From an uncultured Pelagibacteraceae bacterium (GTDB taxonomy: Bacteria; Pseudomonadota; Alphaproteobacteria; Pelagibacterales; Pelagibacteraceae): a DNA stretch of 64,000 nucleotides. Of the stretch, positions 1 through 64,000 are shown in pieces. The stretch spans positions 1 to 64,000 of the forward strand of contig CACLIZ010000002.1 of assembly GCA_902607115.1 (NCBI GenBank). Direction: 5' to 3'. A program made the position numbers and the translations under genes. Position 1 is the stretch's first letter, and each line of letters begins with the position of its first letter. A model generated the notes under the pieces. It ran no database searches, was not told where the DNA came from, and saw nothing but the letters and a program-made list of their open reading frames with translations.

Positions 1-377
1 ATAGTGACTGGAAAAGTTTAGTAAGAGCTGTTGTAGAGTCGGTCGCTTATCAAAGTTATGATTTATTTGACGCTATGAAAAAAGATGGATTAAAACCAAA
101 AGTTATTAAAGTAGATGGAGGAATGGTAGCAAATAATTGGTTCACTCAATTTTTATCAGATATAATAAATTTAAAAGTAGTTAGACCTAAGGTTTTAGAA
201 ACTACCGCTTTAGGAGCTGCACTTTTAGCTGGATACCAAGTTGGAGAATTCAAATCATTAAATGAAATTCATGTTAAATCGAAAAAAGATAGAGTTTTTT
301 CTCCAAAACTTCATAAATCGTTGAGAAATAATTTATTGCAAGGTTGGAAACAAGCAATTAGAAAAACTTTAGCATAA
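1..377 (+). CDS. glpK: Glycerol kinase, C-terminal part (truncated by window start)
   Basis: Open frame from position 3: SDWKSLVRAVVESVAYQSYDLFDAM...KVDGGMVANNWFTQFLSDI...ETTALGAALLAG, typical of the FGGY kinase C-terminus. Confidence 0.9.
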   Translation, partial: SDWKSLVRAVVESVAYQSYDLFDAMKKDGLKPKVIKVDGGMVANNWFTQFLSDIINLKVVRPKVLETTALGAALLAGYQVGEFKSLNEIHVKSKKDRVFSPKLHKSLRNNLLQGWKQAIRKTLA

Positions 378-385
378 TTTAAGCT

Positions 386-1357
386 ATGAAAAAAATATTA
401 ATAATCGGAGCTGGAGCCATGGGGGCGGCATTTACGGTCCCATGCTTAGATAACAATAATCATGTTACTTTAAGTGAGCCTTACAATTTAAAACTTGTTA
501 AAAAAATATCTTCAAGAAAGAAATTTCATCCTTCATTAAAATTAAATTTATCAAAAAAATTAATTATTAAAAATTTTTCAAGCGAATTATTGATTCAAAA
601 ATGGGACCTGATTGTAATTGCGGTAAGCTCAATCGGTATAGATTTAATAAGAGAAAATCTAAAAAATTTGAAATTTAATACTCGTATTTTAATTTTAACC
701 AAAGGTCTTAAATTTGACAAAAGTTCAAAAAAAATTATCACAATGTCTGAACAGTTAAATAAAGGAAAAAAAAAATTTGATATATCAGTTTTAAAAGGAC
801 CTTGTTTAGCCAAAGAGTTAGCTAGAAAAATAAAATCCAGCACAATAATAGCAAATAAAAATATTAATAAAGCAAAATCAATAGGAAATTTAATTTCAAC
901 TAATTACTATAGAATACAATACTCTAATGATGTTAAGGGAGTAGAGATATGTTCGGCAATTAAAAATATATACTCTATGCTAATTGGTGCTGGTGAAGGA
1001 TCTAACACTTCTTCCTCAATATTTACTCAGTCCATAAATGAAATGGTTTACTTAACAAAGTTTTTAAAAGGAAAAGAAGAAACTGTATATGGTCTTGCAG
1101 GTGTTGGAGATTTGTATGTAAGTGCTGTAGGGGGAAGAAATAGTAAAATGGGAGAATTTCTAGGAAAAGGATTTACATTTAAAAATGCGAAAAAAAAATT
1201 TATGTTAAATGATACTGTCGAAGGTGCAGAATTAGCTTTTGAAATAGGAAATCAAATATTAAAAAAAGTGAATAATAAAAAAATACCTTTAATGGTAGAT
1301 TTGATTAAGTGTATTTTAAATAATAAAAAATTAAATATCAGATGGCAGATTAAATAA
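386..1357 (+). CDS. gpsA: NAD(P)-dependent glycerol-3-phosphate dehydrogenase family protein
   Basis: N-terminal GAGAMGAAF Rossmann motif, LKGPCLAKELA, EICSAIKNIYSMLIGAGEG, GLAGVGDLYVSA; directly after glpK. Confidence 0.8.
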   Translation: MKKILIIGAGAMGAAFTVPCLDNNNHVTLSEPYNLKLVKKISSRKKFHPSLKLNLSKKLIIKNFSSELLIQKWDLIVIAVSSIGIDLIRENLKNLKFNTRILILTKGLKFDKSSKKIITMSEQLNKGKKKFDISVLKGPCLAKELARKIKSSTIIANKNINKAKSIGNLISTNYYRIQYSNDVKGVEICSAIKNIYSMLIGAGEGSNTSSSIFTQSINEMVYLTKFLKGKEETVYGLAGVGDLYVSAVGGRNSKMGEFLGKGFTFKNAKKKFMLNDTVEGAELAFEIGNQILKKVNNKKIPLMVDLIKCILNNKKLNIRWQIK

Positions 1358-1365
1358 TAATCAGT

Positions 1366-2706
1366 TTATTTTTTTGGTTGATCCAAAAATACTTTTAATG
1401 AGTCATCCATTGCAGATGCCCAAGGAGTATGATGAATCGGAGCAACTGATCCAGTGACTGGTGATGAAAAAGATTTATTTCTATAAGTCATAATATCTTC
1501 AACTTTATGATGCTCCCATTCTTTAAAATGTTTTCTTATTAACTCAAAATCAATTTTTGGATAATCAGATAAATCATGAAGTTCTTTTGTATATTCTGTT
1601 TGAAAATCTATCATTTGATCTGGGTTTTCTAACTTTTCTTCCATAGCTACCCATTTATTAATATCTTTTTCTATTTCGTTTTCATTTGGCATTTTAATTT
1701 TGCTCATCACTACATCTCTTGCAAACCAAGCCTGACAATCAAACATATTGAATGTATGAAATTGATCTTGCATTCCCAGATATAATAACTTGTGATTATC
1801 TTGCCAGACTACTCCTTTGTATAATTTAGGAGGGTACAATCTATTTCTAGTTTTAAGTTTTTGATCTTCAGACAAGAATGGAAAGTGATGAAGATAACCA
1901 GAACATAATATTATCGCATCGGCCTCTTGTTTGTGTCCATCTTTAAAAATTGCTTTGTTTCCTTCTAATCTATCAAGGTGAAAAACTTCTTTTACTCCTT
2001 TTGGCCATTTGAATCCCATTGGATTGTGTCTGTAACCTATAGTTACTGTTTTAGCTCCATACTTATGACATTGTAGCGCTACGTCTTCAGCAGAGTAACT
2101 GCTTCCTAATACAATTACATTTTTCCCTCTAAATTCTTCAGCATCTCTAAAATCATGTGAGTGCATTATTCTTCCAGGGAAAGAACTCATTCCTGGATAT
2201 TCTGGGATATAAGGTACAGAAAAATGGCCAGATGATATAATTAAATAATCAAAATTTTCTTTTGAAAGTTTATTATTTTTTTTATCTTGCGATGTAATTT
2301 CAAACTTTTTACCATCATATATAACACTGCTTACAGTAGTATTGAATCTTATCTTGTTTTTTGAATTTCCTTTTTTTAATCTACCTACAATATAATCATA
2401 TAAAACTTCTCTGGGAGGGAAAGATGGTATTGGTTTTCCAAAATGTTCATCAAAAGAATAATCAGCAAATTCTAAACATTCTTTAGGTCCATTTGACCAA
2501 AGATATCTATACATACTATTAGGAATTGGATCACCATACTCATCAGATCCGGTTCTCCAACTATAATTCCACAACCCGCCCCAATCACTCTGTTTTTCAA
2601 AAGCGACTATTTCAGGTATTTTTTGACCTTTTTTTTCAGCTTGTTCAAATGCTCTTAGCATTGAAAGGCCGCATGGCCCAGTTCCAATGATTGCAACTTT
2701 TGTCAT
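1366..2706 (-). CDS. tmm: Flavin-containing monooxygenase, trimethylamine monooxygenase (Tmm)-like
   Basis: GTGPCGLSMLRAF FAD site, GSSYSAEDVALQCHKYGAKTVTIGYRHNPMGFKWP, 446 aa; resembles marine Tmm. Confidence 0.75.
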   Translation of the reverse strand: MTKVAIIGTGPCGLSMLRAFEQAEKKGQKIPEIVAFEKQSDWGGLWNYSWRTGSDEYGDPIPNSMYRYLWSNGPKECLEFADYSFDEHFGKPIPSFPPREVLYDYIVGRLKKGNSKNKIRFNTTVSSVIYDGKKFEITSQDKKNNKLSKENFDYLIISSGHFSVPYIPEYPGMSSFPGRIMHSHDFRDAEEFRGKNVIVLGSSYSAEDVALQCHKYGAKTVTIGYRHNPMGFKWPKGVKEVFHLDRLEGNKAIFKDGHKQEADAIILCSGYLHHFPFLSEDQKLKTRNRLYPPKLYKGVVWQDNHKLLYLGMQDQFHTFNMFDCQAWFARDVVMSKIKMPNENEIEKDINKWVAMEEKLENPDQMIDFQTEYTKELHDLSDYPKIDFELIRKHFKEWEHHKVEDIMTYRNKSFSSPVTGSVAPIHHTPWASAMDDSLKVFLDQPKK

Positions 2707-2768
2707 AATTTCTTATACCATCTTATAAAAAAATAAAAAAAAAAGAAATAAAATTCTAATAAGAAACT

Positions 2769-3560
2769 ATGTCAAATATTTTAATAGTTGAAGGAAATTT
2801 ACCTAATGAAAATAAAAATTTTCAGAACTCAGGTATTCAAACTCACGCAGAAAGCTTAAAAGAAAGTCTTTCATATTATTCAAAGGATATAACCATTGAT
2901 GTATTCAATCCATGTGAAGAAAAAACTTTTGATAAAATAATACCAAATATTAAAAAATATGATGGTTTAATTTGGGGTGGCAGTAGCTTGAACATTTATA
3001 ATGATTGCATAGAAATTCGTAGGCAAATAGCTTTTATGAAAGAATGTTTTAAAAATATTAAAAAAATTTTGGCGATATGTTGGGGAATGCAAGTTGCGGT
3101 AACAGCCGCTGGTGGACAAGTAAAAAAATCATATAACGGCGCCCATATTGGAATAGCCAATGATATTGAAATTAATGAAAATGGATTAAATCACCTTTTA
3201 TATAAATCAAAAAATAAAATATTTAACTCACCGGCATTTAATTTTGATGAAGTGGTAACTTTACCAAGTGGAGCTGTTCATTTAGCATCAAATAAAATTA
3301 ATAAGGTACAAAGTATTAATTTTAAATATGGAATAAGCGATATTTGGGGATTGCAGTACCATCCTGAAATTACATATAACAAAATGATTACTTTAATAAA
3401 ATTTAGAAAAGAAAGACTAATAAATGTTAAAAAATGTTTTAAAGATGAAGAAGAAGTTCAAAACCATATTAACCTTATTGAAGAAGAAAATAAAAGATCG
3501 AGCAAAAATGATCAAATGTTAGAATTAAAAAATTGGTTAGACTATCTAAAAGCCGCTTAA
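2769..3560 (+). CDS. Class I glutamine amidotransferase-like protein
   Basis: ILAICWGMQVAVTAAGG nucleophile elbow and WGLQYHPE motif. Confidence 0.8.
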   Translation: MSNILIVEGNLPNENKNFQNSGIQTHAESLKESLSYYSKDITIDVFNPCEEKTFDKIIPNIKKYDGLIWGGSSLNIYNDCIEIRRQIAFMKECFKNIKKILAICWGMQVAVTAAGGQVKKSYNGAHIGIANDIEINENGLNHLLYKSKNKIFNSPAFNFDEVVTLPSGAVHLASNKINKVQSINFKYGISDIWGLQYHPEITYNKMITLIKFRKERLINVKKCFKDEEEVQNHINLIEEENKRSSKNDQMLELKNWLDYLKAA

Positions 3561-5243
3561 TTAAAACAAACCTTCTATTTCACCTTTATTGTTTAATTTA
3601 ATAGAGTCAGCGGCAGGCACTCTAGGCAACCCAGGCATAGTCATTATTGATCCACATATAACAACTATAAATTCAGCACCTGATGAAAGTCTAACTTCTC
3701 TAATTGGTATTTCGTGGTCTGAAGGCGCCCCCTTAAGTTTTGGATCAACTGAAAAACTATATTGGGTTTTTGCTATACAAACTGGCAGTTTTCCATAGCC
3801 ATTTTTTTCATAAGTTTTTAATTGCTCTTTAATTTTTTCATCCGCTGTTATTTTATTTGCCTTGTAAATTTCTTTTGCGATTTTTTCCACTTTATTCCAC
3901 AGAGTTTCATTTTCGCTGTATAAAAACTTAAATTTATTTTGATCTGCTTTATCACATATCTCAATAACATTTTTGGCTAGTTCCTCAGCTCCTTTACCAC
4001 CATCAGACCAATGAGTGCATTTACTAACTTTTATATTAATACTTTTGCAATACTCTTTTAAAATATTTATTTCATTTTCTGTATCCATAACGAAATGATT
4101 AATTGCTACTACCGCTTCTACTCCAAACTTTTTTACATTATTGATATGTCTTTCAAGATTAACTAAACCCTTTTTTAGAGCTTCAATATTTTCTTTTTTT
4201 AAATCTTCTTTTTCAACACCGCCATGCATTTTAAGAGCTCTTATAGTTGCTACTATAACTACACAACTAGGTTTTAAATTTGCTTTTCTACATTTAATAT
4301 CCATAAATTTTTCAGCCCCAAGATCAGCTCCAAATCCAGCTTCTGTTACAACGTAATCTGAAAGTTTAAGTGCAGCTTTTGTTGCAATTACAGAATTGCA
4401 TCCATGTGCAATATTTGCGAATGGCCCACCATGTATTAAGGCAGGATTGTTTTCTAAAGTTTGAGTAACATTAGGTCTTATAGCCTCTTTAAGCAATACT
4501 GTCATTGGACCTTGAGCATTTAAGTCTTTTGCATAAATTGCCTTATTATCTTTATTATAGGCAATTGTTATATTTCCAATCTTTTTTTCTAAATCCTCTA
4601 AGTTATTGGATAGACAAAATATAGCCATAACTTCAGAAGCGACTGTAATATCAAAACCATCTTCTCTTGGAAAATCTTTTGCAGCACCTTTAGTGTTAAT
4701 GTTTATCGCTCTTAAAGCTCTGTCATTCATATCCATAACTCTTTTCCATACAATTTTTTTGTCATCAATATTAAGTTTATTACCCCAATAAATATGATTA
4801 TCTATAAGTGCTGATAAAAGATTGTGTGCCGATGTTATTGCATGGAAATCTCCAGTGAAATGTAAATTAATTTGTTCCATAGGAACTACTTGCGCATAAC
4901 CTCCGCCAGCAGCACCTCCTTTCATTCCAAATGATGGTCCTAAACTAGGTTCTCTTAAACAAACAATTGATTTTTTTCCAATTTTATTTATTCCATCTGA
5001 AAGACCAACTGAAACTGTAGTTTTTCCTTCACCAGCAGGCGTTGGTGTAATTGCTGTTACAAGAATAAGTTTCCCATTCTTTTTATTTTCTAATGTTTGA
5101 AGATAATCAAAATTTAATTTTGCAATATGCCTTCCCATAGGGCTGAATGCTCCCGGTTCATCGGGTACATTAATTTTGGACAGGACCTTGTTTATTGGAT
5201 CCATTTTTGCTTCTCTTGCTATTTGGATATCGCTTTTAGACAT
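3561..5243 (-). CDS. fhs: Formate-tetrahydrofolate ligase
   Basis: [70 protein letters not shown], 560 aa. Confidence 0.97.
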
Positions 5244-5365
5244 TCAATTTTTTTTGTAAAGTTAATGAGCGAATTTCTATACTTTTTTGACATTTTTTTA
5301 AACATCTAAAAAATATATATAAAAAAAACAATAAAAATTTATACTTATTTATATAAAAATTAATC

Positions 5366-6622
5366 ATGCAAAAATACTCAGTCTTCAGTCTAATTAAAAA
5401 TGCATTTAAAGGCCATAAAGATTGGGAAGTAGCATGGAAAGATCCAACTCCCAAAACAGAATATGACGTTATAATTATTGGTGGAGGAGGCCATGGCCTT
5501 GCCACAGCTTATTATTTGGCAAAAGAACATAATATTACAAAAGTTGCGATTATAGAAAAAGGATGGATAGGTGGAGGTAATGTTGGAAGAAATACAACAA
5601 TTATAAGATCAAACTATATGCATGATGAAAATGGTCTTTTTAGTGAATTCGGAATGAATTTGTGGAGAAACATGAGTCAGGATTTAAATTTTAACGTAAT
5701 GTTTTCTCCAAGAGGAATAATCAATCTTGCACATTCCGATGCACAAATGAACGTCTATTCTAGGAGAGGAAATTCAATGCGATTAAATGGAATTGATGCA
5801 GTTTTGTTAAATAGAGAAGAAGTTAGAAAAATTATACCTATGGCAGATTTTTCTGAAAATGTAAGATTCCCAATATTTGGCGGTCTGATGCAACCAAGCG
5901 CAGGAACAGCTAGACATGATGCAGTTGCTTGGGGATATGCACGTCAAGCAGACTCGATGGGAGTAGATATTATTCAAAATTGTGAAGTAACAGGTTTTGA
6001 TATTTCTAATGGAAAAATTTTAGGAATAAGAACTTCAAAAGGCAACATTAAAGCAAAAAAAATTGGTCTTTGTGTTGCAGGCAGTACAAACATTTTAGCA
6101 GAGAAACTAAATATGACTTTACCTATAGAAACACATCTTTTACAAGCGTGTGTTTCAGAACCAATTAAACCAATATTAGATAATGTTGTTACATTTGGTG
6201 CTGGACATTTTTATTGCAGTCAATCTGACAAAGGCGAAATGGTTATGGGTGGTGATCTTGATGGATACAACAGTTATTCTCAAAGAGGAAATCTTCCAAC
6301 ATTACAACATGTATTAACTGAAGGAATAGCAATGTTTCCATTTCTAAGTAAATTAAAAATGCTTAGAACATGGGGAGGAATTATGGATATGTCTATGGAT
6401 GGATCACCTATTATTGATAAGACACATATAGAAGGTTTATATTTAAATTGTGGATGGTGTTATGGAGGATTTAAAGCAACCCCTGCATCTGGATGGACAT
6501 TTGCACATACTATAGCTCAAAATAGACCGCACGAATTAAATGCAGGTTATAGTTTAAATAGATTTAGCACTGGACATTTAATTGACGAAAAAGGTCTTGG
6601 AACAAAAACTTGGATTTCTTAA
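5366..6622 (+). CDS. soxB: Sarcosine oxidase subunit beta
   Basis: DVIIIGGGGHGLATAYYLAKEH; EKGWIGGGNVGRNTTIIRSNY; WGGIMDMSMDGSPI; followed by soxD, soxA and soxG. Confidence 0.95.
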   Translation: MQKYSVFSLIKNAFKGHKDWEVAWKDPTPKTEYDVIIIGGGGHGLATAYYLAKEHNITKVAIIEKGWIGGGNVGRNTTIIRSNYMHDENGLFSEFGMNLWRNMSQDLNFNVMFSPRGIINLAHSDAQMNVYSRRGNSMRLNGIDAVLLNREEVRKIIPMADFSENVRFPIFGGLMQPSAGTARHDAVAWGYARQADSMGVDIIQNCEVTGFDISNGKILGIRTSKGNIKAKKIGLCVAGSTNILAEKLNMTLPIETHLLQACVSEPIKPILDNVVTFGAGHFYCSQSDKGEMVMGGDLDGYNSYSQRGNLPTLQHVLTEGIAMFPFLSKLKMLRTWGGIMDMSMDGSPIIDKTHIEGLYLNCGWCYGGFKATPASGWTFAHTIAQNRPHELNAGYSLNRFSTGHLIDEKGLGTKTWIS

Positions 6623-6889
6623 ATGTTATATATTAAATGCCCTCACTGCGGATTACGATCTCAAAATGAATTTTCATATGGTGGAGATGCGACAGTTAAA
6701 AGACCAGAATTAAACAAAGAAATTTCAGATCAGGATTGGGATAATTTCGTGTATTTACGTAAAAGTCCAAGAGGAAAACATCTAGAATTGTGGCAGCATA
6801 TTTCTGGATGTAGACAATGGATTAAAGTTGAAAGAGATACTTTAACACACGAAATATTTAAAACTTTAAAAGCAAACGAAGAATTATAA
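6623..6889 (+). CDS. soxD: Sarcosine oxidase subunit delta
   Basis: Short protein with CPHCG and EFSYGGDA, WQHISGCRQW; between soxB and soxA. Confidence 0.95.
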   Translation: MLYIKCPHCGLRSQNEFSYGGDATVKRPELNKEISDQDWDNFVYLRKSPRGKHLELWQHISGCRQWIKVERDTLTHEIFKTLKANEEL

Positions 6890-6891
6890 AG

Positions 6892-9888
6892 ATGTCAGAA
6901 AATTTTAGATTAGACAAAGGTGGATTAATAAATAGAAATAAAAAAATTTCATTTAAATTTAATGGTAAAAAATATTTAGGCTATGAAGGCGATACTTTAG
7001 CTTCAGCTTTAATAGCAAATGGAGTTCATCTAGTTGGCAGAAGCTTTAAATATCACAGGCCTCGAGGTTTTTTTGGTGCAGGTGTGGATGAGCCATACGC
7101 AATAGTTCAAATGAATAGAAATAATCAAGTTGATCCCAATGTAAAAGCAACTGAACAAGAATTATTTGAAGGTTTGGAGGCAAAAAGTGTTAATTGTTGG
7201 CCAAATGTAGATTTCGATATTGGTGCAATAAATAATTTTTTAAACAAATTTTTTCCTGCAGGTTTTTACTATAAAACTTTTATGTGGCCCAAAAGCTTTT
7301 GGCATAAGGTTTATGAGCCAATTATAAGAAAAGCAGCAGGTTTTGGAACAGCTTCAATTAAGCATGATAAAGAAAGATATGAACATAAATACGAGTATTG
7401 TGATCTTTTAATAACTGGATCAGGTCCATCTGGTTTAGCAAGCGCCTATGCTGCGGCACAAAATGGAGCAAAAGTAATTTTAGCTGAAGACAAATCCAGA
7501 TTTGGTGGAAGTCTTCTAACTAGCGAAGTAACCATTGGAAATCAAAGTGGTCAAGAATGGTCACAAAAAATAATATCTGAACTTAAATCAATGCCAAATG
7601 TAATTGTAAAAAATAGATCTCAAGTTTTTGGTTATTATGACCATAACATGTTAGTTATGTCTGAGAGAATTAGTGATCATTTACCTAAATCAGAAAAATA
7701 TACTCCTAAACAGAGACTTTGGTATATACGTGCAAAAGAAGTTATTATTTCATCTGGATCAATAGAAAGACCCTTAGTTTTTGGAAATAATGATACCCCA
7801 GGGGTTATTCTTTCTTCAGCAGCTAAAGAATACTTAAAAATTTATGGAGTTTTAGTTGGAAAAAAACCATTGGTTTTTACAAATAATGATAGTGGATATG
7901 AAACAGCAATAGAATTTAAAAAAAATGGAATAGACCCTATCGTTTTAGATACAAGAAAAGACTCTAATTCGGAGATTATAAAAGAAGCTAAAGACTTAAA
8001 TATAAATATAAAGTTCTCTTATGTCGTTGTAACAGCCAAAGGTTACAAAAAAGTGAAATCAGCAGATATTACAAAAATATCAGATGATAAAAAAAATATA
8101 AGTACTATTGAAAATGTTAATTGTGATTGTATTTGTGTATCTGGATTTTGGACACCCACAATTCATTTGGCTTCTCAATCAGGTAATAAAACTAAATTTA
8201 AAGAAGAAATAGATGCTTTTATTCCAAGCCAATCAAAACAAAAAGAAACAACATTGGGATCTGCTAATGGAATTTTTACACTAGAAGAAACATTAAATAC
8301 ATCTTTTGAAAAAGGAAACGATTTATCGAAACAAATAACAAATAAAGAAAATAAAATTTCAGTTCCTACCGTTGTAGAGAAAAAATATTCTAAACATGAT
8401 AAATTTTGGTGCGTACCTTTACCAAAAGGTAAAAATTATAAAAGATTTTTAGATTTTCAAAACGACGTTACTGTTTCTGATATTCAACTTGCTTTAAGAG
8501 AAGGTTATAGATCAATCGAACATGTTAAAAGATATACAACATTAGGAATGGCTACAGACCAAGGTAAGACAAGCAATCTTAATGGATTACAGCTAGTTTC
8601 AGATTTTGAAAATAAAGTAGTACCTCAAGTGGGGCATACTACTTTTAGACCACCTTATACATCAGTTTCAATAGGAGCCATTGTTGGAAGAGAAATTGGA
8701 ATACATTCTAAGCCAACTAGAAAATCACCAATGCATCATTGGCATGAAAAAAATAATGCGGTGTTTGTCGATGCAGGTGTTTGGTTACGACCAAGGTATT
8801 ATAAACATGGTAGTGAAAATTTATTTGAAGCATCAAAAAGAGAAGCAAAAAATGTAAGACAAAACGTTGGAGTATGTGATGTAACTACACTAGGTAAAAT
8901 TGATATTAAAGGACCTGACTCAGCAGAATTTTTAAATAGAGTATATACAAATGCTTGGCTTAAGTTACCAGTTGGTAAAGCAAGATATGGTGTAATGTTG
9001 AGGGAAGATGGAATTGTAATGGATGACGGAACAACAACAAGAATTTCAGAAAACCATTATCATATGACAACTACAACTGCTCAAGCAGCTAACGTTTTAT
9101 CTCATTTAGAGTATTATTTACAATTGGTATGGCCTGAATTGAATGTAAATGTAGTTTCATCCACAGAGCAATGGGCAGGCGCCGCAATAGCTGGACCAAA
9201 GTCCAGAGATGTATTGCAAAAATTATTTCCTGATTTAGATGTTACAAATGAAGGTTTGCCATTTATGGGATATAGGGAAGGCAATTTATTTGGTGTTAAT
9301 GCTAAAATTTATAGAATTTCATTTTCCGGCGAACTTGCTTACGAAGTAAACGTAGAGTCTGATAATGGTAATTATATGTGGGAAAAAATAATGGAGATTG
9401 GAAAAGAGTTTAATATTCAACCATATGGAACAGAAGCATTATCAACATTAAGAATTGAAATGGGACATGTTGCAGGATCTGAATTAGATGGACGTACAAT
9501 TCCGTATGATAATTCACTAGATGGATTAGTTAGCAAAAAGAAAGATTTTATTGGAAAAAGATCTTTAAACAAAACAGCTTACGTTGCTCCAGATAGACAG
9601 AAAGTAGTTGGTGTCGTTCCATTAGATAAAAAAACGAGTATACCAGAAGGCTCATATATAGTTAGAGATGCAAAAGCTAAACTTCCAAATCCTAAATTAG
9701 GTCACGTATCTGCTTCTTGTTGGAGTGTTGAGTATGACAATCCTTTTTCACTTGCAATAATAAAAGATGGAAAAAATATGATTGGACAAAAACTTTTTGC
9801 AATGTCTCCTTTAAAAAATAAAATAATACCTGTTGAAATAGTATCATCACACTATGTTGATCCTAAAGGAGAAAGAGTGAGATCATGA
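6892..9888 (+). CDS. soxA: Sarcosine oxidase subunit alpha (heterotetrameric)
   Basis: 998 aa, N-terminal 2Fe-2S-like domain, central FAD/NAD domain, C-terminal GcvT domain. Confidence 0.95.
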   Translation: MSENFRLDKGGLINRNKKISFKFNGKKYLGYEGDTLASALIANGVHLVGRSFKYHRPRGFFGAGVDEPYAIVQMNRNNQVDPNVKATEQELFEGLEAKSVNCWPNVDFDIGAINNFLNKFFPAGFYYKTFMWPKSFWHKVYEPIIRKAAGFGTASIKHDKERYEHKYEYCDLLITGSGPSGLASAYAAAQNGAKVILAEDKSRFGGSLLTSEVTIGNQSGQEWSQKIISELKSMPNVIVKNRSQVFGYYDHNMLVMSERISDHLPKSEKYTPKQRLWYIRAKEVIISSGSIERPLVFGNNDTPGVILSSAAKEYLKIYGVLVGKKPLVFTNNDSGYETAIEFKKNGIDPIVLDTRKDSNSEIIKEAKDLNINIKFSYVVVTAKGYKKVKSADITKISDDKKNISTIENVNCDCICVSGFWTPTIHLASQSGNKTKFKEEIDAFIPSQSKQKETTLGSANGIFTLEETLNTSFEKGNDLSKQITNKENKISVPTVVEKKYSKHDKFWCVPLPKGKNYKRFLDFQNDVTVSDIQLALREGYRSIEHVKRYTTLGMATDQGKTSNLNGLQLVSDFENKVVPQVGHTTFRPPYTSVSIGAIVGREIGIHSKPTRKSPMHHWHEKNNAVFVDAGVWLRPRYYKHGSENLFEASKREAKNVRQNVGVCDVTTLGKIDIKGPDSAEFLNRVYTNAWLKLPVGKARYGVMLREDGIVMDDGTTTRISENHYHMTTTTAQAANVLSHLEYYLQLVWPELNVNVVSSTEQWAGAAIAGPKSRDVLQKLFPDLDVTNEGLPFMGYREGNLFGVNAKIYRISFSGELAYEVNVESDNGNYMWEKIMEIGKEFNIQPYGTEALSTLRIEMGHVAGSELDGRTIPYDNSLDGLVSKKKDFIGKRSLNKTAYVAPDRQKVVGVVPLDKKTSIPEGSYIVRDAKAKLPNPKLGHVSASCWSVEYDNPFSLAIIKDGKNMIGQKLFAMSPLKNKIIPVEIVSSHYVDPKGERVRS

Positions 9889-10472
9889 CATTGATATCAG
9901 CGTTAAATCACATTCATAAAAAAGGTCTTTTTGGAAATCATGAGAATAAAAATGAAGAAAATTTATTAAAAGTTTCAGAAATTAAAAATTTACTTATTGT
10001 TCAAATAGTTCAGTATAAAAGTTCCACAATTTCATTTGAAAATATTGATATTGATAGTTTAAAACTAAAAAATGAACCACTAAGTGTAGTTAATAATAAT
10101 GATACAAGAATTTTATGGAACGGTCCAAAAAATTGGCTCTTAGTATCAGCAAAAAAAAATTTACTTAAAAGTATTTCAGAAAATTTTAAAGAAACAGACT
10201 TTGCTGTAACTGATTTATCTCATTCAAGAGCTATAATTGAAATAGAGGGACAAGATGTTAAAGAAGTTTTAAAAAAAGGATGTCCATTTAATTTTGATAT
10301 TTTGGAAAAAAATAATTCAATAAACTCTACATATAATGGTATAGCATTTACAGTTGATATGATTGATAATAATCCAGATAAAGTAAGGTTATTTGCCCTT
10401 AGAAGTTTTGGCGAGTCATTATACCATTCGATCGCTGATGCTTGTTTAGAATATGGTTATAAATCTTTATAA
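9885..10472 (+). CDS. soxG: Sarcosine oxidase subunit gamma
   Basis: Overlaps soxA by 4 nt; WNGPKNWLLVS, LSHSRAIIEIEG. Confidence 0.88.
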   Translation: MTLISALNHIHKKGLFGNHENKNEENLLKVSEIKNLLIVQIVQYKSSTISFENIDIDSLKLKNEPLSVVNNNDTRILWNGPKNWLLVSAKKNLLKSISENFKETDFAVTDLSHSRAIIEIEGQDVKEVLKKGCPFNFDILEKNNSINSTYNGIAFTVDMIDNNPDKVRLFALRSFGESLYHSIADACLEYGYKSL

Positions 10473-11159
10473 TCTATCTAAAGTAAGACCTTTAACATTT
10501 GCTGGCACCGCAACATCCATCATTTTCGGATTTGCTAAATTCAGATTGTGCATAATTTCTGCATACTGTTCTTTTGAACTTACTTGAAGCCTTGGATTAT
10601 TATTTTTTTCATTTTTAATAGTTGAAAATTTTTTCCCATTATAATCATGCGCTGGATATACTAATGTTTTTTCTGGCAACTTTAATAACTTATTAAATAA
10701 AGAGTCATAAGCATCCTCTGAACTTCCATTTTGAAAATCTGTTCTTCCTGTTCCATTTATTAAAAGAGTATCACCAGTGAAAACTATGTCGTTCATTAAA
10801 TAACTGTAAGAACAATCCGTATGTCCTGGTGTATAAATTGCTTTAAGCTCAATATTTTCTATGTTAATTTTTTCATTATCTTTTAATCTTAAGTCTATTA
10901 CTTCAGATTTAGATTTTTCACCCATTATTCTAGTACAGCTAGTTCTTTTATTTAGTTCATTTAATCCTGTAATATGGTCAGCATGTATGTGGGTATCTAT
11001 TACTTTAACTAATTTTAAATCTAAATTTTCTAAAACTTTTATGTATTCAGAAGTATGCTCAATTACAGGATCTATAATTAAAGCTTCTCTGCCTTTACCG
11101 GACGAAATCAAGTAGGTATATGTACTAGAAGCATGATCAAAAAGTTGTCTAAAAATCAT
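10467..11159 (-). CDS. MBL-fold hydrolase, ETHE1-like persulfide dioxygenase or glyoxalase II family
   Basis: DTHIHADHITG, TPGHTDCSYSYL, FTGDTLLINGTGRTDF, PAHDYNG. Confidence 0.82.
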   Translation of the reverse strand: MIFRQLFDHASSTYTYLISSGKGREALIIDPVIEHTSEYIKVLENLDLKLVKVIDTHIHADHITGLNELNKRTSCTRIMGEKSKSEVIDLRLKDNEKINIENIELKAIYTPGHTDCSYSYLMNDIVFTGDTLLINGTGRTDFQNGSSEDAYDSLFNKLLKLPEKTLVYPAHDYNGKKFSTIKNEKNNNPRLQVSSKEQYAEIMHNLNLANPKMMDVAVPANVKGLTLDRL

Positions 11160-11265
11160 AATTCATAATAACCAATAATTAACATAAATTCATTGTCCAA
11201 TTTAAGTTAAATTATCACTTCGCTATTGAGTTGAATATCAAAATATGTATTAATTTAAATAGGGA

Positions 11266-11607
11266 ATGAAAAAATTTTTATTAAATATTTTAATTTTCAC
11301 TTTTCTATCAGGCTGTTTGCAAAATACAGCAATGATAGGACCTGGTGTTACTTTTGTATCAACGGGAAATTTACCACAGGCCTTTGGAGCTTTTGTAACC
11401 AATAAAGCAGTAGAAGAAGAGATCGGTATGCAAACACATCAATTTATAGCAAAAAAAGTTGAAGAGCAAAAAATAAAAAATAAAAGAAATAAAATCCCAG
11501 AAGGTTTAATTGTTTTGGTAGAAAATAATATTAAAAATAAACAATTGTTAATTTTATTAGAAAACAATATTAAAAAAACACAAAAAAAAATAAGAGATTT
11601 AAATTAA
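11266..11607 (+). CDS. Small putative lipoprotein
   Basis: Signal peptide with lipobox-like FLSGC; 113 aa. Confidence 0.5.
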   Translation: MKKFLLNILIFTFLSGCLQNTAMIGPGVTFVSTGNLPQAFGAFVTNKAVEEEIGMQTHQFIAKKVEEQKIKNKRNKIPEGLIVLVENNIKNKQLLILLENNIKKTQKKIRDLN

Positions 11608-11610
11608 AAT

Positions 11611-12066
11611 TTATATTTTTTTAGAATAATAACAAGAATTTGGATCTAATTTATAATGGGCAAACGGCTCAGAAGTCTTAAATCCTGCTTTTTCAAAAAG
11701 TTTTCTTGCAGATTTAAAAAAGTTCCCAGCTCCTGTTTCTAAACTTATTTTACTAATGCCATTTTTTTTAGCCTCTAATATTAAAAGATTTAAAAGTTTT
11801 ATCCCATATCCCATGTTTCTAAATTCGTCTGATATTCTTATTGACTTAAATTCTCCATGAGCTTTTTCTAAAAATTTAAGAGCACCACATCCAATCAATT
11901 TTTCATTTTCCCAAATGCTCCAAAACTTTATACTTGGAACCTTCAAACCTTCTATATCCAAAACATGAGTGCTACCCTCAGGTGAATTAGATCTAAGCTG
12001 ATAAAAATGATAACGTAAAAGTGTATCTACTTTTGGATTATCAAAATTATTTTCTATTGATTTCAT
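11611..12066 (-). CDS. GNAT family N-acetyltransferase (start probably internal to the listed ORF)
   Basis: FRNMGYGIKLLNLLILEAKKNGISKISLETG; the listed N-terminus overlaps the divergent SRAP gene, so the start at MKSIENN is more plausible. Confidence 0.7.
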   Translation of the reverse strand: MKSIENNFDNPKVDTLLRYHFYQLRSNSPEGSTHVLDIEGLKVPSIKFWSIWENEKLIGCGALKFLEKAHGEFKSIRISDEFRNMGYGIKLLNLLILEAKKNGISKISLETGAGNFFKSARKLFEKAGFKTSEPFAHYKLDPNSCYYSKKI

Positions 12067-12118
12067 AAATTTGAAAATCATATAATCTATAAATAAATTA
12101 AACCAAGAAATATTTATA

Positions 12119-12742
12119 ATGTGTGGAAGATTTGTAGTAACCAATCCTGTTGCAAAAACTAAGAGAATTGTAAAGAAGGCAATTAAAGTAGAAGATACAG
12201 AAAACTACAATGCACACCCTTATCAGCAACTTCCGGTAATTAAGAAGTATATCAACGGCAACACGCTAGAGTTGCTTAGTTGGGGTATAATCCCATCATG
12301 GTCAAAACAAAAAGATTTCAAACCTTTAATAAATGCAAGACTAGAAACTATAGATGAAAAAATATCTTTTAAAAAAAATATTAAGCTAAACAGATGCGTT
12401 GCTGTAGCTGATGGTTTTTATGAATGGAAAAGAGAAGAGAAAGAAAAAACACCATTTTATTTTTTAAGAGATGATAAAAAAATGATTTTTTTTGCAGGAA
12501 TTTTTGAAGATAATCAATTTTGTTTAATCACAGAACAAGCTACAAGAAATGTAAATGAAATTCATCATAGGCAACCAGTAATATTATTTGAAAAAGATAT
12601 TAATAATTATTTAAATCTACAGATAGATGGTTCAAGTTTTTTAAAAAAGATAAACAAACCAAAATTAGAATTTTATAAAATTTCAAAAGATGTAAATAAG
12701 CCTACAAATAACAATATTTCATTAATTCAAAAAATAAATTAA
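12119..12742 (+). CDS. SOS response-associated peptidase (SRAP/HMCES/YedK family)
   Basis: N-terminal MCGRF with catalytic Cys2, WGIIPSW, NARLETI, ADGFYEWKR. Confidence 0.92.
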   Translation: MCGRFVVTNPVAKTKRIVKKAIKVEDTENYNAHPYQQLPVIKKYINGNTLELLSWGIIPSWSKQKDFKPLINARLETIDEKISFKKNIKLNRCVAVADGFYEWKREEKEKTPFYFLRDDKKMIFFAGIFEDNQFCLITEQATRNVNEIHHRQPVILFEKDINNYLNLQIDGSSFLKKINKPKLEFYKISKDVNKPTNNNISLIQKIN

Positions 12743-12743
12743 T

Positions 12744-13799
12744 TTATTTTATAATATTTTCTAGTGGTTCGACCTGTCCTATTTTAAAAACAATAACATC
12801 ATCAGGGTCGTAACCAAAAAGTTTAGCAGAATTTTTAAATCTTTTTGGCGGCTCGAATATTGGCTCTAATGATAAAACAACAGTTCCCCAATGCATTCCA
12901 ATTATTTTTTTACTATTTAAATCTTTACCAATTTCTACTGCCTCTTCAGGATTTGTATGATAAATAGATTTATCTTTGATATTCGACATAGGATAAAAAT
13001 TGTATGCTCCAATATTGATTAATGTTAAATCTATGGGTCCATATTTTTTACCTAAATCTTTATAAATATTTCCATAACCAGTATCACAAGCAAAGAATAT
13101 TTTTTTACCCTTATATTCAATTATAAAACTACCCCAAAGAGTTTTATTGGTGTCCCACAAACTTCTTTTTGACCAATGTACCGCTGGAACTAAAGTAATC
13201 TTTAAATCATTTATTTCAATTTCATCATACCAATCCATTTCAGACACATTTTTGTATCCATTTCGTGTAAAATATTTTCCAAGCCTAAGAGGAGTTAATA
13301 CTTTTGCTTTTTTGTTTGGAAATCTTTGTATAGTTCTTGTGCTCAAATGATCATAATGATTATGAGTTAGTAAAAATAAATCCACATTTGGTATTTCATC
13401 TAAATTAATTGCTGGGTCTACGTACCTTTTCGGACCAAATATTAAAGGTCCCATATTTTTTTCAAATACAGGATCTGTGATGATGGTTGTTTCGCCTAGT
13501 TTTATCAAAAAAGTAGCATGACCTATCCAAGCAATATAGTTACCAGTTTTGTATTTATTTAAATTTTTTAATACATCAATTTTATTAATCACATGATCAT
13601 CTGGAATGGTGATATCAAGTTTTTTTTTTTCTTCATTAAATACCTTAAAGCTCCAATTGAAAGAAGAACTTCTAACAGGCGAACCTTCTGGATTTTTAAA
13701 AGTTCCATCAGCAAGATGATGATAAGGTTTTGACTCCATAGCCAACAAACTATGAGAGTAATTAACTAAAATAAATAAAAAAAAAATGAATTTTGTCAC
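12744..13799 (-). CDS. MBL-fold metal-dependent hydrolase (NAPE-PLD/UlaG-like) with N-terminal signal
   Basis: WIGHATFLIKLGETTIITDPVF, LTHNHYDHLS, FACDTGYG, GMHWGT. Confidence 0.85.
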   Translation of the reverse strand: MTKFIFFLFILVNYSHSLLAMESKPYHHLADGTFKNPEGSPVRSSSFNWSFKVFNEEKKKLDITIPDDHVINKIDVLKNLNKYKTGNYIAWIGHATFLIKLGETTIITDPVFEKNMGPLIFGPKRYVDPAINLDEIPNVDLFLLTHNHYDHLSTRTIQRFPNKKAKVLTPLRLGKYFTRNGYKNVSEMDWYDEIEINDLKITLVPAVHWSKRSLWDTNKTLWGSFIIEYKGKKIFFACDTGYGNIYKDLGKKYGPIDLTLINIGAYNFYPMSNIKDKSIYHTNPEEAVEIGKDLNSKKIIGMHWGTVVLSLEPIFEPPKRFKNSAKLFGYDPDDVIVFKIGQVEPLENIIK

Positions 13800-13803
13800 A
13801 CGT

Positions 13804-14849
13804 CTACTTTTGAATAATAGTTAAATGACCCATTTTTCTATTTGGTTTAATTTCTTTTTTTCCATAATCAAAAAAGAATTCATTATCAGAATATTTTTTT
13901 GACCGATATGAGACAATTTCTTCACCAATTATATTTATCATTTTGGCGTTATATATTTTTTTATTTCTATTTTTTCTAGTCCACATACAGATCTTATATG
14001 ATTTTCAAATTGACTAATGTTATATGCGTTTATTGTTAAATGACCTGAGTTATGCACTCTGGGAGCGATTTCATTGACATATAAATTATCATTTTTATCG
14101 ATGAAATACTCAACACAAATAGTACCTATATAGTCTAAATCATCAGCAATAATTGAAGCCCAATCTTTTGCTTTTGATATAATTTTTTCATCAATAGCTG
14201 CTGGTATTTTTGAATATTTTAAAATTTGGTTTTCATGTTCATTTTCTATTGGATCATAGATTGCATGTACTGAATGACCAAATCTTGTTAAAATTATAGA
14301 AAATTCTTTTTTTAAATTTATCACTTTTTCCAATATATATTCTTGGGAAAAATCAATTTCTAACTTTTCTAAATCGTCAGCAGTATTAATTTTGTATTGA
14401 CCCTTACCGTCATAACCTAGCCTACATGTCTTAAGTAAAGCGGGAATTAATTTTATATTAGCATTTAAATCTATTTTTTCTTTTATAGATACATATCTAG
14501 TAGTACTTATATTGCACTTATTGATAAAATCTTTTTCATATAATCTATGTTGTACTATTTTGTTGATTTCTGGTTTAGGTTTAACCAGTTTATATTGATT
14601 TATTAAATCGAGCGTTTCAAAAGGAATATTTTCAAATTCAAAAGTCACAACATCAACTTTGCTAATGAATTCTTGTATTTTTATTTTGTCTTTATAATCG
14701 CCAAATATAAATTCACTTGCATATATCTGAGCAGGAGCGTCTTGATCATCACAATATATTACTGTTTTAATATTTAATTTTTTGGCAGCCAAACATAATA
14801 AGCTTCCAAGCTGACCACCTCCCAAAATTCCTACAATTTGTTCTGGCAT
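13804..14849 (-). CDS. purK: N5-carboxyaminoimidazole ribonucleotide synthase, split in two ORFs (13938..14849 and 13804..13986) by a -1 frame change at a poly-A tract
   Basis: ILGGGQLGSLLCLAAKKL...FEFENIP...RLGYDGKGQ...APRVHNSGHLT; C-terminus AKMINIIGEEI...KPNRKMGHLTII lies in the -1 frame; follows purE. Confidence 0.88.
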
Positions 14850-14857
14850 TTTATCTG

Positions 14858-15349
14858 TTAGGTTTTTTTTTTGACTGACTTAGTTTGTTTTGCTCTTAAT
14901 TGTTTTAATTTAGATTTTATATTTTTATCTCCTACTGACAAAATTGAAACAGCATATAAGGCAGCATTAATTGCACCATCTTTTCCGATTGCAACAGATC
15001 CAACTGGTATTCCTTTAGGCATTTGTATAATAGATAGCAGACTATCTAAACCTTTAAGCCTTTTACTTTCAATCGGTACACCAATCACTGGAATTGGGGT
15101 TATTGCGGCCACCATGCCCGGTAAATGTGCGGACCCTCCAGCTCCAGCAATAATTACAGAAACATTATTTTTTTCAGCTTTAGTTGCAAATTCAAATAAT
15201 CTTTTCGGAGTTCTATGAGCAGATATAATTTTTGTTTCAAATCGTATTTTTAAACTTTTCAAAGTATCTTCTGTATATTTCATAGTTGAATAGTCTGATT
15301 GACTACCCATAATGATTGATACTAAGGGTTTTTTATTTTTTTGAGGCAT
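14858..15349 (-). CDS. purE: N5-carboxyaminoimidazole ribonucleotide mutase
   Basis: IMGSQSDYSTMKYT, ISAHRTPKRLFEFA, IAGAGGSAHLPGMVA. Confidence 0.96.
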   Translation of the reverse strand: MPQKNKKPLVSIIMGSQSDYSTMKYTEDTLKSLKIRFETKIISAHRTPKRLFEFATKAEKNNVSVIIAGAGGSAHLPGMVAAITPIPVIGVPIESKRLKGLDSLLSIIQMPKGIPVGSVAIGKDGAINAALYAVSILSVGDKNIKSKLKQLRAKQTKSVKKKT

Positions 15350-15398
15350 TTTATTCTTTTAATAGCAAATATTTTTAATCTAATATACCTTTAATAAT

Positions 15399-16367
15399 AT
15401 GAATTACAAAATAGACAATTTACAATATTGCAAATGGTCAAGAGAGGTATTTCAAATTAATCGTCAAGCTGGTTTAGACGCTGTACATGTAACAGTAGTT
15501 TATCATGAGGATTTTGATGAATTTAATTCAAGAATTGAAGAGTGGAATTTACATTTCAAAGACAATTCAGATTTAATTTTTTTAGGAAAATCTTACAAAG
15601 ATATTGAGAAAGCTAAAAAAGAAGAAAAGACCGCAATTTTTTTTGGTTTTCAAAATTGTTCTCCAATTGAGGATGATGTTAATTTAGTGGAAAAAGTTTA
15701 TGACCTTGGTTGTAGATTTATGCAATTGACCTATAACAATCAGTCATTGTTGGCTACAGGTTGTTTTGAGAATGTTGATAGTGGAGTTACAAATTTTGGC
15801 AAAGAAGTTATAAAAGAAATGAATAGATTAGGTTTGGTAATTGACATGTCTCATTCAGCAGAAAAAAGCACAATAGATGCAATTAATATAAGTCAAAAAC
15901 CAGTTGCGATTACCCATGCTAACCCAGCCTTCTGGCATCCCGCTAAAAGAAACAAATCAAATGAATTACTCAAAATATTATCTAAAAATGATGGGATGTT
16001 GGGATTATCTCTATATCCGCATCATCTTAAAGATGGAACAAATTGCACCTTAGAAAGTTTCTGCGAAATGGCAGCAAAAACTGTAGACTTAATGGGAATA
16101 GAAAAAGTTGGAATTGGATCTGATCTTTGTTTACATCAGCCAGACTCCGTTGTCGAATGGATGAGAAACGGAACTTGGGCAAAGTTAAAAAATTTTGGAG
16201 AAGGAACAAAAAAAAATGCTGGATTTCCAAAGCAACCTAACTGGTTTTTAGACGCAAGAGGATTTTTAAATATTGAGAATGAATTATTAAAAATTGGATT
16301 TAATAAAAATGAAATTAATGGAATCCTTGGAAATAATTGGTTTAATTTTTATAAAAGGATGAATTAA
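15399..16367 (+). CDS. M19 (renal/membrane) dipeptidase family protein
   Basis: QLTYNNQSLLATGCFE, VIDMSHSAEKSTIDAI, PVAITHANP, GIGSDL. Confidence 0.85.
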   Translation: MNYKIDNLQYCKWSREVFQINRQAGLDAVHVTVVYHEDFDEFNSRIEEWNLHFKDNSDLIFLGKSYKDIEKAKKEEKTAIFFGFQNCSPIEDDVNLVEKVYDLGCRFMQLTYNNQSLLATGCFENVDSGVTNFGKEVIKEMNRLGLVIDMSHSAEKSTIDAINISQKPVAITHANPAFWHPAKRNKSNELLKILSKNDGMLGLSLYPHHLKDGTNCTLESFCEMAAKTVDLMGIEKVGIGSDLCLHQPDSVVEWMRNGTWAKLKNFGEGTKKNAGFPKQPNWFLDARGFLNIENELLKIGFNKNEINGILGNNWFNFYKRMN

Positions 16368-18025
16368 TGGAAGTTGAATTAAGATCACCCAAAGAAATAA
16401 TGAAATTATCTCGACTAGGTTGTTTTCATCAATCAAAACTTTCTTTTTTAAGATCATTTTTGGAAGAATTCAAAGATTGGAAATATTCAAGAGATTTATT
16501 CGAATTAGATAAAAAAGGTTTTGGCAGGGCAGTTTATTCATTCTCTAAAAATAATAGAACGTATTCATTGGTTTGTTTTGCTAATGAAATAGAAGATGAG
16601 GAAAGATCAGATAGAGTTATTGCAACTAAATGGGATGCAGCATTCGCTCTACATGACGGAATACCATTAAAAGAAGATATTGAAAGACTTTGTGAGAACG
16701 TACCAAAGCAAGAAGTTGGAAGATTAAGTTATAAAGAACTTACTCTATCTAGAGCAAATAGATCAGTAAGATTATTCAATGAAGTGGTTGAGAGTTTATC
16801 AAATGGCAGGCAGCCTGACAAAAAAATTTTATTAAAAGTTGGATATTTATACAGAACCACAGCTGTTTATGGATCTGGTAAATTCGGACTGGCTGACAGA
16901 TTCAGAATTAAAAATCGTTCAGAAATCAAAGGTCCATTTAGATTAGAAATGATGTTGGTTTACTTAGTTCGTCAGTTTACATTTGATCAAATTAATCATA
17001 TTGCAAAAAATAAAAATCCTAAAAATTTTGTTGAATTAGATAAAGAAATTGCAAAAGGTTTAGGAATTGGAAATTCCACAGGACTTGGTATGGCTCCTTT
17101 TATAGTTAATCATCCAACCTTATTAAATAATTGGGTACAATCTAGAGAAAATATACTTAAAAAAATAAGAGAGATAGAAATAGTAAAAGAGGGAGAATTT
17201 AAGATTTTCTACGACTGCTTAATCAAATCGATCTATAATGTAGAAAATTGGAATACAGATAGTAAATTTCAACAAAGTAAGATTAAACAATTATTAGAAG
17301 ATCTAAATAAAACTATTAATTATTTAAATACAGTAGATAAAAAACAGAAGCACCTCTTTAACGTAATTTATAAATGGATAGAAACCGAAGTTTGTGAAGA
17401 ATGTTTAGAATATGTAGTATCAATGTTTATGGAGCCTTTTGATAAAATTGTAAAAGAATTTATAAACGAAATGAGCGCAGATGAGGATAAACATTTTACA
17501 ATACCAAGCCAGAGGTCTGTTATTCAACTTAGAGATATTTTAGAAAATCATTACTCAGAATTACTAAAATTAGATTTTAATAAAAAAGAAAATAATCATA
17601 ATTTTTGGTTTATATCTAAAAATAAAGAAGAACCAAGAATAGCTAATAGGTTTAAAATGAATGGCTCTGAATTAGAACAACCTTTGGCTATAGCAAGAGA
17701 TATAAAAAAACTATATGAGAGAGTTATAGTTTCTAAAAACAGTCAAACCATAGCTGAATTTTTAATTGAAAATGATAATTTAAGACATGTTGTTAGAAGA
17801 GCTTTTATAATTGAAAAATTTCCTTACTCAGAAATTTTAGACAATACTATTGGGGAAAAATTAATGCCAATTGATATGTTAAGGCTCAAACTTTCATTTT
17901 TTGGAGCTGTAAAATTTGATCCTAGGTCAGATAAATGGCTGAGAATTTGTATGTTTCAGGGCGCTCCATTAGCAAATCAACTTAAAAATTTTGACGATAA
18001 GTGGATTTATGATTCTTTAAATTAA
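16367..18025 (+). CDS. Uncharacterised 552-aa protein
   Basis: Long ORF packed against the M19 dipeptidase gene (1-nt overlap); MKLSRLGCFHQSKLSFLRSFLEEF; no family assigned with confidence. Confidence 0.75.
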   Translation: MEVELRSPKEIMKLSRLGCFHQSKLSFLRSFLEEFKDWKYSRDLFELDKKGFGRAVYSFSKNNRTYSLVCFANEIEDEERSDRVIATKWDAAFALHDGIPLKEDIERLCENVPKQEVGRLSYKELTLSRANRSVRLFNEVVESLSNGRQPDKKILLKVGYLYRTTAVYGSGKFGLADRFRIKNRSEIKGPFRLEMMLVYLVRQFTFDQINHIAKNKNPKNFVELDKEIAKGLGIGNSTGLGMAPFIVNHPTLLNNWVQSRENILKKIREIEIVKEGEFKIFYDCLIKSIYNVENWNTDSKFQQSKIKQLLEDLNKTINYLNTVDKKQKHLFNVIYKWIETEVCEECLEYVVSMFMEPFDKIVKEFINEMSADEDKHFTIPSQRSVIQLRDILENHYSELLKLDFNKKENNHNFWFISKNKEEPRIANRFKMNGSELEQPLAIARDIKKLYERVIVSKNSQTIAEFLIENDNLRHVVRRAFIIEKFPYSEILDNTIGEKLMPIDMLRLKLSFFGAVKFDPRSDKWLRICMFQGAPLANQLKNFDDKWIYDSLN

Positions 18026-18637
18026 ATGAAATCTCTAAGTGAAATTGAAACAATATCTAAGCGCGCATCAAGAGCGAAAGGATTTAGTTGGGGCACCTCA
18101 GAAGAAATAGGAAAATGTATTAGGTTATTAGAATTATTTAGTTTGCCCGGTCTTAAAAATCTCAGTCAATATCTTAAGAATTATGATCAAAATAATTTTA
18201 AACAATTAAAACTCATTGCTAAAAATAACAATTCAGATGGAAAGTATCATTGTCCAATTAGTACAGGTGTTAGTTTTTTAGATCAAATCAAAATATTAGA
18301 AAAAAACAATACAATTGAATTTAATAAAATTGCATATCCACTTTTGTTTTTGCCTTTTGTAAGCAGAGCATCAGAAACTTTAGGTAAAAGAATACTTATA
18401 AAAATAGATGAAAAAGAGTTTATACTTAATTTTAATCAAAGTATTTTTTCAAATTATTCAAAAAATGAAATATGGGAAAATGCAAATAATATCTCAATTA
18501 ATATTATGGAAAACGCTAATTTATTTAATAATAATGAATGGAATGAGATGACTAAATTTGAAAAAGAAACATTCGTAGATGAAAGTGAAGAATTAAAAGA
18601 AAAATCAGCAGGAGCAGGGTTAACAGATAATGATTAA
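18026..18637 (+). CDS. DUF3726-like protein
   Basis: SLSEIETISKRASRAKGFSWGTSEEIGKCIRLLELFSLPGL resembles DUF3726 from memory; contiguous with the 552-aa ORF. Confidence 0.65.
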   Translation: MKSLSEIETISKRASRAKGFSWGTSEEIGKCIRLLELFSLPGLKNLSQYLKNYDQNNFKQLKLIAKNNNSDGKYHCPISTGVSFLDQIKILEKNNTIEFNKIAYPLLFLPFVSRASETLGKRILIKIDEKEFILNFNQSIFSNYSKNEIWENANNISINIMENANLFNNNEWNEMTKFEKETFVDESEELKEKSAGAGLTDND

Positions 18638-18782
18638 TGAAGAAAAAAATAAAAATGAAATTGTAGACAGTATATGCGAAGAATGTAAAAATGAAGAAGA
18701 GAGTGTTAAGCAGAACTTAATACTTACAGGATATAAAGTTTGCAACTCTTGTAAAATATCGAAGACTATTTTTCCTATTTAG
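18630..18782 (+). CDS. 50-aa double-CxxC zinc-ribbon-like microprotein (not in supplied ORF track)
   Basis: MINEEKNKNEIVDSICEECKNEEESVKQNLILTGYKVCNSCKISKTIFPI; ATG overlaps the upstream stop by 8 nt; two CxxC pairs. Confidence 0.6.
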   Translation: MINEEKNKNEIVDSICEECKNEEESVKQNLILTGYKVCNSCKISKTIFPI

Positions 18783-19324
18783 CTAATATTTGAAATTGGT
18801 AAAGAATTCATTCTACTCATAACGAAAGAAATGGATAAAAGTGCAATTATCAAAAAAGATAAAAATATAATTCCAAAAGCTTTAAAATTAGACTTTAAAT
18901 TTAAAATGTGTTTCGTAGAAATAATTAGAGTTGCAAATATCCAGAATTGAGTTAAGAAAATTATAGGTATAACAAGTTCAGGAGTTACAGCAAAAAATCT
19001 TATTAAACCAGGTGAATGAGCGTAGCCAACTCCTATAAGCACTCTTTTGAACGGAATTTTTGAATTTCCGTCTGGAAATAATTTAACTCCTATAACATAA
19101 ATCAAAATAGACCAAATTAACCATGTTACCAAAGCTGTTATTCCCGAAACCCCAATTGATGTTTTAACAAAAGTATTAGCCGCAACAGCACCTGCTACTC
19201 CATCTAAAATCATTATAAGGACTGCAAAATAAATAGCAGCTTCACCAAAATATTTTGGATCTCTAAAGATATTTCTGTCTAATTTTATACAGCTAACTAC
19301 TATATGTAAAAATTGTCCAAACAT
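18779..19324 (-). CDS. Yip1-family-like integral membrane protein
   Basis: Five or so hydrophobic segments, GVGYAHSPGLIRFF motif. Confidence 0.6.
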   Translation of the reverse strand: MFGQFLHIVVSCIKLDRNIFRDPKYFGEAAIYFAVLIMILDGVAGAVAANTFVKTSIGVSGITALVTWLIWSILIYVIGVKLFPDGNSKIPFKRVLIGVGYAHSPGLIRFFAVTPELVIPIIFLTQFWIFATLIISTKHILNLKSNFKAFGIIFLSFLIIALLSISFVMSRMNSLPISNIS

Positions 19325-19344
19325 TATTTGTTTTTTTTTAACAA

Positions 19345-19368
19345 TAAGGGGGAGAATCCTCCCCCTTA
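19345..19368. other. GC-rich perfect hairpin between GcvT-like gene and Yip1-like gene
   Basis: TAAGGGGGAG-AATC-CTCCCCCTTA, 10-bp perfect stem; no adjacent U tract on the minus strand. Confidence 0.75.
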
Positions 19369-19377
19369 AATAAATTT

Positions 19378-20736
19378 TTAACCTTTTACAACTTCTCTTG
19401 TGTTTGCATTGAATGATTCTTTGAAAGGAATATCAACCACAACAGCATCAACAGGTGTTCCTGGTTTATCTGAATATTTTTCAGGTAAATGAACTTTATA
19501 TTTTGTTCCAACTTTACCTTTTGGAAAACCATTTGCATTTAAAGTTCCATCAAAAGGCACATAACCCATAGCAATATTAGTTTTCTTTTCAGGATGCCAC
19601 CAAGGAGAAGTTATAAAGCCTATTGGTTCACCGCCACCTTCTCCTGAAATTAACCAAAAGTCAGGTGCATAATCATCAATAGGTTTACCACCTAACTCTA
19701 AACCAACTAATTGAAGTTTATATGGTTTTTTACCTGCTTTAATTTCAGCTCCCATTGCTTCTAGAGCTTTTTTTCCAACATAGTCTCCTTTTTTATTCCA
19801 CTCACCTTTGCCTGCTAGTGAAACTTGATAACCTAAATTGCATTGAAAAGGATTGTGTTGATGATCCATGTCTTGTCCCCAAGAAAGAATTCCAGCTTGA
19901 ATTCGTCTATGGTGAGCTGGGGCTATTACCATTAGATTATGTTTTTTACCAGCATCAAGAACTGCATTCCACATATCTTCAGCATATAAAGTGGACTCTC
20001 TTAAATAAATTTCATAACCAGATTCACCAGAAAATCCAGATTGGGAAATTATACAACTTCTTCCTCCAATTTTAGCTGAAGCTAAACCATAAAAAGGTAT
20101 ATCTTCAAAATTAACTTGATCACCACAGAGATCTTTCATTAATGCTTTTGATTTAGGACCTTGGATTTGCACTGGCGAAACATCTATTTCATGTATTTCA
20201 CAATTAAACCGACCATCAGCATTAACTCCTTGTAGGTACATTCCAATATCACTATCAGATAAAGAAAACCAAAATTCATCATGTGAAATTCGTAAAAGAA
20301 TAGGATCATTTAAAACTCCACCATATTGGTTACACAAGATAACGTACCTTGCTTTCATAGGTGAAATTTTTGTTGCATCTCTTGTAATTACATAATCAAC
20401 AAACTTTTCTGCATCTGGGCCTTTGACCTGTATTTGTCTTTCCACAGCAACGTTCCACATAGTTACATGATTTACAATTGCATCATACTCAACCATTGCT
20501 CCACCATCTTCAGGTTTTATATATCCTCTCGGATGGTAAATACGATTATATACTGTTGCTCTCCAGCAACCTGCCTTCATAGACAAATGCCAATAGGGTG
20601 ATTTTCTTACCCTTGTTGAAATTAGCATTTCTACTTTTGTTGGTCCGCTTTGTCTTAAATTATACGGAACTTTTCTGTCAGTTTGATCAACTGACGTTAC
20701 ATGTCTCATTTTATTATAGTCAAATTCATTAGACAT
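19378..20736 (-). CDS. GcvT-fold THF-dependent aminomethyltransferase/demethylase-like protein, substrate unknown
   Basis: VERQIQVKGPDAEKFVDYVITRD, VQIQGPKSKALM, QSGFSGESGYEIYL, paired with a MetF-like gene. Confidence 0.8.
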   Translation of the reverse strand: MSNEFDYNKMRHVTSVDQTDRKVPYNLRQSGPTKVEMLISTRVRKSPYWHLSMKAGCWRATVYNRIYHPRGYIKPEDGGAMVEYDAIVNHVTMWNVAVERQIQVKGPDAEKFVDYVITRDATKISPMKARYVILCNQYGGVLNDPILLRISHDEFWFSLSDSDIGMYLQGVNADGRFNCEIHEIDVSPVQIQGPKSKALMKDLCGDQVNFEDIPFYGLASAKIGGRSCIISQSGFSGESGYEIYLRESTLYAEDMWNAVLDAGKKHNLMVIAPAHHRRIQAGILSWGQDMDHQHNPFQCNLGYQVSLAGKGEWNKKGDYVGKKALEAMGAEIKAGKKPYKLQLVGLELGGKPIDDYAPDFWLISGEGGGEPIGFITSPWWHPEKKTNIAMGYVPFDGTLNANGFPKGKVGTKYKVHLPEKYSDKPGTPVDAVVVDIPFKESFNANTREVVKG

Positions 20737-21457
20737 ATTTATTCTCCATCAACCACTTGTTAGTTTCCTTCAAGCCGCCGAATGTATAAATGTGGAAGTT
20801 ATCACTATGTGATTTTACTTTTCCAATTAAATCATTAGGGTCTTTAGGTTTCATTAAATCTAATGCCTTACTAAAATTAGATTTAAGAAAATTTAAGGAA
20901 TTTTTTGCCCCTACAATATTTGCAAACTTTATTAAGCTTGAAATTTTTAAAGGTCCAGTAATTCCAACATGAACTGGTATTGTTTGTTTAGCTATAAATT
21001 CTATTATTGGCTGAGGGTTTAATAACCACTGAGTAACTATATAGTCAGCATAAGGCTTTTTATCATTCATAGCTTTTTCTAATTTTAAGTCCGATATATC
21101 AGGACTCCCTTCAGGATGTCCAGCAATTCCAATCTTCAGATCCTCAAAATAACCAGTTTCTAAAACTTGGATTGAACTATCAAAATCCCCGATTGGCTCT
21201 CTACTTCCGCCAATAATTAAGACCTGTTTAGTCCCTCCGTCTTTACATCTAGAAACATATTCTTTTAGTTGTACTTCATTTTCAATTGATCTTGCTGGAA
21301 AATGAGGAATCGGATTAAATCCCTTTTTCACTAATTTCTCAGCTTGTTCTGCAGTTTCCTTAAAATCACCACCAGGTAAAAGAGTTATATAAACATCTTT
21401 TAATTTAGGCAGATTCTCAAGGTCCGTAACAGGGCCTATCTCAATAGAAAAATTCAT
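20729..21457 (-). CDS. Methylenetetrahydrofolate reductase (MetF)-like protein
   Basis: FSIEIGP, NPIPHFPARSI, VLIIGGSREP, GIAGHPEGSPDI, DYIVTQWLLNP; overlaps the GcvT-like gene by 8 nt. Confidence 0.8.
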   Translation of the reverse strand: MNFSIEIGPVTDLENLPKLKDVYITLLPGGDFKETAEQAEKLVKKGFNPIPHFPARSIENEVQLKEYVSRCKDGGTKQVLIIGGSREPIGDFDSSIQVLETGYFEDLKIGIAGHPEGSPDISDLKLEKAMNDKKPYADYIVTQWLLNPQPIIEFIAKQTIPVHVGITGPLKISSLIKFANIVGAKNSLNFLKSNFSKALDLMKPKDPNDLIGKVKSHSDNFHIYTFGGLKETNKWLMENKYV

Positions 21458-21523
21458 TCGAGATATTTAGTTATTTTAAATTAACTGTCTATAAAATTCG
21501 GATGCAAGAATGCACAATGAAGA

Positions 21524-22408
21524 TTATCTTTTTGTTCCTCTATGTTTTTGTATTCTTCGACCGTATTCTTGGGTGATTCTGTCAAAAATTATAGCTAGAG
21601 CTACAATAGCTAACCCATTAAACAATCCTAAGGCTAAATATTGGTTTGATATAGCTCTTAAAATCGGAACACCCAACCCTTTTACACCAATCATAGATGC
21701 TATAACAACCATAGCTAGCGCCATCATTATTGTTTGGTTTACACCAGCAAAAACAGTAGGAAGAGCTAAAGGAATTTGTACAGTTTTTAATTTTTGTAAT
21801 TTTGTCGCGCCAAAAGCTTCACTTGCTTCTATTGTTTCTTTGTCAACTTCTCTTATACCTAAATTTGTTAACCTTATAACTGGCGGTATAGCATATATGC
21901 AAACTGCAATTAAGCCAGGAATTTTTCCAATACCAAGCAACATCAATATAGGAATTAAATAAACAAAACTAGGAATGGTCTGCATCATGTCTAAAACAGG
22001 AAGCATTGCTTTTTCAACTCTGTTAGATCTTGCCATCAGTATTCCTATCGGTATTCCAACGGCTATACACATAATTGTGCATACTGTTATTATTGCTACT
22101 GTTGCCATGCAGTCTTTCCACATACCAAAGTATCCAATCAACATAAAAGCGATCATACTTCCAATTACAAGCTTCCAACTTCTTGAACCCAGCCAAGCTA
22201 ATGCACCAAGAGCCAGTAATATTATTGGCCAAGGTGTTGCTAGTAATAATTTTTCTAACCTAATTAAAAAAAATAATAATGGATCAAAAAAGGCTTCTAT
22301 ACCATCGCCATATGCTCTAGAAAATTCTCTAAACGTATGATCAATCCCTTTTCTTAATTCCATTAGGGATGTACGTTGCATCACTGGAAACTTAGTTAAA
22401 AATTCCAT
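21524..22408 (-). CDS. proW: Glycine betaine/proline-type ABC transporter permease
   Basis: IPIGILMARSNRVEKAMLPVLDMMQTIPSFVYLIPILMLLGIG, EAFGATKLQKLKTVQIPLALP. Confidence 0.9.
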   Translation of the reverse strand: MEFLTKFPVMQRTSLMELRKGIDHTFREFSRAYGDGIEAFFDPLLFFLIRLEKLLLATPWPIILLALGALAWLGSRSWKLVIGSMIAFMLIGYFGMWKDCMATVAIITVCTIMCIAVGIPIGILMARSNRVEKAMLPVLDMMQTIPSFVYLIPILMLLGIGKIPGLIAVCIYAIPPVIRLTNLGIREVDKETIEASEAFGATKLQKLKTVQIPLALPTVFAGVNQTIMMALAMVVIASMIGVKGLGVPILRAISNQYLALGLFNGLAIVALAIIFDRITQEYGRRIQKHRGTKR

Positions 22409-22423
22409 TAAATTCCTAAAAAA

Positions 22424-22455
22424 TTAACGAGCCTATAATTAAATAGGCTCGTTAA
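22424..22455 (-). terminator. Intrinsic-terminator-like hairpin between binding-protein and permease genes
   Basis: TTAACGAGCCTAT-AATTAA-ATAGGCTCGTTAA, 13-bp perfect stem followed on the minus strand by T6. Confidence 0.88.
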
Positions 22456-22467
22456 ATAAATTATATC

Positions 22468-23487
22468 TTAAAGACCAGCTTTGATTTTTTTAGCAGCTGC
22501 TGAAGATACCCACTTAGTCCAAACACCTTCATGCTTTTTTAAAAATTCAATTGCTGCATCTGAACCTTTAGCTTGGTTATCTGCCATGAACACAAGCATT
22601 CCATTCATTACTTCTCCTGGATAAGTACGTTTTTCAACATAACTTAAAGCTTCTTTTCCTCCAGTTTTAGCAAAGTTTGCAGTAACGATAGAATTAACTT
22701 CAGATTTTGTCCATGCAGTTGGCTTAGGATTTGCACAATCTTGTTCAGCTAATGTTATACAGTTATCCCAATTATCTCTTCCTGCGAATGGCACTCCGAA
22801 ATCAACTGGAATTAAACCATATTTTCCAACCATTGATGTTGGGTTCCAGTAATAACCTAACCAAGTATTTCCTGAATCAGCTGCTTTAGATATTGTACCA
22901 TCTAAACCTGCCGCAGAACCTGGATCAATTAATATCCATCCTTTTTTTTCCATTTCAAAAGCTCTGAAAAGATTTGCATTAGCTAATTGACATCCCCATC
23001 CAGCTGGACAACCAACAAAAGCTCCTTTTGAAGGATCTTCTTTAGCCGGGAACCATTCAGGATGTTCTAAAATTTCCATTGCTGTCATACCTTTTATTTT
23101 AGGGTGTTTTTTAACAGTTCCTGGAGTTATCCACCAACCTTCACCAAGACCAGTAATAGGCGCTCCATTCGCAATGATTAATCTTTTTTCTGAAACAGCT
23201 TTTTTTAAAGGTGTGTAAACAGCATTTGCCCATTGTTCAGGGTTCATGTCTGGCTCACCTTTTTCATCCATAGAAGTAAATGTAGGCATAGTTGCACCTG
23301 GTATAAGCTCAACCTCACAACCGTAACCTTTTTCTAAAATGATTTTATCAACGTTTGCCATTAATTCAGCTGATGCCCAGTTTTGCTCAGCAATAACTAA
23401 TTTTCCGCATCCAGCGTTAGCAATTCCACTAAAAGAAGTGAAACCAAGAAACACCAAAGCAGAAATAATTATATTTTTTATTTTCAT
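22468..23487 (-). CDS. proX: Glycine betaine-type ABC transporter substrate-binding protein (OpuAC/ProX family)
   Basis: Signal peptide; KLVIAEQNWASAELMANVDKIILEKGYGCEVELIPG; WLGYYWNPTSMVGKYGL. Confidence 0.88.
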   Translation of the reverse strand: MKIKNIIISALVFLGFTSFSGIANAGCGKLVIAEQNWASAELMANVDKIILEKGYGCEVELIPGATMPTFTSMDEKGEPDMNPEQWANAVYTPLKKAVSEKRLIIANGAPITGLGEGWWITPGTVKKHPKIKGMTAMEILEHPEWFPAKEDPSKGAFVGCPAGWGCQLANANLFRAFEMEKKGWILIDPGSAAGLDGTISKAADSGNTWLGYYWNPTSMVGKYGLIPVDFGVPFAGRDNWDNCITLAEQDCANPKPTAWTKSEVNSIVTANFAKTGGKEALSYVEKRTYPGEVMNGMLVFMADNQAKGSDAAIEFLKKHEGVWTKWVSSAAAKKIKAGL

Positions 23488-23624
23488 TTTTTCCCTTTAA
23501 TTAATTAATTAGGTGATATCAGAACACAAAGATAAAAAAAAAGCAAATATCTTTCAACTGATAGTTGTAGACAAAATGTTTTTGCAAAGGTTTTAATTTA
23601 AAATTAAGATTAAAAATCAAATTT

Positions 23625-24671
23625 ATGAAAAAAGATTTAATAAAAAGATTAAATGAAGGCCCAGTTCTTTGTGCTGAAGGATATTTATTTGCAATGGAAA
23701 GAAGAGGGTATTTACAAGCAGGAGCGTTTGTTCCTGAAGTAGTATTAGAACATCCAGAGGTAGTTTCACAGTTGCATAGAGAGTTTATAAGATCAGGTAG
23801 TGAAGTTGTTCAAGCATTTACTTATTATGGACATAGAGAAAAGCTTAGAATAATTGGAAAAGAAAAACTTCTTGAACAACTACAAAAAAATGCGTTAAAA
23901 ATTGCAAAGGATGCAAGAGATGAGTTTAAAGATCTTGATTTATTAGTAGCTGGAAATGTTGCTAACACAAATGTTTATGATCCAAAAGATAAAAAAAGTA
24001 ATATTGAATGTCAAAAAATGTTCGAAGAACAAGTTGCTTGGGCTAAAGAAGCTGGTGTAGATTTCATTATTGCTGAAACTATAACTTGGGTAGAAGAATT
24101 AAAAATTGCACTTAAAGTTATAAAAGATGCAGGACTCATTGCTGTTTGCAATTATGCTTTTAGAAGAGACGGCAAAACTAGGGAAGGAACTTCCCCAGGT
24201 GAAGCATGTAAAATTTTAGAAGATAATGGAGCTGATGTTGTTGGTTTAAATTGTTTTAGAGGTCCAAAAATGACAATGAAACTTTTACCAGAAATAAGAA
24301 AAGCAGTTTCTTGTCATGTTGCTGCCTTGCCTGTTCCATACAGAACTACTGAAAAAGATCCTGGATTTTTAAACCAAAAGGATGAAGGGTGTGATTGTAT
24401 TCCTGGAGGAAATGCATTTCCTGTTGCGTTAGATAATTTATATTGTAACAGGTATGAAATGGCAGAGTTTACCAAAGAATGTGCAGAAAAAAAAATAAAT
24501 TTTATAGGAATATGTTGTGGTGCAGAACCTCATCATGTTAGGGAAATGGCAGTTGCTCTAGGAAGAAAACCAATTTCTTATAAATACTATCCAGATATGT
24601 CCAAACATTATGCACATGGGACTGACTCATCTTTAAAAAAACATAATACAGACGCCGCAAAAACTTTATAA
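23625..24671 (+). CDS. bhmT: Betaine-homocysteine S-methyltransferase-like protein
   Basis: LNEGPVLCAEGYLFAMERRGYLQAGAFVPEVVLEHPEVV, GLNCFRGP, FIGICCGAEPHHVREMA. Confidence 0.9.
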   Translation: MKKDLIKRLNEGPVLCAEGYLFAMERRGYLQAGAFVPEVVLEHPEVVSQLHREFIRSGSEVVQAFTYYGHREKLRIIGKEKLLEQLQKNALKIAKDARDEFKDLDLLVAGNVANTNVYDPKDKKSNIECQKMFEEQVAWAKEAGVDFIIAETITWVEELKIALKVIKDAGLIAVCNYAFRRDGKTREGTSPGEACKILEDNGADVVGLNCFRGPKMTMKLLPEIRKAVSCHVAALPVPYRTTEKDPGFLNQKDEGCDCIPGGNAFPVALDNLYCNRYEMAEFTKECAEKKINFIGICCGAEPHHVREMAVALGRKPISYKYYPDMSKHYAHGTDSSLKKHNTDAAKTL

Positions 24672-24680
24672 AGGAAGTTT

Positions 24681-27086
24681 ATGGAAAAACATGCCAAGGT
24701 AGTTATAATTGGTGGAGGAGTAGTTGGCTGTTCCATACTTTATCATCTTTCGAAATTTGGTTTAAAAGATTGTATACTATTAGAAAGAAATGAACTTACT
24801 TCAGGATCATCTTGGCACGCTGCTGGAAATGTTCATGTAATCTCAAATGATCCAAATATTTCTAAAATGATGGCCTATACGATCGGTCTTTACAAAGAAA
24901 TAGAAAAAGAGTCAGGTCATTCTTGTGGATTTAAACCAAGTGGAGGATTTTACTTAGCTTCAAATGATGTTTGGGCTGAATATCTCAAAAGAGAAAGATC
25001 AAAGGCTAGATATATGGGTTTAGATCAGGAGTTCATTTCGCTCGAAGAAGTAAAAAAGAAAAACCCATTAATTGACCCATCTAGATATCTATTAGCACTA
25101 TGGGATCCAATAGACGGAGAAGTTGACCCATCAGGAGTAACCTATGCCTTTGCTAAAGCTGCCAAAGCTCATGGAGGAAAATATTATACACACACAGTTG
25201 TTAAAGACACAAAACAAAAAGAAGATGGTTCATGGAATGTTGTAACAGATAAAGGAAATATTAATGCAGAGATTGTAATAAACGCTGGAGGATTATGGGC
25301 AAGAGAAGTTGGCAATCTAGCTGGATTAAATTTACCTGTTCAGCCTATGGAACATCATTATTTAATTACAGAAGCTATACCGGAAATTGAAGCATTGGGA
25401 GATCAGAGACTTCCAATTGGAACAGATTTTGAAGGAAATATTTATTTTAGACAAGAAGGAAAAGGTATGTTGCTCGGTACATATGAGCAAAAGTCTACTC
25501 CTTGGAAAGTAGAAGGAACTCCAATGAACTTTGGACATGAACTTTTAGAACCAAAATTAGATAATATTCAAGATAGATTAGCTATTGGTTTTGAAAGAAT
25601 GCCAGCATTAGAAAAAGCAGGAATAAAAAATATTGTAAATGGACCATTTACTTTTGGTCCTGATGGTAGCCCTTTAATTGGTCCTGTTCCTGGGATGAAA
25701 AATTATTGGGTGGCAGTTGGAGTTATGGCTGGTTTTTGCCAAGGTGGAGGAGTCGGAAAATGTATAGCTGAATGGATTATAGATGGTGAACCATCAATAG
25801 ATGTTTGGGCAATGGACGTTGCAAGATTTGGAGATTATGCGTCACCACAATATGGAACGATTAAATCTTCAGAAAATTATGAAAGAAGATTTATAATGAC
25901 TTTTCCAAATGAAACTTTACCAAAAGGTAGAAAACAAAAAACAACAACTTTATATGATCGTTTTGTAAATCAAGGAGCTGTGATGGGAGATTCTTTTGGT
26001 TTAGAAAATGTTTTATGGTTTGCTAATAACAAAGAGGATGCTTATGAAGAACCAACAATTAAAAGATCAAGATCTCACAATTATGTTTCTAAGGAAGTCA
26101 TAAATGTAAGAGAAAATGTGGGAGTTATTGAAGTTGCTAACTTTTCAAAGCATGAATTTAAAGGTCCAGATGCTAGAAAATTTTTGGATCATATAATGGC
26201 TGGAAAATTACCAAAACCTGGAAGAATTTCTTTAACACCAATGCTTACATACAGGGGAAAACTTTATGGCGATCTAACTGTTGCATGTTTTGATGAAAAT
26301 GAATTTATGGTTTTTGGATCTGGAGCGGCACAAGAAATGCATAGAAGATGGTTTGAAAGTCATTTAGATAAATTTAATTTACAGTACAAAAATAAATCAG
26401 ATGAGTTCCACGGACTTGGTATTGCAGGCCCAAAATCTAGAGAGTTACTTCAAAAAATTGTTAGAGAAGATGTTTCTAATAATAAATTTAAATTTAGAGA
26501 TTCAAAAAAAATGTTTGTTGCAGGAGTTCCAGCTATAGTAAACAGAATATCCTTTACCGGTGAGCTTGGATATGAAATTTATGTAGCTCCACATTTTCAA
26601 TTAAAATTGTACGAAGAATTAAGTGAAGCTGGGAAAGAATTTAATATAAAACCTTTTGGAGGAAGGGCGCTAATGTCAATGAGGCTTGAAAAAAATTGGG
26701 GAGCTTGGACTTTAGATTATAGGCCAGATTTTACAGCAAAAGAGACTGGTCTAGATGCATTTATTAATTGGGACAAAGATTTTATTGGTAAAGAAAGCGC
26801 TAAAAAAGACCAAAGTGAAAATAAACTTGTACCATTAATAGTTCAAACAAATGAAATTGATGTAACTAACAATGAAGCTGTAATGAAAAACGACAAGAGT
26901 ATAGGATACGTCACTTCAGGCGGTTTTGCTCATTATGTAAATAAAAGTATTGCTTTCTCATATGTCAATAAAGAGGAAATTAAATTTGATAAAGGAATTC
27001 AAATAGAAATTAATGGAGACTTGTTTAACTGTTCAATAATTAAAGAGCCACTTTACGATCCAAGTGGGCAAAAGATGAGAAGCTAA
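24681..27086 (+). CDS. Dimethylglycine/sarcosine dehydrogenase-like FAD oxidoreductase with C-terminal GcvT domain
   Basis: VVIIGGGVVGCSILYHLSKFG, ELTSGSSWHAAGNVH, GLGIAGPKSRELLQ, SFTGELGYEIYV; 801 aa. Confidence 0.9.
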   Translation: MEKHAKVVIIGGGVVGCSILYHLSKFGLKDCILLERNELTSGSSWHAAGNVHVISNDPNISKMMAYTIGLYKEIEKESGHSCGFKPSGGFYLASNDVWAEYLKRERSKARYMGLDQEFISLEEVKKKNPLIDPSRYLLALWDPIDGEVDPSGVTYAFAKAAKAHGGKYYTHTVVKDTKQKEDGSWNVVTDKGNINAEIVINAGGLWAREVGNLAGLNLPVQPMEHHYLITEAIPEIEALGDQRLPIGTDFEGNIYFRQEGKGMLLGTYEQKSTPWKVEGTPMNFGHELLEPKLDNIQDRLAIGFERMPALEKAGIKNIVNGPFTFGPDGSPLIGPVPGMKNYWVAVGVMAGFCQGGGVGKCIAEWIIDGEPSIDVWAMDVARFGDYASPQYGTIKSSENYERRFIMTFPNETLPKGRKQKTTTLYDRFVNQGAVMGDSFGLENVLWFANNKEDAYEEPTIKRSRSHNYVSKEVINVRENVGVIEVANFSKHEFKGPDARKFLDHIMAGKLPKPGRISLTPMLTYRGKLYGDLTVACFDENEFMVFGSGAAQEMHRRWFESHLDKFNLQYKNKSDEFHGLGIAGPKSRELLQKIVREDVSNNKFKFRDSKKMFVAGVPAIVNRISFTGELGYEIYVAPHFQLKLYEELSEAGKEFNIKPFGGRALMSMRLEKNWGAWTLDYRPDFTAKETGLDAFINWDKDFIGKESAKKDQSENKLVPLIVQTNEIDVTNNEAVMKNDKSIGYVTSGGFAHYVNKSIAFSYVNKEEIKFDKGIQIEINGDLFNCSIIKEPLYDPSGQKMRS

Positions 27087-27715
27087 TGGCTCAAAAAGAT
27101 GTAGGTAATAAAGTACCTATTTATAAACTTAAAAAAACTGAAGAGGTCATGAAATATTATGATGAGTGGGGAGAAGGAAATAAATATGACAAGGATATGG
27201 AAGATTGGAATTATACTGGTCCTAAAGAGACTTCAGAAGTTTTCATTAAATATCAAAAAAATAAAGATGCTAAAATTTATGATGCAGGATGTGGAACGGG
27301 GCTAGTAGGTGTTGAATTAAAAAAATATGGTTTTTCAAACTTTTATGGGGCAGATCTCTCACAAAAATTATTAGATTTAGTTCCCACAGGTCTGTATAAA
27401 AAATTAAATAAAGTAGACTTAAACAAAATTATTCAAGAGGAAGACAATCTTTATGATGCCGTAATGTGTGTTGGCACATTCACATTTGGTCACGTAAAAC
27501 CACCTGCATTAGATGAATTTATTAGGATTACCAAAAACAAAGGTCTTATTTGTTTTACAATTAACGAAGGAATTCACGAAGAGTATGGTTTTGATAAAAA
27601 AATAAAACAACTAAATGAAGATAAAAAATGGAGAGAAGTGGAATTTTTTAAATCAAATTACATTGCCAGTAAAGATGTTAATGCATGGTTAGGTCTTTAC
27701 GAGGTTCTCAAATAA
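27086..27715 (+). CDS. Class I SAM-dependent methyltransferase
   Basis: KIYDAGCGTGLVGVELKKYGFSNFYGADLSQKLLDL. Confidence 0.85.
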   Translation: MAQKDVGNKVPIYKLKKTEEVMKYYDEWGEGNKYDKDMEDWNYTGPKETSEVFIKYQKNKDAKIYDAGCGTGLVGVELKKYGFSNFYGADLSQKLLDLVPTGLYKKLNKVDLNKIIQEEDNLYDAVMCVGTFTFGHVKPPALDEFIRITKNKGLICFTINEGIHEEYGFDKKIKQLNEDKKWREVEFFKSNYIASKDVNAWLGLYEVLK

Positions 27716-28891
27716 TGTCTGAAATTTATAATATTATTGATAAAAAAAAATTAGATGTAGTAAAAAAACCTATTAGTAAAGCGCATGGACTTCCAAATGA
27801 ATGTTATACAAGCAAAGAATATACATTAGTCGAAAGAAAAAAACTTTTTGAAGACAAATGGGTTGTTGTGGGTGTTGCAAGTTCTTTACCTAATATTGGA
27901 GACATAAAACCTTTTGATCTTTTAGGAATTCCTTTGTTGTTATTAAGAAATAAAAAGGGCCAAATTAAAGTATTTCATAATATTTGTAGTCACAGAGGTT
28001 CTAAACTTGTTACAAAATTATGTAAAAACAAAAATATTATAAGATGTCCATATCATTCATGGTCATACAATTTAGATGGCGACTTAATTGCCACTCCACA
28101 CATAGGTGGAATGAACAAACATAAAACCAAAGGTTTTAAAAATTATAAAAGTAATTTGAAAGAAATAAAATCGTCCGTATGGTTAGATTTAATTATAATA
28201 AATATTAATGGTAATGAGATACCTTTTGATAAATATATAAAACCACTAGATGATAGATGGTCTACATTATGGTCTAAAAAAGATAGAAAATTAATAAGAC
28301 ACTCAAATGATTTTGGATATTTTAAATTAGAAGCAAAATGCAATTGGAAATTTGCTATTGAAAACTATTGTGAAAGTTACCACTTACCGTGGGTTCATCC
28401 TGGGCTAAATTCTTATTCAAAAATAGAAGATCATTATCATATTCAAGGTTTGCCCAATCGATTTGCTGGACAAGGCACCGTTGTATATAATCCAAGACTT
28501 AAGGGTAAAAATAAACTTCCATGTTTCCCTAGCTGGCCAAAAAATAAAGAACATGTTGCTGAGTATGTGGCATTATTTCCAAATGTAATGCTAGGTATAC
28601 ATAAAGATCATTACTATGCTTACTGGCTAGAACCAGTTAATCATGAATATACTATAGAGCATATGGAATTATATTATGTTGGCGAAGAAGCTGCCAACTC
28701 AAAAAAAATTTAAATCATTAAGAAAACAAAATCACAAACTATGGGAAGGTATTCAAAAGGAAGATGTTGATATCATACAAAGAATGCAGATCGGAAGAAA
28801 TTCTCCCGTTTATAATGGTGGAAATTTTTCTCCAATTATGGATAATCCCACTCACCATTTTCATAAATGGGTTGCTACTAACTTGATATAA
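27715..28891 (+). CDS. Rieske non-heme iron oxygenase alpha subunit, split in two ORFs (to 28713, then from 28676) at an A8 tract
   Basis: NICSHRGSKL and CPYHSWSY Rieske ligands; ENYCESYHLPWVHPGL iron site; C-terminus LWEGIQKEDVDIIQRMQIGRNSP in the +1 frame. Confidence 0.88.
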
Positions 28892-28895
28892 AATT

Positions 28896-29336
28896 ATGTA
28901 CAGACCTTTACCAAATGAACTAACAATAAAAAACTCACCAATCGAAGGACTGGGTCTTTTTGCTACTAAAGATATTAAAGCAAATACTTTTATCGGGATT
29001 ACTCATATCAGAGATGAACAGTTTGAAAATAAATATATAAGAACACCTTTAGGAGGTTTTTATAATCATTCAAATGAACCTACCGTAATGAGAATGGTAT
29101 CCAATATGTTGCCAACTTTAAAATTTGGTGATCCAATTGACACAAAAGCCAAAGCAAAAAGGTTTGATGAAAATGATACTAATAGAGAAAACATGTATTA
29201 TAATTTAAGTGAGAAACCTAATGCAAAATATATGTTTATGGTATCTGTTAAAGATATAAAAGCTGGCGAAGAGCTTACAGCAAACTATAATCTATATACT
29301 TATCCAAAAACTGGTGTTGGCATACAGATGCTTTAA
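28896..29336 (+). CDS. SET-domain protein
   Basis: IEGLGLFATKDIKANTFIGI, GGFYNHSNEPTV, DIKAGEELTANYNLY. Confidence 0.85.
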   Translation: MYRPLPNELTIKNSPIEGLGLFATKDIKANTFIGITHIRDEQFENKYIRTPLGGFYNHSNEPTVMRMVSNMLPTLKFGDPIDTKAKAKRFDENDTNRENMYYNLSEKPNAKYMFMVSVKDIKAGEELTANYNLYTYPKTGVGIQML

Positions 29337-29340
29337 TTGA

Positions 29341-30576
29341 ATGAAGTTCAATAGAAAAATTAATCCTAACATTAAACCAAATCAAAATTTCATAACAAAA
29401 AAAAGATTAAGAGAGGATGAAATTAATTTTCAGAAACTTAGATCTTACAGGCTGGATAGAGTTAAAAAAGAATTAGAAAAAAATAATTTAGAAGCTTGTA
29501 TACTATTTGATCCAGTGAATGTTAGATATACTTTAGACTCTGTAAACATGAGCGTTTACAATATGCATAATCTTACTCGATACTGTTTTATACCAGTGAA
29601 TGGACCGGTAATACTGTATGAGTATTTTAATTGTGAAATATTATCTAAGCATTTAAATTTAATTGATGAGATCAGGCCAGCAATTACTTGGGATTATTTT
29701 AGCAATGGCGACCAAGCAAGTGTACAATTAAAAAAATGGGTTAATGAGATTAAAGATTTATCAAATTCTTACTTTAAAAGTAAAAAAGTAGCAATTGATG
29801 TTATTAATGGTCCAGCAGTGACAGCTTTAAACAAAGTAGATATTGATGTAGTAGATGCTAAATTAATTCTTGAACAAGCGAGAGTTATAAAATCTCCTGA
29901 AGAGTTAAAATGCATGAAGGCTGCAATAGAAGTTGCTGAAATTGGTGTTACGAAAATGCGTAAAGAATTAAAAGCTGGCATGACCGAAGATGAACTTTGG
30001 TCAATTTTACACAAAACAAATATCGAACATGGCGGTGAATGGATTGAGTGTAGAATACTTTCATCTGGTGAAAGAACAAACCCATGGATGCAAGAAAGTA
30101 GCAACAAAGTTATTCAAAGTGGCGAAATTGTTGCATTCGATACTGATATGGTTGGTCCTTATGGTTACTGTGCCGATATATCGAGAACATTTGTAGAAGG
30201 GAATAAATTTAATAATGAACAAAAACAGTTATACAAAATGGCAACAGACCATATTAATCATAATGCTAGATTAATCAAAAATGGTGTATCATTTAAAGAG
30301 TTTAGTGAAAAATCATGGAAACTTCCTGAAGAATACTATGGTAACCGATATTCATGTATGATTCATGGAATCGGCCTTTGTGATGAGTGGCCGCAAATAA
30401 AATATCCTACAGACGGAGGCCAAAGAGAAGGTTATTTTGAAAAAAACATGACCATAACAGTTGAGACTTATATTGGTAAAGTAGGTGGTAGAGAGGGTGT
30501 TAAACTAGAACAACAGTACTTAGTTGGTGAAAATAATCTTGAACTTATGTCACATCATCCTTTAGAACATATATAA
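29341..30576 (+). CDS. M24-family metalloenzyme, DddP (DMSP lyase)-like
   Basis: ILFDPVNVRYTLDSVNM; HGGEWIECRILSSGERTNPWMQE; IVAFDTDMVGPYGYCADISRTF; CMIHGIGLCDEWPQIKYP; TVETYIG; VKLEQQYL. Confidence 0.8.
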   Translation: MKFNRKINPNIKPNQNFITKKRLREDEINFQKLRSYRLDRVKKELEKNNLEACILFDPVNVRYTLDSVNMSVYNMHNLTRYCFIPVNGPVILYEYFNCEILSKHLNLIDEIRPAITWDYFSNGDQASVQLKKWVNEIKDLSNSYFKSKKVAIDVINGPAVTALNKVDIDVVDAKLILEQARVIKSPEELKCMKAAIEVAEIGVTKMRKELKAGMTEDELWSILHKTNIEHGGEWIECRILSSGERTNPWMQESSNKVIQSGEIVAFDTDMVGPYGYCADISRTFVEGNKFNNEQKQLYKMATDHINHNARLIKNGVSFKEFSEKSWKLPEEYYGNRYSCMIHGIGLCDEWPQIKYPTDGGQREGYFEKNMTITVETYIGKVGGREGVKLEQQYLVGENNLELMSHHPLEHI

Positions 30577-30983
30577 TGAAAATAATTTTAGTAATGGGAT
30601 TGCCCGGTGCAGGCAAAACAACTTTAGCAAATGAGTTAGCCAAATTGATTGAATGTAAAAGGCTGAATGCTGATGAAATAAGAAAAGCTGCAAATGATTG
30701 GGATTTTTCAGAAGAAGGAAGAAAAAGACAGTCAAAAAGAATGTCTAATGAGGCTCTTAAAATAAAAGAACAAGGTAATAATGTTATTGCTGATTTTATT
30801 TGTCCTACACCAGAGGCAAGAGAGTTGTTTCCAGCAGATTATATTATTTGGGTAGATACAATTAAAGAAGGAAGATTTGAAGATACAAATCAAATGTTTG
30901 TAAAACCAGAAAAATTTAATTTTCATGTTACAACACAAGATGCTAAACTGTGGGCATCTAAAATTAAAGAGGATTTAAAATAA
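30576..30983 (+). CDS. Small P-loop kinase, adenylylsulfate-kinase-like
   Basis: MGLPGAGKTTLANELAKLI Walker A; RLNADEIRKAANDWDFSEEGRKRQ; NNVIADFICPTPEARE. Confidence 0.75.
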   Translation: MKIILVMGLPGAGKTTLANELAKLIECKRLNADEIRKAANDWDFSEEGRKRQSKRMSNEALKIKEQGNNVIADFICPTPEARELFPADYIIWVDTIKEGRFEDTNQMFVKPEKFNFHVTTQDAKLWASKIKEDLK

Positions 30984-31363
30984 TGTCTTATCGATGGGAT
31001 AATAAAAAACCAACAGCTCAAATGTTAGGAAGATGGCAACCTTTTCATGATGGTCATTATGCTTTATTCGAAGAAATAATAAAAAAGACTGGTCAAGTTT
31101 GTATACAAATAAGAGATGTTCAAGGAGTAGAAGACAATCCTTTTGATTTTGAAACAGTTAAAAAGAAAATAGAAGAAAGATTAAATCCAAAATACGAAGG
31201 TAGATTTAAAATTATGTTAGTACCTAATATTACTAATATTTGTTACGGAAGAGGTGTAGGCTATAAAATAGAAGAAATAGTTATGCCTGAAGAAATTCAA
31301 AAAATTTCAGCAACCAAAATTAGAGCCAAAATGAGAGAAGATGGTGAACTAAAGAACAAATGA
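30983..31363 (+). CDS. Cytidylyltransferase-like nucleotidyltransferase
   Basis: MLGRWQPFHDGHYALFEEI (HxGH-like), ISATKIRAKMREDGEL (ISxTxIR). Confidence 0.78.
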   Translation: MSYRWDNKKPTAQMLGRWQPFHDGHYALFEEIIKKTGQVCIQIRDVQGVEDNPFDFETVKKKIEERLNPKYEGRFKIMLVPNITNICYGRGVGYKIEEIVMPEEIQKISATKIRAKMREDGELKNK

Positions 31364-32211
31364 ACAATAGACTTAAAACTATTGTTGACTTAGAAAAATA
31401 CCCAATTCAAGATTTAAATTCAACAAAAATAAAAGAAATAATTAATAAATGTAAAACTGATCTAGATCAATTTAGTTGTTCAACTATTCCTAATTTTATA
31501 CTTCCGAAATCTTTAGAAAGAATGAATTTAGAGTTAGAAAAACAAGTCGATAAAGTTTATATGTCTAACGAAAGCATCAACCCATACTTACATTCTAAAG
31601 ATGATTCTTCATTAGAAAAAGATCACCCAAAAAAAATATTTTCTAAACGATATAATGGATATTTAAACTCAGATCTTTTTGACAAAAATTCTGAGATGAA
31701 ATTTCTTTATCAACAAGAAGAACTTTTACAATTTGTATCTTCATGCGTCGGAATATCGCCAATTTATAGATGGGCAGACCCTTTAGCTTGTCATGCTTAT
31801 AATGTAATGAATCCTGATGGCATTCTTCCGTGGCACTTTGATAGTTGTGAGTTCACTTTGAGTATAATGATCCAAAAACCTGAGAAAGGTGGAATATTTG
31901 AATACTGTCCATATATCAGAGAACCTGGAAACGAAAATTTTGAAGAAGTCAAAAAAGTATTATATGGAGATCGTAAAAGAGTTCGGCAGCTAAGTTTAGA
32001 ACCAGGTGATTTACAAATATTTAAAGGTCGATACACTCTTCATAGAGTTACAAAAGTAGAAGGAAATCGTTCAAGATATCTTTGTATACCTGCTTATGTT
32101 TTGGATCCTTGGAGAGTTAATACACCAGAACACTCACGAGCTATATATGGAAAAGTGTTACCAATTCATCTAGAGAGAAATAAACCAAGAGCTGATGGTC
32201 TGGCTGATTAA
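31360..32211 (+). CDS. 2OG-Fe(II) oxygenase-like protein
   Basis: ILPWHFDSCEFTLSIMIQKPEKGGIFEY (HxD) and LEPGDLQIFKGRYTLHRVTKVEGNRSRYLCI. Confidence 0.7.
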   Translation: MNNRLKTIVDLEKYPIQDLNSTKIKEIINKCKTDLDQFSCSTIPNFILPKSLERMNLELEKQVDKVYMSNESINPYLHSKDDSSLEKDHPKKIFSKRYNGYLNSDLFDKNSEMKFLYQQEELLQFVSSCVGISPIYRWADPLACHAYNVMNPDGILPWHFDSCEFTLSIMIQKPEKGGIFEYCPYIREPGNENFEEVKKVLYGDRKRVRQLSLEPGDLQIFKGRYTLHRVTKVEGNRSRYLCIPAYVLDPWRVNTPEHSRAIYGKVLPIHLERNKPRADGLAD

Positions 32212-33150
32212 ATGATCAAAAATATTGCTGTAATTGGAACGGGAGTAATAGGAACAGGCTGGATAATAAGATTTTTAGCTCACAATAAGAAAGTTACAGC
32301 ATACGATAAAAATTTAAAATTAAAAAAAAATATCATTAAAGAAATAAAAAATTCTCAACCATATGTTAAAAAGTTATTTAATAAAAAAAAAATTAATCTA
32401 AGTAATTTTGAATATGTAAATTCAATAAAAGAAGCGGTAAAATCAGCAGATTTTATTCAAGAAAATGCAGTTGAAAATTATAAAATAAAAACGAAGTTAA
32501 TGAACGAAATAGGCAAGTATTCAAAGCCTAATGCTATTATTTCCTCTAGCTCTTCAGGTCTGCTCCCAACAAAAATATATTCTAAATGTAAATTTCCAGG
32601 CCGAACGATGATTGGGCACCCTTTTAACCCAGTATATTTATGCCCAGGAGTAGAAGTGGTACCTGGAAAAAAAACACAAAAAAAATTTCTAAATAAAGCT
32701 AATAAATTTTATAAATCAATTTCAATGAATCCAATTATGGTTAAAAAAGAATTACCAGGTTATTTGGCTGATAGACTTCAAGAAGCTCTTTGGAGAGAGG
32801 CTTTACATATAGTTAACGAAGGATATGCATCTACTAAAGATTTAGATAGAGCAATTGAAGATGGACCAGGGCTAAGGTGGTCTTTAATGGGAACCTTTTT
32901 AACATTTCATTTAGCTGGAGGAAAGCAAGGAATGAAGCATATGTTAAAACAATTTGGACCAGCTCTAAAACTTCCTTGGACCAAATTAAAAGCGCCCAAA
33001 CTTTCTAAAAAATTATCGGCTATAATTATTGATGGCACTAAACAACAAGCTAAAGGAAAATCTGTGACAATGATATCAAATATAAGGGATGAATATTTAG
33101 TTAATCTTCAAAAGTTAAGAAAAAAATATGAAGACAAAATAAGAAAATGA
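32212..33150 (+). CDS. L-carnitine dehydrogenase-like (3-hydroxyacyl-CoA dehydrogenase superfamily)
   Basis: GTGVIGTGWIIRF; GHPFNPVYLCPGVEVVPGKKT; DRLQEALWREALHIV; GGKQGMKHMLKQFGPALKLPWTKL. Confidence 0.8.
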   Translation: MIKNIAVIGTGVIGTGWIIRFLAHNKKVTAYDKNLKLKKNIIKEIKNSQPYVKKLFNKKKINLSNFEYVNSIKEAVKSADFIQENAVENYKIKTKLMNEIGKYSKPNAIISSSSSGLLPTKIYSKCKFPGRTMIGHPFNPVYLCPGVEVVPGKKTQKKFLNKANKFYKSISMNPIMVKKELPGYLADRLQEALWREALHIVNEGYASTKDLDRAIEDGPGLRWSLMGTFLTFHLAGGKQGMKHMLKQFGPALKLPWTKLKAPKLSKKLSAIIIDGTKQQAKGKSVTMISNIRDEYLVNLQKLRKKYEDKIRK

Positions 33151-33166
33151 GAGTAATAAAATATTA

Positions 33167-33940
33167 ATGAATGTTTTGGTCAAAAATTTAGGCAATGGCA
33201 TTAAAAATATTACAATAAATGACCCCAAAACTTATAACTCATTATCATTTGCAACTTTAAGATCTCTTTTAAATACTTTTAAAAAACTTGATAAAGATAG
33301 CACAACTAAAATAATAGTTTTAGAAGGTGCGGGAAAAGGTTTTAGCGCTGGTCATAATTTAAAAGAAGTAAAAGGTTTAAAGAAAAGATCTAAATATCTT
33401 AAACTATTTAATCTTTGTTCAAAGTTGATGCTTCAAATAGTTGAAGGAAGAAAACCAGTTATAGCAAAAGTACATGGGGCAGCTTATGCTGCTGGATGCC
33501 AACTAGCAACAAGTTGTGATTTAGCTTACAGCACTAAAGATGCAACATTTGCAACACCTGGAGTTAATATTGGATTATTTTGTAGTACGCCAATGGTTGC
33601 CGTTAGTAGAAAAATCAGTAGAAAAAGAATGATGAAAATGCTTTTAACCGGCGAGCCCATTAACGCAAAATATGCAAAAGAAATAGGATTAATTAATGAT
33701 TGTTTTTCAAAAACAAATCTTAACAAAGAAGTTTTAAAGGTTGCAAAAACAATTGCTTCTAAATCAAATTTAACAATAAAAATTGGAAAACAAGCATTTT
33801 ATAAACAACTAGAAATGCCATTAAGAAAAGCTTATGCCTACACAAGCAGGATGATGACTTTAAATATGATGTCTAAAGATGCTCATGAGGGTATATCTGC
33901 ATTTTTAAACAAGCGAAAACCCAAATGGAAAAATAAATGA
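33167..33940 (+). CDS. Enoyl-CoA hydratase/isomerase family protein
   Basis: GAGKGFSAGHNLKEVK, KVHGAAYAAGCQLATSCDLAYS, GLFCSTPMVA. Confidence 0.9.
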   Translation: MNVLVKNLGNGIKNITINDPKTYNSLSFATLRSLLNTFKKLDKDSTTKIIVLEGAGKGFSAGHNLKEVKGLKKRSKYLKLFNLCSKLMLQIVEGRKPVIAKVHGAAYAAGCQLATSCDLAYSTKDATFATPGVNIGLFCSTPMVAVSRKISRKRMMKMLLTGEPINAKYAKEIGLINDCFSKTNLNKEVLKVAKTIASKSNLTIKIGKQAFYKQLEMPLRKAYAYTSRMMTLNMMSKDAHEGISAFLNKRKPKWKNK

Positions 33941-34404
33941 ATGATGATCAAATAAAAGAAATTCTTAAAAACTCTAAAACGATAGCAATGATTGGTGTAA
34001 GCTCAGAAAAAAAAGGGGAGGATCCTAAAAATTTAAAGAGAAAACCTGCAAACGTAGTTATGAAATATATGCAGGACTTCGGATACAAAGTAATTCCAGT
34101 TAATCCTTTTGCAGTTGGCGAAACAATAAATGGGGAAGTTGTAGTTGAAAGCTTAGATAAAATTTCAGAAAAAATAGATATAGTTGACATTTTTCGTCCA
34201 TCTAAAGAAACACCTGGATTTGCCAAAGAAGCTGTTAAAATAAAAGCTAAAATATTATGGCTTCAATACGGAATTAAGCACGAAGAAGCAAAAAAAATTT
34301 CTGAAAACGCTAGTATGAAATATATAGAGAACAAATGTATTAAACAAGAATATCAAAAATTATTTCAAAAATCTAATCCAGTCTTTCCGGTACTTAAAAA
34401 TTAG
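33937..34404 (+). CDS. CoA-binding domain protein (YccU-like)
   Basis: AMIGVSSEKK...VMKYMQDFGYKVIPVNPFAVGETINGE; VDIFRPSKETP; LWLQYGIKHEEA. Confidence 0.88.
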   Translation: MNDDQIKEILKNSKTIAMIGVSSEKKGEDPKNLKRKPANVVMKYMQDFGYKVIPVNPFAVGETINGEVVVESLDKISEKIDIVDIFRPSKETPGFAKEAVKIKAKILWLQYGIKHEEAKKISENASMKYIENKCIKQEYQKLFQKSNPVFPVLKN

Positions 34405-34414
34405 TAAAATTGTT

Positions 34415-35380
34415 TTAACGTTGATATTCAACGAATTTTTCCAAAGATTGTTTTAAGAACTTTTCATAAATCATTCCTGAATTATCAATTTTTGATTTAT
34501 GCAAAAAGGAAGTATTCATTTTAAAATCATAAGATGGCTCAAAGAAGAAAGGTATAGACATTCTATCAGCTTTATTCCAAAGAACTCTATGGTTTGTAGC
34601 TTTGAATTTACCTTTACTTAAAAATTCAAGAGCTCTTCCAGTATTTACAACTAGAGCTTTTTTATTAAATGGAACATCATGCCATTTTTTATTTTTTCTG
34701 TTTTGAACTTGTAATCCTCCCATTTTATCTTGATATAATACTGTAAAAATCCCACTATCTACATGAGTCTCACAACCCAAAGCAATCCCGTCCTGTTTTG
34801 AAATTTCGACTGGTTTTGATTGATTTGGATAATAATTAAATCTTAAAGTACTCAGTGTTTTTAATCTCGAAAAAACTTTTTTTGATATAATAGGGTCATC
34901 TTTATAAATTTTAATTACACTTTTAAATAAAATCTCACTCAAAACATAAATATTATCAAAATATTGAGATAAAATTTTAATTGATTTTTTATCAATAGAT
35001 TTATTTAAATTTAAATACTCTATATATCGATTTTTAATACTTTGAGCATATTTCCTAGTTACTTTTGTGTCACCTATGTCTAGACCTTCTTTTCCATTCA
35101 CATCATTAGGGAAATAACCTCTATAAACATTTTTATTTTTGTTATTCCATTTTTTTGGGGATAATTTCTTTTTGTTTTGATCAGAAGAGTTAAAAAATTT
35201 ATTTCCAACATTGGTTATATTTTGAATTTGTTTTTTGCTTATTCCATGATTGATTATCTGAAAAAAACCTACTTGAATGCATGCTTTTTCAATTTTTTTA
35301 ATTATTTGTTTTGATTTATTTGAATTTAGATTTTTTAAAAGGGAAGAAATATCAATTGTTGGAATAAAATTTTTTTTCAT
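34415..35380 (-). CDS. Isopenicillin N synthase-like 2OG-Fe(II) oxygenase
   Basis: GFFQIINHGISKKQI; ETHVDSGIFTVLYQDKMGGLQVQ; ATNHRVLWNK...RMSIPFFFEP. Confidence 0.88.
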   Translation of the reverse strand: MKKNFIPTIDISSLLKNLNSNKSKQIIKKIEKACIQVGFFQIINHGISKKQIQNITNVGNKFFNSSDQNKKKLSPKKWNNKNKNVYRGYFPNDVNGKEGLDIGDTKVTRKYAQSIKNRYIEYLNLNKSIDKKSIKILSQYFDNIYVLSEILFKSVIKIYKDDPIISKKVFSRLKTLSTLRFNYYPNQSKPVEISKQDGIALGCETHVDSGIFTVLYQDKMGGLQVQNRKNKKWHDVPFNKKALVVNTGRALEFLSKGKFKATNHRVLWNKADRMSIPFFFEPSYDFKMNTSFLHKSKIDNSGMIYEKFLKQSLEKFVEYQR

Positions 35381-36331
35381 TTATCTCATTGGTTTTTCTG
35401 TTGCTATAGATTGATCCTGTGCTTTTTCACGCATAAAAATATAAATACCACTTGAAACGATTATTAATATTCCTATTACTGTATTAGAAGTTGGAATTTC
35501 ATCAAAATAATACCAACCTATTAAGGGCGACCATAATAATATAGAATATTCAAAAGGAGAAACCACAGCAGGAGACGCTATACTATAAGCTTTAAATAAT
35601 AATAGGAAAGCTGCAGTTGCAGTTATTCCTGTTGTAATCATAAATAAAATAGAATTGTCTAAATCAATAAACCACTCTCTAAATATAAACTGAGAAGATG
35701 GATGGACAGATGTATTGAATTGACCGTCTCCAATAATAAAGTAAAAAATTATACTAAAAATTATTGCACCAATATAAAAAGTAAAAGTTTGCGTATATAC
35801 ACTATCTTTGTCTGAAGTTTTTTTAATTATTATCATCGATAAGGAATAACAAAATGCACATAAAATTGGTAATAAGCTTAAATAATCAAAATTACTAAAA
35901 TCTGGGTTTAAGGTTATATAGACTCCGATAAATCCAACAGCTATTGCAGACCATCTTCTTGGTCCTATTTCTTCTTTTAAAAAAAAATGAGCAAACATTG
36001 TAATTAAAAAAGGTGTAACGAAAAATAAAGCAGTAGCCGTTCCTAAAGGTAATACAGTTAATGATATATAAAAAGAACTGAATCCAAAGAAAAAAAGAAT
36101 TACACGGCAAAATGTTAAAATAGGATATTTGCTTTTAAATACAATTGGTTTTTTTGTTATAATTAAAAATAACAAAATAAGAATAAAGCTAACTACAGTT
36201 CTTACTAAATAAACTTCATAAAGTGAAACGAAGCTATAAATATGCTTCATAATCCCGTCTTGGACGGAAAAAACCATCATTGCTAATAAAATGAGAACTA
36301 TTCCTCTTGGATTATTATTTTGAGTGCTCAT
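35381..36331 (-). CDS. EamA/DMT-family transporter
   Basis: Ten hydrophobic segments; RTVVSFILILLFL; FFVTPFLITMFAHFFLKEEIGPRRW. Confidence 0.85.
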   Translation of the reverse strand: MSTQNNNPRGIVLILLAMMVFSVQDGIMKHIYSFVSLYEVYLVRTVVSFILILLFLIITKKPIVFKSKYPILTFCRVILFFFGFSSFYISLTVLPLGTATALFFVTPFLITMFAHFFLKEEIGPRRWSAIAVGFIGVYITLNPDFSNFDYLSLLPILCAFCYSLSMIIIKKTSDKDSVYTQTFTFYIGAIIFSIIFYFIIGDGQFNTSVHPSSQFIFREWFIDLDNSILFMITTGITATAAFLLLFKAYSIASPAVVSPFEYSILLWSPLIGWYYFDEIPTSNTVIGILIIVSSGIYIFMREKAQDQSIATEKPMR

Positions 36332-36393
36332 TTACGGTCTATATCAGAAAAAAATAAATTTTAAATTTTAAAAATTTATGTCATATTCAGTTT

Positions 36394-37383
36394 ATGATTT
36401 CAGAAGAAGATAAGATAATGATGGAAACCCTGTATTGGTGGGGAATTCCAACATTATTTAGATGCAAAAATGATCCTGATCCTAAAAACTGCGATATAGC
36501 TTTGGTGGGAGTCCCTCATAGCACAGGAAACGGCACAACTGAAAGAGACCAGCACTTAGGGCCAAGAGCGGTTAGAAACATTTCTGCAATGTTAAGAAGA
36601 TCTCACTTTGATTACAAAATTGATCCCTGGAAAGATAATAAAATTCATGATCTGGGAGATGTTCCTTTTCCTGAAGCAAATAATAATGAAAAATGTATTG
36701 AGAGAATTTCAACTTTTTATGACCAAATTGAACAAGCAGAAAAACCAGTTGTGTCTATTGGTGGAGATCATTCTGTAACTGGAGGAATTGTACAAAGTCT
36801 AGCTAAAAAAAATTCCAAGTTAACTAAAGGAAAAAAAATAACTTTAGTCCATTTTGATGCTCACACAGATTGTTACGAAAAATTAGATCACTTTCTTGGT
36901 GCAAAAAAGTCAGCAGCACACTGGGCTTCATACTTAGTTAAACAAGGAAATGTTGATCCTCATACAAGTACCCAGATAGGAATAAGAGGAAATCCCAGAA
37001 CATTAGATTGGCTGCAAGCAAGTTATGATATTGGTTATCAAGTTATAACCATGGATGAATATAAAGAGTTGGGTCATGAAAAATGTGTTAAAATGATTTT
37101 AGATAAACTAGGGGACAATCCTATTTATGTAACTTTTGATTTAGACTGCTTAGACGCAACAGTTGCACCAGGAACCGCAAATTTAGAGCCAGCATTTAGA
37201 GGATTTAATATAGACGAAGCAAGAAAACTTATACAAAGTTTAAAAGGAAAAAATGTAATAGGTGGAGATGTTGCATGTTTAATGCCAACAAAAGATAGTC
37301 CAAATAACATTACATCAATGGTTGCTGCTTCAATAATGTTTGAAATTATTTGTTTAATTTCCCTGAATCTAAAAAAAAATTAA
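36394..37383 (+). CDS. Agmatinase/arginase-family ureohydrolase
   Basis: VSIGGDHSVTGGI; LVHFDAHTDCY; VTFDLDCLDATVAPGT. Confidence 0.9.
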   Translation: MISEEDKIMMETLYWWGIPTLFRCKNDPDPKNCDIALVGVPHSTGNGTTERDQHLGPRAVRNISAMLRRSHFDYKIDPWKDNKIHDLGDVPFPEANNNEKCIERISTFYDQIEQAEKPVVSIGGDHSVTGGIVQSLAKKNSKLTKGKKITLVHFDAHTDCYEKLDHFLGAKKSAAHWASYLVKQGNVDPHTSTQIGIRGNPRTLDWLQASYDIGYQVITMDEYKELGHEKCVKMILDKLGDNPIYVTFDLDCLDATVAPGTANLEPAFRGFNIDEARKLIQSLKGKNVIGGDVACLMPTKDSPNNITSMVAASIMFEIICLISLNLKKN

Positions 37384-37396
37384 TTTTTTTTTAAAT

Positions 37397-37567
37397 TTAG
37401 AAACATTCTTTTTTAGTAAATGGACAAGTTGTATAATGCACAACAGCTCCCACTGTTTTAGCTACACCTGTTACAGCCATGTCAGCAGTTGTTACAGCAG
37501 TACTACAATTTGAAAGCAGTATCATTGATAGAATACATAATATTAATTTAAATTTTATACGAATCAT
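37397..37567 (-). CDS. 56-aa putative lipoprotein (not in supplied ORF track)
   Basis: MIRIKFKLILCILSMILLSNCSTAVTTADMAVTGVAKTVGAVVHYTTCPFTKKECF; signal plus LLSNC lipobox. Confidence 0.55.
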   Translation of the reverse strand: MIRIKFKLILCILSMILLSNCSTAVTTADMAVTGVAKTVGAVVHYTTCPFTKKECF

Positions 37568-37661
37568 TTCAGAATTAATTTTATATTATTATTTTAAATT
37601 TATTAAGTTTTCTAAAAATCTAATAATTTTAATAAGAAAAATACAACTTGTTTACTTATAA

Positions 37662-39242
37662 TCAATTTAATATTGAGTCTGCACCTTTTTCTGCAATCAT
37701 TAAAGTTGGTGCATTTAAGTTAGCACTTGGTATTTCAGGCATTACCGATGCATCAATAACTCTTAAATTTTGAATTCCTTTTACTTTTAAATTTTCATCA
37801 ACAACTGCCATATCATCAACTCCCATCTTACAAGTTCCACAAGGGTGATAAGCAGTTTCAGCTTTAGATTTGATATATTCATTTAACTCATCATCTGATT
37901 GTGCTTCTTTTCCTGGGCCAACTTCTTTTCCTGAATGTTTTGCTAAAGAAGGTTGCGCTAAGATCTTTCTTGCAACATGAATACATTCTCTAGTTTGTTT
38001 TAAATCATCTTCATCTTCCAAGTAATTAAATAAAATTTTAGGATAATCATATGGGTTTGATGAATTAAGAGTCACTAATCCTCTACTTTTTGGATGGTTA
38101 GGGCTAGCGTGTAATTGATAACCATGTGAGCTTGGGTTAACTAAACCATGATCTATAACAAAAGATGGAAAAAAATGAAATTGAATATTTGCGATTTCTC
38201 TCTTAGGAGAAGATTTTGCAAAACCTCCAGCTTCTAAAAAAGATTGAGAACATGGTCCAGATTTAGATAAAAACCATTGTATTCCAGCTAAAACTTTTGG
38301 AATTAGTTTGGTATATTTATAAAGAGTATCTGATGTTTTACATTCTTGCATAATGTATGTTTCTAAGTGATCTTGAAGGTTTCTACCTACACCTTTTACA
38401 TCGTTAACAACATTAATTCCTTTATCTTTTAAATGATTTGCATCACCAATTCCAGAAAGCATTAGTAATTGTGGTGAATTAATTGAACCACCACTTAATA
38501 TTATTTCTTTATTTGCATAAATTTTTTTAACTTTATTTTTAATTTTCACTTCAATACCTATGGCTTTTTTTCCATCAAAAATTATTTTTTCAACAAATGA
38601 ATTTGAAAAAATATTTAAATTTTTTCTGCTTTTTACTGGGTTCAAATAATATCTAGCTACACTTGCCCTTTCTCCTTTATGAATAGTAGTATCAAACATT
38701 CCAAATCCTTCTTGATATTCACCATTCATATCAGGATTAATTTTATGACCAGCTTCAGAAGCCGCTTCTAAAAAAGAACTAAATAAAGGATTATTATTTT
38801 TTGATTGATTTACCGGTAGCAAACCAAAAGAACCTCTATATTGATTTTTTCCTTCAGACCATGTTTCGATTTTTTTAAAATAAGGTAAAATTTTTTCATA
38901 AGACCAAGATTTTAATCCAAAGTTTTCCCATCTTTCATAATCATTTCTGTTTCCTCGTACAAAAACCATTCCATTATGAGCAGAACAACCTCCAATCATT
39001 TTTCCTCTAGGGCAAAATAATCTTCTATTATTTAAATGTGGTTCTGGCTCTGAATAGTATTTCCAATTGTATTTTGGATCATGCATGGTGTAAAGAAGAG
39101 CAAGTGGCATTTTAACTTTCCAAATATCACTTGATCCACCTGCTTCAAAAATTGCAACTTTATGATTACTATTTTCGGACAATCTATTTGCTAGAACACA
39201 TCCCGCTGATCCAGCGCCAACAATTAAATAATCATAATTCAT
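37662..39242 (-). CDS. betA: GMC-family oxidoreductase, choline dehydrogenase-like
   Basis: YLIVGAGSAGCVLANRLSE, GKMIGGCSAHNGMVFVRGN, GRNLQDHLE, YHPCGTCKMG. Confidence 0.82.
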   Translation of the reverse strand: MNYDYLIVGAGSAGCVLANRLSENSNHKVAIFEAGGSSDIWKVKMPLALLYTMHDPKYNWKYYSEPEPHLNNRRLFCPRGKMIGGCSAHNGMVFVRGNRNDYERWENFGLKSWSYEKILPYFKKIETWSEGKNQYRGSFGLLPVNQSKNNNPLFSSFLEAASEAGHKINPDMNGEYQEGFGMFDTTIHKGERASVARYYLNPVKSRKNLNIFSNSFVEKIIFDGKKAIGIEVKIKNKVKKIYANKEIILSGGSINSPQLLMLSGIGDANHLKDKGINVVNDVKGVGRNLQDHLETYIMQECKTSDTLYKYTKLIPKVLAGIQWFLSKSGPCSQSFLEAGGFAKSSPKREIANIQFHFFPSFVIDHGLVNPSSHGYQLHASPNHPKSRGLVTLNSSNPYDYPKILFNYLEDEDDLKQTRECIHVARKILAQPSLAKHSGKEVGPGKEAQSDDELNEYIKSKAETAYHPCGTCKMGVDDMAVVDENLKVKGIQNLRVIDASVMPEIPSANLNAPTLMIAEKGADSILN

Positions 39243-39775
39243 TTAAGTGATGCTTTTAATAAATCTTTGTATTGAATGATATCTTTTATTTTGAAGCCTA
39301 CTTTTTTTGCCTCTTCATCAAACTTTCTAAGCTTGATAGCTTCTTTAAAGAATTCTTCTTTTTCGAATGATTTAGCCTCTTTGCTATTTAATGGGCCTCC
39401 TTGAAGTTTAAGGCTTACAATTGATGCATTAGATAATCGATTATAATACTTTTTATTTCTTGAAAGATATCTTTTAGCTATAACGTGATGCTTTATTGGC
39501 TCAACTATTTCTCTTTTAAAAAATTTTTTTAAATATTCATAACCTATATCCTCATGTTTACCGTCTTGGTTTTTTCTGACTAGCTCATCAGGATCATCTA
39601 AAATGAAATGTCCATAATCATGTAATAAACACGAACAAACCAAATAATCTTTGCTCCTTGATTTTTCAGCCATCATTGCTGATTGAATCATGTGCTCAGA
39701 GATTGTTACATTTTCTCCTATATAAAGTGATTTATTATTTTTAAAGTTACTTATAATTTTTTCAACTATATCCAT
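39239..39775 (-). CDS. HD-domain protein with PhnZ/TmpB-like diiron oxygenase signature
   Basis: YIGENVTISEH, LLHDYGH, KHEDIGYEYL, HHVIAKRYL, LRKFDEEAKK; overlaps the GMC gene by 4 nt. Confidence 0.82.
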   Translation of the reverse strand: MDIVEKIISNFKNNKSLYIGENVTISEHMIQSAMMAEKSRSKDYLVCSCLLHDYGHFILDDPDELVRKNQDGKHEDIGYEYLKKFFKREIVEPIKHHVIAKRYLSRNKKYYNRLSNASIVSLKLQGGPLNSKEAKSFEKEEFFKEAIKLRKFDEEAKKVGFKIKDIIQYKDLLKASLK

Positions 39776-39778
39776 TAA

Positions 39779-40606
39779 CTATTGCGGATGATCTCCTTCA
39801 ATTGCAATTCGATCCATAATTCTCTCATGACCAAGTCCTCTTCCAGGGAAAAAATCAGTTAATCCTTGGTGTTGAGTACTTCTATTATCCCAAATAGCAA
39901 CTGAATTTTCAGTCCATTTAAATCTACATGTAAAATCTAATCTTTCCTGATGTTCAAAAATCTTTTTTAAAATTTCATTACTTTCTTTTTGTTCCATACC
40001 AATAATTTTTTTTGTGTACATAGAATTAACATAAAGTATTTTTTTCTTTGTTTCAGGATGAGTTCTTACCATTGGATGTTCGTTTGAATATTCGTCTAAG
40101 TTACCATTACCTTCCATTTCTGTATATTTATCTACAAATGCTGCTGCACCTAATGAACTATGAATTGCTTTTTTTCCTTCAATTTTTTTTTTTATTTCTT
40201 CATCAAGTGTTTCATAAGCAATTTCCATATTTGAAAACATAGTATCACCACCTACAGGAGGAATTTTTCTTGATCTTAAGATTATCACTTTTGTTGGTTT
40301 AGGATTGTAACTTACATCTGTATGCCACGTTTCCCCCCATTGATGTTTTTCATCAGCTCCTTTAATTATTCTAATTATTTCTGGATAACCTTTAAGGCTT
40401 TTAACATAGATATGTTTTTCTAAAGGACCAAACTTTTTTGCTAAATTAATTTGTTCTTCACAAGTAATATCTTGATCTCTAAAAAAAAGAACTTTGTGTT
40501 CAAGCATTAGTTTATTAATTACTTCCCAGTTTTCTTTTGAGGAGTCTTTTAAGTTTATACCACTTATTTCTGCCCCTAATGCTCCAGATAATAATTTTAC
40601 TTCCAT
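39779..40606 (-). CDS. TauD/TfdA-family 2OG-Fe(II) dioxygenase
   Basis: LGAEISGINL, VLFFRDQDI, TWHTDVSYNPKP, WDNRSTQHQGL, RIMDRIAI. Confidence 0.9.
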   Translation of the reverse strand: MEVKLLSGALGAEISGINLKDSSKENWEVINKLMLEHKVLFFRDQDITCEEQINLAKKFGPLEKHIYVKSLKGYPEIIRIIKGADEKHQWGETWHTDVSYNPKPTKVIILRSRKIPPVGGDTMFSNMEIAYETLDEEIKKKIEGKKAIHSSLGAAAFVDKYTEMEGNGNLDEYSNEHPMVRTHPETKKKILYVNSMYTKKIIGMEQKESNEILKKIFEHQERLDFTCRFKWTENSVAIWDNRSTQHQGLTDFFPGRGLGHERIMDRIAIEGDHPQ

Positions 40607-40607
40607 C

Positions 40608-41090
40608 TTACTTTTTTAATTTTCCTATAAATTTTAAATTTTCATTTTTAAATTTTGCATTATTTTCACTAATAAAACTATCCATTATTTGTGTTCTTTG
40701 TTGATCAAATTCAGCCACTTTTCTTTTATTTAAATCAACATGAAGAGATAACATTTCTATAGTTGATGAAAGTTTTCTAGATTTTTTTTCAATCATTTCT
40801 AGTCTGAAATGCAGCCTCTTTTTGTCGTGATCAAAAAAAGTTAATACTATTTCAACTTCATTTCCTTCTTTGACTTCACTGTCATAGGTAGTATTAGTTT
40901 CAACAACCATTGTACTCATTCCACTTGTTTTTGCAGAATGTTCACCCATGTTAAATTTTTCTAGGATAACCTCCCATGCTTTATCAAAAATTAAGACATA
41001 GTATGCCATGTTGAGGTGTTTATTATAATCTGTCCATTCAGATTTAATTATTTGATTTGAAACATGAACTGTCATATTTTTATTTCCCAA
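40608..41090 (-). CDS. 4HBT-fold thioesterase, betainyl-CoA thioesterase (CdhB)-like
   Basis: SEWTDYNKHLNMAYYVLIFDKAWE hotdog motif; divergent from the CdhC-like gene. Confidence 0.72.
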   Translation of the reverse strand: MGNKNMTVHVSNQIIKSEWTDYNKHLNMAYYVLIFDKAWEVILEKFNMGEHSAKTSGMSTMVVETNTTYDSEVKEGNEVEIVLTFFDHDKKRLHFRLEMIEKKSRKLSSTIEMLSLHVDLNKRKVAEFDQQRTQIMDSFISENNAKFKNENLKFIGKLKK

Positions 41091-41124
41091 GACTTAATTT
41101 GATAGTATAAATCTAATAATTAAA

Positions 41125-42012
41125 ATGAACAATAAAGTATTTATATCTTGTGCTGTTACTGGTTCTGGTGATACAGCATCTAAACATCCAGATTTGCCAA
41201 AAACTCCTGAGCAAATTGCAACAGCTGCCATTGAGTCAGCTAAAGCTGGTGCAGCAATCGCGCATATTCACGTAAGAGAAGATGATGGACGTCCAAGTAG
41301 GAGGTTAGAGCTGTATAAAGAGGTTGTTGATAGAATTAGGTCTAGCGATACTGATGTTGTTTTAAATTTAACAACTGGAATGGGGGGCGATCTAGATATA
41401 GGGCAAGGAGAAAATCCATTAGAATTTGGTCCAATGACAGATATGGCAAATGTCATGGAAAGAATTGCTAATGCAGAACAATTTTTACCAGAAATTTGCA
41501 CTCTTGATTGTGGAACTTTAAATTTTGGAGATAGTTCTGTTATTACAGTCAATACTCCAAATGACTTAAGAAAAGCCGCAAAAAGATTAAAAGAAATAAA
41601 TGTTAAACCTGAGATAGAAGCATTTGATTTAGGCAATATGTGGTTTGGAGCTCAACTATATAAAGAAGGCCTGTTAAATGATCCACCAATGTTTCAGATG
41701 TGTCTGGGTATACCATGGGGAGCCCCAGCAACACCTCTAGCAATGCAAGCAATGAAAGATGTAATGCCAAAAGAAGGTATTTGGTCAGGATTTGCAATTT
41801 CAAAAAATGAAATGCCATTCGTAGCTCAAACAGTAATTATGGGAGGAAATCCTAGAGTAGGACTTGAAGATAATTTGTACTTAGAAAAAGGAAAATTAGC
41901 AACAAACGCTCAATTAGTTGAGAAAGCAATTAGAATTGTTACAGACCTTGGTGTGTCAATAATGACTCCCGCTGAAACGAGAGAAAAACTCAAGCTTAAA
42001 AATTATAAATAA
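41125..42012 (+). CDS. BKACE-family enzyme, dehydrocarnitine cleavage (CdhC)-like
   Basis: ISCAVTGSGDTASKHPDLPKTPEQIATAAIESAKAGAAIAHIHVRE; LPEICTLDCGTLNFGD; MCLGIPWGAPATP; GGNPRVGLEDNLYL. Confidence 0.85.
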   Translation: MNNKVFISCAVTGSGDTASKHPDLPKTPEQIATAAIESAKAGAAIAHIHVREDDGRPSRRLELYKEVVDRIRSSDTDVVLNLTTGMGGDLDIGQGENPLEFGPMTDMANVMERIANAEQFLPEICTLDCGTLNFGDSSVITVNTPNDLRKAAKRLKEINVKPEIEAFDLGNMWFGAQLYKEGLLNDPPMFQMCLGIPWGAPATPLAMQAMKDVMPKEGIWSGFAISKNEMPFVAQTVIMGGNPRVGLEDNLYLEKGKLATNAQLVEKAIRIVTDLGVSIMTPAETREKLKLKNYK

Positions 42013-42037
42013 AATTATTAAAAAAATATAAAGTGAA

Positions 42038-42058
42038 AGTGTGTCAACTTGATACACT
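42038..42058 (+). terminator. Putative terminator hairpin after BKACE gene
   Basis: AGTGTGTCA-ACT-TGATACACT (9-bp stem with one G-U) followed by ATTTT. Confidence 0.6.
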
Positions 42059-42126
42059 ATTTTAAGTTGATAAATAAAATTTAATTATTAGATAATCAAT
42101 ATGAATTTTACAAAAAACTATTTAAT

Positions 42127-42561
42127 ATGAAATTAATAAAATACTTCGCTAGCCTAACTATTTTAACTTTTCTTTTCACTAACGCTTTTGCTGCGAACGA
42201 AACTATAGAGATGCTAAATAAACAAGGCAATGAAACGATGGTTTACTCTAAAAAAGTTGTTAAAATAAATGTTGGAGATACAATATTATGGAAAGCAACT
42301 GACAAAGGTCACAATGTAGAATTTATCAAAGGCGGTGTACCAGAAGGAGTAGAAAAATTTAAAACTAAATTTAACAAAGATTCAGAGTTTACTTTCACCA
42401 TACCCGGAATATATGCTTATTGGTGTACACCTCATAAAAATATGGGAATGATTGGATTTGTAGTAGTTGGAGACGATAAATCTAATCTTGAAGCGATTAA
42501 AAAAATACGATTTTCGGCAAAATCAAAAAAAATTGCTCCAGATTTAATCAACTCTTTGTAA
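42127..42561 (+). CDS. Cupredoxin, pseudoazurin-like, exported
   Basis: Signal peptide; DKGHNVEF and YWCTPHKNMGMIGFVVVGD type 1 copper ligands (H, C, H, M). Confidence 0.9.
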   Translation: MKLIKYFASLTILTFLFTNAFAANETIEMLNKQGNETMVYSKKVVKINVGDTILWKATDKGHNVEFIKGGVPEGVEKFKTKFNKDSEFTFTIPGIYAYWCTPHKNMGMIGFVVVGDDKSNLEAIKKIRFSAKSKKIAPDLINSL

Positions 42562-42563
42562 AA

Positions 42564-43349
42564 TTAATCCAATCTAGTAGCATTTCCATCTACAGGAATA
42601 GTTTGTCCTGAAATCCTTTCACCATCTCTAGAAATTAAAAAAGAACACAATTTTCCTATATCTTCTTCATAAATCCAACAGTTCATTGATGCCATAGACA
42701 CAAAATCTTTTTCTATTATTTTTTTTGAGATTTTTAAAAATTTAGCCTTATCTCTTATAACTCTTACCATTCTATCTCCTTTAATAGTTCCAGGACAAAT
42801 AGCATTTACTCTAATTTTAAATTTTCCTAGCTCCATTGCTAATGTTTTGGTAACTCCTATTATAGCCCACTTACTGGCAGCATATGGAGATCGTAAAGGA
42901 AAACCCATAATACCAGCACCTGAAGAGATATTTATAATTGATCCACTTTTGTTTTTTTTAAGCATAGGTATAGCTAGTTTTGTAAAATAAAAATGACTTA
43001 CTACATTAATCTTTAATGTTTTCTCCCACTCATCAGAACTTAATTTTTCTAAAGATCCAGTAGGTCCAGCAACTCCGACATTATTAATTAATGCATCGAT
43101 TTTATTTGTTTTTTTTATAATTTTATCAAATAAATCTGAAACTTCATATTCATCTGAAGCATCACATTCATAAGAAAAAAGTCTTTTATTATTTAATGGA
43201 TGTTTTTGAATTTTTTTTAAAGATTTAATATCTATATCACAGAGGTAAACAATAGCACCTTTTGAGAGGCAAACCTTTGCAATTGCCCACCCAATTCCAG
43301 AAGCGCCTGCTGAAATAATGATTTTTTTATTATGAAGACTTAACGGCAT
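42564..43349 (-). CDS. SDR-family oxidoreductase
   Basis: ISAGASGIGWAIAK, INNVGVAGPTG, SPYAASKWAIIGVTKTLAMEL. Confidence 0.92.
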   Translation of the reverse strand: MPLSLHNKKIIISAGASGIGWAIAKVCLSKGAIVYLCDIDIKSLKKIQKHPLNNKRLFSYECDASDEYEVSDLFDKIIKKTNKIDALINNVGVAGPTGSLEKLSSDEWEKTLKINVVSHFYFTKLAIPMLKKNKSGSIINISSGAGIMGFPLRSPYAASKWAIIGVTKTLAMELGKFKIRVNAICPGTIKGDRMVRVIRDKAKFLKISKKIIEKDFVSMASMNCWIYEEDIGKLCSFLISRDGERISGQTIPVDGNATRLD

Positions 43350-44382
43350 TAGCCATATGTTCTTTTGTTAATGCTTTTGAAAGTTCTTTTTGAGTAATGT
43401 AACCTTTTACATTACCATTTTTATCAACAACTTCACAATTTGCATTTGAACAAACTACTTGAGGTAAAAATTCATCAATAAACTGATCCTCACCTACCTT
43501 AACTAAATTATTTTTATCAATTCCATTTGCTGAATTTGCAGGAACCATAATAATCTTTGCTTTAATTACTTTTGCACGATTTACATCTTTTACAAAAGCT
43601 TCAACATAATCGTCAGCTGGATTCATAATAATATCTATTGGTGTACCAACTTGAACCAATCTTCCACCATTTAATATTCCTATATGATCTCCTAATCTTA
43701 AAGATTCATCCAAATCATGTGTTATAAATACTATTGTTTTTTTTAATTCACTTTGTAGATCGATCAGTTGTTTTTGCATATCACTTCTAATTAAAGGGTC
43801 TAGGGCTGAAAAAGCTTCATCCATTAACATTATGTCTGTGTTAGTAGCTAGTGCTCTAGCTAAACCAACTCTTTGTTGCATTCCACCAGATAATTGATTT
43901 GGGTACTGATGTTCAAAACCAGTTAGACCTACAGCTTCAATTTTTTCCATTGCTGTTTTATTTCTTTCTTCTAGTTTTTGTCCTTGAACTTCAAGGCCAT
44001 AACCAACATTTTCTATAACAGTCTTATGAGGAAATAAGCCAAATCTTTGAAACACCATGCTCATCTTGTGTCTTCTAAATTCAATTAATTTATTTTGATC
44101 AAGGTCCATTACATTTGTTCCTTCAACTGAAACCACTCCAGAAGTTGGGTCTATTAATCTGTTAATATGACGAATAAGTGTAGATTTACCTGAACCAGAC
44201 AAGCCCATACAAACAAAAGTTTCTCCTTCTTCTATGGACAAAGATACATTATCAAGCCCTACAGTGTGTCCTGTTTTTTCTAAAACTTCTTCTTTTGTAG
44301 CTCCATCTTGAACCATTGGAAGAACCTTTGATGGTTGATCACCAAAAATTTTATATACATTTTTAATTTCAATCTTGCTCAT
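43330..44382 (-). CDS. proV: Glycine betaine/proline ABC transporter ATPase
   Basis: GLSGSGKSTLIRHINRL, LSGGMQQRVGLARALA, LMDEAFSALDPLIR, C-terminal CBS-like region. Confidence 0.95.
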   Translation of the reverse strand: MSKIEIKNVYKIFGDQPSKVLPMVQDGATKEEVLEKTGHTVGLDNVSLSIEEGETFVCMGLSGSGKSTLIRHINRLIDPTSGVVSVEGTNVMDLDQNKLIEFRRHKMSMVFQRFGLFPHKTVIENVGYGLEVQGQKLEERNKTAMEKIEAVGLTGFEHQYPNQLSGGMQQRVGLARALATNTDIMLMDEAFSALDPLIRSDMQKQLIDLQSELKKTIVFITHDLDESLRLGDHIGILNGGRLVQVGTPIDIIMNPADDYVEAFVKDVNRAKVIKAKIIMVPANSANGIDKNNLVKVGEDQFIDEFLPQVVCSNANCEVVDKNGNVKGYITQKELSKALTKEHMANAVKSS

Positions 44383-44385
44383 AAT

Positions 44386-45405
44386 TTATAATACCAAATT
44401 CTTTTTATGATATGTTCTTTCTTGAATTTTCTCTCCATATGATTGTGTAATTCTATCAAATATAATTGCTAATAAAACTATTGCAATACCTGCTTCAGTT
44501 GCCATACCTACATTTAGCTGTTGTAATCCAAGCAATACTTCGTCTCCAATTCCTCTGGTACCAATCATTGATGCAATTACTACCATTGCTAAAGACATCA
44601 TTGTACATTGATTTATTCCTTGCATTATGTTGGGTAATGCTAACGGCAATTGCACTCCCCATAATTTTTGTTTTTTGTTTGCGCCAAAAGCTTCTGCTGC
44701 TTCAATTACTTCTTTATCAACCAATCTAATTCCTAGATCTGTTAATCTTATTAATGGTGGAACTGCATATACAAATATTGCAAATATTGCTGGAACAGCT
44801 CCCAAACCAAACAATAAAATTCCTGGAATTAAGTAACAAAAACTAGGAATTGTTTGCATTAAATCTAGTACTGGCAATAAAGCATTTCTTACTTTTTTAT
44901 TTCTTGCCATCATAATTCCCACTGGAATTCCAATTATTAAACAAAGCAACATTCCAATAACAACTATACATGTAGTCATAATACATTTGTCCCAATATCT
45001 AGGACTAAGGAAACCAAGGAAAAAAACACAAAAAGCAACCATAATAGTTGTTCCCATGTTTTTACCGCTAACAAAATAACAAAGTGCGATTACTGCTATC
45101 ATTAACAAGGGCCAAGGAAGACCAACCATAAAATTTTTCATCTGAGTATATAAACCAAGAAGGAAATTATTAATTCCTTCAAAAAACATTCCATACTCTC
45201 TAATAAGTGAATCAAACCCTTCATTTAAGTATGGCATTAAAGGAAGATCTAGCCATTTAGGCCAATTTCCTAACCAAGAAAAATCTGTAAATAAAACTGA
45301 AACACTTTCAGGTCTATATTTTGAACTTGTGTATGCAACAACTACCATTGCAACAAAAGCAATCAAATATAGTGAATAAAAAATATATTTCTTGTATTTT
45401 CCCAT
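44386..45405 (-). CDS. proW: Glycine betaine/proline ABC transporter permease
   Basis: IPVGIMMARNKKVRNALLPVLDLMQTIPSFCYLIPGILLFGLG, EAFGANKKQKLWGVQLPLALP. Confidence 0.95.
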   Translation of the reverse strand: MGKYKKYIFYSLYLIAFVAMVVVAYTSSKYRPESVSVLFTDFSWLGNWPKWLDLPLMPYLNEGFDSLIREYGMFFEGINNFLLGLYTQMKNFMVGLPWPLLMIAVIALCYFVSGKNMGTTIMVAFCVFFLGFLSPRYWDKCIMTTCIVVIGMLLCLIIGIPVGIMMARNKKVRNALLPVLDLMQTIPSFCYLIPGILLFGLGAVPAIFAIFVYAVPPLIRLTDLGIRLVDKEVIEAAEAFGANKKQKLWGVQLPLALPNIMQGINQCTMMSLAMVVIASMIGTRGIGDEVLLGLQQLNVGMATEAGIAIVLLAIIFDRITQSYGEKIQERTYHKKNLVL

Positions 45406-45424
45406 TTGTACTTTCTTATAAAAA

Positions 45425-45450
45425 ACTAAGAGCCCTTACGGGCTCTTAGT
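45425..45450 (-). terminator. Intrinsic-terminator-like hairpin between binding-protein and permease genes
   Basis: ACTAAGAGCCC-TTAC-GGGCTCTTAGT, 11-bp perfect stem followed on the minus strand by a T run. Confidence 0.88.
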
Positions 45451-45470
45451 ATCTAAGAATTATTTAAAAA

Positions 45471-46496
45471 TTAAAGCGAAGCTTTAACTTTTTTAGCAAC
45501 ATCTGCAGGGACCCATTTAGTCCAAGAGCTAGAACCTTTTAAAAAGTTCTTAGCAGTTGCTTCCATATCTCCACCTGATTCATCAATGTAAAATGCAAGT
45601 GATTTGTTCACTTCAGCAGTAGGTAAAGTGTATGCTTTTACAAAGTCAATGATTGGTTTATTTTCTGGTTTGTTAGCAAAAGTAGTTGATGCAGATTTTG
45701 TTAAAGCCATATCCACATAAGCACTAGCACAAGTTTTTGTGTATGCATCTGGGCCATCAGCTTTAATTTTTTCTACAACAGCCATCATTTTTGTCCAACA
45801 AGCATTATCATACGCAGGCTCTTTAAGTTGAACAAGATCAACTTTTCCCATTAAACCTGTCGGTGTCCAGTAATAAGAAAATACTGGTTTACCTTTTTTA
45901 AATGCACCAGCAATTGCCGCATCTAATGCTCCACCTGAACCTGGATCAAAGTTAGTATAGTATTTATCTAAACCATAAACTTTGTGTTTAACCAAGTTAA
46001 TTGTGTAGCAAGTCCATCCTGAAATACAGCTAGTCATTCTACCTTTTCCAGGTGACTCAGGATCAGCAAAAAGTTTTGCTATTTCTGGCTTCATCATATC
46101 TTCTACGCTTACCAAGCCATATTTATCTGCAGTTGGTTTATCCACATAGAAACCTTGAGTAGATGAAGGAGTGTTTACTCCTAATTCAACAATTTGTCCT
46201 TTTGCAACAGCTTCTTCATGCATTTGAACAATATTATCTCTCCAAACTTCAGTTATAATATCAAGCTGTTGATCATAGTGTGCAGCCATTATTGGAGAAG
46301 TACTTCCTTTAGTTACTTCAACACTGCATCCGTATCCTTTTTCTATAATGTAACCAACGATCGCAGTATGAACGTTAGCACTATCCCAGTCGAAATCTCC
46401 CAAATGTACTTTACATGCAGCATTTGCACTAGTAGTGCCTAAAGTTGTTACTGCTAAAAAAGCAATTGAAAGAAATAGTTTTTTTAGAAACCTCAT
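45471..46496 (-). CDS. proX: Glycine betaine/proline ABC transporter substrate-binding protein
   Basis: Signal peptide; VHLGDFDWDSANVHTAIVGYIIEKGYGCSVEVTKGST; PVFSYYWTPTGLMGK. Confidence 0.92.
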   Translation of the reverse strand: MRFLKKLFLSIAFLAVTTLGTTSANAACKVHLGDFDWDSANVHTAIVGYIIEKGYGCSVEVTKGSTSPIMAAHYDQQLDIITEVWRDNIVQMHEEAVAKGQIVELGVNTPSSTQGFYVDKPTADKYGLVSVEDMMKPEIAKLFADPESPGKGRMTSCISGWTCYTINLVKHKVYGLDKYYTNFDPGSGGALDAAIAGAFKKGKPVFSYYWTPTGLMGKVDLVQLKEPAYDNACWTKMMAVVEKIKADGPDAYTKTCASAYVDMALTKSASTTFANKPENKPIIDFVKAYTLPTAEVNKSLAFYIDESGGDMEATAKNFLKGSSSWTKWVPADVAKKVKASL

Positions 46497-46672
46497 GAAT
46501 TTCCCCCTTATTTTAGTTTAAACTTCTGGCATTAAAACTTGATAAAAAGAAAAACACAACCTTTAATCAGATTTATATGAACCAATAAAGTAAAGGAAAA
46601 CAATAAAAAAAAACATTAATTCAATTATTAATTGAATTGAAAATAAAGCATATTAAAATAATAGTCTTGAAT

Positions 46673-47803
46673 ATGACTATACAGATTTCAAAAGTTTCAA
46701 AAAATGGTTCAGCATTGAATGTTGAATGGAGCGATGGGGAAAAAAGTAATTTTAACTTTATGTGGTTAAGAGATAATTGCCCCTCAGCTCATGATAAAGA
46801 CTCCAGGCATCGAATGTTTAATATTTTAGAAATTTCCACAAACATCGAACCTAAAACTTGTAAAATTAATAATAACGAAGGTAAGCTAGAAGTAGAATGG
46901 AGCGAAGGAAATCATATTAGTTATTACGATCAAAAATGGCTTAGGCAAAATTGTTATACTATAAACAACAAAAAAAAATATATTTCTCCTTATCAACTAT
47001 GGAATAATTCTCTACAAAAAAATTTAAAATCAATCAGTATAGAACACAACGAAATAATTAATACAGACAAAGGTCTGATAAAATGGTTAGAACTTTTACA
47101 TTATAAAGGAATTGCAATTGTAAAAAATGCTCCAATTGAAAAAGAATCAGCTTTTCCAGTTCTTAATAGAATAAGTCATACAAGAGAAACTTTTTTTAAA
47201 ACACCTTTTGAAGTCATAAATGTTCCAAAGCCAAACAATTCTGCTTACACAGCGCATGCATTAAGAAATCATATGGATTTACCTTGGTTTGAAAATCCCC
47301 CAGGTTACCAATTTCTTCATTGTTTAATTAATGCTGCTGAAGGAGGAGATTCTTCAGCTGTAGATGCATTTGCAGTTGCTGATTATTTAAGAAAAAATGA
47401 AAAAGAAATCTTTGAAACATTAATAAATGTACCCATTAAGTTTAGGGATAAAGATTACACGCAAGAGTCTCATAGAAGTTTTTATGGTCCTGCAGTTAGC
47501 TTAACTAAAGATGGTGATTACAATGATATAAGATTTAGTGTTGCTACTATGGATGCATTAGATTGTCATCCAGATATTATGGATAAGATTTATAAAGCAC
47601 ATCATAGATTTGGTAATCTTTTGCACGATGACAAATTTCAAATTAAATTTCGATTAGAATCTGGAGATATTTTTTCATTTAATAATAGAAGAATTTTACA
47701 TGGAAGAACTGCTTTTGATCCAAATTCAGGTCATAGACATTTGCAAGGTTATTATATGGATAGAGATGAAATAATAGGAAGATTAAATTATTTAAAAAAA
47801 TAA
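46673..47803 (+). CDS. Gamma-butyrobetaine hydroxylase (BBOX)-like 2OG dioxygenase; start at internal Met likely
   Basis: N-terminal DUF971-like region (VEWSDGEKSNFNFMWLRDNCPS); TAHALRNHMDLPWFENPPGYQFLHCL; FSFNNRRILHGRTAF; GHRHLQGYYMDRDEI. Confidence 0.85.
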   Translation: MTIQISKVSKNGSALNVEWSDGEKSNFNFMWLRDNCPSAHDKDSRHRMFNILEISTNIEPKTCKINNNEGKLEVEWSEGNHISYYDQKWLRQNCYTINNKKKYISPYQLWNNSLQKNLKSISIEHNEIINTDKGLIKWLELLHYKGIAIVKNAPIEKESAFPVLNRISHTRETFFKTPFEVINVPKPNNSAYTAHALRNHMDLPWFENPPGYQFLHCLINAAEGGDSSAVDAFAVADYLRKNEKEIFETLINVPIKFRDKDYTQESHRSFYGPAVSLTKDGDYNDIRFSVATMDALDCHPDIMDKIYKAHHRFGNLLHDDKFQIKFRLESGDIFSFNNRRILHGRTAFDPNSGHRHLQGYYMDRDEIIGRLNYLKK

Positions 47804-47805
47804 TT

Positions 47806-48453
47806 TTACAAATTTTCAAATATCAAATTGTTTTTCTTGCTGTACTTATTAAATTCTAATTTTGTTTTGATTGTGTAATAATATTTTTTTAATTTCAAAT
47901 TTTGAATACTTTTATTTTTTAAATAAAATTTATCCATAATTATACAATTGATTTTTTTATTATTTGTTTTTCTTATAATAGATTTGACACTTGTAGGTGG
48001 AGCAAAAGATAATCCAACTTTTATATTTCTTTTTAATTTCAAAAGATTATAAATATTTTTGTGCCTAAAAGAAACAAATGTGCATTTTGAAAATTTAGAT
48101 GTTTCTTTTAATAATTTTTTTAATAATTTTTTTGTAAAAGTCGGTTTTATCTCAATTAATAAAGGATACTTATTTTTTGATGTTTTAAGTAGATCTTTTA
48201 AAAGTGGTACTGGTTTTTTATTTTTAACACTTATTTTTTTAATTTGTGAATAGTGCATATTCTTAACACTCTCTTTTTTTTTAAAAATTCTAATTAAAGT
48301 AAAATCATGAAAACAAATAAATTCATTATCTTTAGTTGCATGTATGTCAGTTTCTATTCCGTAACCTTTTTTGAAGGATTGTTTGAAAGATTTAAGTAGG
48401 TTTTCTTTATATTTTTTATTTACAATCCCTCGGTGAATTAATGAATGAGACAT
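47806..48453 (-). CDS. Glycerophosphodiester phosphodiesterase-family protein
   Basis: IHRG, GIETDIHATKDNEFICFHD, LLIEIKP, VGLSFAPP. Confidence 0.8.
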   Translation of the reverse strand: MSHSLIHRGIVNKKYKENLLKSFKQSFKKGYGIETDIHATKDNEFICFHDFTLIRIFKKKESVKNMHYSQIKKISVKNKKPVPLLKDLLKTSKNKYPLLIEIKPTFTKKLLKKLLKETSKFSKCTFVSFRHKNIYNLLKLKRNIKVGLSFAPPTSVKSIIRKTNNKKINCIIMDKFYLKNKSIQNLKLKKYYYTIKTKLEFNKYSKKNNLIFENL

Positions 48454-48461
48454 TCAAAAAG

Positions 48462-49892
48462 TTATTTCCATCCTGTGATTGTTTTTGTTTCTAAATATTC
48501 TTCCATTCCCCAAACACCACCTTCACGACCATTTCCAGATTGTCTATATCCTCCAAAAGGAGTTCCAGCATCAGCGCCTTGACCGTTAATATATACACAT
48601 CCAGATCTCAACTTTTTAGCAACTCTTTTTGCTTTTTCTTTATCTTCAGTTTGTAAATAATTTCCAAGACCGTATTCAGTCTCATTTGTAATTGAAATTG
48701 CCTCTTCTTCGTTTTCAAATGGAATTATTGAAAGGACAGGTCCAAAAATTTCCTTTTTAGCAATTTGCATACTATTCGTAACATCTGTAAATATTGTTGG
48801 TTTAATAAAATAACCTTTATCTAATCCACTTGGTAGCTCTGGACCACCTGCCGCAAGTGTAGCTCCTTCTTTTATACCATCTTTAATTAAATTGATTATT
48901 TTATCATACTGAACTTTTGAAACTACTGGTCCTATGTGATCTCCTTTTTTTGATGCAATGTTTACTTTAATTTTATTTGCCTCATCTACAGCCTCATTAA
49001 CTGCTCTTTGATATATTGATTTCTCTACAAGCATTCTTGTTGGAGCGTCACATGATTGACCTGAGTTACTCATTACATTTCTAATTCCATCCCTTATTGC
49101 ATCAGGATAAGAGTCAGCAAAAACAATATTTCCTCCTTTACCTCCTAATTCTAAACAAACTCTTTTAATTGTATCAGCAGCATTTTTTGTAATTAACTTT
49201 CCTGCTCTTGTTGATCCGGTAAAAGAAACCATATCAATACCAGGATGACCAGAAATTTGTGTTCCAACTCCAGCCCCATCTCCATTTACTAAATTAAAAA
49301 CTCCAGCTGGAAAACCAACTTCATCTATCATTTCGGCAAATAACATTGCAGAGATAGGTGCTATTTCAGATGGTTTGAGTATCATTGTACAGCCAGTTGC
49401 GAAAGCAGGAATTACTTTTAATGCTATTTGATTGATTGGCCAATTCCATGGTGTAATTAATCCACATACTCCTATTGGTTCACGAGCTATATGATTATTA
49501 GATTTTGAGTTAAAATTTTCTTCAAATTTAAATTCTTTTAATCTTAATATAAAATCTTCTAAATGGGCCTGCCCATACGCAGCATGTGTTGATGTTGCAA
49601 AATCAATAGGAGACCCCATCTCCATTGACATCGCTTCAGCAATTTCATTAAATCTTTTTTTATAAATTTTTAAAAGTTTTTCTAAAAGATTTATCCTTTC
49701 TTCTTTTGAGGCATCTTTCCAATCAATAAAAGCACTTTTTGCTGCATTCACCGCAGCATCGGTATCTTCTTTAGATCCAAGCGAAATTACAGCAAAAGAA
49801 TTTTCATTTGATGGATTTATAACTTCAAGATCATTTGGTTTTGATGGAAAACACCATTTACCATTTATATAAAATTTTCTTTTATCCAACAT
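48462..49892 (-). CDS. Aldehyde dehydrogenase family protein
   Basis: TPWNWPINQIALKVIPAFATGCTMILKPSEIAP, FTGSTRAGK, LELGGKGGNIVFAD, NSGQSCDAPTR, KEIFGPVLSI. Confidence 0.95.
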   Translation of the reverse strand: MLDKRKFYINGKWCFPSKPNDLEVINPSNENSFAVISLGSKEDTDAAVNAAKSAFIDWKDASKEERINLLEKLLKIYKKRFNEIAEAMSMEMGSPIDFATSTHAAYGQAHLEDFILRLKEFKFEENFNSKSNNHIAREPIGVCGLITPWNWPINQIALKVIPAFATGCTMILKPSEIAPISAMLFAEMIDEVGFPAGVFNLVNGDGAGVGTQISGHPGIDMVSFTGSTRAGKLITKNAADTIKRVCLELGGKGGNIVFADSYPDAIRDGIRNVMSNSGQSCDAPTRMLVEKSIYQRAVNEAVDEANKIKVNIASKKGDHIGPVVSKVQYDKIINLIKDGIKEGATLAAGGPELPSGLDKGYFIKPTIFTDVTNSMQIAKKEIFGPVLSIIPFENEEEAISITNETEYGLGNYLQTEDKEKAKRVAKKLRSGCVYINGQGADAGTPFGGYRQSGNGREGGVWGMEEYLETKTITGWK

Positions 49893-50834
49893 TTATACTT
49901 CACGTCCTTTTTCTTCAGGTTCATCGTCTACCAGCTCATCTGGAAAACCTTTTTCTCTAAAATTTATACCATATTTATCTTCTAATCTTTTAACAACCAT
50001 AGATGACCATGCTCTTGATCCAAATTTTTCTTTAGCATCCTTAAATATATCTAAAACAAAAGGAGCGATTTCCAAATTTATATCAAGATCTTTTGATAGT
50101 TTATTAAATAAAGACATATCTTTTTCAACAAGATCCATGGTAAAATTTATATTATAAGATCCATTTAAAATTACTTGGCTTTCAGTTTCATGAACAAAAG
50201 AATTACCAGATGAAATTTTTATTCCTTCATAGGTTTTTTTTAGATTTAAATTATGTTTTTTTGCAATAGTCCAAGCTTCCCCTAGAGCTGCCAAATGAAC
50301 TGAAGCTAAATAGTTTGTAATTACCTTTAATATTGAAGCAGAACCCAACTTTCCAATATGAAGTATTTTTTTTCCCATGCACGTTAAAACAGGTAGAATT
50401 CTTTCAAATGTATTTCTTTCACCTCCTACAAAAATTGCAATATTTCCAGTAGCAGCTCTATGACAACCTCCACTAACAGGCGCTTCAATTGGAATAGCTC
50501 CTTTTTCTGTGACAAGTTTTCCCAATTTGATTACTTCTTTTTGATCTGTAGTGCTCATTTCAATCCAAATTTTACCCTTAGAAATATTTTTTAATATTCC
50601 GTTTTCACCAATCATGACATCTTCACAAGCCTTTGGAGATGGCAGGCATGTGATTATTACATCTACTTCTTTAGTGAGTTCTCCTACTGAATTTGCAATA
50701 TTTACACCTTTAGATTTAAAATCATCTATAACAGCATTGTCTAAATCATGAACAGTTAAATCAAATTGATTTCTGAATAAACTTTCTGCAAGTTTACCTC
50801 CAACATTTCCAAGACCTATAAAACCTATTTTCAT
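49893..50834 (-). CDS. 3-hydroxyisobutyrate dehydrogenase-like (6PGDH superfamily) protein
   Basis: IGFIGLGNVGGKLAESL, PIEAPVSGGCHRAATGNIAIFVGG, KVITNYLA. Confidence 0.88.
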   Translation of the reverse strand: MKIGFIGLGNVGGKLAESLFRNQFDLTVHDLDNAVIDDFKSKGVNIANSVGELTKEVDVIITCLPSPKACEDVMIGENGILKNISKGKIWIEMSTTDQKEVIKLGKLVTEKGAIPIEAPVSGGCHRAATGNIAIFVGGERNTFERILPVLTCMGKKILHIGKLGSASILKVITNYLASVHLAALGEAWTIAKKHNLNLKKTYEGIKISSGNSFVHETESQVILNGSYNINFTMDLVEKDMSLFNKLSKDLDINLEIAPFVLDIFKDAKEKFGSRAWSSMVVKRLEDKYGINFREKGFPDELVDDEPEEKGREV

Positions 50835-50880
50835 TTTTATATTTATTGATCTCTATAATGATATATGTATTTTAAGTTCA

Positions 50881-51445
50881 TGAGCAAAGCTTTTTTAGTT
50901 TATGGACATTATAATGACAAATCCTTTAATGCTGCTATAAAAAATACTTTTATAGAAACAGCATCAAAAAATGGACATACCGTTGATTGTGTTGATCTTT
51001 ATAAAGAGAATTTTAACCCTGTATTTGCTGGTGAAAAACCAGACGAAACTGTATTAGATTATAGAAAAAGAATTGAAGATTCAGACACAATTGTTTTAGT
51101 AGCTCCAATTTGGAATTTCAGAATGCCTGCAATTCTAGAAGGATGGATTGATAAAGTTTTAGCACCACCTTGGGCATTTACATTTAAAAAACTCTTTGGA
51201 AATTATGGATATCCTGTTGGAAATTTAAAAGGTAAAAGAGCAATTGTTTTTTGTACGTATGGGTCACCACAGTTTGCAATTAGAACTTTCTTTTTAAATA
51301 TGCCCACAAAAAGGTTAAGAAGGGGTGTATTTAATATTTGCGGAATAACAGATGTTGTTTATAAAAGATTTTTTGCGGTACCTTTTGTCTCAGAAAAAAA
51401 AAGAAAAAAATATTTAGAAGATGTTAGAAATACTGCACTGAATTT

Positions 51446-51449
<4 letters not shown>
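50881..51449 (+). CDS. NAD(P)H dehydrogenase (quinone)/flavodoxin-like protein
   Basis: KAFLVYGHYNDKSFNAAIKNTFIETASKNGHTVDCVDLYKENFNPVF; APIWNFRMPAILEGWIDKVLAPPWAF; start at MSKAF preferred. Confidence 0.85.
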
Positions 51450-54421
<2,972 letters not shown>

Positions 54422-54422
<1 letters not shown>

Positions 54423-55171
54423 TGAAAATATTAGTCGCTGTTAAAAGAGTTATTGATTACAACGTCCAAGTAAGAGTTAAAGAAGATGGAACAGGAGTTG
54501 TTACTGATAATGTAAAAATGTCAACCAATCCCCCAGATGATAATGCCATTGAAGAAGCTGTAAAAATTAAAGAAGCTGGTAAAGCCAAAGAAGTTGTTGC
54601 AGTTACAATTGGTGAAGATAAAGCTCAGGAAACTGTAAGAAAAGCATTAGCTGTAGGCGCTGATAAAGGAATTCATGTTAAAGTTGATGGCATAATTGAA
54701 CCATTGGCTGTTTCAAAAATTTTGCAAAAAATTGTAGAAAATGAAAAACCAGACTTAGTTTTCATGGGAAAGCAAGCTATTGATGATGATTGTAATCAAA
54801 CAGGTCAAATGTTAGCTGCGCTGCTAAATTGGCCACAAGCAACATTTGCATCTAAAATAGAAGTCAAAGATAAATCTTTAGAAGTAACAAGAGAGGTTGA
54901 TGAAGGCTTAGAGACTATCGAAACAAATATACCTTCAATAGTTACATGCGATCTAAGGTTAAATGAACCAAGATACGCTTCATTACCAAATATAATGAAA
55001 GCAAAGAAAAAACCTTTAGAACAAATTAATGCTTCAGATTTAGGCATTGATACAAAGCCAAGAATAGAACAAATTAAAGTTGAAGAACCTCCAAAGAGAA
55101 AAGCTGGAATCAAAGTTGCGAGCGTTGCAGAGTTAGTTCAAAAATTAAAAAATGAGGCAAAAGTAATATAA
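54422..55171 (+). CDS. etfB: Electron transfer flavoprotein subunit beta
   Basis: [49 protein letters not shown]. Confidence 0.97.
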
Positions 55172-56124
55172 TGTCGGCACTATTAATAGCGGAACATGAC
55201 AATAAAGAAGTTAAACCATTTACATTTAACGCTATTACTGCAGCATCTCAAATCGATCAAGATTTACATGTTTTAGTAATAGGTCATTCATGTGAATCAG
55301 TTGCAAAATCTATTTCTGAAGTTCCAAATGTAAAAAAAGTAATTCATGTTGATGATGCAACTTACGAAAATTATTTACCTGAAAATTTTACTTCAGTTGT
55401 AATAAAAAACTCTGAAAACTATTCTCATATTGTTTGTTCAGCTAATACATTTGGTAAAAATCTAATGCCAAGAGTCGCGGCATTACTAGACACATCTCAA
55501 GTAAGTGATATTATTAAAGTAATTTCAGCAGATACTTTTCTAAGACCAATTTATGCAGGAAATGCATTTGCAACTGTAAAAAGCACAGATGTAAAAAAAT
55601 GTATAACAATTAGACCTACATCCTTTGATCCAGCTCCAACAAGTGGAGGATCAGCTGAAATTGTAAAAGCTGAAAAAGAAGAAGCATCTACATTTGCAAA
55701 ATTTATAAAAAGAGAAGAAGTCAAATCGGATAGACCAGAACTTGGAACTGCAAGAGTTGTAATATCTGGAGGAAGAGGAATGGGAAGTGGAGATAATTTT
55801 AAATTAATTACTGCGATCGCTGACAAACTTAATGCAGCAATAGGAGCATCTCGAGCTGCAGTTGATGCAGGCTATATTACAAACGATCATCAAGTGGGGC
55901 AAACAGGTAAAGTTGTTGTACCAGATTTATATATTGCTGTAGGAATTTCTGGAGCTATCCAACATTTAGCAGGGATGAAAGAAAGTAAAATAATTGTAGC
56001 TATCAATAAAGATGGCGAAGCACCAATTTTTAGTGTTGCTGATTATGGCTTAGAAGCTGATTTGTTCGAAGCTCTTCCTCAATTTTTGGAAGAATTGAAC
56101 AAATTAAACACTATACAAAAATAA
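55171..56124 (+). CDS. etfA: Electron transfer flavoprotein subunit alpha
   Basis: [63 protein letters not shown]. Confidence 0.97.
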
Positions 56125-56148
56125 CAAATACTGTAAAAAAATAATATT

Positions 56149-57768
56149 ATGTCCAGAGAAGTGATGGAGTACGATGTGGTTATCGTAGGTGGCGGACCAT
56201 CAGGTCTTTCAACTGCTATAAAGCTAAAGCAGTTAAACCCAGATATTAATGTCTGCCTTTTAGAAAAAGCATCTGAAATAGGTGCACATATTTTATCGGG
56301 CAATGTTTTTGAAACGAGAGCCTTAGACGAGTTATTTCCAAATTGGAAAGAGTTAAATGCTCCAATTAAAACTAAAGTTACGAATGAAAAATTTCTTTTT
56401 TTAGGAAAAACAAAATCTTTAAGTTGGCCTACTTGGTTGTTGCCTAAAGTACAACATAACAAAAATAATTACATAATAAGTCTTGCAAATTTGTGCAGAT
56501 GGTTAGCGGAACAAGCTGAAGCTTTAGGCATAGAAATATTTCCAGGTTTTCCTGCGAGTGAAGTTTTATATAACGAAGATGGATCAGTTAAAGGTGTAGC
56601 TACCCAAGATATGGGTCTAGACAAAGAAGGTAATAAAAAAGATAGTTATGAATCTGGAATGGAGCTTCATGCTAAAGTAACAGTTTTTGCTGAAGGATGC
56701 AGAGGTCATTTGGGTAAAACTTTAATTAAAAAATTTGAGTTAGATAAAAATAAATGTCCTCAACAATATGGAATTGGATTTAAAGAAATATGGGAAATTA
56801 AAGAGGAAAAACACCAAGAAGGTTTAGTAATGCATACCGCAGGATGGCCTTTAGATAACAAAACATATGGTGGAAGTTTCTTATATCACGCTGAAAATAA
56901 ACAAGTATTTCTAGGTTATGTTATTGGCTTAGACTATCAAAACCCTTATCTATCACCTTTTGATGAATTTCAAAGATTTAAAACACATCCTTCAATAAAA
57001 TCTATTTTAGAAGGTGGCAAAAGAATTTCTTATGGAGCTAGAGCTCTTATAGAAGGAGGTTTACAAAGTTTGCCCAGAATGTATATGCCTGGCGCTTTAT
57101 TAGTTGGTTGTGATGCTGGAACTTTAAATATGCCAAAGATTAAAGGTTCACATACTGCAATGAAAAGTGGAATAATTGCAGCAGAAGCAATAAATTATCA
57201 TTTCAAAGATAAAGATGACTTATCAATTTATGAAAAACTTTTTAAAGAAAGTTGGGTTTATAAAGAACTTCACGAAGCTAGAAATGTTAAACCAAGTTTT
57301 AGTTGGGGTTTAATATTAGGTATAATTTTTACAGGCATTGATCAAATTTTATTTAGAGGAAAATTACCTTTCACACTAAATCACAAGCACGCAGATCATA
57401 AAACTTTAAAGCCTGCAAAAGAAATGCCTAAAATTGATTATCCTAAACCTGATAATATATTAACTTTTGATAAAACAAGTTCAGTATATCTAACAGGAAC
57501 AAATCATGCCGATAATCAACCAGTACACTTAAAATTAAAAGATAAAAATTTACCAATTAACTATACATTAGAAAAATTTGATGAACCTGCTCAAAGATAT
57601 TGTCCTGTAGGAGTTTATGAAGTTCAAACAGAAAACAATATAAAAAAATTTGTTATAAATTCTCAAAATTGTATTCATTGCAAAACTTGTGATATAAAAG
57701 AACCATCCCAAAATATTACATGGGTTACTCCCGAAGGTGGAGGTGGCCCCAAATATGGAAATATGTAA
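56149..57768 (+). CDS. Electron transfer flavoprotein-ubiquinone oxidoreductase
   Basis: DVVIVGGGPSGLSTAIKL, FAEGCRGHLGKTL, CIHCKTCDIKEPSQNITWVTPEGGGGPKY 4Fe-4S. Confidence 0.97.
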   Translation: MSREVMEYDVVIVGGGPSGLSTAIKLKQLNPDINVCLLEKASEIGAHILSGNVFETRALDELFPNWKELNAPIKTKVTNEKFLFLGKTKSLSWPTWLLPKVQHNKNNYIISLANLCRWLAEQAEALGIEIFPGFPASEVLYNEDGSVKGVATQDMGLDKEGNKKDSYESGMELHAKVTVFAEGCRGHLGKTLIKKFELDKNKCPQQYGIGFKEIWEIKEEKHQEGLVMHTAGWPLDNKTYGGSFLYHAENKQVFLGYVIGLDYQNPYLSPFDEFQRFKTHPSIKSILEGGKRISYGARALIEGGLQSLPRMYMPGALLVGCDAGTLNMPKIKGSHTAMKSGIIAAEAINYHFKDKDDLSIYEKLFKESWVYKELHEARNVKPSFSWGLILGIIFTGIDQILFRGKLPFTLNHKHADHKTLKPAKEMPKIDYPKPDNILTFDKTSSVYLTGTNHADNQPVHLKLKDKNLPINYTLEKFDEPAQRYCPVGVYEVQTENNIKKFVINSQNCIHCKTCDIKEPSQNITWVTPEGGGGPKYGNM

Positions 57769-58143
57769 TTAAGAAAGATCTATTGCAAACTTTTTTAATT
57801 TTTCAATAGGTACAAGTTTAAGAGTATTTTCATGGGTTCTTTTTAAGTAAATCGAACAACCTTTCCCAGCCTCGATTGCTCTAGCAACCCACGCAGCACA
57901 AACACACCAATTATCCCCATCTTTTAATCCCGGGAAGCCAAATTCAGGATGCGGAGTGATCAAGTCATTACCAGCTTGTTTACACCATTCTAAAAATTCA
58001 CTATTAACTTTTACACATACAGTGTGAAGACCATGATCATTCTCATCTGTATTGCAACAGCCATCTCTGAACCATCCCGTTAATGGATCTTTGGAACACT
58101 CTTCAAGATTTTCGCCTAGAACATTTTTTTGATTTTCACTCAT
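57769..58143 (-). CDS. DUF2237-family protein
   Basis: NVLGENLEECSKDPLTGWFRDGCCNTDENDHGLHTVC; FPGLKDGDNWCVCAAWVARA. Confidence 0.85.
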   Translation of the reverse strand: MSENQKNVLGENLEECSKDPLTGWFRDGCCNTDENDHGLHTVCVKVNSEFLEWCKQAGNDLITPHPEFGFPGLKDGDNWCVCAAWVARAIEAGKGCSIYLKRTHENTLKLVPIEKLKKFAIDLS

Positions 58144-58631
58144 TATATTTTTGTAGGATTTGGTTGTCCTTTATATACTTTGTCTGGATCGAATTTTTTT
58201 TCTTTTTCTTCAAATTTCATTTCAACTTTTCTTCCATTTTCAATTTTTCCAAGTGGAATCGATCTATAAAAACAAGATTTATATCCTACATGACAACTAG
58301 CTCCATCTTCTATATCTACACTTAACCAAACAGAATCTTGATCATCATCAATTCTTATTTCTTTAACTTTCTGAATAAATCCACTTGTCTTACCTTTATG
58401 CCAAACTTCTTTTCTAGATCTGCTCCAATAGTGAGCTTCTTTTGTTTCAATGGTAAGCTTTAATGCTTCAACATTCATATATCCATGCATTAAGATTTCT
58501 TTCGTATTAACGCAAGTAGTTATAACAGGAATTAGACCATCGTTATCAAACTTAGGTGATAAAAGGTTTCCCTCTTCTATATCAGCGACATTTTCTCTTT
58601 TTTTAAACATATATATGGAATTATTTAGCAT
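58143..58631 (-). CDS. hisI: Phosphoribosyl-AMP cyclohydrolase
   Basis: MHGYMNVEALKLTIETKEAHYWSRSRKEVWHKGKTSGFIQKVKEIRIDDDQDSVWLSV. Confidence 0.93.
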   Translation of the reverse strand: MLNNSIYMFKKRENVADIEEGNLLSPKFDNDGLIPVITTCVNTKEILMHGYMNVEALKLTIETKEAHYWSRSRKEVWHKGKTSGFIQKVKEIRIDDDQDSVWLSVDIEDGASCHVGYKSCFYRSIPLGKIENGRKVEMKFEEKEKKFDPDKVYKGQPNPTKI

Positions 58632-58687
58632 ATTAGTGAATATATTAAATATTTTAAAAACAAGGATTTATATATATAACGCTCAAT

Positions 58688-59293
58688 ATGAAATTAGTAA
58701 AAAATGAAAATGAGAAAAATTTAGAGAATAAAGTCTCCCAAGAAGAAGCTGAACAGGCTTTTGTTAAAATTATTCAGTATATAGGCGAAGACCCAAATAG
58801 AGAGGGCCTACAATCCACACCAAAAAGACTGGTTAAAGCGTTTAAAGAATATTTTAAAGGATATACCGAAGATCCAAAAAAAATTTTAGAAAAAACATTT
58901 GGAGATGTAGAAGGTTATGATGATATGGTGATTCAAAAAAACATCTCTGTTCAAAGCCACTGTGAACATCATATGGCGCCAATCATTGGATTTGCTCACG
59001 TTGCTTATATACCCAAAGAAAGAGTTGTAGGATTGAGCAAGCTAGCAAGAGTAGTGGAAGTTTTTTCAAAAAGATTACAAACTCAAGAAAGATTAACAAT
59101 GCAAATTGCCAAAACATTAATGAGCGCATTAGACGCAAAAGGTGTAGCAGTTTCCATAGATGCAACCCACCAGTGTATGACTATGAGAGGTATTAAAAAA
59201 GAACAAGCATCCACAGTCACCAATTATTATTTAGGTAAATTTAAAGAGGATTTAAGTTTCCAAAACAGATATTTAAGATTTATTAGTAAGTAA
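58688..59293 (+). CDS. folE: GTP cyclohydrolase I
   Basis: EDPNREGLQSTPKRLVKAF, SHCEHHMAPIIGFAHVAYIPKERVVGLSKLARVVE, THQCMTMRG. Confidence 0.97.
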   Translation: MKLVKNENEKNLENKVSQEEAEQAFVKIIQYIGEDPNREGLQSTPKRLVKAFKEYFKGYTEDPKKILEKTFGDVEGYDDMVIQKNISVQSHCEHHMAPIIGFAHVAYIPKERVVGLSKLARVVEVFSKRLQTQERLTMQIAKTLMSALDAKGVAVSIDATHQCMTMRGIKKEQASTVTNYYLGKFKEDLSFQNRYLRFISK

Positions 59294-59313
59294 ATCTTAG
59301 TTATATTTTAGTC

Positions 59314-60315
59314 ATGTCTGATAAATTTAAAGCGATCGTGATTGATCATAAATCTGAAAAGTTCTCAAGAGAAATTAAAGAATTAGATTCTAGCTTTTTA
59401 GATCAAGGAGATATTCTTGTAAAAGTAGATTATTCAGACTTAAATTACAAAGATGCTTTAATTTTAAATGATGGAGGAAAATTAGTTAGAGACTTCCCAA
59501 GAATACCAGGGATTGATTTTTCAGGAAAAGTTTTAGAGAGCAACACAGATGAATTTAAAAAAGATGATGAGGTAATTGTAACTGGTTGTAGAGTAGGTGA
59601 AATGTATCACGGTGGATACTCTCAGTTAGCAAAAGTAAAAAAAGAATTTTTAGTTAAAAAGCCAAAAAGTTTATCAACAAAAGAATCTATGATAATTGGC
59701 ACGGCAGGTTTTACAGCTTTACTTTGTGCATTTGCCGTTAATGCAAGAGAAGAAATTTTATTAGGTGAAAAAGTAAACGATGTATTGGTAACTGGAGCAA
59801 CAGGTGGCGTGGGTACTATTGCTGTGATGGCATTATCTAAACTAGGTTACAATGTTACAGCTGTTACTGGTAAAGTTGAAAATGCCGAATTATTAAAAAA
59901 ACTTGGTGCAAAAAACATAGTTAATAGGTCTGAATTTGAAGGTGAAACAAAATTACTTGGAAAAGCAATATGGGATGGAGTGGTCGATACAGTAGGTGGA
60001 AACATTTTAGCTCAGGCTATATCACAGACAAAACATTCAGGAATAGTTGCCGCTTGTGGAAATGCCGGTGGGATTAAATTGAACACTAACGTTATGCCTT
60101 TTATTTTAAGAGGTGTTAAACTTTGGGGAATTGACTCAATACAAGTTAGCATGAAGAGAAGAGAGTTTATATGGTCTCAAGTTGAAAGATTAGTAGACTT
60201 TAAAGTTCTGGAAGAAATTGTTCAAGTTGTTAATATGGAAGAGTTAATGAACATCTTTCCAAAAATGCTTAAAGGACAAACCTCTGGAAGAACTGTAGTT
60301 GATGTAAATAAGTAA
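59314..60315 (+). CDS. acuI: AcuI/YhdH-family acrylyl-CoA reductase-like oxidoreductase
   Basis: DYSDLNYKDALILNDGGKLVRDFPRIPGIDFSG, GTAGFTALLC, VTGATGGVGTIAVMALSKLGYNVTAVTGK. Confidence 0.85.
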   Translation: MSDKFKAIVIDHKSEKFSREIKELDSSFLDQGDILVKVDYSDLNYKDALILNDGGKLVRDFPRIPGIDFSGKVLESNTDEFKKDDEVIVTGCRVGEMYHGGYSQLAKVKKEFLVKKPKSLSTKESMIIGTAGFTALLCAFAVNAREEILLGEKVNDVLVTGATGGVGTIAVMALSKLGYNVTAVTGKVENAELLKKLGAKNIVNRSEFEGETKLLGKAIWDGVVDTVGGNILAQAISQTKHSGIVAACGNAGGIKLNTNVMPFILRGVKLWGIDSIQVSMKRREFIWSQVERLVDFKVLEEIVQVVNMEELMNIFPKMLKGQTSGRTVVDVNK

Positions 60316-60316
60316 C

Positions 60317-61207
60317 ATGGATTGGGATAAATTAAAAATATTTCATGCTGTCGCAGAGGCAGGAAGTTTTACGAGCGCAACAATTAATTTAAATTTAAGT
60401 CAATCGGCAATTAGTAGGCAAATTCAATCTTTAGAAGATGATTTAAAAGTAAAATTATTTGAGAGGCATGCAAGAGGTCTTACTTTAACTGAAAATGGAG
60501 AATATGTGTTTAAAACCGCACATGAAGTTATTTCAAAATTAAAAGAAGTAGAGACAACACTAGGAGATAAAAAAAACAAACCATCAGGGAAACTAACCGT
60601 TACCACGGTAGTAAGTTTTGGCACTACTTGGTTAACTCCAAGAATTCAAGAGTTTATGCAGCTTAATCCCGAGATAGAAGTTGAGCTAATTTTTGATGAT
60701 AAAGAACTAGATTTAAGCACAAGACAAGCTGATATTGGAATTTTTATGAGAAGACCTAAACAACTTAATTATATTCAAAAAAAACTTATTGATATTAACT
60801 ACCATATTTATGGTTCTCCAAAATATCTTGAAAAGCACGGATATCCAAAAACCGCAAATGATCTAAATAAACATAAGTTTATTTCATTTGGTAGAGGGGC
60901 ACCATCGCCGGTCTATGATCCTGACTGGGTTTTAAAATTAGGTATGAAAGACAACAAAAAGAGAAAACCAGTTATGAAAGTTAATAGTGTTTATGGATTA
61001 CTTTTAGCAGTTCAAAGTGGAGTTGGTTTAGCAGCAATTCCTGATTATCTAACTGTTAAACAACCCAATATTGTTAAAGTTTTACCTAATGTTGAAGGTC
61101 CAATAACGGAAGCTCATTTCGTTTATCCTCAATCCTTAAAAAATGTAGCAAGAGTCCAAACTTTTAGGAATTTTCTTTATAGTAAAATTTCAGAGTGGGA
61201 ATTTTAG
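60317..61207 (+). CDS. LysR-family transcriptional regulator
   Basis: MDWDKLKIFHAVAEAGSFTSATINLNLSQSAISRQIQSLEDDLKVKLFERHARGLTLTENG. Confidence 0.97.
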   Translation: MDWDKLKIFHAVAEAGSFTSATINLNLSQSAISRQIQSLEDDLKVKLFERHARGLTLTENGEYVFKTAHEVISKLKEVETTLGDKKNKPSGKLTVTTVVSFGTTWLTPRIQEFMQLNPEIEVELIFDDKELDLSTRQADIGIFMRRPKQLNYIQKKLIDINYHIYGSPKYLEKHGYPKTANDLNKHKFISFGRGAPSPVYDPDWVLKLGMKDNKKRKPVMKVNSVYGLLLAVQSGVGLAAIPDYLTVKQPNIVKVLPNVEGPITEAHFVYPQSLKNVARVQTFRNFLYSKISEWEF

Positions 61208-61240
61208 AAAAATAAGCCAAAATGTCGCAGCGTCTTATTT

Positions 61241-61259
61241 GATATTGATAATCATTATC
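61241..61259 (+). promoter_or_regulatory. Fur-box-like operator
   Basis: GATATTGATAATCATTATC matches 18/19 of classical GATAATGATAATCATTATC; 51 nt upstream of the iron SBP start. Confidence 0.8.
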
Positions 61260-61309
61260 ATCGCGAATAGTTATCATTTACTTTAAATTAATACTAGAAA
61301 AAGGAAATA

Positions 61310-62338
61310 ATGAAAAAAATATCAATTATAGGATTAATTCTTTCAATATTAATATCCACTTTTGCAATCGCAAACGAGGTAAATATTTTTAATGCAAGAC
61401 ATTATAAAGCTGATGCTGAACTTTATGGAAAGTTTACAGCAGCGACAGGAATTAAGGTAAATTTAATTAACGGCAAATCAGGAGCTTTAGAAAAAAGAAT
61501 GATAGAAGAAGGCGCTGATTCTGCGGCAGACCTTTACATCACAGCTGACGCTGGAAGATGTGGTGCTTTTCAAGCAAAAGGTATGACGCAAAGCGGATTA
61601 ACTTCACCGATAATTACATCATCTGTTCCAAAAAACTTTAGAACAAAACATTGGGTTGGGGTAGCAAAGAGAGCAAGAATAATTTACTACTCACCAGAAA
61701 GAGTTACTGGTGCCGAATTATCTGGAATGACTTATGAAGGTCTAGCAGATCCAAAATGGAAAGGTAGATTAGTAATTAGAAAATCAAGCAACATTTACAA
61801 TAAATCTCTTGTAGCTTCATTAATTGCAAATAATGGAAAAAAAGCCACTGCAGAATGGGCAAAAGGAGTTGTTGCAAACATGGCTAGAGATTCTGAAGGA
61901 AACGACAGAGCTCAAATTATGGCAGTAGCTGCTGGAGAAGCTGATATTGCTGTAGCTAACACTTATTATTTAGCTCTTATGCTATCTGGTAAAAAAGGTG
62001 CAGAACAAGAAGAGGCAGCTAAAAAAGTTAAAGCATTTTTCCCAAATCAAGATGGTAGAGGAACACACATGAATATTAGTTGTGCAGCTCTAGTTAAAGG
62101 TGCTCCAAATAAAGCAAATGCTATTGCTCTTGTTGACTATTTATTATCACCTGAGGCTCAAGAACATTTTACTAATAATACTTTTGAGTTTCCAATGATT
62201 GCTGGCGTTTCACCGAGTCCATTAGTAGTAAACAATTTGGGATTAGATTTTAAACAAGATCTAAAAACAAAAGTTTCTACTTATGGAAAAAATCAGGCTG
62301 CTGCATTAGAAGTAATGACAGCTGCTGGCTGGAAGTAA
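61310..62338 (+). CDS. Iron(III) ABC transporter substrate-binding protein
   Basis: Signal peptide; EVNIFNARHYKADAELYGKFTAATGIKVNLINGKSGALEKRM; YYSPERV; FPNQDGRGTHMNISCAALVKGAPNK. Confidence 0.92.
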   Translation: MKKISIIGLILSILISTFAIANEVNIFNARHYKADAELYGKFTAATGIKVNLINGKSGALEKRMIEEGADSAADLYITADAGRCGAFQAKGMTQSGLTSPIITSSVPKNFRTKHWVGVAKRARIIYYSPERVTGAELSGMTYEGLADPKWKGRLVIRKSSNIYNKSLVASLIANNGKKATAEWAKGVVANMARDSEGNDRAQIMAVAAGEADIAVANTYYLALMLSGKKGAEQEEAAKKVKAFFPNQDGRGTHMNISCAALVKGAPNKANAIALVDYLLSPEAQEHFTNNTFEFPMIAGVSPSPLVVNNLGLDFKQDLKTKVSTYGKNQAAALEVMTAAGWK

Positions 62339-62359
62339 GTGAAAATAATAAAAAAATTT

Positions 62360-62509
62360 ATGTCTGATATTGATTATAATAAATCTTCCAAGGCATGTCC
62401 TGCATGTTCTAAGGAGTGTAAAAAAATCAATAGTAGAGTAAATAATAGAAAACTTTCAGAAATTAGTACTAAGGAGGTTCCGCATATCCTAAAAGTATTT
62501 AATTTTTGA
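62360..62509 (+). CDS. 49-aa Cys-rich small ORF (not in supplied ORF track)
   Basis: MSDIDYNKSSKACPACSKECKKINSRVNNRKLSEISTKEVPHILKVFNF; CPACxxxC; lies between SBP and permease. Confidence 0.4.
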   Translation: MSDIDYNKSSKACPACSKECKKINSRVNNRKLSEISTKEVPHILKVFNF

Positions 62510-62520
62510 TTTTCTAAAAT

Positions 62521-62553
62521 AGTGTCCATTCCAAGGATCAAGGGATGGACACT
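62521..62553 (+). other. Strong hairpin between iron SBP and permease genes
   Basis: AGTGTCCATTCC-AAGGATCAA-GGGATGGACACT, 12-bp stem with one T-G pair. Confidence 0.8.
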
Positions 62554-62588
62554 AATACTTTTCAAGTTTATAAGGCGGATTATAAATT

Positions 62589-64000
62589 ATGAGAATAAAC
62601 ACCTGGTATATATCTTCTCTTTTAATTTCAATTGTTGTTATAATTCCAATCTTAACAGTGTTTTCGAGCTTTTTTGAAGATACTTCAAATTATTTTGAAA
62701 TTCTTAAACAAAGTTTTTTTCTTGAATATGTATTTAATTCATTAACTCTTTTGATTGGAGTTATGTTTTTAACATTTATTTTAGGTGTTGGTTCAGCATA
62801 TACAGTTTCTTTTTACCAGTTTCCAGGTGCTAATTTTTTTAAATGGGCTTTAATACTGTCTTTTGCAGTACCTCCTTATATCTACGCTTACTCTTTATTC
62901 GCTTTTTTTGAAAATTATGGGACAGCATTTACAATCTTAAAATTTCTATTTGGAGAAGGAAATTACAATAAACATATACCAAAATTCAGTGGTATGTTTG
63001 GGTTGATGTTGTCAATTTCTTTCTCTCTTTATGCTTATGTTTATATACTCGCAAGATCGTCATTTTTGTATCAATCACAAAATTTAATAGAATTAGGTAA
63101 AAATCTCGGTTTTTCAAAATTTAAATCTTTTTATTCAATAATATTACCTGCTGCGCGCCCAGCTATTGTTGCTGGTTTATCACTAGTAGCAATGGAAACA
63201 TTAGCTGAATTTGGTGCAGTAGATTTCTTTTCTGTTAACACTTTAACGACTGGTATTTATAATGCTTGGATAGCTTTTGATGACTTGGCATTCGCAAACC
63301 GAATATCTTTTTTTCTTTTACTATTTATATTTATATTGTTTCTAACTGAAAATTTATCTAGAAAAAAAGCCAGATATCATTTGGATACAAAAGGTGGATT
63401 TAAGAAAAAACAAAAAATTAAGCTTTGTGGAAGGAAATCTTTTTTTGCATTTGCCTTTTGTTTCATTTTATTTTTCTTAAGTTTTTTATTTCCGTTAAGC
63501 CAAATGTTATACTGGACAATTAAATTTCCTGAAAATTTGAATGATTTGCAAATAATTGATCTTTTGTTAAATACTTTATATTTAGTTTCTTTATCAAGTT
63601 TAGTTTTAATATTTTTCGCTTTAATATCTAATTATGGAAATAGAGTTTCAAATAAAAAATTTTTAAATATATTATCTACTTTATCAATTTCTGGTTATGC
63701 GATACCAGGGGTTATTCTTGCTATTGCTTTTATAACTTTTGTAGCATGGTTTGATGAAAATATAATTAAAACATTAGGATTTTTATCAATAAAAAAAATA
63801 TTTATTGGTTCAATTTTGGGTTTAGTCATTGTTTATTTTGTAAGATTTTATTCATTAGCTTTTAATGGAATAAAATCAGGATACGAAAAAATGAACATTG
63901 CTGTAGATGAAAGTGCCTATCTTCTTGGGTATTCTAAAACAAGAACTTTTTTAAATATTCATATACCCTACTTAAGAAATTCACTTTTATTTGTTATTAT
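62589..64000 (+). CDS. Iron(III) ABC transporter permease (FbpB/SfuB-like), truncated by window end
   Basis: Open frame MRINTWYISSLLISIVVIIPILTVFSSFFED...LAVPPYIYAYSL-like region, LGFSKFKSFYSIILPAARPAIVAGLSLVAMETLAEFGAVDFF; runs off the window. Confidence 0.88.
   Translation, partial: MRINTWYISSLLISIVVIIPILTVFSSFFEDTSNYFEILKQSFFLEYVFNSLTLLIGVMFLTFILGVGSAYTVSFYQFPGANFFKWALILSFAVPPYIYAYSLFAFFENYGTAFTILKFLFGEGNYNKHIPKFSGMFGLMLSISFSLYAYVYILARSSFLYQSQNLIELGKNLGFSKFKSFYSIILPAARPAIVAGLSLVAMETLAEFGAVDFFSVNTLTTGIYNAWIAFDDLAFANRISFFLLLFIFILFLTENLSRKKARYHLDTKGGFKKKQKIKLCGRKSFFAFAFCFILFFLSFLFPLSQMLYWTIKFPENLNDLQIIDLLLNTLYLVSLSSLVLIFFALISNYGNRVSNKKFLNILSTLSISGYAIPGVILAIAFITFVAWFDENIIKTLGFLSIKKIFIGSILGLVIVYFVRFYSLAFNGIKSGYEKMNIAVDESAYLLGYSKTRTFLNIHIPYLRNSLLFVI

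Follow-up and report, generated by a model that had tools for sequence, protein, structure and literature searches.

An HD oxygenase of the PhnZ/TmpB type encoded beside TauD and GMC genes in a SAR11 carnitine and glycine-betaine island

Introduction

Which substrate, and which partner enzyme, serves an HD-domain oxygenase encoded between a TauD-type dioxygenase and a GMC oxidoreductase in the genome of a SAR11 (Pelagibacteraceae) bacterium? The question is raised by a 64,000-nucleotide stretch of DNA, referred to here as the window. In the ocean, SAR11 bacteria rank with the most abundant cells. In the known systems that combine a 2OG dioxygenase with an HD oxygenase, TmpA/TmpB of Leisingera caerulea releases phosphate and glycine betaine from 2-(trimethylammonio)ethylphosphonate, and the substrates of PhnY/PhnZ and of Gimesia PhnY*/PhnZ1 are 2-AEP or methylphosphonate. 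The window operon resembles the first of these in its gene pairing and its glycine-betaine setting, and departs from all of them in the type of dioxygenase involved; relative to TmpA/TmpB it also has a thioesterase gene and a GMC gene in addition.

Organization of the operon and its surroundings

The ORF list and profile searches reveal a tightly packed minus-strand operon in the order thioesterase-TauD-HD-GMC. The first gene, encoding a 4HBT-type thioesterase (40608–41090; PF13279, 9.8e-22; C-terminal part of PRK07531, 1.3e-16), lies 1 nt upstream of the gene for a 275-residue TauD-type 2OG-Fe(II) dioxygenase (39779–40606; PF02668, 4.6e-60). A gap of 3 nt separates the latter from the ORF of the 178-residue Phn-HD (PhnZ/TmpB-type) diiron oxygenase (39239–39775; PF01966, 1.3e-8), which overlaps by 4 nt that of a 526-residue GMC oxidoreductase of the choline-dehydrogenase subfamily (37662–39242; PF00732/PF05199). 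The coordinates, strand and 4-nt overlap that a sequence-only reading had given for the TauD, HD and GMC ORFs are all borne out; that reading had overlooked the thioesterase gene and a BBOX/TmpA-family gene 6 kb away (46637–47803, plus strand). The GMC protein scores 726 bits with PRK02106 (cut-off 605) and 648 bits with the betA model TIGR01810 (cut-off 732), and its closest PDB entry is the choline dehydrogenase 9lq0 (1e-144). Among Pelagibacter relatives the gap between TauD and HD is 3–9 nt in all 38 adjacent pairs, HD and GMC overlap by as much as 4 nt or lie up to 8 nt apart (n = 45), and the thioesterase gene is located upstream of GMC both with and without TauD and HD. An Rfam search of the window gave no match.

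The island housing this operon is a carnitine to glycine betaine route, with carnitine-to-betaine genes, a transporter, a homocysteine methyltransferase and DMGDH-like genes around it, and the earlier placement of the locus in glycine-betaine metabolism is supported. As in the described carnitine route, there are homologues of carnitine dehydrogenase, BKACE and the thioesterase. The first is an L-carnitine dehydrogenase-like protein with the 3-hydroxyacyl-CoA-dehydrogenase fold (32212–33150, plus strand; PRK07066, 341 bits, cut-off 414; PF02737/PF00725). The second is a beta-keto acid cleavage enzyme (BKACE) transcribed divergently from the operon (41125–42012, plus strand; PF05853, 2.2e-93), which probably cleaves 3-dehydrocarnitine and which adjoins a carnitine dehydrogenase homologue in many relatives. 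The operon thioesterase, probably a betainyl-CoA thioesterase, is similar to the thioesterase domain at the C-terminus of carnitine 3-dehydrogenase (PRK07531). Alongside are the gamma-butyrobetaine hydroxylase-like gene at 46637–47803 and the betaine/choline-type ABC transporter of the island, composed of ProV, ProW and an OpuAC-type binding protein (43330–46496, minus strand; TIGR01186 proV above its cut-off; choline permease and ProW models; OpuAC PF04069, 1.8e-44). The described route does not include TauD, HD or GMC, whereas the window operon does. The island showed neither a phosphonate transporter nor PhnW, PhnX or PhnCDE.

Sequence places the HD protein among PhnZ/TmpB-type oxygenases

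There are several features that identify the HD protein. First, its closest solved relatives in a PDB sequence search are TmpB (6npa, 1.1e-33) and PhnZ (4mlm, 1.1e-26), with no other HD phosphohydrolase among the significant matches. Second, residues Y18, E21, H28, H52-D53, H74, H97 and D153, which the sequence-only reading had listed, are present and are invariant in 19 SAR11 homologues; from H28 onwards they align to the diiron ligands of PhnZ, and the spacings proposed earlier (7, 24 and 22 residues, then 23 against 24 and 56 against 57 in PhnZ) match the alignment. Third, the YxxE loop (Y18/E21) occurs in 23 of 23 HD proteins of the window clade. We took this family feature from a review, which describes the loop as typical of PhnZ (Y24/E27) and TmpB (Y30/E33) (PMC8177086). 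Finally, the ORF is intact, at 61–91% identity, in dozens of Pelagibacter genomes and is therefore not a chance occurrence. By its sequence the protein, a predicted C-P cleaving enzyme, is thus a genuine PhnZ/TmpB-type oxygenase, as the earlier reading had preferred over an ordinary phosphohydrolase. A low-confidence AlphaFold model built from a shallow alignment (pLDDT 51.6) has PhnZ 4mlm as its top Foldseek match (E 3.3e-3, TM 0.29).

Its position within the family is less straightforward. The protein falls below every curated cut-off, PhnZ1 included, with 163.6 bits in the TmpB equivalog NF049941 (cut-off 300) and 164.3 bits in the Phn-HD model TIGR03276 (cut-off 214.6, a scoring threshold and not a mechanistic feature). 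In the HD tree the window clade is sister (support 98/94) to proteins of the F2 and L182 loci, which adjoin PhnX/PhnCDE or a PhnY-like methylphosphonate hydroxylase in phosphonate operons, and it lies outside the TmpB clade, TmpB itself grouping with L183, L184, L193, L194 and L197. However, PhnZ and PhnZ1 carry Gln31 and Ser/Ala35, whereas at these two PhnZ positions, next to the YxxE loop, all 23 window-clade proteins have, like TmpB, a hydrophobic residue and Met, respectively. Of the eight BBOX-paired TmpB-like proteins in the table, seven share this signature; Gln and Ala occur instead in L069, an additional BBOX neighbor identified later. Among 45 other HD proteins, Ala occupies position 35 in 36 and Gln position 31 in 35. 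This signature was derived within the present analysis, and it correlates with substrate without being proof of substrate.

TauD and other candidate hydroxylases

The adjacent dioxygenase is best classed as taurine-type and the TmpA model is absent from its matches, in agreement with its earlier description as a plain TauD; TmpA was thereby rejected as the neighboring dioxygenase. It also differs from taurine dioxygenase itself, notwithstanding the shared fold family, since it scores 221 bits against an equivalog cut-off of 313 (PRK09553) and has no taurine ABC genes adjacent. A residue map to E. coli TauD shows that the Fe and 2OG ligands and the sulfonate/oxyanion-binding His and Arg are kept, while Tyr73, Asp94 and Asn95 are replaced by Val, Trp and Gly. 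In the E. coli structure, His70 and Arg270 bind the oxyanion, and Tyr73, Asp94 and Asn95 the amine. H65 (= H70), R266 (= R270), W90 (= D94) and Y197 (= F206) are invariant in 61 of 61 sequences. The AlphaFold model of TauD, from a shallow alignment, is likewise of low confidence, with a pLDDT of 49.4.

Two BBOX-family enzymes were found in the genome. The product of 46637–47803 is probably a gamma-butyrobetaine hydroxylase (TIGR02409, 317 bits, cut-off 415), and the second is a TmpA-like protein encoded elsewhere (G000:C15), found in 29 of the 35 genomes checked; the relative of this protein in L061 reaches 340 bits with the TmpA model (cut-off 400). Neither has the Asn-Asn motif of HD-paired TmpAs: TmpA and its HD-paired homologues have Asn191 and Asn292-Asn293, whereas the corresponding residues are N and S-V in the former protein and D and S-T in the latter. 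By distribution and residues, both are unlikely to be the dedicated TmpA of the HD protein. None of 20 genomes yielded a PhnY that reaches its cut-off, and there is no PhyH-type PhnY adjoining the HD gene. As a supplier from elsewhere in the genome PhnY was likewise set aside, a search of 19 Pelagibacterales genomes giving only sub-cut-off matches, one moderate (G692, 152 bits, cut-off 500) and others weak (G516 and G000).

Co-occurrence of TauD and HD

The sequence-only reading had treated TauD and HD as a pair, and their distribution is mixed on this point. At 105 Pelagibacter GMC loci, both genes are present in 37, TauD alone in 34, HD alone in 8 and neither in 26. Since the TauD gene of G501 is split into two ORFs and the locus of G023 is at a contig edge, the corrected HD-only class comes to about 6, in effect a single lineage. 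Given the locus, the two genes occur together more often than expected (Fisher p 0.006, with no correction for relatedness), yet their association is far from obligatory. TauD also sits outside the operon in other genomes, and identity between the TauDs of loci with and without HD reaches 97%, no alignment column separating the two sets. A dedicated pairing is therefore not supported, and because TauD so often occurs without HD, a two-step TauD-HD phosphonate pathway is no more than plausible from these sequence comparisons. The 53 HD loci retrieved from outside Pelagibacter showed no plain TauD; the 2OG partners observed at them are BBOX- or PhyH-type.

Discussion

The explanation that we favor, tentatively, is that the HD protein cleaves C-P bonds as an accessory oxygenase of a betaine-funneling operon, its substrate probably being a quaternary-ammonium alpha-hydroxyphosphonate for which TauD is the most plausible candidate supplier. 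The thioesterase-TauD-HD-GMC operon would be a variable module of the island, and HD, as a mixed-valent diiron oxygenase, would split an alpha-hydroxyphosphonate, which probably bears a quaternary ammonium group, at its C-P bond, giving phosphate and a carboxylate, most likely the glycine betaine that the island consumes. Where both genes occur, TauD, with its oxyanion site kept and its primary-amine site apparently lost, would be the most plausible source of this substrate. Where HD is missing, the substrate of this TauD may be an analogue with a sulfonate or sulfate group, such as trimethyltaurine or choline sulfate; alpha-hydroxylation would then give a product that collapses to betaine aldehyde, which the choline-dehydrogenase-like GMC could oxidize. 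Gene order, families, catalytic residues and distribution are observations here, whereas the phosphonate substrate, its quaternary ammonium group, the supply by TauD and the role of GMC are inferred. Speaking for this explanation are the TmpB/PhnZ matches and invariant ligands, the 23/23 signature, the 61/61 TauD residues, the tight spacing, the island setting, the BBOX-family enzymes without the Asn-Asn motif and the PhnY result; against it stand the loose assortment of the two genes with TauD alike in both backgrounds, the HD-only lineage, the position in the HD tree, the missed TmpB, PhnZ1, Phn-HD and taurine-dioxygenase cut-offs, the lack of a phosphonate transporter in the island, and the transfer of the TauD residue roles from the E. 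coli enzyme.

The same assortment speaks for a different arrangement, to which we give a somewhat lower probability, in which HD cleaves C-P bonds while TauD and GMC form a separate route, for example from trimethyltaurine or choline sulfate through betaine aldehyde to glycine betaine. HD would then share the operon only since its product joins the same pool, its hydroxylated substrate coming from another enzyme or from seawater. The 34 genomes with TauD and GMC but no HD, the lineage with HD and GMC but no TauD, the near-identical TauDs and the widespread TmpA-like gene all fit, although TauD and HD co-occur beyond expectation, the finished genomes G313 and G404 have the TmpA-like gene but no HD, and this gene lacks the N191 and N292 of true TmpAs. 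Assigning the TmpA role instead to the BBOX-like gene 6 kb away, with TauD unrelated, agrees with its best PDB match (TmpA 6npb, 4.7e-49) and with the orthologue in nearly all HD-bearing genomes. This is nevertheless quite improbable: the gamma-butyrobetaine model outscores that of TmpA (NF049936, 268 bits, cut-off 400), the Asn-Asn common to BBOX and TmpA is replaced by Ser-Val, about 120 genomes (roughly half of the genus) carry the gene, most without HD, and the carnitine island in which it lies would be expected to encode a gamma-butyrobetaine hydroxylase.

The substrate of HD could also be non-methylated, either (R)-HAEP from 2-AEP or hydroxymethylphosphonate, with glycine or formate as product. 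The sister relationship to HD proteins of phosphonate operons is in keeping with this, as is the formate dehydrogenase operon immediately upstream of TauD-HD-GMC in the L046–L052 group; but the TmpB-like signature and the lack of PhnW, PhnX and PhnCDE in the island point away from it, formate dehydrogenase serves betaine methyl oxidation as well, and we consider it unlikely. That HD is an ordinary HD phosphohydrolase is suggested by its Pfam assignment, which gives an HD domain only, and is effectively ruled out by the homology to TmpB and PhnZ and by the YxxE loop together with the full ligand set.

The preferred explanation of an accessory HD oxygenase supplied by TauD has a more speculative extension, which we regard as doubtful: that TauD has been re-tooled for quaternary ammonium compounds, serving a sulfonate route through betaine aldehyde and GMC and, where HD has been added, a phosphonate route through HD to glycine betaine. 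It would represent, in SAR11, a type of alpha-hydroxylase for Phn-HD unlike either the PhyH-type PhnY or the BBOX-type TmpA. A global survey treats phnZ as a 2-AEP gene, and Pelagibacterales contribute 45% of marine phnZ sequences (PMC9381506). The setting of the SAR11 Phn-HD described here is a carnitine/glycine-betaine island, not an AEP operon, and the protein has the TmpB-like signature. Should it act on a methylated aminophosphonate, part of the 2-AEP degradation counted in metagenomes would be misassigned, and SAR11 could obtain both phosphate and glycine betaine from a single compound.

The operon and its surroundings

The window comes from contig 2 of a genome of 893 kb, 69% complete, that is most closely related to single-cell genomes of Pelagibacteraceae. 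The TauD (39779-40606), HD (39239-39775) and GMC (37662-39242) reading frames named in the sequence-only reading are real and exactly placed on the minus strand. A 4HBT thioesterase gene (40608-41090) sits 1 nt ahead of TauD, and the operon is therefore thioesterase-TauD-HD-GMC. Dozens of genomes share this order; TauD and HD are 3–9 nt apart (38 pairs), and HD-GMC spacings range from a 4-nt overlap to 8 nt (45 pairs). Two genes downstream of GMC on its strand (34415-36331), one for an EamA transporter and one for an IPNS-like 2OG oxygenase, accompany the operon in many relatives. In one SAR11 group (loci L046-L048, L050 and L052) the thioesterase is replaced by a co-oriented formate dehydrogenase operon (FdsA-like, FdsB-like, FdhD) that lies immediately upstream of TauD-HD-GMC. 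Relatives of the thioesterase-TauD-GMC operon can include a class II aldolase, a CitE/RipC-like lyase or both (L129:5441-7028, L147-L152), and the distant L182 locus (PhnDCE plus a PhnY-like gene) has a similar CitE-like gene after HD.

Divergent from the operon is a BKACE gene (41125-42012), adjoined in many relatives by a carnitine-dehydrogenase-like gene (32212-33150 here), and the operon thioesterase is similar to the corresponding domain of carnitine 3-dehydrogenase. Together with a BBOX-like gene (46637-47803) and ProV/ProW/OpuAC genes, these probably form a gamma-butyrobetaine/carnitine-to-glycine-betaine island; the route by way of carnitine dehydrogenase, BKACE and betainyl-CoA has been described (PMC12482172), and carnitine metabolism is noted for offshore SAR11 genera (PMC12636525). 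A homocysteine S-methyltransferase family gene and two DMGDH/sarcosine-oxidase-like genes fit SAR11 glycine betaine demethylation, for which Bhmt use is predicted (PMC12478193). Preceding the carnitine-dehydrogenase-like gene, a protein with a weak match to the HalD halogenase family (31360-32211; 2.7e-11) is more likely a hydroxylase than a halogenase, because it has an HxD motif (HFD). Genes possibly related to DMSP encode a DddP-like protein (29341-30576; 351 bits against a cut-off of 600) and a member of the acrylyl-CoA reductase family (59314-60315; YhdH over cut-off).

The HD protein

Among proteins of solved structure, TmpB (1.1e-33) and PhnZ (1.1e-26) are the nearest. In the homologue alignment the metal ligands are invariant, and so is the YxxE loop, a mark of PhnZ and TmpB (PMC8177086); no score reaches the Phn-HD, TmpB or PhnZ1 cut-off. 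A Foldseek match to PhnZ came from a poor-quality predicted model and is not counted as evidence. In a maximum-likelihood phylogeny of 86 HDs, whose deep parts are weak and several of whose rows have skewed composition, the window HD clade (support 100/100) falls outside the TmpB clade, and its sister (98/94) unites HDs of the SAR11 order located in PhnX/PhnCDE loci with an HD adjoining a PhnY-like methylphosphonate hydroxylase.

On either side of the first metal His, at the positions that are 31 and 35 in PhnZ, all 23 window-clade HDs have a hydrophobic residue and Met. The same pair occurs in 7/8 tabulated BBOX-paired (TmpAB-like) loci, better read as 7/9 because L069, a BBOX-adjacent locus identified later, has Gln/Ala; among the remaining 45 HDs, Gln is at 31 in 35 and Ala at 35 in 36. 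This is a correlation, which hints at an N-methylated substrate. A second Phn-HD type in Pelagibacter, about 41% identical and with Gln31/Ala35 (L065, L153, L154 and about 15 genus genomes), lies near ABC-transporter genes at a locus unrelated to the operon.

TauD and its association with HD

The operon TauD is taurine-dioxygenase-like and not TmpA-like. Mapped onto E. coli TauD (MG1655), it retains the Fe and 2OG ligands, His70 and Arg270, whereas Tyr73, Asp94, Asn95 and Phe206 are replaced by Val, Trp, Gly and Tyr. All 61 orthologues carry the corresponding His, Trp, Tyr and Arg. The functional roles assigned to the mapped residues are those that we take them to have in the E. coli enzyme. 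In one single-cell genome (L042/L146) TauD is broken into two ORFs with HD and GMC intact, reflecting either a sequencing error or recent inactivation.

Among 249 genomes of the genus, almost all of them 75% complete or better, window-clade HD is present in 47, TauD in 75, GMC in 105 and a BBOX orthologue in roughly 120. GMC loci have both TauD and HD in 37 cases, TauD only in 34, HD only in 8 and neither in 26 (Fisher's test: odds ratio 3.5, p 0.006), or 38, 34, 6 and 26 (p 0.001) once a split gene is put in its proper class and a locus at a contig edge is left out; both p-values overstate the association, because related genomes are not independent. Many genomes are incomplete and single absences thus unsafe, but absence within an intact operon (e.g. 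L129, L136, L166) is safe.

The sequence-only reading proposed that TauD, HD and GMC form an organophosphonate-to-betaine pathway. The presence of HD requires 7 changes on the TauD tree, at least 5 of them forced; the TauDs of L156 (with HD) and L129 (without) are 97% identical, and no alignment column separates HD-plus from HD-minus TauDs within the genus. TauD also has other neighbours, at loci that lack both GMC and HD (L131, L137-L143), some of them in the sister family whose own HDs are in AEP-type loci. The likeness of HD-plus and HD-minus TauDs, and these loci, indicate that window-type TauD has an HD-independent function. HD in turn occurs without TauD (L147-L152), and in none of the 53 HD loci retrieved from outside Pelagibacter was a plain TauD detected next to HD; a dedicated TauD-HD pathway is therefore not established.

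Two other dioxygenases might supply HD with a hydroxylated substrate: the BBOX-like gene of the island and a TmpA-like gene elsewhere in the window's genome (G000:C15:7274-8383 = L200:7274-8383), whose relative in L061, 69% identical, scores 340 against a TmpA cut-off of 400. Neither is convincing as TmpA. Both are without the Asn-Asn common to BBOX1, TmpA and HD-paired TmpAs, and residues 191 and 292 (BBOX numbering) are Asp and Ser in the TmpA-like protein, whose gene is present in 29/35 genomes checked, finished HD-less ones included. The TmpA-like gene lies near an inositol-phosphatase-like gene and also occurs without any HD partner. TauD is therefore left as the best candidate hydroxylase for HD where it is present; the HD-only lineage has no obvious candidate among the TauD, BBOX-like and TmpA-like genes considered.

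A proposed role

Phn-HD enzymes convert alpha-hydroxyphosphonates to a carboxylate and phosphate by mixed-valent diiron oxygenation, and the window HD would do likewise. We propose that TauD may hydroxylate a quaternary ammonium compound next to its oxyanion. With a sulfonate or sulfate, the product would collapse to betaine aldehyde, a substrate for GMC; with a phosphonate it would be stable, and HD would be needed. As a hypothesis, this single picture would account for the occurrence of TauD-GMC both with and without HD.
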